Shown here one piece after another: positions 1 through 32,640 of a stretch of 32,640 nt of DNA. Position 1 is the stretch's first letter, and every line of letters starts with the position of its first letter. Source of the stretch: a bacterium. GTDB lineage: Bacteria > Sysuimicrobiota > Sysuimicrobiia > Sysuimicrobiales > Segetimicrobiaceae. A program made the position numbers and the translations under genes. Location: contig DATGFS010000014.1 in NCBI GenBank assembly GCA_035308905.1, positions 1 to 32,640 on the forward strand. Reading direction: 5' to 3'. The notes under the pieces are model-generated. The model was not told the DNA's origin and made no database searches. It saw only the letters and a program-made list of their open reading frames with translations.

Positions 1-313
1 CCACGTCGATGCGGCGCAGCGCGGCTTCGAGGCCGGGCGAGCGCGTGAGGCCCGGCCACTTGGCGGCGAACTCGCGGGCCCACGCCGACGACGGCACGTC
101 GCAGCCGGGGTCGATGACGACCGACGCGCCGCCGAGGCGGACGTGCGCGAGGTTGAGACCGAGCGTCATCTTGCCGTCTCCGTCCGCGTCGGGCATCGCC
201 CGGCGGCTTTCGTCTTCGGAGATCGGAAACTTCGGCGCCCACCGCAGCGTGCCGTCGGAGACGACGGTCACGGTGGCGTCGCCGATCCTCCGCGATGCGA
301 CGAACTCGGACAT
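1..313 (-). CDS. MBL-fold metallo-hydrolase, N-terminal part (cut by window edge)
   Basis: Read on the minus strand, an open frame begins with ATG at 313, preceded by a GAGGAG ribosome binding site five bases upstream, and runs off the left edge after 104 codons. The visible protein starts MSEFVASRRIGDATVTVVSD and continues with a stretch ending LGGASVVIDPGCDVP. The pattern 'I-G-x-A-x-V-T-V-V-S-D-G' followed about 50 residues later by 'N-x-x-x-V-R-x-G-G-x-x-V-V-I-D-P-G' is typical of the first two strands of metallo-beta-lactamase-fold hydrolases. The zinc-binding HxHxDH motif would lie outside the window, so the family call rests on the N-terminal pattern alone. The gene is divergent from uppP, with 166 bases between the two starts. 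Confidence 0.55.
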   Translation of the reverse strand, partial: MSEFVASRRIGDATVTVVSDGTLRWAPKFPISEDESRRAMPDADGDGKMTLGLNLAHVRLGGASVVIDPGCDVPSSAWAREFAAKWPGLTRSPGLEAALRRIDV

Positions 314-479
314 GTCCGCTCCTCTCATCCCCGCAACGGTGACGCCGATCGCCGGCGCAACCGGCTCCAGCGTGGATCGTTCGGATCGAACGCCGCGGGC
401 TCCTGGACACACGCAGGGCGCCGCCCGGACCGGCTCGAAATGGCATGGCCATGTCCTGGTCCCTCACCGTCGCACCGTC

Positions 480-1376
480 GTGACCCCCAACCCCTGCGCG
501 CAGGCAGCCCAGATCAGCGTCAACTTCGTCAACCTCGGCGCGTGGAAAATCTTCATCCTCGGGATCGTGCAGGGCATCACCGAACTGCTGCCGATCAGCA
601 GCACGGCGCATCTCCGTATCGTGCCGGCGCTGCTCGGGTGGCCGGATCCGGGCTCCGCGTTTTCGGCCGCGATGCAGCTCGCGAGCCTCGTCGCGGTGCT
701 CACCTTCCTGTGGCCGGACGTGACCCGTCTCACGCGGGACGCGACGGCCGCCCTCGGCCGCAACAACTGGCGGGACCACTCGCTTCGGATGGCGTCCGGC
801 ATCGTGATCGGCACGATACCGATCGGCGTCGCGGGCCTACTCTTACAGAAGCGCCTCAACCAGTGCGACTCGCCCCTTCGGGGCATCGCCGTCATCGGCT
901 GGGCCTGCGTCGTGATGGGCGTGCTGCTCGCGCTCGCGGAATGGTATGGACAGGGCGGCCGGCGCGGCGGCCGGCGGACGTGGACGAATCTCACGTTCGC
1001 CGACGGCATCTGGGTCGGCATCGCGCAGGCCTTCGCGCTGATCCCCGGAGTGTCACGCTCCGGATCGACCTTGACCGCGGCGCTGGGCCTCGGCATGGAG
1101 CGGGCCACGGCCGCGCGGTTCTCGTTCCTTCTCGGCGTGCCGGCGATTGTGCTGGCCGGCCTCTACGAGCTGCTCCAGCTGAGAAAGGCCGGCCTCAACG
1201 CGCACGGGTGGGAGCTGCTGCTGCTGGGCCTCGCCTCCGGATCCGCGGCGGCGTACTTCGCGCTCTGGGGGCTCGTGCGCTACCTGCGAGACCACACCGC
1301 ATGGGTGTTCGCATGGTACCGCGTGTTCTTGGGGATCGTCTTACTCCTCGGCGCCGCCCGGGGCTGGCTCCACTAA
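480..1376 (+). CDS. uppP: Undecaprenyl-diphosphatase UppP (BacA)
   Basis: Integral membrane phosphatase that recycles undecaprenyl diphosphate to the monophosphate lipid carrier used in cell-wall synthesis. From a GTG at 480 the product is 298 residues, close to the usual 260-290. Both catalytic signatures are present: QGITE (residues 31-35) followed by LLPISSTAHL, and PGVSRSGST (189-197). The rest is hydrophobic segments matching the polytopic family fold. The frame stays open far upstream to base 9, but that part overlaps the divergent hydrolase and does not resemble UppP. No ATG is in frame before the first membrane segment and no clear ribosome binding site precedes 480, so the start is the least certain part. 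The gene is single, ending at a strong terminator. Confidence 0.88.
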   Translation: MTPNPCAQAAQISVNFVNLGAWKIFILGIVQGITELLPISSTAHLRIVPALLGWPDPGSAFSAAMQLASLVAVLTFLWPDVTRLTRDATAALGRNNWRDHSLRMASGIVIGTIPIGVAGLLLQKRLNQCDSPLRGIAVIGWACVVMGVLLALAEWYGQGGRRGGRRTWTNLTFADGIWVGIAQAFALIPGVSRSGSTLTAALGLGMERATAARFSFLLGVPAIVLAGLYELLQLRKAGLNAHGWELLLLGLASGSAAAYFALWGLVRYLRDHTAWVFAWYRVFLGIVLLLGAARGWLH

Positions 1377-1407
1377 CGTTACCGGTAGGGATAACCCCTC
1401 GCGACTG

Positions 1408-1441
1408 CGCCGCGGCCCCCCGAGGGCCGCGGCGATTTTCT
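1408..1441 (+). terminator. Rho-independent terminator after uppP
   Basis: A perfect 10-bp GC stem (CGCCGCGGCC at 1408-1417 and GGCCGCGGCG at 1425-1434) with a 7-base loop is followed by ATTTTCT. It lies 31 bases after the uppP stop. Confidence 0.85.
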
Positions 1442-1492
1442 CCGGCAGTCGGCCGCGCCCGTCGAGCAAGAAGACCACCGGACAGGGAGCAC

Positions 1493-1510
1493 GTGTGAGC
1501 CAGTTCACAC
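1493..1510. promoter_or_regulatory. CRP/FNR-type operator upstream of the response regulator gene
   Basis: The sequence GTGTGA-gccagt-TCACAC is a perfect 6-6-6 inverted repeat and matches the CRP consensus TGTGA-N6-TCACA exactly. Its centre lies 100 bases before the ATG of the response regulator at 1602. A possible -10 (TACTTT, 1554-1559) would put the site about 60-65 bases before a transcription start, as at class I activated promoters. The site itself is plain to see; the protein that binds it and the promoter are inferred. Confidence 0.55.
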
Positions 1511-1601
1511 CGGCGGTATGAAGTAGTTCATCGCGCCTCCCATGCGGCTCGAGTACTTTCAAGGTGCGCCGGCGCTGAGCGCCCGTGGCGGGAGGGGGAC
1601 C

Positions 1602-2291
1602 ATGATGGAGGATTCGCGAGGGGAGTCCATCACGATCGCAATTGTCGAACCTCATGCCCTCTATCGGGATCTGCTTCGAACCGGGCTCTCGGCGGTGCCG
1701 GGGTTCCAGGTGGTCGGCGCGTTCGCCGATGGCGAGAGCGCCCGAGGAATCGTCGAGCGGTCGCCCGCGGTAGCCGTGATCGATGTGGATCTGCGGGCCC
1801 CGTTGAGCGGAATCCGGCTCGGCCTGTCGGTGAAAGCGCGCCTTCCCCGGATGGGCGTCGTGTGGCTCGCGGATCACTTCCAACCGTACTTCGCGATTGC
1901 GCCCGGACGAACGGTGGGGTGGGCCTATCTCCTGAAGAAATCGACCAACTTCGCGGGTCTCACTCGAGCGATCGAAGGGGCGGCGCGCGGCCTGATTGTC
2001 CTCGATCCCGATCTCGCGCAGGAGTACCCGGCGGAGCGCCGCCCGCGGCTGGATTTGACGCCCCGGCAGGGCGAGATTCTCGGACTGATGGCCGCGGGTT
2101 TCACGAACAGCGCGATCGCCGGAATCTTGGAATTGAGCGGCAAATCCATCGAAAATCAGATCAACCAAGTGTACCAGCGGCTGCTGATCGACGCGAAGCA
2201 TGAACACGTGCAGCCGCGGGTGCACGCCGTTCTCGCGTACGCCCAAGCGCTCGCCGTTGCTGCGCCCGGCGGCGACGGCGGCCTCCACTAG
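1602..2291 (+). CDS. Orphan NarL/FixJ-type response regulator with a degenerate receiver domain
   Basis: 229 residues from ATG 1602, chosen because GGAGGGGG at 1591-1598 sits just before it; an earlier in-frame ATG at 1542 has no such site. The N-terminal half is a receiver-like domain (about 10-130). The C-terminal half is a LuxR-type helix-turn-helix (about 150-200) containing LTPRQGEILGLMAAGFTNS and KSIENQINQVYQRL. The probable phosphoacceptor is D61 (VIDVDL), and the switch lysine is at 112-113. The usual acidic pair is reduced to E16-P17, and the conserved Thr/Ser of strand 4 is A90 (WLADH). Phosphorylation may therefore be weak or absent. No histidine kinase is adjacent. The gene converges on the CapA-like gene with 37 bases between stops. 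A CRP-type site lies upstream. Confidence 0.8.
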   Translation: MMEDSRGESITIAIVEPHALYRDLLRTGLSAVPGFQVVGAFADGESARGIVERSPAVAVIDVDLRAPLSGIRLGLSVKARLPRMGVVWLADHFQPYFAIAPGRTVGWAYLLKKSTNFAGLTRAIEGAARGLIVLDPDLAQEYPAERRPRLDLTPRQGEILGLMAAGFTNSAIAGILELSGKSIENQINQVYQRLLIDAKHEHVQPRVHAVLAYAQALAVAAPGGDGGLH

Positions 2292-2328
2292 CACGCCTTT
2301 CGGGAGAACGGGCGCCGGCGAGCGCCGG

Positions 2329-3621
2329 CTAGCTCACCACTCCGAACCCGTCGGCATCCCACCGGATGCGGCATGACGGCGAGAGGCGCGCCACCCGCTC
2401 GATGATGGCGCGTCCCGGATCGGCCGCCGCCAGCACGGGGCTGCCCCGCTGCCACCGCGGCAGCCCATGTCCGAGCGTAACCGGGTGCAGCCGGACCTCC
2501 GCGAGGCGCTCGCCGTCGAACCGCACCACCGGCACCACACTCTCCCAATACGCCGAGTCCGCCGCGAACCCGCCCCGCGCGCTGCGCGCGTCGAAGAGAT
2601 CGGCGGGCGTGGCCGTCGGGGGGAGCCCGAGCCGGTCGTAGAAATCCTGGGGCTGGCGCCACAACGTCTCGTTCTGGAAGACGAAGTTCCCGAGACTGTA
2701 GAAGATCGGCTTGCCGCGGTATACCTCCATCCCGCGGAGGATGTGCGGCCCGTGGCCGACGACAAGATCCGCGCCGGCGTCGACCGCGGCGCGGCAGAAC
2801 GCCGGGATGAACTCCGCCGGCTGCTCGTAATCCCCGCCCCGCTGCTCGTGTGCGTGGACGCTCATGACGACCCATTCGGCCTGCCGGCGCGCGTCGCGGA
2901 TCCAGGCGAGGTTGCCGGCGAGGTCCGCCGCGTGCGGCTCGGTGCGGATGCCGGGCGGGTCGCCGATCGTGAACCGCTGGCCGAGAACGGTCGTGATGCC
3001 CTCCGGGTCGGGCCGCAGGAAGCCGAGCTGGATCGAATGCCGGCGCGCCGCGCTGAAGTCGAGGCGGCGGTCGATGCCCGAGAGCGTGTCGAGCGTCGCG
3101 CGGTCGACCGCGATCGTCGTCTCGAACCGCAGCGGGTTGATGCCCGGCCGGCCCTGGCAGTCGGGCCGCTGCTCGCCGGCGTACGCCCCGGCCGGGAAGG
3201 TGCTCGTCAGCGCCATGAGCGCCACGCGGCCGGCCGGCGTCTCGAGGTAGCGCGGCGTCCGCGCCTCGGCGAGGTGCCGTCCGAGGCCGGCGTACACGAC
3301 GCCCGCGCGGTCGAGGGTCGCGAGCGTCCCGAAGATCCCGCCCTCGCCCCAGTCGGTCATGTGGTTGTTGGCCGCCGAGTAGAGGTTGAAGCCGAGCGCC
3401 TTGAGGTCGTCGATGATGAGCGGCGAGCCGCAGACGTAGGTGCCGCCGCTCGTCGCCTGGGGATGGCCCGCGAACTCGTGCAGCGTCCCCTCGAGGTTGA
3501 CGAAGCGGGCATCCGCGGAGCGCATGAGCTCCGTGAGCCGCTGAAAGCCGGGCTCGCGGGACGCGATCCGCTGGGTGATGAGCGCGTCGCCGGCGGCGGA
3601 AACGGTGAAGAGACGAGGCAT
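2329..3621 (-). CDS. CapA-family protein (PGA-capsule synthesis type, calcineurin-like fold)
   Basis: 430 residues from ATG 3621. CapA proteins have a metallophosphoesterase-like fold and are known from poly-gamma-glutamate capsule synthesis, though most family members have unknown substrates. Visible motifs in order are AAGD (9-12), NLEG (42-45), NNH (85-87), HAHE (256-259), GHGPH (289-293) and SLGNFVF (309-315), which together form the putative metal site. No signal peptide is seen, so a cytoplasmic location is likely unless secretion is atypical. The start is 14 bases after the dppC-like stop with no good ribosome binding site, so it is probably the last gene of the transporter operon and translated by coupling. 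No capB/capC partner is present, so a capsule role is not supported here. Confidence 0.82.
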   Translation of the reverse strand: MPRLFTVSAAGDALITQRIASREPGFQRLTELMRSADARFVNLEGTLHEFAGHPQATSGGTYVCGSPLIIDDLKALGFNLYSAANNHMTDWGEGGIFGTLATLDRAGVVYAGLGRHLAEARTPRYLETPAGRVALMALTSTFPAGAYAGEQRPDCQGRPGINPLRFETTIAVDRATLDTLSGIDRRLDFSAARRHSIQLGFLRPDPEGITTVLGQRFTIGDPPGIRTEPHAADLAGNLAWIRDARRQAEWVVMSVHAHEQRGGDYEQPAEFIPAFCRAAVDAGADLVVGHGPHILRGMEVYRGKPIFYSLGNFVFQNETLWRQPQDFYDRLGLPPTATPADLFDARSARGGFAADSAYWESVVPVVRFDGERLAEVRLHPVTLGHGLPRWQRGSPVLAAADPGRAIIERVARLSPSCRIRWDADGFGVVS

Positions 3622-3635
3622 GATCGCTGCGGCCG

Positions 3636-4580
3636 TTATTCTTGCGCGGGCTCGGGAAGTCCTCGCACCGCGTCGCGCGTGCCGGGGCCCGCGGCTCTAG
3701 TGTCGTGATCGCCGGCGGCAGGTCCGCCGGCAGCCCCGAGCCCGCGGCGGGCTGCCGCCGCGTAGGGATCCGCGAGATCGCGCAGCGCGTCCCCGACCAG
3801 ATTGAGGGACAGGACGGTCAGCACGATCGCGACGCCGGGGAAGACGACGAACCACGGCGCCGTCTCGACGTAGATATGGGCGTCGTCGAGCATGTTGCCC
3901 CAGGTGGGCGTGGGCGGCCGCACGCCGAGGCCGAGGAACGAGAGCGCCGCGTCGGCGAGGATCGCCTCCGCGAACACGAACGTGGACTGCACGATGAGCG
4001 GCGTCAGCGCGTTGCGGAGGATGTGCACCGTGAGGATGCGCCCGTCGCCTTCGCCGAGAGCGACCGCGGCCTCGACGAACGCCCGCTGCTTGAGCTGCAG
4101 GGTCGAGCCGCGCACGATCCGCGCCGTGCGCGGGAAGTAGACGAGCGCGATCGCGATGATCTCGTTGCGCGCGCCGACGCCGAGCGCCGCCACGAGCGCG
4201 AGCGCCAGCAGGATGGCCGGAAAGGACATCAGGCCGTCGAGGACGCGCATCGCGACCGCGTCGACGCGCCGGTAGTACCCGGCCGCGAGCCCAACGAGCG
4301 TGCCCGCGGCGGTGCTGGCCGCCATCACGCCGAGGCCGATCAGCAGCGAGACGCGGCCGCTGTAGACGACGCGGCTCAGGATGTCGCGTCCGAAGTTGTC
4401 CGTGCCGAGCGGATGGCCGGACCCGGGGGGCGCGAGCCGGCCGGCCATGTCGATCCGGTCGGGTGCGATCAGGCCGAGCGCGGGCGCGAGCAGGGCCGCC
4501 AGCGTGATGGCCGCGAGTACCCCGAGCGCCGCCGCGGCGATCGGACGCCGCCGGACGAGCGCCCGCAGAAACCTGTCCAT
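3636..4580 (-). CDS. dppC: ABC transporter permease, DppC/OppC type
   Basis: 314 residues from ATG 4580; the open frame extends further upstream, but that part is the out-of-frame shadow of the upstream permease. The protein has an N-terminal membrane segment, then the OppC-type periplasmic stretch with GTDNFGRDILSRVVYSGRVS. The BPD_transp_1 domain follows, with an EAA loop (EAAVALGEGDGRILTVHIL) that docks the ATPase. The segment LADAALSFLGLGVRPPTPTWGNML is a hallmark of this permease class. The C-terminus has an Ala/Gly/Pro-rich tail of about 35 residues not typical of the family. It forms a heterodimeric channel with the upstream permease, the start lying two bases after that gene's stop. 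Substrate (dipeptide, oligopeptide, nickel or sugar) cannot be told from the sequence. Confidence 0.9.
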   Translation of the reverse strand: MDRFLRALVRRRPIAAAALGVLAAITLAALLAPALGLIAPDRIDMAGRLAPPGSGHPLGTDNFGRDILSRVVYSGRVSLLIGLGVMAASTAAGTLVGLAAGYYRRVDAVAMRVLDGLMSFPAILLALALVAALGVGARNEIIAIALVYFPRTARIVRGSTLQLKQRAFVEAAVALGEGDGRILTVHILRNALTPLIVQSTFVFAEAILADAALSFLGLGVRPPTPTWGNMLDDAHIYVETAPWFVVFPGVAIVLTVLSLNLVGDALRDLADPYAAAARRGLGAAGGPAAGDHDTRAAGPGTRDAVRGLPEPAQE

Positions 4581-4582
4581 GA

Positions 4583-5524
4583 CTAGTAGGTGATGCGCGG
4601 GTCGAGCGCCGCGTACAGCAGATCGACCCCGAGGTTCACGACGACGTACACGAGCGCGACGAACAGGACCACGCCTTCGATCACCGGGTAGTCGCGCCGG
4701 CTGATCGATTGCACGACGAGGTTGCCGATGCCGGGCAGGACGAAGACGGTCTCCACGACGACCGCGCCGGACAGGAGATTCGCGAGGCTCGTGCCGACGA
4801 CGGTCATCGTCGGGATGAGGGCGTTGCGGAACGCGTGTCGGGTGAGGACGCGCGGCTCGCGCACGCCCTTGCTCCGGGCGGTCCGGATGTAGTCCTCCGC
4901 CAGCACGTCGATCGTCGCGTCGCGCGCCATGCGCGCGACCAGCCCGGCCTGGGTGAAGCCGAGCGCGACGGCCGGCAGGATGAGGCTCGCGAGCCAGGGA
5001 CCAACGCCCGCGAGCGGCGAGACGTAGCCGGCGACCGGAAACAGCCGCACGGCGACCGCGAACAGCGCGATCAGGTTGAGCCCCGTCCAGAACGACGGGA
5101 TCGATACGCCGAGGAGGACGAGCATCATGAAGCCCTGGTCGAACCGGGTGTTTCGCTTCCACGCCGCGAGGATGCCGGACGGCAGCGCCACCGCAAGCGC
5201 AAGCCCCTCGGCCAGCGCGGTCAGGCTCGCCGTCGGGCCGAGGTGGTCCCAGATCGCGCGTGTGACCGGCTGCCGCAGGAAGATCGACCGGCCGAGGTCG
5301 CCGCGCAGCACGTGCTCGAACCAGAGCACGAGCTGGACGTAGAGCGGCCGGTCCAGACCGAGCGCGGTCCGGAGCTGCGCGACCTGCGCCTCCGACGCGT
5401 CCGATCCGAGGATGACCGACGCCGGGTCGCCCGGAATCAAGTGGATCAGGAGAAAGACGACGACGCCGACGACGGCGAGCACCGGCACGAGCGCCACGAC
5501 CCGTCCGGCCGCGTAGCGGGCCAT
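4583..5524 (-). CDS. dppB: ABC transporter permease, DppB/OppB type
   Basis: 313 residues from ATG 5524. It begins with a membrane segment followed by HLIPGDPASVILG, the conserved 'P-G-D-P' after the first helix of DppB/OppB proteins. It also has LGLDRPLYVQLVLWF and GDLGRSI. The EAA loop is VLAEDYIRTARSKGVREPRVLTRHAFRNALIPT, and the protein ends with the family-typical NLGVDLLYAALDPRITY. About six membrane segments are expected. It pairs with the downstream DppC-like permease. A nucleotide-binding subunit (DppD/DppF) is not found in this operon, so the ATPase must be encoded elsewhere. The start is 54 bases downstream of the binding-protein stop. Confidence 0.92.
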   Translation of the reverse strand: MARYAAGRVVALVPVLAVVGVVVFLLIHLIPGDPASVILGSDASEAQVAQLRTALGLDRPLYVQLVLWFEHVLRGDLGRSIFLRQPVTRAIWDHLGPTASLTALAEGLALAVALPSGILAAWKRNTRFDQGFMMLVLLGVSIPSFWTGLNLIALFAVAVRLFPVAGYVSPLAGVGPWLASLILPAVALGFTQAGLVARMARDATIDVLAEDYIRTARSKGVREPRVLTRHAFRNALIPTMTVVGTSLANLLSGAVVVETVFVLPGIGNLVVQSISRRDYPVIEGVVLFVALVYVVVNLGVDLLYAALDPRITY

Positions 5525-5578
5525 GCGGTCAGCGCGCGGCGGAGGCCGGGCGGGCGCGGCGGCGCGGCGCGCGCCCGC

Positions 5579-7144
5579 TCAGTGCGTCACCCACGTGTTC
5601 CAGAAGCGGACGTCGAAATACCCGGTGTAGCCGTGCAGGTGGTCGTTGTACACCTCGAGCCCGAACTGATTGCCCACCTTGGCGACCGGCACCTCGGTAT
5701 AGAAGATCGTCTGAATCTGATCCATGATCTTCCGCCGCGCCTCGAGCGCCGTCACCGGGGCGCGGCTCCACTGCGCCAGCGCCGCGTCCATCGCCTCGCT
5801 CTTGTACCAGCCCGGCCAGGTCTTCCCGAAGAAGATGACGCCGGTCGGATCGATCGACGGCGAGAACCCGGTCAGGAAGATGTCGAACATCTCCGGCTTG
5901 GTCCGCCGGCTCAGCAGCGTCGGCCAATCGTACACCTGCGAGTCGACCGTGAACCCGGCGGCCTGCATCTCCGGCACCAGCACCTGCGCGGTGTTGTTGT
6001 TCCAGGTGTAGTCCTTCGTCGACATGACGACGATCTTCTGGCCCTTGTAGCCGGCCTCGCGGAGGAGTGCGCGGGCTTTGTCGAGGTTTTGATGGTCGTA
6101 GAGGTCGGCGCCGGCGCGGCTGTACACGTCGTGCTGCTCCGGGAAGAAGAGGCCCGGGTCCAGCTGCCAGAACGCCTTCGGCCCCGCGGCCGCGGCCATC
6201 AGGTCCGCGTTCTTCATCGAGTACAGCACGGCCTGGCGCAGCCGCATGTCGGTGAACGGCCCGTGCGCCTTGTTGAACACGACGCCGGTCCAGCTGAACA
6301 CCTTCACGATGTCCGCGCTCAGCCGGCGGTTGGCCTTGACCTTGGCGTAGAGATCGGGCGGGAGCTCGAGCGCGAGATCGTACTGTCCGGTCGAGACGCC
6401 GGCCAGACGGACTTGGGGATCGGTCACGGGAAAGAAGTGGATCTCGTCGGCGTACGCGACCTTGCGGCCGGTGATCCCGCCCCAGTTCTCCGTGCGTGAC
6501 GCGTACGCGGGGTTGCGCGCGAGCACGATCTCCTGGCCCGGCGTCCACTTCTTGAAGATGTAGGGGCCCGTGCCGACGAGCTCCTCGAGCGGCTTGAGCC
6601 CGGCGCGCTCGGCGATCGCCTTCGGCACGATGATCGCGGACTGTTTTGGATCGCCGAGGCTCGTGATGAGCGGCGTGAACGGCGCGGCGAGCGTGATCTC
6701 GACCGTGCCCGGGTCGACCGCGCGGAGTCCCTTGACGTACTTGAACGTCTCCTGCCCGCCGCTGCTCAGTTTGCCCCACCGCGCGAGCGACGCGATCACG
6801 TCGTCGGCCGTCACGGACTGGCCATTATGGAACTTGAGGCCCGCCCGCAGCTTGATCGTGTAGCGGAGGCCGTCGTCGCTGACCGTGTAGCCCTGCGCGA
6901 GCAGCGGCCGGACCTCGTACTGCTGGTCGATGGCGAAGAGGCCTTCGAAGACATGCCACGCGACGAGCCTCGTCGCTGTGGCCGTGGAGGACATCCAGTC
7001 GAACGTCGTCGGCTCCGCGTTCGTGGCCACGCGGATGGCCCCGCCCGACTGGGCCTGCCCGGACGCCGGCGCCCCCGAGGCGGACCACATCAGGAGCGGA
7101 ACGACACACACCGCGAGGATTCGCGCCACAGCGTTTGTGCGCAC
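5579..7144 (-). CDS. Extracellular solute-binding protein, family 5 (peptide/nickel type)
   Basis: 521 residues, secreted substrate receptor of the adjacent transporter. The GTG at 7144 is preferred because a purine-rich GGGGGAGGGTGA precedes it; the nearby ATG codons are in another frame. A signal peptide is evident: MRTNAVAR, a hydrophobic core ILAVCVVPLLMW, and a likely cleavage near ASGQA. The one cysteine in the core is not in a lipobox, so the protein may be soluble in the wall space or held otherwise. Family marks are LRYTIKLRAGLKFHNGQSVTADDV (about 90-115), VGTGPYIFKKWTPG, and the C-terminal lobe with FSPSIDPTGVIFF. The gene is followed by dppB, dppC and the CapA gene, a four-gene operon. 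The 204 bases separating it from pdxT are GC-rich and show no clear promoter or terminator. Confidence 0.92.
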   Translation of the reverse strand: MRTNAVARILAVCVVPLLMWSASGAPASGQAQSGGAIRVATNAEPTTFDWMSSTATATRLVAWHVFEGLFAIDQQYEVRPLLAQGYTVSDDGLRYTIKLRAGLKFHNGQSVTADDVIASLARWGKLSSGGQETFKYVKGLRAVDPGTVEITLAAPFTPLITSLGDPKQSAIIVPKAIAERAGLKPLEELVGTGPYIFKKWTPGQEIVLARNPAYASRTENWGGITGRKVAYADEIHFFPVTDPQVRLAGVSTGQYDLALELPPDLYAKVKANRRLSADIVKVFSWTGVVFNKAHGPFTDMRLRQAVLYSMKNADLMAAAAGPKAFWQLDPGLFFPEQHDVYSRAGADLYDHQNLDKARALLREAGYKGQKIVVMSTKDYTWNNNTAQVLVPEMQAAGFTVDSQVYDWPTLLSRRTKPEMFDIFLTGFSPSIDPTGVIFFGKTWPGWYKSEAMDAALAQWSRAPVTALEARRKIMDQIQTIFYTEVPVAKVGNQFGLEVYNDHLHGYTGYFDVRFWNTWVTH

Positions 7145-7348
7145 CCGGCATCACCCTCCCCCGATCGCCCGCGCGGCAACCGCAGCCGGCCGACTCTTGG
7201 GCCTGCGGGCGTCTTGGCTCCGCTCGCCGAGGGCGCCTATTCGCGCTCGGAGGCGGCGCGCCTTCCGGCCCGCCCGCCGGCGGCCGGGCGCTACCGGAAC
7301 TGTGCGAGCCCCCCGCGGCGGCGCCGAGGGTGACGAGCGCGAGGCCGG

Positions 7349-7960
7349 TCAGCGCTTCTTCTTCAGCATCTCGACAAAGTAGCGGTGCACCCGGTCGTCC
7401 GCGGTCAGTTCGGGATGAAACGCGGAAACGAGCATGTTGCCCTGCCGGGCCAGCACCGGTTTGCCGCCGAGCGACGCGAGCACCTCGACGTCCGGCCCCA
7501 CGTTCTCGATCGCGGGGGCGCGGATGAACACGGCGTGCAGCGGCGGCCCGCCGAGGGCCGGAATCTCCAAATCCGTTTCGAACGAATCCACCTGGCGCCC
7601 GTACGCGTTGCGCCGGACGGTGATGTTCATCAGGCGCAGCAGCGGCGGTTCGCCGCCGCTCGCCTGTTTCGACAGCGCGATCATCCCGGCGCAGGTGCCG
7701 TACACCGGCATACCCTCTTTCACCCGCGCCGGGATCGCCCGGTCGAGACCGTACTCCACCGCGAGCTTCCCGATCGTCGTCGACTCGCCCCCGGGAATGA
7801 CCAGCGCGTCGACCTTCGCCAGGTCTTCGGGCGTGCGCACCTCGATCGCCTCGACGCCGAGCCCCCGGAGCATCTTCACGTGCTCGATCACGTCGCCCTG
7901 GAGGGCGAGGACGCCGATCTTCGCCGGCGCTCCGTTGTGCTTGGGGTCGCGCGCCGTCAC
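7349..7960 (-). CDS. pdxT: Pyridoxal 5'-phosphate synthase glutaminase subunit PdxT
   Basis: Class I glutamine amidotransferase that releases ammonia from glutamine for PdxS. 203 residues. The catalytic triad is intact: C90 in GTCAGMI, H182 and E184 in FHPELT. The oxyanion/substrate motif PGGEST (56-61) is present, and LALQGDVIEH near the N-terminus is typical. The GTG at 7960 lies four bases after the pdxS stop and adds about 13 residues before the usual start region (KIGVLALQGD); an internal start cannot be excluded. Coupled translation with pdxS is likely, fitting the 12:12 complex of the two subunits. Confidence 0.96.
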   Translation of the reverse strand: MTARDPKHNGAPAKIGVLALQGDVIEHVKMLRGLGVEAIEVRTPEDLAKVDALVIPGGESTTIGKLAVEYGLDRAIPARVKEGMPVYGTCAGMIALSKQASGGEPPLLRLMNITVRRNAYGRQVDSFETDLEIPALGGPPLHAVFIRAPAIENVGPDVEVLASLGGKPVLARQGNMLVSAFHPELTADDRVHRYFVEMLKKKR

Positions 7961-7964
7961 GGCA

Positions 7965-8849
<885 letters not shown>

Positions 8850-8877
8850 CGCCCTGCCTCCCTTTTCTGACGGCTTG

Positions 8878-9522
8878 CTAGCTGTTTCCGGCGGCTTGTC
8901 CGCCGGCACCGGCCCGGGTGCCTTCCAAACCAAGTTGCGATGCGATGCCTTTGAGCGCCTCGATTACGACGCCGACGTGCTCCTCGAGCGACACGCCCAA
9001 CAGTTCCGCGCCGGCCGTGATGTCCTCGCGGCGGACCGCGCGCGCGAACGCTTTGTCTTTCATCTTCTTGAGCACCGCCGACACATCGACCTCACCGATG
9101 GCCCGCGACGGCCGGACGAGCGCGACCGCGATCACGAAGCCGGACAGCTCGTCGGCTGCGAACAGCGTCTTTTCCATGCGGCTCTCCCTCGATACGCCGC
9201 TGTAATCGGCGTGCGAGAGGATGGCCCGGCAGAGCGGCTCCGGCAGCCCGCGCCCGCGCAACAGCTCGACTCCCACGAACGGGTGGCCGGCCTCCTGCGA
9301 CGGGTGCTTCTCGTAATCGACATCGTGCAGCAGGCCGACAAGGCCCCAAGTGTCCTCATCTTCGCCGAACTTCCGAGCGTAGGCGCGCATTACAGCCTCG
9401 ACCGCCAGCATATGTTTCTGCAGATTGACCGAGGGCGTCTCAGCGACCAAGAGCGCCCAAGCCTCGTCTCGCGTCACGCCCGGCCCTGCCTCCCCTGCGC
9501 TCGATCGTCGCGCGCTGTCCAA
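8878..9522 (-). CDS. HD-domain phosphohydrolase-like protein, first gene of the pdxST operon
   Basis: 214 residues. Family features: H37 ([12 protein letters not shown]), the HD pair 66-67 ([12 protein letters not shown]), H80, H104 (ILSHADY) and D124 (FAADELSGF). This is the order of metal ligands in the HDIG/HD family, which mostly hydrolyse nucleotides or cyclic nucleotides. The substrate is unknown. Start: TTG 9522 has AGGTGA four bases upstream; GTG 9477 has a GGGGAGG further away. The first 16 residues look unconserved, so 9477 (199 residues) is a real alternative. It is co-transcribed with pdxS from the promoter at 9614-9642. A role in removing a phosphorylated B6 or nucleotide intermediate is possible but only inferred from position. 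Confidence 0.85.
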
Positions 9523-9579
9523 CGATTCACCTGCAAGAGTATCAGAAGACCCGACCGACTCTATGTGTTCCTAGTAACA

Positions 9580-9627
9580 ATAGTTGACTATCCCCGGCAA
9601 GATGGTACCATCCCTTATAATATAAGG
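9580..9627. promoter_or_regulatory. Three consecutive dyads in the pdxR/pdxST control region
   Basis: Three perfect inverted repeats lie in 48 bases: ATAGT-TG-ACTAT (9580-9591), GATGGTACCATC (9601-9612) and CCTTATA-A-TATAAGG (9613-9627). The last covers the -10 of the pdxST promoter. The region is strikingly AT-rich against its surroundings. They are plausible operators for the adjacent MocR-type regulator; which dyad binds what is not shown by sequence. Confidence 0.55.
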
Positions 9628-9642
9628 ATACGCTTGGGTCAA
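9614..9642 (-). promoter_or_regulatory. Promoter of the HD-pdxS-pdxT operon
   Basis: On the minus strand TTGACC (9642-9637), a 17-base spacer, then TATAAG (9619-9614). Both hexamers match the housekeeping sigma consensus in five of six positions. The predicted start near 9607 leaves a leader of about 85 bases before TTG 9522. The -10 lies inside a perfect palindrome (9613-9627), so binding there should affect transcription directly. Confidence 0.7.
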
Positions 9643-9668
9643 TATTATTATCTACATTGGAGGCGCGC

Positions 9669-11198
9669 GTGGATACAATTCAACTAACGCGTGACTCAGA
9701 CATTCCGCTGTACCGGCAGCTTCACGCGGCTGTCGCCGCGTCGATACGAGCGGGCCGAATCGCGAGCGGCGAGCGGCTGCCGTCGGTTCGACAACTCGCG
9801 CGGGAGCTACACGTCAGCCTTATCACCGTCGTACAGGCCTACCAAGTGCTGGCGGCGGACGGCCTGGTTCAGGCGACGGTCGGCCGGGGGACGTTCGCCG
9901 GAGGCCCGCAGCCGGCGCCGGTCCCTTTTGTTTCACGTGAAACACTCCACGCCATGAACGGCACGGAATGGCAGTCGTCTCTCCCCGTCCATCTTCGCGC
10001 TCCGAGGGTCACCGCCATGGAAGCCCTACTCAGACCGGCGGTGCGGTCGAACGTCATTTCGCTGGCCGGGGGAATTCCGGATCCAACTCTGTTTCCCGTG
10101 CGCGCGCTTGGCAGGATGTGGCACCGCGCACTCGCCGTCGAGGACCCGAAGTTTCTCCAATACGGCTCGCCCCAGGGGGACCCGAGTCTGCGCGGTTGGA
10201 TCGCCGACCACTGCGGGGCGGCCGGGATCGCGGCGCGCCCCGACGACGTCCTGATCACGTCGGGTTCCCAGCAGGCGATCGACCTGGTGGCCCGGACGCT
10301 CGTCGCGCCGGGTGACCCCGTCCTCGTCGAAAGCCCGACATTCCTCACGGCGCTCGATGTCTTTGAGGGCCGGGGCGCGAACCTGATCGGTGTGCCGGTT
10401 GATGCCGACGGCATGCGCGTCGACGCGGCCGCGGCGGTGATCGAGCGCTACCGGCCGCGCATCGTCTACACGATCCCCACGGCGCACAACCCGACCGGCG
10501 TGGCAATGAGCGACGAACGGCGGCGCCGCCTTGCCGCGCTGGCCCGCCAGCATAACCTCATCGTGCTGGAAGACGACACCTGCAGCGAATTCTCCTACGA
10601 CGGCGAGGCCTTGTCGGCGATTAAGGCGTATGACAGCGGCGGCCATGTCATGTTCATCCGGAGCTTCTCCAAGACGGTCATTCCGGGGCTTCGTGTCGGC
10701 TGCATTGTCGCGCACGGACCGGTGATGGCTAGGCTAATTGAGGCCAAGCTGGTGATGGACCGGTTCACCTCGCCGTTGATCCAGCGCACCTTGTGGCGGT
10801 ACCTATCGTCGAAACAGTACGAGCGGGATCTACGAATCGCCCGGGAGACGTACAGGCGGCGGCGGGACACTGTGTTGAGGGTGCTCGAGGCCTCCATGCC
10901 GGCCGGGGTCGCGTGGACCAGGCCGACGGCGGGCTTCAACCTGTGGTTGACGCTGCCTCAGGAGGTTCCGGCCCGCGAAGCGTTTGCCGAGGCCCTCAAG
11001 GAAGGCGTCGCCTGCGGACTCGGTGATCTCTTCCTGCCGCACACGCCGCCGCCGTCTGGACTGCGGCTGTCGTTTGCGGACAAACCCGAAGAGGTGCTCG
11101 CGGAGGGTGTCAGGCGGCTGTCGTCGGCACTGCGACGGCTCCTGTCCGCCCGGTCCGGCCAGGCGGACGAGCAGACGGAGTACGTGACCAGCGTGTAA
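9669..11198 (+). CDS. pdxR: MocR-type regulator (GntR winged helix fused to aminotransferase fold), probable PdxR
   Basis: 509 residues from GTG 9669, preceded by GGAGG at 9659-9663. Residues 1-75 are a GntR winged helix (IPLYRQLHAAVAASIRAGRI, LPSVRQLARELHVS). Residues 110-490 are a fold-type I aminotransferase, with the PLP-binding lysine K335 in SFSKTVIPGLRVG. Other family marks are ITSGSQQAIDLVARTL, PTFLTALDVF, TIPTAHNPTGV and EDDTCSEF. Such regulators sense PLP with the aminotransferase domain. Divergent location next to pdxS/pdxT is the known arrangement of PdxR, which controls PLP synthesis, so this assignment is likely though inferred from context. A perfect parS site is embedded in the interdomain linker (codons 87-92, VSRET). 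It converges on parB, 29 bases apart. Confidence 0.88.
   Translation: MDTIQLTRDSDIPLYRQLHAAVAASIRAGRIASGERLPSVRQLARELHVSLITVVQAYQVLAADGLVQATVGRGTFAGGPQPAPVPFVSRETLHAMNGTEWQSSLPVHLRAPRVTAMEALLRPAVRSNVISLAGGIPDPTLFPVRALGRMWHRALAVEDPKFLQYGSPQGDPSLRGWIADHCGAAGIAARPDDVLITSGSQQAIDLVARTLVAPGDPVLVESPTFLTALDVFEGRGANLIGVPVDADGMRVDAAAAVIERYRPRIVYTIPTAHNPTGVAMSDERRRRLAALARQHNLIVLEDDTCSEFSYDGEALSAIKAYDSGGHVMFIRSFSKTVIPGLRVGCIVAHGPVMARLIEAKLVMDRFTSPLIQRTLWRYLSSKQYERDLRIARETYRRRRDTVLRVLEASMPAGVAWTRPTAGFNLWLTLPQEVPAREAFAEALKEGVACGLGDLFLPHTPPPSGLRLSFADKPEEVLAEGVRRLSSALRRLLSARSGQADEQTEYVTSV
9929..9944. promoter_or_regulatory. parS centromere site inside pdxR
   Basis: TGTTTCACGTGAAACA, a perfect 16-base palindrome identical to the ParB/Spo0J consensus. 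It lies in the linker-coding part of pdxR, about 2.1 kb from the parB start and 6.9 kb from the dnaA-proximal DnaA boxes. Confidence 0.95.
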
Positions 11199-11227
11199 CC
11201 CGACGCAACGACCGTCGGCCTGATCGG

Positions 11228-12076
11228 CTAGCGGAGAAGCAGGTCGATGAGCCGCTCGAGGTCCTGGGCGGAAAAGTAGCGGAGCTCGATCGTGCCGCGG
11301 GCGCCACGCCCGTGGATCGCCACCGTTGTCGTGTACCGCTCCCGGAGCTGCGTCTCGAGGTCCACCAGCTGTGGATCTCGTCGCCTGCCGTCTTTCCCCG
11401 ATGTTTCACGTGAAACACGGCGAAGCCTGGCTTGGACGAGCGCTTCGGTATCCCGCACCGAGAGTGACTTCTCTTCGACGGTCTTCCAGATCTCGAGCAG
11501 TGCCTTGGTGTCCGGAGCCATGAGCAGCGCCCGTCCGTGTCCCTCGCTGATCCGTCCCTGCCCAATCGACGCTTGGACGGCGGGGGGCAGATCGAGGAGC
11601 CGGACGGTGTTGGCGACGGCCGGCCGGCTCGATCCAACTGCCTCCGCCACCTGGTCCTGCGTCAGCTGAAACTCCTCCGACAGGCGGCGGTACGCCATCG
11701 CCCGCTCGATCGGGTTCAAGTCGCTACGCTTCAGATTCTCGACCAAGGCGATTTCGAGCATCTCGCGATCCGCTACGTGCCTGACCACCGCGGGAATGGT
11801 AACGAGCCCCGCGTCCTTGGCCGCCCGCCACCGCCGCTCGCCGGCGACGAGTTCGTAGCCGGTGCCCGTGGGACGGACCATGACCGGTTGAAGCACGCCG
11901 TGCCGGCGCACCGACGCCACCAACTCGTCGAATTCCGGCCCGGCGAAATCGCGGCGCGGCTGGAACGGGTTCGGCGCGATCTTGTATACATCGAGTTCGG
12001 TCGCAGCGCCCGCCGGCTCGGCCGCCGCTCCCGGAATGAGCGCGTCCAGTCCCCGTCCGAGTCCGCGTTTAATCAT
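11228..12076 (-). CDS. parB: Chromosome partitioning protein ParB (Spo0J)
   Basis: CTP-dependent DNA clamp that loads at parS and spreads, working with ParA and SMC in origin segregation. 282 residues from ATG 12076, behind GAGGGGTGA; GTG 12085 is in frame but too close to that site. The start overlaps the parA stop by eight bases. Visible parts: N-terminal GLGRGLDALIPG (ParA-interacting), the CTP-binding motifs GERRWRA (79-85) and ENLKRSDLNP (113-122), and a helix-turn-helix around 138-160 (QLTQDQVAEAVGSSRPAVANTV). A linker encodes parS (VSRET, 221-225), and a C-terminal dimerisation segment follows (GTIELRYFSAQDLERLIDLL). parA-parB form an operon. Confidence 0.97.
   Translation of the reverse strand: MIKRGLGRGLDALIPGAAAEPAGAATELDVYKIAPNPFQPRRDFAGPEFDELVASVRRHGVLQPVMVRPTGTGYELVAGERRWRAAKDAGLVTIPAVVRHVADREMLEIALVENLKRSDLNPIERAMAYRRLSEEFQLTQDQVAEAVGSSRPAVANTVRLLDLPPAVQASIGQGRISEGHGRALLMAPDTKALLEIWKTVEEKSLSVRDTEALVQARLRRVSRETSGKDGRRRDPQLVDLETQLRERYTTTVAIHGRGARGTIELRYFSAQDLERLIDLLLR
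11402..11417. promoter_or_regulatory. parS centromere site inside parB
   Basis: A second perfect TGTTTCACGTGAAACA. It codes for VSRET in the ParB linker, as the parS of Bacillus subtilis spo0J codes for VPRET at the equivalent place. Confidence 0.95.
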
Positions 12077-13010
12077 TGTAGTCACCCCTCACCATGGTTG
12101 TCGGGTTCAGTCCCGGCGGAACGGCCGCGGCTTCAGCGTCCGGGCGCGGTCTCAAACCGAATCGCTCCGCGACCTCGACGGCGAGCTCCCCATACGCCGC
12201 CGCGCCGCGCGACGACGGCGCGTAGGCCGAGACCGGCTGGCCGTAGCTCGGCGCCTCCGCGAGGCGGACGCTCCGCGGGATCTCCGCTCTGAATACGAGA
12301 TCGCCGAAATGCCGGCGGACCTCGGCGCCGACCTGATCGGAAAGCTTGGTGCGCGGATCCACCATTGTGAGCAGCACGCCGGCGATCCGCAGGCCGGGAT
12401 TGAGATGCCGCCGCACGAGCCCGATCGTTTCGACCAGCTGCGTCAGGCCTTCCAGCGCGTAGTACTCGCACTGCACCGGGATGAGGCACGCCTCGGCCGC
12501 CGTCAGCGCGTTGACCGTGAGCAGCCCGAGCGACGGCGGACAGTCGATCAGGATCACGTCGTAGCCGTCCCGCACGGCACCGAGCGCGGTCTTCAACTTG
12601 GATTCCCGGGCGATTTGGGGGACGAGCTCGACCTCAGCGGCCGCGAGGCGCGAATCGGCCGGCGCGACATCGAGACGTTCGGTCGGCGTTGTCACGACGA
12701 CGCCCGGCAGCGGCGCGCCCATGACCACCGCGTCATAGGTGCTCGCGTCGAGGGCCGCTTTGTTGATGCCGGCACCGCTCGTGCAGTTGCCCTGCGGATC
12801 CATGTCCACGAGGAGGATGCGATGGCCGAGCGTCGCGAGGGAGGCGCCGAGGTTGACGGCGGTGGTGGACTTTCCCACGCCGCCTTTCTGGTTCACGATC
12901 GCAAACGCGTGCGCCGTACCGACGACTCCTGTGTGCTGCGTCGAAAGTGCGATGTCTAGGCCGACCGGCGTTCCTGCGATCGTAGACCTGTTCCCGCACT
13001 CGTCCGGCAA
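12069..13010 (-). CDS. parA: Chromosome partitioning ATPase ParA (Soj)
   Basis: 313 residues. Deviant Walker A KGGVGKST at 42-49 with the signature lysine K42, switch I VDMDPQGN, and Walker B VILIDCPPSLG; the C-terminal half matches Soj-type ParA throughout. The first true start in frame is TTG 13010, with GGAGG only two bases before it. No ATG or GTG occurs before the P-loop strand, so the protein carries a 33-residue N-terminal extension relative to minimal Soj. The extension has no clear motif. The promoter at 13073-13101 sits about 60 bases upstream. parB follows and overlaps by eight bases. Confidence 0.95.
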   Translation of the reverse strand: MPDECGNRSTIAGTPVGLDIALSTQHTGVVGTAHAFAIVNQKGGVGKSTTAVNLGASLATLGHRILLVDMDPQGNCTSGAGINKAALDASTYDAVVMGAPLPGVVVTTPTERLDVAPADSRLAAAEVELVPQIARESKLKTALGAVRDGYDVILIDCPPSLGLLTVNALTAAEACLIPVQCEYYALEGLTQLVETIGLVRRHLNPGLRIAGVLLTMVDPRTKLSDQVGAEVRRHFGDLVFRAEIPRSVRLAEAPSYGQPVSAYAPSSRGAAAYGELAVEVAERFGLRPRPDAEAAAVPPGLNPTTMVRGDYND

Positions 13011-13072
13011 ATCCTCCGGTTCGGCCGGCGCGGCCGGGGCGTTCCGGCGGGGCGGGTCGCTCTATTCAGATG

Positions 13073-13101
13073 TATATATGTTTATACGCTTACATAGTCA
13101 C
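13073..13101 (-). promoter_or_regulatory. Promoter of parA-parB
   Basis: Minus strand GTGACT (13101-13096), exactly 17 bases, TATATA (13078-13073), in a short AT-rich island between rsmG and parA. It is a four-of-six match at each hexamer with ideal spacing. The predicted start, near 13066, is upstream of TTG 13010. Confidence 0.55.
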
Positions 13102-13133
13102 GGCGGCGCCGACCGCGGATCGCGGGCGGCCGC

Positions 13134-13862
13134 TCAGAGTGGACGGCGCTGCGGAACGCCGGCGCGGCGGGGGTACGCCGCGGGCGTCGGCGCGATCTTG
13201 CGGATGACCACCACAGGCGAGCACACGTCCGCGGGCGGGGAATGCACCGCCGCTTCGCCCCCGAGAACCTGCAGCGCCCGGGCCGCGGCGCGGACTTCGT
13301 CCGTCGCGCCGCGGCCTTTCGCCAGCACCGCGCCGCCGCCGAGCCGCAGCAGCGGCAGCGCGTACTCCGCGAGCACCCGCACGGGCGCGAGCGCCCGCGC
13401 GGTCACGGCGTCGTAGCGATCGCGGTGGGCGGGATTGCGGCCGAGATCCTCGGCCCGCGCCTGCGCGACATCGACGTTGTCGAGCCCAAGATCTCGGGCG
13501 GCGATCTCGAGAAACGCCGTCTTCTTTCGCGCCGCGTCCGCGAGTAGGACGCGGAGGCGCGGCCGCATCACGGCGATCGGAATCCCCGGCACGCCCGCGC
13601 CGCTGCCGAGATCCGCAAGGCGGCCCGACTCCGGCACGAACGGCAGCACGCACAACGCGCCGGCAACCAGGACCGACGCGGCTTCCGACGAGTCCGCGCC
13701 CGTCAGCTGCACGCGGGTGCGCCACTCCTCCACGAGCGCGAGGAAGCGCTCAAGACGCCGGCGTTGTTCAGCGGAGAGCGCGAGTCCGAGCGCGGCCGCG
13801 GCCGACGCCACCGTCATGCCGGAGGCGCGCGATGGTATGGGGCGCGGCGTGCGCGGCGCCAC
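13134..13862 (-). CDS. rsmG: 16S rRNA (guanine-527 N7) methyltransferase RsmG (GidB)
   Basis: Transfers a methyl group from SAM to G527 of 16S rRNA. 242 residues from GTG 13862. The SAM-binding glycine loop is ADLGSGAGVPGIP (83-95). Also visible are ARKKTAFLEIAARDLGLDNV, DAVTARALAPVRVLAEYALP and the lysine of GGGAVLAKGRG. The start is eight bases after the jag stop, consistent with one operon, but no good ribosome binding site is seen there. ATG 13817 (15 codons later) is the alternative and would fit the usual 210-230 residue length. The neighbours mnmE and mnmG, which normally sit between jag and rsmG, are absent. Confidence 0.93.
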   Translation of the reverse strand: MAPRTPRPIPSRASGMTVASAAAALGLALSAEQRRRLERFLALVEEWRTRVQLTGADSSEAASVLVAGALCVLPFVPESGRLADLGSGAGVPGIPIAVMRPRLRVLLADAARKKTAFLEIAARDLGLDNVDVAQARAEDLGRNPAHRDRYDAVTARALAPVRVLAEYALPLLRLGGGAVLAKGRGATDEVRAAARALQVLGGEAAVHSPPADVCSPVVVIRKIAPTPAAYPRRAGVPQRRPL

Positions 13863-13870
13863 GCGGCTAC

Positions 13871-14641
13871 TTACGCGTCGGTGTCTTCTGGAAGCTCGCC
13901 GTCCGCCGCGGCATCGCCGCGGCGGGATGCCCCCGCGGGCGCGGTGCCCCGCGGCGCGATGACGATGTGCCGGTCGGCGCCGTCGCCTTCGCTAAACGTC
14001 ATGACGTCGGGATCTTCGGCGAGCATCGTGTGGATGAAGCGCCGTTCGGAGGCGGGCATCGGATCGAGCGGCGCCGGCTCGCCGCTGCGCCGCACGCGGC
14101 TCACGACGCGGCGGGTGAGCGCCGAGAGCGTCTCCCGCCGCCGCTCGCGATAGCGCTCGGCGTCCACGGCGACCTGCACGCGGTGGCCGACCCGGCGTGT
14201 GGTCATGAGGTTCACGAGGAGGTCCAGCGCCTCGAGCGTCTGGCCGTGGCGCCCGATCAGCGGCGCGAGCTGCGGTCCGGTGACCGTGACGGAGACGCCG
14301 CCGTCCTCCGCCCGCGCCGTCACCGAGGCGCCCATGCCCATCGCCTCGAGGAGCGACGCGGTGACGCGGCGGGCGACCGCCACGGGATCGTCGGCCGCGT
14401 CACCCTGTGGGGACGGAGCGGGTTCCGGCGGAGCGGCCGCCGCCTCCTCGGCCTCCCCGGCTTCGATCGCCGACAGGAGCGTGACACGAACGCGCGCTTC
14501 GCGCGAGCCGAGGCCGAGCACGCCCCGGCTGCCTTCGTCCAGCACCAGCAGGTCCACGTCTTCGCGCTTGGCGCCAAGCGTGCGCAGCGCGATGCGGATT
14601 GCCTCTTCGACGGTGCGCCCGGCGCCTTCTGCCGAGTTCAC
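13871..14641 (-). CDS. jag: RNA-binding protein Jag/KhpB
   Basis: 256 residues from GTG 14641, which overlaps the yidC stop by four bases (GTGA); the open frame extends further but that part is antisense-like shadow. Jag_N domain about 8-56 (GRTVEEAIRIALRTLGA, SRGVLGLGSREARVRV), then an acidic/Pro linker (60-85). A KH domain with its GxxG loop follows in LIGRHGQTLEALDLLVNLM (128-146), then R3H with R200-x3-H204 (ERRFIHTMLAED). Family members bind RNA with KhpA and affect cell division and wall synthesis. Location next to yidC is conserved in many bacteria. Confidence 0.93.
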   Translation of the reverse strand: MNSAEGAGRTVEEAIRIALRTLGAKREDVDLLVLDEGSRGVLGLGSREARVRVTLLSAIEAGEAEEAAAAPPEPAPSPQGDAADDPVAVARRVTASLLEAMGMGASVTARAEDGGVSVTVTGPQLAPLIGRHGQTLEALDLLVNLMTTRRVGHRVQVAVDAERYRERRRETLSALTRRVVSRVRRSGEPAPLDPMPASERRFIHTMLAEDPDVMTFSEGDGADRHIVIAPRGTAPAGASRRGDAAADGELPEDTDA

Positions 14642-15477
14642 GCCTGCTTCGCCCCCTTCTGGTTTCCCGATCTGCGATCCCGGCGGCTCGCGGGCTTCCC
14701 GCCGGCCGGCTGCGCCGGCTTGGGTTTCACAGCGGCGGGCGGCGAGTCCGCCTGCGCCGCGCCGGCGCGCGACTGGGCGACCGCTTGAGATTTCGGGGGC
14801 GCGCTCACCATCGGGGACGGCGGGCCCACCACGAGGAAGTACTCGCCGATGTAGGCGGTCGTGGACACGATCCAATAGATCGACAGTCCCACGGCATAGT
14901 TGAGCGCGAAGTAGCCGAACATGATCGGCATGAACACGAACATCTTGGCCTGGGCCGGGTCGGTCATGCTCATCTTCTGCTGATACCACGTCGTTCCGCC
15001 GACCAGGACGGGGAAGATGAGCGCGAGCAGGTAGGCGGTATGATCCGGCAGGGCCTTGAGCACGAACTGCATCGGCCGCTCCGCCATGCCAAGCCACGGT
15101 AGCCCGATCACGGTGGCGGTTCCGAAGAGCTTGCTGTTCGACAACAGCGCAAAGAGACCCCACAGCACCGGCAGCTGGACGATCATCGGCAGGCAGCCCA
15201 TCATCGGATTGACGCTGTGGGCGCGGTACAGAGCCATCATCTCTTGATTGAGGGTCTTGGGATCGTCCTTGTGCTTCCGGCGCAGCTCCGCCATGTGTGG
15301 CGTCAGGACCTGCATCGCTTTCATCGACCGCAGCTGCACGCGCGTGAGCGGGTGGATGACCGCCTTGACGATGAGCGTGAGCAGAATGATGGACAGCGTA
15401 TAGTCGTGGGTGAGGTGATAGAGCGCCTGGAGCGCGCTCCCGAGCCAGGGCACAAATGGATTATGAAAACTAGGCAA
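14638..15477 (-). CDS. yidC: Membrane protein insertase YidC (SpoIIIJ/Oxa1 type)
   Basis: Inserts and folds membrane proteins alone or with SecYEG. 279 residues from TTG 15477, chosen because GGGAGG lies just upstream; the extra 15 codons further upstream are yidD sequence in another frame. Short type without the large periplasmic domain. The first membrane helix, [18 protein letters not shown], carries K38 at the position of the groove's conserved positive residue. Next comes the cytoplasmic loop [26 protein letters not shown]. The segment [20 protein letters not shown] is a family hallmark. The C-terminus is a Lys/Arg-rich tail after residue 230, usual for ribosome contact. No lipobox or signal peptide is seen. 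It overlaps yidD by eight bases and jag by four. Confidence 0.95.
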
Positions 15478-15784
15478 CTCTAGGCCTCCCTGGTTCGGCG
15501 CGGCCGTCCGACGCCGGCGCATCGCGCCGGCCGGTCCCGTGCTCGTGGGGCGACGCCGGCGGGACGGGATCGTACCCGCCCGGATGGAACGGGTGACAGC
15601 GCAGGATCCGGCGCACCGCGAGCCAGCCGCCGCGCGCGAGCCCGTGGCGCCCCACGGCCTCCGCGGCGTACTCGGAGCAGGACGGAGTGAACCGGCACGA
15701 CGGCGGCAGAAGGGGCGAGATCCAGCGCTGATACCAGCGGACCGCGCCGACCCCGAGCGCGCGCCCTACGTCGCGGCCCCGCAC
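15470..15784 (-). CDS. yidD: Membrane protein insertion efficiency factor YidD
   Basis: 104 residues from GTG 15784, the only start codon near the domain beginning; it overlaps the end of rnpA by 19 bases. Core signatures are [29 protein letters not shown] and [15 protein letters not shown], with the three conserved cysteines. The tail after residue 80 is poorly conserved. YidD assists YidC-dependent insertion. A longer in-frame extension upstream is shadow of rnpA. Confidence 0.94.
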
Positions 15785-16110
15785 AGCAGCCGCCCCGCGG
15801 CGCACAGCGCTTCCATCTCTCGCATGATCTCGATGAACCCGGCCTCGGCCGCCCCGGGGCGCGCCACCACGACGATGTCGCCGGTCGCGCACAGCCGCGC
15901 CTCGATCCGGCGGTACGCCTCGCGCAGCCTGCGCTTGGCGCGGTTTCGAACCACCGCCCCGCCGATGCCCCGGCCGGCGGTTACGCCGACCCGACGGCCG
16001 AACTGCGTCGGCCGGACGTAGAGCGCCAGGGTCTGCCCGGCATAGCGGCGGCCTTCACGATACACTCGGGAGAAGTCCGCCCTCGAGACGAGCCGCCCGC
16101 CGCCCGCCAT
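15766..16110 (-). CDS. rnpA: Ribonuclease P protein component
   Basis: Protein subunit of RNase P, which trims the 5' end of precursor tRNA. 114 residues from ATG 16110. The RNR signature [12 protein letters not shown] is at 56-67, preceded by [15 protein letters not shown]13 and the basic N-terminal region contact the leader. The start is 24 bases after the rpmH stop, the normal pair. The gene ends inside yidD. Confidence 0.95.
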
Positions 16111-16134
16111 CGACCCGGGCTCGCGCCGCTGCCG

Positions 16135-16272
16135 TTACGCGGGCGAGAGGCGGCGCCGGCCGCGTTGGCGGCGGCGCCGCAGCACGTTCCGGCCGCCCGG
16201 CGTGCGCATCCTCGCCCGGAACCCATGCGTCCGGGCGCGGCGTCTGCGATTCGGCTGAAACGTGCGCTTCAC
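16135..16272 (-). CDS. rpmH: Ribosomal protein L34
   Basis: 45 residues from GTG 16272 with GGAGGA eight bases upstream, stop TAA at 16135. The peptide begins [20 protein letters not shown] and continues [20 protein letters not shown]; this is the universal L34 sequence. The same DNA also codes for spurious longer frames on both strands. It is the first gene of the rpmH-rnpA-yidD-yidC-jag-rsmG series. Confidence 0.97.
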
Positions 16273-16302
16273 GACGGCACTCCTCCATCAAGAGACCAAA
16301 TG

Positions 16303-16332
16303 ACTATAGCACACGACCCGTGGGGGCGTCCA
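16303..16332 (-). promoter_or_regulatory. Promoter of rpmH
   Basis: Minus strand TGGACG (16332-16327), 18-base spacer, TATAGT (16308-16303). The -10 matches five of six positions. Predicted leader is about 25 bases to the GTG of rpmH. Confidence 0.6.
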
Positions 16333-16622
16333 TGAAACCCGCTTCGCGATCCCGAACGCGACGGCCGTGGTCTCGGCTCCCACGGCCACGATGGACGCAG
16401 CCGGTGTCGTACCCGTCGCCACCAGATGCGGCGGCGCGGAGCCCGTGCGTCGGGCGGCAGACGGCAGCCCCGGACCGAATTTCACGGAAATGGTGGTATC
16501 TTGTGGACGGTGGGGACATTTATCCACAGTTTTACACTCCCTTAATACACATCGGATATGACGTGCCCAATTTCCAACAGGTTCCGGTTTTTCTCCGGCC
16601 TCTCGGCAGGAGTCCCGTCTCC

Positions 16623-16654
16623 TTATCCACAATCTTTTCCACACCTGTGGATAA
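16623..16654. promoter_or_regulatory. DnaA-box cluster (three boxes)
   Basis: TTATCCACA (+), TTTTCCACA (+, one mismatch) and TGTGGATAA (the minus-strand box), separated by three and two bases. Such a cluster upstream of dnaA usually serves both origin assembly and autoregulation of the dnaA transcript. Confidence 0.88.
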
Positions 16655-16876
16655 CGTGGTTCACCCGCTGTGATCCGCGCGGTACACAGTCTGCACACCG
16701 CATGCGCGACGACGGTGGCGCGTGACCGCTGAAAAGACTGCGATCATCTCTCCACAGAGTTGACCGCACCACGGCATTTCAGCGGCATGCTCGAAAAGTA
16801 CGAGACGGGTGCGAAAACAAAAGGAGGGCATCCGCGCGCGGCCAATCTTTCGTGCGCACGCGGAGGAGTCGCATAG

Positions 16877-17698
16877 ATGCAGGACTTCTTCCTGCGGCTC
16901 GTGTCTCAACGGGGAGATGAGACCGCGAACGAGGCGCAGGCGCCCGAAGTTCGCGTAGCGATCTACGATTCGCCGCTCGCACCACCGCAGGTCGTCACCC
17001 TCTCGTCTGATGACTTCAACCAGCTCATCGGCGAATTGTCCGCGCGAACGCACAGTTACGCGCGGGAGCGGGGCGGCCGCATCCCCTTCGTGGTCATCAA
17101 GGAGATCATCGAAAATTTGATTCACGCCTACTTCAAAGACGCGGTCGTCACGATCATGGGTGACGGCAACACGATCCGCATCTCGGACCAGGGGCCCGGC
17201 ATTCCTGAGAGTGTGCGGGCACATGCGTTCGAGCCCGGTTTCACGACCGCCACGCGCGAGATGCGCCGGTTCATCAAAGGTGTCGGGTCCGGACTGCCGG
17301 TCGCGAAGGAGCAGCTGGCCTTCCTCGGCGGCGCGATCACGATCGATGACAACCTGAAGGGCGGCACGGTCGTGACCCTTCACGTCGGCCCGCCCGCGGG
17401 AGCCGCGCCGGAGGCGGCGGCCGCGCCGCGAGTCGCGGCCACGGCGCCGGCGGTCCCCAGCGCGGCCGCGCCGCGTCTCTCCGACCGGCAGAAGAAGATC
17501 CTGCTCCTGATCGCGGAGATCGGCGCGGCCGGACCGTCGACCATCGCCAAGGAGCTCGGGATGAGCCACAGCACCGCGTTCCGTGAACTGTCGGCGCTGC
17601 AGCACATGCGGCTGTTGGCGGTCGGCACCGCCGACCCCGGCAAACGGACGTTGACGGAAGAGGGCATCGCGTTTCTCGGCACCGTTTTCAAAGACTAG
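16877..17698 (+). CDS. GHKL ATPase-winged helix protein inside the origin; function unknown
   Basis: 273 residues from ATG 16877 with GGAGGAG at 16862-16868. N-terminal 1-60: unassigned. Residues about 65-170 are a histidine-kinase-like ATPase domain. The N box is VIKEIIENLIHAYF (73-86, N80 for magnesium), G1 is ISDQGPGIP (D104), the F-box is AFEPGFTTA, and G2 is GVGSGLPVAKEQL (135-147). The domain ends in GGTVVTLHV. Nucleotide-binding residues appear intact, but there is no H-box/dimerisation helix, so it is not an ordinary sensor kinase; resemblance to SpoIIAB/RsbW-type serine kinases is partial. A Pro/Ala linker (171-200) leads to a C-terminal winged helix (201-273: SDRQKKILLLIAEIG, PSTIAKELGMSHSTAFRELSAL). 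It sits between the DnaA-box cluster and dnaA, 39 bases before dnaA, probably co-transcribed. An ATP-responsive DNA-binding regulator of dnaA/oriC is a reasonable but unproven idea. Confidence 0.85.
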   Translation: MQDFFLRLVSQRGDETANEAQAPEVRVAIYDSPLAPPQVVTLSSDDFNQLIGELSARTHSYARERGGRIPFVVIKEIIENLIHAYFKDAVVTIMGDGNTIRISDQGPGIPESVRAHAFEPGFTTATREMRRFIKGVGSGLPVAKEQLAFLGGAITIDDNLKGGTVVTLHVGPPAGAAPEAAAAPRVAATAPAVPSAAAPRLSDRQKKILLLIAEIGAAGPSTIAKELGMSHSTAFRELSALQHMRLLAVGTADPGKRTLTEEGIAFLGTVFKD

Positions 17699-17737
17699 AC
17701 AGGATCGCGGCATCCGCCGGACGGGAGGGCGCACGGC

Positions 17738-19129
17738 ATGGACGTACAGAGCATCACCGCCGGCCAGGTATGGCAGGAAGCCCTGACGCGGATCGAGAGT
17801 CAGCTCAGCAAGCCGAGCTTCGAAGCGTTTCTCAAAGCGATGCAGCCGCTGGCGCTGGAGCAGGATGTCTTTGTGTTTTCCGTTCCGAGCGCGTTCGCGA
17901 AAGAATGGCTAGAGGGCCGCTATCGGGGTCTGATTGCGGAGACGCTTCGCGAAGTACTGACGCGCGGCGTGGACGTGCGGTTCGTCGTGACCGACGTCGA
18001 TTCCAACGGCCACAGTGCCCGCCCCGCGCCGCCCACGCAGGCGCTCTCGCGTCCCGAGGCAACGGCGCCCGGGGCGGTCGGCGACATGCGGTACCACACC
18101 GGCAAATACACGTTCGACACCTTCGTCGTCGGCGCCGGCAACCGATTCGCACACGCGGCCGCGCAGGCGGTCGCAGAAGCCCCGGCCCGAGCCTACAATC
18201 CGCTGTTCATCTACGGCGGAGTCGGACTGGGCAAGACGCACCTGCTCCAGGCCATCGGCCATTACGTCCTGAGCCACTCACCGGCGGCGCGCGTGATGTA
18301 TGTCTCCTCGGAACGATTCACGAACGACCTCATCAACGCGATCCGCGACGACAAGATGGTGGAATTCCGCCACCGGTACCGGAACGTCGACGTGCTCGCC
18401 ATCGACGACATCCAGTTCCTGGCCGGAAAGGAGCGCACGCAGGAGGAGTTCTTCCACACCTTCAACACCCTGCACGAGACGAGCCGCCAGCTCATCATCA
18501 GCAGCGACCGTGCCCCCCGCGAGATCCCGACGCTGGAAGACCGGCTGCGCTCCCGGTTCGAGTGGGGCCTCATCGCCGACATTCAGCCGCCCGATTACGA
18601 AACCCGCGTGGCTATCCTCCGCAAGAAGGCGGAAAAAGACCGCATCGTCGTCCCTGACGAGGTGGCGCAGTACATCGCGCAGCGCATCTCCTCCAACATC
18701 CGCGAGCTCGAAGGAGCGCTGAGCCGGCTTCGCGCCCATGCCGAAATGTCGCGAACCTCCATTTCGGTCGACCTGGCCGCGGAAGTGCTCAAAGAGCTCC
18801 TTCCGCAGGCGCGGGTGCGCCCCGTGACGATTCCGGCGATCCAGCGGGCCGTCGCGGAGTTCTTCGGGATTCGGATCGAGGAAATGAAAGCCAAGCGGCG
18901 GACCAAAGGAGTCGCCTTTCCCCGCCAGGTGGCCATGTATCTCTGCCGGGAAATTACCGACGCCTCGCTGCCGCGGATCGGCGAAGAGTTCGGCGGCCGC
19001 GATCACACGACGGTCATGCACGCCTGCGATCGGGTCAAGCGCGCCCTGCAGGAGGATGCCCACCTGAACGCCGGCGTTCAGAGTCTTGTGGAAAGCTTCC
19101 GGACGGAACGTCCCGGAGCCAGGGGATAG
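17738..19129 (+). CDS. dnaA: Chromosomal replication initiator DnaA
   Basis: 463 residues from ATG 17738, GGGAGG upstream. Domain I about 1-80 (VWQEALTRIESQLSKPSFEAF), and a short linker domain II (90-115). Domain III is AAA+, with Walker A GGVGLGKTH (160-168), Walker B LAIDDIQFL (220-228) and the arginine-finger region LEDRLRSRFEWGL (266-278). Domain IV carries the DNA-reading helix GGRDHTTVMHACDRV (419-433). It binds the boxes on both sides of its own gene and opens the DNA. The flanking boxes imply autoregulation. Confidence 0.99.
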   Translation: MDVQSITAGQVWQEALTRIESQLSKPSFEAFLKAMQPLALEQDVFVFSVPSAFAKEWLEGRYRGLIAETLREVLTRGVDVRFVVTDVDSNGHSARPAPPTQALSRPEATAPGAVGDMRYHTGKYTFDTFVVGAGNRFAHAAAQAVAEAPARAYNPLFIYGGVGLGKTHLLQAIGHYVLSHSPAARVMYVSSERFTNDLINAIRDDKMVEFRHRYRNVDVLAIDDIQFLAGKERTQEEFFHTFNTLHETSRQLIISSDRAPREIPTLEDRLRSRFEWGLIADIQPPDYETRVAILRKKAEKDRIVVPDEVAQYIAQRISSNIRELEGALSRLRAHAEMSRTSISVDLAAEVLKELLPQARVRPVTIPAIQRAVAEFFGIRIEEMKAKRRTKGVAFPRQVAMYLCREITDASLPRIGEEFGGRDHTTVMHACDRVKRALQEDAHLNAGVQSLVESFRTERPGARG

Positions 19130-19345
19130 TATGTGCACCGTCGGAGCTGCCTCAGGCGCCGACCGCCCGGTCGGGGGATGACCTGGATAACCTCACCCGA
19201 CCGGTAAATTCCTTCAGTCTGGTTATCCACAGGGCGAAATCGCCGTCTGGTGCGCCTCGCTGCCGATATTCACACAATCCACAGGTTCTACTACTACTAC
19301 GACGAATCTTTATATAAGAAAACTTCTACCAGGAGGACCTCAGGA
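19130..19345. other. Downstream half of oriC: basal unwinding system between dnaA and dnaN
   Basis: A perfect DnaA box TTATCCACA lies at 19223-19231. Weaker boxes are CCTGGATAA (19182-19190, minus-strand sense), ATATTCACA (19266-19274) and CAATCCACA (19275-19283), each two bases off. The two last are adjacent and are followed after a short GGTT by CTA trinucleotides (19288-19299) and the AT-rich stretch 19306-19323. This order (boxes, trios, AT-rich DNA) is the layout described for the basal unwinding system of Bacillus subtilis. The dnaN ribosome binding site AGGAGG (19331-19336) closes the region. Confidence 0.82.
19288..19305 (+). repeat. DnaA-trio array
   Basis: CTA repeated four times and then CGA twice, immediately after a DnaA box. 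On the opposite strand this is the 3'-GAT-5' trinucleotide series on which DnaA forms its single-strand filament. Confidence 0.75.
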
Positions 19346-20452
19346 ATGCACCTCAAGTGCTCTCAAGACAACCTTTTGAGAGCGGTGCAAACCGTCGGCC
19401 GGGCGATTTCCCCTCGGGCCAGCATGCCCATTTTAGGCAACATTCTTGTTGAAACGACGAAGAACGGCGCCAAGATGGCCGCAACCGATCTCGAGCTCGG
19501 TATTGAGGCCTACGTCACCGGCACCGTCACGGAAGGCGGCGCCGTGACCCTTCCGGCGCGCATCCTCAGCGATATTGTGACAAACCTGCCTGAAGCGCCC
19601 GTCGAGGTTGTGGTTACCGAGGGCGAGTCCAAAGCTGTCATTACCTCGGAAAATGTCCGGTTCGAGATTTTGGGGTTGCCGGCAACCGATTTTCCACTCA
19701 TGCCGTCCGGCGAGGGAAATGTCGTCGTGAAGTTCGATGCCGGGCTGCTGCGGACGATGATCCGGCAGACAAGTTTCGCGGTCTCGACGGACGAGACGCG
19801 CCCGTTTTTGACCGGTGTCTACCTGGTTGTCGAGGGCGAGCAGGGCCACCTCGTCGCAACCGACGGCGGGCGGCTGGCGGTCCGGCGCGCCAAGATGGGC
19901 GGCGGCCGCGGCAAAGTGACCGCGATCGTCCCGAGCAAGACGATGGCAGAGCTCGTTCGCGTTCTTGGGTCGGTCGAGGGCGAAGTTTCCGTCGCGTCGC
20001 ACGACAACCAGCTGATCTTTTCGCTTCCCGGAATGCGGTTCGTCTCGCGCCTCATCGCCGGGCAATTCCCGAATTACGAACAGGTGATCCCCAAGGAGTT
20101 CAAACAGCGGATCACCGTAGGAACCGAGCGGTTGCTCCGCGGAGTCCGGCGTGCCAGCATCACGGCCAAGGACTCGGCCAACGTGGTCCGGCTCAACGCA
20201 TCCGAGGGGACGTTGACGATTTCGTCCAACACCCCGGACGTCGGCAAAGCGCAGGAAGACATCGAGGTGCGCGTCGAAGGCGACGCGATCCCGGTGGCGT
20301 TCAACGCGAAGTTCCTGATGGATGCGCTGTCTAACATCGATGCGCCGGACGTGCATTTCGACCTTACCGGTCCCCTCAGCCCCGGCGCGCTGCATCCCAC
20401 CGACAACTCAGACTATGTCTACGTCCTCGCGCCCGTTCGGGTCTATTCGTAA
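19346..20452 (+). CDS. dnaN: DNA polymerase III beta subunit (sliding clamp)
   Basis: 368 residues from ATG 19346, with AGGAGG at 19331-19336. The frame is open upstream to 19250, but that part runs through the DnaA trios. Three clamp repeats are visible. Typical pieces are MHLKCSQDNLLRAVQTVGRA, MPILGNILVE, LPARILSDIVTNLP, TDETRPFLTGVYL, LVATDGGRLAVRR, FPNYEQVIPKEF and FNAKFLMDALSNI. The C-terminus DYVYVLAPVRVYS is close to the usual 'YLVMPMR(I/L)' form. The clamp ring tethers the polymerase; transcription follows dnaA across the origin. Confidence 0.98.
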   Translation: MHLKCSQDNLLRAVQTVGRAISPRASMPILGNILVETTKNGAKMAATDLELGIEAYVTGTVTEGGAVTLPARILSDIVTNLPEAPVEVVVTEGESKAVITSENVRFEILGLPATDFPLMPSGEGNVVVKFDAGLLRTMIRQTSFAVSTDETRPFLTGVYLVVEGEQGHLVATDGGRLAVRRAKMGGGRGKVTAIVPSKTMAELVRVLGSVEGEVSVASHDNQLIFSLPGMRFVSRLIAGQFPNYEQVIPKEFKQRITVGTERLLRGVRRASITAKDSANVVRLNASEGTLTISSNTPDVGKAQEDIEVRVEGDAIPVAFNAKFLMDALSNIDAPDVHFDLTGPLSPGALHPTDNSDYVYVLAPVRVYS

Positions 20453-20474
20453 GCCCAGCTCCCGAACGAGTGAG

Positions 20475-20678
20475 GTGGCGATCGAAACCGCTCGGATAAC
20501 CCTTGGTGACTTCTTGAAATGGGCGGGGGCCGCGGAGACGGGCGGCCGCGCCAAACAGATGGTCCAGACGGGCGTCGTGCGGGTGAACGGCGCCGTCGAG
20601 CGCCGGCGCGGGCGGCAGCTCGCCCCCGGCGACCGCGTCGCCGCGGAGGGAAGGGAGTACCTGGTTGTGGCTCGCTGA
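20475..20678 (+). CDS. rlbA: S4-domain RNA-binding protein, YaaA/RlbA family
   Basis: 67 residues from GTG 20475, 22 bases after dnaN, with only a weak ribosome binding site. The single S4 fold is seen in LGDFLKWAGAAETGGRAKQM, VRVNGAVERRRGRQLAPGD and the end VAAEGREYLVV. The place between dnaN and recF is the standard one for this small protein. It overlaps the start of recF by 14 bases. Confidence 0.9.
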   Translation: MAIETARITLGDFLKWAGAAETGGRAKQMVQTGVVRVNGAVERRRGRQLAPGDRVAAEGREYLVVAR

Positions 20679-21765
20679 CCTTCGGTTGCGGGACTTCCGT
20701 AATTACGCCACCGTCGATCTCGCGTTCGCGGCCGGGATCACGGTGCTGATCGGAGCGAACGCGCAGGGGAAGAGTAATCTGCTCGAGAGCATCTACACGG
20801 CGGCGCTGGGCCGGAGCCCGAGGGCTTCGGCCGACGTGGAGCTGGTGCGGTTCGATCAGGATCGCGCGTATGTGCGGGCCGAGGTCCGCGATCCTCGGAC
20901 CGATGTGCTCGAGATCGCGGTCGACCGCACGACCGGCGAGAAGCGCATGAAGGTCAACGGCGTCGTCGTGCAGCGCGCGCAGCTGCTCGGGCGGATGGCC
21001 GTCGTGCTGGCCGGTCCGCTCGACGGCGACGTCATCCGCGGTGCCCCGGGTGCGAGGCGCCGGGTGCTGGACGCGGCGCTGAGTCAGGCGAGCCCGTCGT
21101 ATTATTTCTCGCTGACGCGGTATCTGCGGGTTGTGCGTCAGCGCAACCGCCTCTTGGGCGAGGGCGCCGGCGGGCCGGCGCTCGAGCCGTGGGACCAGCA
21201 GCTGGTCGCCCTGGGGGCGACGCTGGTCGAGCGCCGGCGCGGGTTCGTGCGGGCGCTTGCCGCGCGGGCCGCGAAGCGGCACGCGCGCATCGCGGACGGA
21301 TCCGAGCGGCTCGACATCGTGTACTCGTGTACGGCGGACGATCCGGACGGCGCGGCCGCGTCCGATGCGGACGCGCTGGCGCGGGCGCTCACGAAACACC
21401 GCGGCGAAGAGCTCCGGCGGCGAACCAGTCTCGTGGGGCCGCACCGGGACGACCTCCGGATCACCGTGAACGGCATCGACCTTCGAACCTTCGGCTCCCG
21501 GGGCCAGCAGCACACCGCGGCGCTCAGTCTGCGGCTCGGCGAGGTGGAGCTGCTGCGGGAGGAGCTCGGGACGTGGCCGGTTCTTCTGCTGGACGACGTG
21601 CTCGCGGATCTCGATCCATCGCGGCAGGTTCTGCTGCTCCGGGAGATCGAAGGACCGCAGGTGCTGCTGACGCATACGGTCCCGCCCCCCGCGGCCGGGG
21701 TTCCGCTGCAGGCCTTCGTCGTCCGGGGCGGCACGATCGCGGCCGGCACCGATGTATACGCTTAA
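20665..21765 (+). CDS. recF: DNA replication and repair protein RecF
   Basis: 366 residues from TTG 20665, giving MWLADLRLRDFRNY, the normal RecF beginning. ABC/SMC-type ATPase: Walker A IGANAQGKSNLLE (29-41, K36), signature region LSLRLGEVELLREE, and Walker B VLLLDDVLADLD. It loads RecA at gapped DNA with RecO and RecR. The start overlaps rlbA by 14 bases and the end overlaps the DUF721 gene by 14, so all three are translationally coupled. Confidence 0.96.
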   Translation: MWLADLRLRDFRNYATVDLAFAAGITVLIGANAQGKSNLLESIYTAALGRSPRASADVELVRFDQDRAYVRAEVRDPRTDVLEIAVDRTTGEKRMKVNGVVVQRAQLLGRMAVVLAGPLDGDVIRGAPGARRRVLDAALSQASPSYYFSLTRYLRVVRQRNRLLGEGAGGPALEPWDQQLVALGATLVERRRGFVRALAARAAKRHARIADGSERLDIVYSCTADDPDGAAASDADALARALTKHRGEELRRRTSLVGPHRDDLRITVNGIDLRTFGSRGQQHTAALSLRLGEVELLREELGTWPVLLLDDVLADLDPSRQVLLLREIEGPQVLLTHTVPPPAAGVPLQAFVVRGGTIAAGTDVYA

Positions 21766-22108
21766 GGAGCTGCTGAACGACGCGCTGTCCGGCCTGGTCG
21801 GGCCCCGCCGCGCCCGCCAGGGCGGTGTGCTGGACGCGTGGCCCGAAGTGATCGGCGAGGCCCGCGCCCGGCATGCGCACGCGGTGGGCGTCCGCGGGCA
21901 GACACTTATCGTCGCAGTGGACCATCCCGCCGTCTACTACGAATTGGGCATGCAGCGGGCGTCGTTGATCGAGACGCTGAACGCCAAAGCCGGCGGACGC
22001 GTCATTGCTGAAATCCATTTGACGATGCGCCCGCTCGGTAGATCGGACGCCGCGGGAGGCGAAGCCGGCGACGAGCGCGGTGGGGCCGGCGGACGGGGGC
22101 AGCGCTGA
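21752..22108 (+). CDS. dciA: DUF721/DciA-like protein, candidate helicase loader
   Basis: 118 residues from ATG 21752. The DUF721 pattern is visible: VLDAWPEVIGEARARHAHAV, then GQTLIVAVDHPAVYYELGMQ and ASLIETLNAKAG. A Gly-rich charged tail (97-118) follows. DciA is the DnaB helicase loader in bacteria lacking DnaC or DnaI, and its core is DUF721. The gene is often next to recF. Its presence in the origin cluster fits that job; absence of other loaders cannot be checked here. Confidence 0.85.
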   Translation: MYTLKELLNDALSGLVGPRRARQGGVLDAWPEVIGEARARHAHAVGVRGQTLIVAVDHPAVYYELGMQRASLIETLNAKAGGRVIAEIHLTMRPLGRSDAAGGEAGDERGGAGGRGQR

Positions 22109-22111
22109 CCG

Positions 22112-22381
22112 ATGTACGTCCATATCGGCGGCGAAGTGGTGCTGCTGATCCCCGACATCGTGGGCATCTTCGACGCCCGGATGATCGCGGGAAGTCCGGA
22201 CAACGAACGATTCATCGAGCGCGCCAAAGCTCAGGGGCGGATGCGGGTTGAGGTGCCGCCGCAGGACCGCAAGGCGGTCGTCGTGACCACGGAAGGGGTC
22301 TACGAATCGGCCATCTCCCCCGTGACCCTCGTCCGCCGCGTTACCAACGCCGGGGTGGAACTCGGGCGGCCGGAGGCCTGA
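22112..22381 (+). CDS. remB: RemB (YaaB)-like DUF370 regulator
   Basis: 89 residues from ATG 22112, three bases after the DUF721 stop. MYVHIGGEVVLLIPDIVGIFD is the DUF370 hallmark, and VVVTTEGVYESAISPVTLVRR completes the domain. In Bacillus RemA and RemB act in extracellular matrix gene control; RemA is a DNA-binding ring. A place between recF and gyrB is the same as in Firmicutes. Confidence 0.93.
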   Translation: MYVHIGGEVVLLIPDIVGIFDARMIAGSPDNERFIERAKAQGRMRVEVPPQDRKAVVVTTEGVYESAISPVTLVRRVTNAGVELGRPEA

Positions 22382-22451
22382 CGCTACGAGGAACCCCCGA
22401 ATCAGGGCGGGACAGTGGCTGGAACCTAGGTGTGACGCCGCTTTCAGCCGA

Positions 22452-22480
22452 TTGACCCGGGCGCACTTTTCCGGTACTAT
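22452..22480 (+). promoter_or_regulatory. Promoter of gyrB-gyrA
   Basis: TTGACC (22452-22457), 17-base spacer, TACTAT (22475-22480), in a locally AT-rich piece between remB and gyrB. Transcription would begin near 22487, about 100 bases before the ATG. A hairpin at 22520-22543 (nine pairs including one G-U, six-base loop GTACGT) lies in this leader; it is not followed by a T-run, so it is not a terminator. Confidence 0.6.
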
Positions 22481-22489
22481 AAATAGTAG

Positions 22490-24517
<2,028 letters not shown>

Positions 24518-24536
24518 ATCCAAGGATCGCTGAGAT

Positions 24537-26975
<2,439 letters not shown>

Positions 26976-27007
26976 ACCGCGGGACAGACGGGCGTGGAGA
27001 TGGAGAC

Positions 27008-27045
27008 CCGGGCGGCGCGATTCTCGCGCCGCCCGGATGTTTTTT
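27008..27045 (+). terminator. Rho-independent terminator of the gyrA transcript
   Basis: A perfect 13-bp stem (27008-27020 with 27024-27036), a three-base loop TTC, then ATG and a run of T. This ends the long origin-side transcript. Confidence 0.95.
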
Positions 27046-27120
27046 ACAGCAGGGGGGACGCGGCGAACGCGGCGAAGTGAGTTGTCGGCGGGATGTCCCG
27101 ACCGCCGGAGGTGCGACGCG

Positions 27121-27624
27121 ATGGACGCCGGTGTCGCGGCAATTCAGGATCACCTCGATGACGTCTGGAATTCGCTCCTCGCCGCCGTACGCGAGATCGA
27201 CGACGACCTCTTCCAGTGGTGCCCCGGTCCCGAGTTCAACTCCGTCGCGATCCTGCTCCGGCACCTCGCCGGCAGCGAGCGCTGGTGGATCGGCGAGCAG
27301 ATCGGCGGCGTGCCGGCGCACCGCGACCGGGACGCCGAGTTTGTCCACGACAGTCCGCCCCGCGCCGGGGTGCTGCGCGGCGTCGAGGAGGCGCGCGCGC
27401 TGACGCGGCGCGTGTTGAGCGGCGTCACCGCGGCGGATCTCGCCGCGCCGGTGCCCGCGAAGACGAAGCGGCTCTCGTCACCGGAGCCGCCGAGCAAGTA
27501 CTGGGCGCTGCTGCACTACCTCGAGCATCTCGGCTACCACCGCGGCCAGATCCTGCTGCTCCGCAACCTCGGCCGCAAGATGGCCGCCGCCCCCGCGCGC
27601 CGCCAGGGCGGCGCGGGCCGCTAA
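27121..27624 (+). CDS. DinB-family protein
   Basis: 167 residues from ATG 27121 with GGAGGTG upstream. Four-helix DinB/YfiT fold with the metal-binding histidines in LLRHLAGSERWW and in LHYLEHLGYHRGQILLLRNL. Members act in thiol-dependent or other transferases, or have unknown roles. It is not specifically DNA damage related by sequence. It follows the gyrA terminator and is followed by the metallopeptidase gene 10 bases on. Confidence 0.88.
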   Translation: MDAGVAAIQDHLDDVWNSLLAAVREIDDDLFQWCPGPEFNSVAILLRHLAGSERWWIGEQIGGVPAHRDRDAEFVHDSPPRAGVLRGVEEARALTRRVLSGVTAADLAAPVPAKTKRLSSPEPPSKYWALLHYLEHLGYHRGQILLLRNLGRKMAAAPARRQGGAGR

Positions 27625-27634
27625 GCGTCCGCCG

Positions 27635-28177
27635 ATGCGCTGGGAGCTCTGCCGCCGGACGCACGACCGCCTGCGCCGCATCGTGGGGGCGCTGCAGTTT
27701 TCGCACGTCGACCCGTCGCGGATTTTCTGCGTGCGCGGCTACGGCTCGACCTCCGAGGCCTGGGCGCGCATCTGGGGACTGCCGAGCCTCTGGCAGCAGG
27801 TCCTCGAGATCGGCCCGGCCTACGTCGTCGAGATCATCGAGCCGGAATTCAGCCGGCTGCCCGATGACGAGCAAGACCGCATCCTGATCCACGAGCTCCT
27901 GCATATCCCCCGCACGTTCAGCGGCGCGATCCGGCCGCACCGGACGCCGACGTTCCGCATCAACCGCCGGACCGTCGAGCGCTTCTACCAGCAGTACTTG
28001 GCGGCGACCATCGGACGCGCGCCGCGCGTGCGCGCCGCGGAGCGCCTGCTGCCGGCGCAGCCTGCCGGCAAGGCCATGGCGGCGATCTCCCCGCGCGCTC
28101 CTGCCACCGCGCGCTCCCGCCCCCGCCGAACGTCCGGGAAGCCCTCCGGGCCCGGCCGCCGCCCCCCCGCGCGGTAG
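27635..28177 (+). CDS. Putative HExxH metallopeptidase (phage-metallopeptidase-like family)
   Basis: 180 residues from ATG 27635, without an obvious ribosome binding site. Zinc motif HELLH in RILIHELLHIPRTFSG with a further histidine 10-15 residues on (AIRPHRTPTF). This order resembles the small cytoplasmic family named putative phage metallopeptidase. A C-terminal tail of about 50 residues (135-180) is basic, Ala/Pro/Arg-rich and probably disordered. No signal peptide. The gene lies ten bases after dinB, likely co-transcribed. Substrate unknown. Confidence 0.68.
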   Translation: MRWELCRRTHDRLRRIVGALQFSHVDPSRIFCVRGYGSTSEAWARIWGLPSLWQQVLEIGPAYVVEIIEPEFSRLPDDEQDRILIHELLHIPRTFSGAIRPHRTPTFRINRRTVERFYQQYLAATIGRAPRVRAAERLLPAQPAGKAMAAISPRAPATARSRPRRTSGKPSGPGRRPPAR

Positions 28178-28199
28178 ATCGCGGCCGGCGGCGCCGCTC

Positions 28200-28281
28200 C
28201 CGGCCGGATCTTCCGGCCGGTGCCCGTCGTACGGTACAATTGCATGCAGGAACTCGCGGCGGCCGGCGAACCGCCGGCCGC
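28200..28281 (+). repeat. Two strong GGCCGG hairpins in the tatA leader
   Basis: CCGGCCGGA-TCT-TCCGGCCGG (28200-28220, nine pairs) and GCGGCCGGCG-AAC-CGCCGGCCGC (28259-28281, ten pairs). The second ends nine bases before the GAGGTG ribosome binding site of tatA. Neither is followed by a T-run. A TACAAT element lies between them. Confidence 0.6.
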
Positions 28282-28297
28282 GCGCTCGAGGTGCTCG

Positions 28298-28708
28298 ATG
28301 TTCGACAATCCGGAGAAACTCTTCATTTTGTTCGTGATCGCGCTCATGATCTTCGGGCCGTCGAAGCTCGCGTCGCTCGGCGCGTCGCTCGGCCGCTCGA
28401 TCCGCGACTTCCGCAGCGCGGTGAAGGGCGCGCACGAGGAGTTCCGCTCCGCCGTCCAGGAGCACGTCGACACCATCACCCCGGCCCTTCCCTCGCCGGA
28501 GTCGATGTCGCTCGAGAGCCCGGCCCCCGAGGTGGACTACGGGACCGCGATGGACACGCCGGCCGCCCCCGGCGCGGACGCCGTCCCCGCGTCCTTGGAC
28601 GGCCACCATGAAGTGGAAGCCGCCGCGGCGCCGCCCGCCGAGGACGATCCCGGCTCCCTCGCCTCCGAGCCGACGGCCGCGGCGCTGCGGGAGAGTCTCT
28701 CGCGCTGA
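28298..28708 (+). CDS. tatA: Twin-arginine translocase TatA/TatE-like protein
   Basis: 136 residues from ATG 28298, preceded by GAGGTG five bases upstream. One N-terminal membrane helix (about 5-20, KLFILFVIALMIFGPSKL) with the typical F-G hinge is followed by the amphipathic helix (ASLGASLGRSIRDFRSAVKG). The rest is an acidic, Pro/Ala-rich tail longer than in minimal TatA. No tatC is nearby. A weak -10-like TACAAT (28235-28240) lies upstream. Confidence 0.88.
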   Translation: MFDNPEKLFILFVIALMIFGPSKLASLGASLGRSIRDFRSAVKGAHEEFRSAVQEHVDTITPALPSPESMSLESPAPEVDYGTAMDTPAAPGADAVPASLDGHHEVEAAAAPPAEDDPGSLASEPTAAALRESLSR

Positions 28709-29385
28709 CCCGTCTCTTCCTGATCCGCCACGGTCAAACCGGCTGGAACGCCGAGGGACGGCTGCAGGGCCAGCTCGACAGCCCGCTCTCGGACGTCGGA
28801 CGCGCGCAGAGCGACCGGCTGGCCCAGGTACTCGCGGAAGCCCCGCTGCGCGCCGTGTACAGCAGCCCGCTGTCCCGCGCGCTCGACACGGCGACGGCGA
28901 TCGCCGCGCGGCACCGCCTCCCCGTCGTCACGGTGGACGCCCTCAAGGAGATCAACCTCGGCAACTGGGAGGGCCTGACGATCGGCGAAGTGGCGGTCCG
29001 CCATCCCGGCCTCCTCGCGGCCCGGCGGCGGGATCCGCTGCGTGTGGCGCCCGAAGGGGGCGAGACGATCGCGGACGTCCATGCCCGGGCGCTGCCGGCG
29101 GTGCGCGCGATCGTCGCGGCGCATCCCGGGGAGACCGTCGCGGTCGTGGCGCACGGCGCGGTGAACAAAGCGATTCTCTTGAGCGTGCTCGGGTCGCCGC
29201 TCGAGTCCTACGGGCGGATGGCGCAGGACAACGCGGCGATCAACGTGCTCGAATGGCGCGCCGGCACGCCGCGCGTCGTCGCCCTCAACGAGACCGGGCA
29301 CCTCGATGGGCTTCGGCCGCGCGCGGATAGCGCAGAAACACCAGCAGCGCCGCCAGCGTACACGCCCCGGCGACAACCGGAATGA
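28705..29385 (+). CDS. Histidine phosphatase family protein, apparent CTG start
   Basis: 226 residues if read from CTG 28705, overlapping the tatA stop by four bases (CTGA), with GGGAGAG nine bases upstream. The phosphoglycerate-mutase-like catalytic core begins at once: MTRLFLIRHGQTGWN (H9 nucleophile, R8), R58 in SSPLSRALDTA, E83, and H150 in VVAHGAVNKAIL. The first ATG/GTG/TTG in frame (GTG 28855) would delete the catalytic RHG, so the CTG start or a close alternative is required. GpmB/CobC-like cytosolic phosphatase; substrate unclear. The last 101 bases overlap the end of the convergent transporter gene, giving a low-complexity tail. Confidence 0.85.
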   Translation: MTRLFLIRHGQTGWNAEGRLQGQLDSPLSDVGRAQSDRLAQVLAEAPLRAVYSSPLSRALDTATAIAARHRLPVVTVDALKEINLGNWEGLTIGEVAVRHPGLLAARRRDPLRVAPEGGETIADVHARALPAVRAIVAAHPGETVAVVAHGAVNKAILLSVLGSPLESYGRMAQDNAAINVLEWRAGTPRVVALNETGHLDGLRPRADSAETPAAPPAYTPRRQPE

Positions 29386-30664
29386 GCCGCAGTCCGAGGG
29401 TTTGTCCCGGGCTGTCGCCGAGACCAAGCAGCACGCCGAGGAACGCCGAGGCCAGCGCGGTCGCACCGTTCAGCACGAGACCCTGCACCGCGTAGAACAT
29501 CGCCTCGCGCGACTCGCCCGACGCCACGCCGTCGGCCTCCGCGATGTCGGCCAGCAGCACGTTGGGAAGGACCAGCAGGCCGGCCAGCGGCGCGGCGGCG
29601 AGCACGATGACCGCGTATCCCTGCCCCGTCGGCCCGAACGGCAGGCCGCGCAGGCCGATCGCGCCGATCAGCGGCACGACGATCGTCGCGGCCGCGAGGG
29701 TCCATGTCAGCGCCCCGGCCGTTCCGAGCGCGCGGCTCAGGCGCGCCAGGAGCGGCAGCGCGGCGACCGTACACACGAAGGCGGCCCCGAGGACAAACGC
29801 GACCTGGTCTCGCGGCAGTCCCATTAAAACGGTCACGACGTACACGACGGTCGTGTTTACCATGCTGGTCCCAAGCCAGAGCAGCGCAAGCGCGACCACG
29901 TAGACGCGGAAGCCGCGGTGGCGCAGCACCGCGCCGACTTCGCGCAGGAACGCGGCCCGCCGCGGTTCGGGCGCGTCCTCTGCCGCCGGGTCCGCCGCCC
30001 GCACGCCGGCGCCGACGATCCACAGGCAGGCCAGCCCGAACGCCGCGAGGACCAGGCCCATCGTGCCGAACCCCCACCGCTGGATCAGCCACGGCGACGC
30101 GATCATGGCCACTCCGAGACCGGCGAGGGAAGCGCCCGCCTGCCACGAGGCAGCCGCGGGCCGGCCGCGGCCACCGGGCGTGATCTCCGGGAGCAACGCC
30201 GCGTACGGGTTCATCACCAGCGAGAACAGGAAGAAAAAGCACGCCAGCGCGGCGGTCACGTAGACGAACACCATCTCCTGGGACGCCCGCGGCGGCGTCC
30301 ACAGCAGGACGAACGCCGCCGCGAGCGCGGGCGCGCCGAGGACGATGAACGGCCGCCGGCGGCCCCAGCGCCCGCGGCTTCGGTCGCTCCAGAACGCGAT
30401 GGGGGGGTTGCTCACGGCGTTCACCACGCGCCCCGCGGCCAGCGCGAACCCGACAAGCGTCGGCGGGAGCAGCGCGCGCCCCTGGCCGGCCGGGGGCGCG
30501 TAGAAGTAGACCAGCCACAGGAAGATCGTCTGCAGCAGCACGCTCGCGCCGAGGGCGCCGCCCCCGTACAGAGCGAGGAAGCGTCCATCCCCCGTCGTGC
30601 GCGGGATCTCCGGCCGTCCCCGCTGCGGGAGGGCCGTCTGTCGTGCCGGCGTCCCGGCGGCCAC
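29285..30664 (-). CDS. MFS transporter of the MelB/GPH type
   Basis: 459 residues from GTG 30664, whose first base is the last base of the upstream stop (TAGTG). About twelve hydrophobic segments. The loop between segments 2 and 3 reads PPIAFWSDRSRGRWGRRRPFIVLGAP, the sugar-cation symporter hallmark. The segment FLFSLVMNPYAALLPEITPGGRGR in the middle of the N-terminal half is also family-typical. The substrate is unknown. It is coupled to the phosphoribosyltransferase gene and converges on the histidine phosphatase gene with a 101-base overlap. Confidence 0.85.
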   Translation of the reverse strand: MAAGTPARQTALPQRGRPEIPRTTGDGRFLALYGGGALGASVLLQTIFLWLVYFYAPPAGQGRALLPPTLVGFALAAGRVVNAVSNPPIAFWSDRSRGRWGRRRPFIVLGAPALAAAFVLLWTPPRASQEMVFVYVTAALACFFFLFSLVMNPYAALLPEITPGGRGRPAAASWQAGASLAGLGVAMIASPWLIQRWGFGTMGLVLAAFGLACLWIVGAGVRAADPAAEDAPEPRRAAFLREVGAVLRHRGFRVYVVALALLWLGTSMVNTTVVYVVTVLMGLPRDQVAFVLGAAFVCTVAALPLLARLSRALGTAGALTWTLAAATIVVPLIGAIGLRGLPFGPTGQGYAVIVLAAAPLAGLLVLPNVLLADIAEADGVASGESREAMFYAVQGLVLNGATALASAFLGVLLGLGDSPGQTLGLRLIPVVAGACTLAALLVFLRYPRAAEAHRGARSR

Positions 30665-31242
30665 TACTTGGTGAAGATCGGCAGGGTGCCGAGGTGGATC
30701 AGGTGCGGGTCCTGATAGCCGCCCTCTTCAAGCAGGACCGCGGCCCGCGCGACGACGTCGGCGTCGACCCGTTCGAGCAGCTCGTCCACCGCGCGGAGGC
30801 TGCCGCCGGTGCTGACCACGTCGTCGACGACGGCCACGCGTCTTCCGCGGACGCGGTGCGCGTCGGCTCCGTCCAGGACGAGCGTTTGCACCGTCGCGGT
30901 GGTGATGGACTTCACCTGGACGGTCAGGGCTTCTTTCATATAGCTTTTCACGCTCTTGCGGCACACGGCATACGGGAAGTACCGGCCGGCCCGTTCGTCG
31001 GACAGGTAGGTCGCCACCATGTGCGCGAGCGGGAGGGCCTTCGCCTCCACGGAGACGATGCAGTCGAACGAGAGCGGACGCAGCCGGTCCGCCAGGAGCC
31101 GGGCGCAGGCGTTCGTGAGCTCGACGTCCCCCCACAGCACGAACGCGGCGATCCACAGCGAGTCGTTGATCGGCACGACCGGCAGGCGGCGGCGGAGGCC
31201 CGCGACCGCGATCTCGTAGTACTCCTGCCCCTCGTACCGCAT
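30664..31242 (-). CDS. Phosphoribosyltransferase (adenine/xanthine type)
   Basis: 192 residues from ATG 31242 with GGGGAGG upstream. The PRPP-binding loop is VAVVDDVVSTGGSLR (136-150). Upstream, VSVEAKALPLAHMVATYL is the substrate-side region of adenine- and xanthine-type enzymes. These enzymes make nucleotides from bases and PRPP. It shares a base with the transporter start, suggesting uptake and salvage work together. The left end of the IS element lies 90 bases before its ATG, so its native promoter may have been disturbed. Confidence 0.82.
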   Translation of the reverse strand: MRYEGQEYYEIAVAGLRRRLPVVPINDSLWIAAFVLWGDVELTNACARLLADRLRPLSFDCIVSVEAKALPLAHMVATYLSDERAGRYFPYAVCRKSVKSYMKEALTVQVKSITTATVQTLVLDGADAHRVRGRRVAVVDDVVSTGGSLRAVDELLERVDADVVARAAVLLEEGGYQDPHLIHLGTLPIFTK

Positions 31243-31331
31243 GCCGTCCTCCCCGGATCCCGCCGCCGTGCGCGGCGGCGCCGTCGGACACTGATTCGGC
31301 GGCCGGTGGAGCGCCCCTGTCCGAGGCCGGT

Positions 31332-31359
31332 GGTAGTGTCAAGAGGTTTGTGTAGTTTG
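31332..31359 (+). repeat. Left terminal inverted repeat of the IS256 element
   Basis: Imperfect 28-base end pairing with 32613-32640. The TGA stop of the transposase (31339-31341) lies inside it, so the gene runs to seven bases from the element's end. Confidence 0.75.
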
Positions 31360-32538
31360 CCATAGCACGGGGCGGCCGGCCTGCCGGAGATTGAACGCCT
31401 GGACGACGGCGTAGATGATGCGATCGCAGCTGGCGAGGTTCGTGAAGCAGGTCATGGGGCGGGTGCGGCGGCGGATCTCGCGAAACGCCCGCTCGATGGC
31501 ATTGGTGGTGCGGATGCGTCGCCAGTCGGCCTGGGGGACGGCATAGAAGGCCAGCAGCGCTTCCCAATCGCGCAGGACCGTGGCGACGGCGCTGGGGGCC
31601 GTGCGCTGCCACGCCGTGCGCCACTGGTGGAGGGCGCGTTCGGCGGCGGGACGGGAGCGCGCGTGGGAGATGCGGCGGGCGAGGGCCAGACAGGCGTCGC
31701 GGTCCCGGACGCGGAGGCGCTGCGCGACGTTGCGCAGCACGTGGACCCAGCAGGTTTGCCGGGGGACGTGCGGATAGACGAGCTCCAGGGCACGATGCAG
31801 GCCGGTCTGGCCGTCGGTGGTGATGAGGCGGAGGGCCGCGCCGGTGAGGCCGCGGCAGGCGAGGTTGGTGAGGAAGGCTTCCCAGGTGCCCTGGCTTTCC
31901 GCGCGGACGATGCGGTAATCGAGGAGTTCACGGGGGCCGGCCGCCGTCAGCCCGTAGGCGACGAGGACGAGGCGGCGGCGGTGGCCATCGGGCGTTTTGA
32001 CGCGCATGCTGACTGCGTCGAGGAGCAGATACTGGTAGCGGTCCGCCAGCCGCCGATCATGGAAGGCCGCGACGGCGCGATCGAGGGCTTGGGTGACCTT
32101 AGAGACGGTGGTGGCGCTGACGGTGTCGTGGAGGAGCGGCGCGAGCACAGGACCGACTTGACGGGTGCTGAGGCCGCCGAGGAAGACGCCGCGGATGAGG
32201 GCGTCGACCTGCGCAGTGCGTTGCTGGTAGTGGGCCACAACGGACGGCCGGAAGCCGCGCTGGCGGGAGCGGGGGATGCGCAGATCGGGAATGGTGCCCC
32301 AGGTGGTGATGAGCCGGCGTTTGTAGACGCCGTTGCGGTACCCCGCGCGGCCGTAATGGCGGACGTAGCGGCCGGCGTTGAGGTAGTCGACGAGCTCCTC
32401 GTGCATGCGATTCTCGAGGAGTAGTTTGACGGAGCGGAGGGTGTGCTGCGAGACGTCGCCCCACAGCGTGTCCGGCTCCTTGACCTCTTTCCACAGATCG
32501 GCTACGGTGAGATCGGTCAGTGCTGGCACACTGGCCAC
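31339..32538 (-). CDS. IS256-family (mutator type) transposase
   Basis: 399 residues from GTG 32538, AGGAGG eight bases upstream. DDE catalytic triad: D174 (LLLDAVSMRV), D242 (ITTDGQTGLHRAL) and E349 (TNAIERAFREIRRRT). The C-W-x-H motif (QTCWVHVLRN) sits between the second D and E, as usual for the family. The N-terminal part has ENRMHEELVDYL and YRNGVYKRRL. Length is normal and the frame is intact, so the element may still be active. It is transcribed toward the phosphoribosyltransferase gene with no terminator between. Confidence 0.95.
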   Translation of the reverse strand: MASVPALTDLTVADLWKEVKEPDTLWGDVSQHTLRSVKLLLENRMHEELVDYLNAGRYVRHYGRAGYRNGVYKRRLITTWGTIPDLRIPRSRQRGFRPSVVAHYQQRTAQVDALIRGVFLGGLSTRQVGPVLAPLLHDTVSATTVSKVTQALDRAVAAFHDRRLADRYQYLLLDAVSMRVKTPDGHRRRLVLVAYGLTAAGPRELLDYRIVRAESQGTWEAFLTNLACRGLTGAALRLITTDGQTGLHRALELVYPHVPRQTCWVHVLRNVAQRLRVRDRDACLALARRISHARSRPAAERALHQWRTAWQRTAPSAVATVLRDWEALLAFYAVPQADWRRIRTTNAIERAFREIRRRTRPMTCFTNLASCDRIIYAVVQAFNLRQAGRPVLWQTTQTS

Positions 32539-32612
32539 GGGCGTATCCTCCTTTCAATGTGGGATCGGGTTGTTGGATGGGGGGTACGCCCCTCGTTTTG
32601 GGGCTCCTCTTC

Positions 32613-32640
32613 GAAAGTCCACAACGCAGCGTACACTACC
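32613..32640 (-). repeat. Right terminal inverted repeat of the IS256 element
   Basis: Ends in ACACTACC at the last bases of the window; matches the left end at the outer eight bases and at several inner positions. Confidence 0.7.

Follow-up and report, generated by a model that had tools for sequence, protein, structure and literature searches.

A GHKL-winged-helix protein gene directly before dnaA, a candidate regulator of replication initiation in several bacterial phyla

Gene order and origin architecture

This analysis focused on a gene lying directly before dnaA in a 32,640-nucleotide stretch of DNA (the window), which comes from a MAG-like assembly of 81 contigs. The features of the locus, numbered on the window, are as follows.

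16520..16654, no strand: upstream origin half and dnaA regulatory region, with DnaA boxes, conserved across the phylum
16520-16528, forward: DnaA box of the upstream cluster
16623-16631, forward: DnaA box of the upstream cluster
16635-16643, forward: DnaA box of the upstream cluster, with 1 mismatch
16646-16654, reverse: DnaA box of the upstream cluster
16748..16850, forward: conserved block of fixed spacing, a DnaA-like box (CTCTCCACA) followed by elements that are not DnaA boxes
16877..17698, forward: GHKL-winged-helix protein gene, 273 aa, ATG start, open ORF
16946..17002, forward: N-terminal strand region, residues 24-42 (EVRVAIYDSPLAPPQVVTL), conserved and family-specific (alignment A1)
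17093..17386, forward: HATPase_c / GHKL domain (Pfam), residues 73-170, boxes fully or almost fully conserved among 143 proteins
17390..17476, forward: Pro/Ala-rich linker, residues ~172-200, of varying length in the family, pLDDT <50 at 174-196
17477..17695, forward: winged helix, residues 201-273, MarR/TrmB/IclR/Csa3-like (Pfam in relatives, AF2 model)
17738..19129, forward: dnaA, with Pfam DnaA domains, second gene of the presumed operon
19223..19323, forward: downstream origin half between dnaA and dnaN, with DnaA boxes, DnaA-trio and AT-rich stretch

The reading frame at 16877-17698 is not a chance one, since homologues with 58-85% identity occur throughout the phylum of the window. From its stop codon to the start of dnaA at 17738 there are 39 bases, the spacing given in the preliminary description. 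Near the end of the window, the translation of a reverse-strand ORF (31339-32538) reads like a putative transposase of the IS256 family (Mutator type).

The upstream cluster of DnaA boxes described earlier was recovered at 16520-16654, and in the window as a whole 7 DnaA-box matches were observed against 0.94 expected. The elements of the block at 16748-16850 hold their spacing in different families of the phylum; in families outside the window's own they include CGTGAAAT and GGTAGGA. Judged by its sequence, this block is a candidate promoter/operator of the operon; dyad symmetry there was no more than background, so that as an operator it is to be regarded as a candidate and nothing firmer. 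An EM motif search of upstream DNA from four groups found no non-DnaA-box motif common to all four phyla, and returned DnaA-box variants together with one palindrome in one Actinomycetota set. The palindrome proved to be an artefact, being the rpmH start region.

In the downstream half, DnaA boxes were located at 19223-19231 and at about 19276-19285. After the first of these come AATCCACAGG, a DnaA-trio (TTCTACTACTACTACGACG, 19286-19304) and the AT-rich stretch. A comparison with 20 relatives showed a DnaA-box-like site, trio repeats and an AT-rich stretch there too, though many of the boxes are imperfect and the trios differ in length. This region (19223-19323) is likely to be the unwinding site of the origin, and its arrangement of DnaA box, DnaA-trio and AT-rich stretch matches the basal unwinding system of B. 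subtilis (PMC6669920), where the origin is also bipartite around dnaA (PMC13220808). The earlier statement that the gene splits the origin needs correction: with the likely unwinding site (the DnaA-trio) placed downstream of dnaA and not upstream of the gene, the origin is read as bipartite, and the gene lies between its halves. In L131, the dnaA-dnaN gap is densely packed with DnaA boxes (TTATCCACA and its complement) ahead of the DnaA-trio.

Domain structure and comparison with known systems

The intact nucleotide-binding domain proposed in the preliminary description was borne out by Pfam: its HATPase_c model covers residues 73-170 and scored 57.1 bits (E 2.9e-15), above the 26.4 needed. 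The GHKL motifs comprise an N box (E76..N80..H83), a G1 box (D104-G106-G108) and a G2 box (G135-G137-G139). All of 143 proteins compared keep N80, H83, D104, G106, G108, G135, G139, G152 and G163, and 140 of the 143 keep the N-box glutamate, E76; the loss of nucleotide-binding residues across the family, for which a check had been suggested, was therefore not seen. In the N-terminal region, R26, A28, Y30 and P37 are each present in at least 85% of the same proteins.

The winged helix of the window protein (~201-263) falls narrowly under the curated Pfam cutoff (HTH_IclR, 21.8 against 22 bits). Orthologues exceed the curated cutoffs of several models: TrmB, IclR and ArsR in L123, TrmB and IclR in L130, and TrmB, HTH_20 and IclR in L051. 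An AF2 model, computed from alignment A1, places three helices and a wing at 203-272 with pLDDT of about 85-94 up to the last residues. Together these results uphold the C-terminal winged helix after a Pro/Ala linker, and between 123 and 143 of the 143 proteins retain S230, T233, R236 and L241. Over the whole model the mean pLDDT was 73.8 and pTM 0.51, which makes the placement of the domains relative to each other unreliable. Long members of the family (up to ~500 aa by ORF call, as are the gene starts of distant members generally) contain both domains, with extended linkers or N-termini.

As had been claimed, the 273-aa protein has no phosphoacceptor domain or sensor that could be found, nor a receiver domain. 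HisKA-type Pfam models matched none of 14 family members, and residues 1-72 form strands and helices in the AF2 model, without a DHp/HisKA domain. No NCBIfam model reached its cutoff for the family.

The best sequence and fold matches are the CA domains of histidine kinases (CpxA, HK853, WalK, PhoQ), which share the N, G1, F and G2 boxes. Unlike those kinases, the window protein has no DHp/HisKA, sensor or membrane part, and carries a DNA-binding domain at its C-terminus instead. Membership of the GyrB/MutL/Hsp90 group was rejected, as an S5-like transducer is absent and the GHKL domain is followed by the Pro/Ala linker and winged helix. SpoIIAB and RsbW are small soluble GHKL proteins with an N box of the form N...HA(Y/G), as in the window protein, but the latter has a winged helix and no adjacent gene for a sigma or anti-anti-sigma factor; membership of this group was likewise rejected, the best model being HATPase_c rather than HATPase_c_2 and the neighbours being rpmH/rnpA and dnaA. 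The CARF regulators of the Csa3 / CasR type likewise couple a domain for a nucleotide ligand to a winged helix similar to that of MarR, and the helix part matches them (E 2e-8 to 4e-6, the NCBIfam Csa3 scores being under the family cutoff). The ligand domain of the window protein is, however, GHKL and not CARF, and a defence-system reading was discarded because the match is confined to the winged helix.

A similar architecture is that of PDB entry 3lmm, in which a GHKL-fold domain is likewise followed by a winged helix. It gave the sole whole-query alignment among the 50 PDB matches listed (271 columns, TMq 0.48-0.49, E 1e-5), though with just 15-16% identity. This structure is DIP2311 of Corynebacterium diphtheriae, of the COG2865 type (AlbA_2 - HATPase_c_4 - winged helix), a family which has an additional N-terminal domain and for which we know of no linkage to dnaA. 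Neither AlbA_2 nor HATPase_c_4 gave a Pfam match in members of the present family, which places them outside COG2865. The novelty suggested earlier must accordingly be narrowed: GHKL joined to a winged helix is already known elsewhere, and DnaA regulators as such are a known kind, but a version dedicated to dnaA appears to be undescribed in the sources searched, a literature that left most subscription journals uncovered and in which no dnaA-linked GHKL protein was found.

Linkage to dnaA and distribution

The gene is present in a single copy in its own genome, where the remaining matches are weak, ordinary GHKL proteins. The window protein shows every feature by which the dnaA-linked family can be defined: a GHKL domain with a winged helix, one copy of the gene, and a place immediately ahead of dnaA. 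The loci of 148 different genomes were inspected, and in all 140 for which the downstream stretch could be read, dnaA came next in the same orientation, with a median gap of 34 bp. At the other eight, the contig, record or stretch ends shortly past the GHKL gene; in six of these a long contig ends there or close by, which fits circular records that were opened at dnaA. The scattering of homologues that the preliminary description had proposed to look for was not observed, as none was seen away from dnaA among the loci inspected. The other usual neighbours are rpmH/rnpA/yidC, in divergent orientation. In 30 genomes without the gene, the dnaA locus was found in 29, and none had a hidden homologue upstream in the stretch checked (up to ~1.5 kb, short or absent in several).

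One genome provided a separate view of this pairing. In L133 (G522; L133:2562-6600), the upstream DNA, GHKL gene, dnaA and DnaA-trio region have been inverted as one unit, so that the GHKL gene is preceded by dnaN/recF and dnaA is followed by rpmH/rnpA. The pairing of the two genes has thus outlasted their neighbourhood. A long dnaA ORF (509-603 aa) was noticed in several Coriobacteriia-like genomes (L122, L123, L125, L141 and L161); the GHKL protein is also long in some of them, and the two may have lengthened jointly.

Within the phylum of the window, the gene was matched in 39 of 43 genomes, among them all 28 with a completeness of 90% or more and a contamination of 5% or less. Beyond it, a profile built from 14 sequences (alignment A1) found the gene in all 3 genomes of the small phylum to which L007 belongs, 31 of 299 in that of L008 (a MAG labelled Clostridia), and 156 of 396 Actinomycetota, the phylum of L009. 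Among 148 genomes of the phylum to which an uncultured Bacteroidales MAG belongs, none had a family member. The phyla sampled, four with the gene and one without, were those reached from the first matches. Nearly all carriers, many of them deep-branching bacteria, have one copy per genome, and by inference they include the cultured species Eggerthella lenta (a gut bacterium; L123), Atopobium parvulum and Cryptobacterium curtum.

In a quick DnaA tree, proteins with and without a GHKL neighbour were interleaved within each phylum, so that the tree gives no support to the idea of the GHKL-bearing dnaA genes as one clade transferred across phyla. A quick tree of the GHKL proteins recovered the window's phylum and that of L007 as clades, leaving the deeper order unresolved. 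The simplest reading of these trees suggests an old gene that was repeatedly lost, and old transfers between lineages may also have occurred. The gene was absent from ~60% of the Actinomycetota genomes and from ~90% of those of the Clostridia-containing phylum that were sampled, and is thus dispensable over evolutionary time.

A possible role in initiation control

On balance, the protein is probably a cytoplasmic regulator that binds both nucleotide and DNA and whose dedicated targets are the dnaA operon and the origin. This reading is favoured by the pairing with dnaA, the intact ATP pocket, the DNA-binding fold and the lack of a kinase partner. The single copy, the wide and old distribution, the joint inversion in L133 and the upstream elements of constant spacing speak for it as well. 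The GHKL domain would bind ATP and, given the retained N-box glutamate, perhaps hydrolyse it, and its nucleotide state would alter the dimer geometry or the DNA affinity of the winged helix. The target DNA would lie between the upstream DnaA boxes and the gene's own start codon (about 16480-16880), where the bound protein would set transcription of its own gene and of dnaA; possibly it would also govern how DnaA is supplied from the upstream boxes to the unwinding site that follows dnaA. The net effect would be to tie initiation to the adenylate state. No operator shared by all the phyla was found, but given its conservation between them the winged helix might, speculatively, recognise DnaA-box-like or adjoining DNA. 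Some points count against a regulator. GHKL domains are often kinases or ATPases rather than allosteric switches for an HTH, a common motif other than the DnaA box is missing even though the winged helix is well conserved, and the conserved upstream block may simply reflect a promoter and DnaA autoregulation. The absence of the gene from many of the sampled Actinomycetota and Clostridia-phylum genomes is a further such point.

Rather than controlling transcription, the protein could act directly on DnaA or the orisome, as an ATP-driven clamp or remodeler whose winged helix serves as an origin anchor or protein-binding module, with little role in transcription. The N-box glutamate has a known part in ATP-hydrolysing GHKL enzymes, and E76 is kept here as in those enzymes, while tight pairing with dnaA would equally be expected of a partner subunit. 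The Bacillus DnaA regulators YabA, Soj, DnaD, SirA and CcrZ act by contact (PMC13220808). They resemble the role proposed here in that they control initiation, but differ in fold, as far as known, and in having no such linkage to dnaA. We consider direct action unlikely, as a transducer domain of the GyrB/MutL/Hsp90 type was not found and the strongly conserved DNA-binding fold favours specific contact with DNA. Less probable still is a free-standing kinase like SpoIIAB/RsbW, which would phosphorylate or sequester a partner such as DnaA or else a sigma or anti-anti-sigma factor. The N box of those kinases (N-x-x-x-H-A/G-Y) resembles the N-L-I-H-A-Y of this family, H83 is present in 143 of 143 proteins, and some relatives give weak HATPase_c_2 scores, but the top Pfam model is HATPase_c, no SpoIIAA- or sigma-type partner gene was seen adjacent, and to our knowledge SpoIIAB-type proteins have no winged helix.

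It is also improbable, and slightly more so than a kinase, that the protein regulates unrelated genes and is kept near dnaA by the general rnpA-rpmH-dnaA-dnaN synteny. Gene order around dnaA is conserved in many bacteria and unrelated neighbours are common there, but homologues were never found apart from dnaA, the gene is retained in four phyla, and the inverted cassette of L133 moved as a unit while rnpA and dnaN switched sides.

Returning to the regulator of the dnaA operon and origin, a wider proposal, which we put forward tentatively as possible, is that it is an ancient regulator of initiation, an ATP/ADP-gated winged-helix protein co-inherited with dnaA since before several Gram-positive-side phyla split and lost in model organisms. 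At a bipartite origin, it would couple the energy state of the cell to the supply of DnaA or to the assembly of the orisome. Most of what is known of replication control comes from a handful of model species, E. coli, Bacillus and Caulobacter among them, and a single-copy companion of dnaA in four or more phyla makes a strong candidate for an older layer of control that has been missing. The cultured carriers, by inference E. lenta, A. parvulum and C. curtum, make the family open to experiment.
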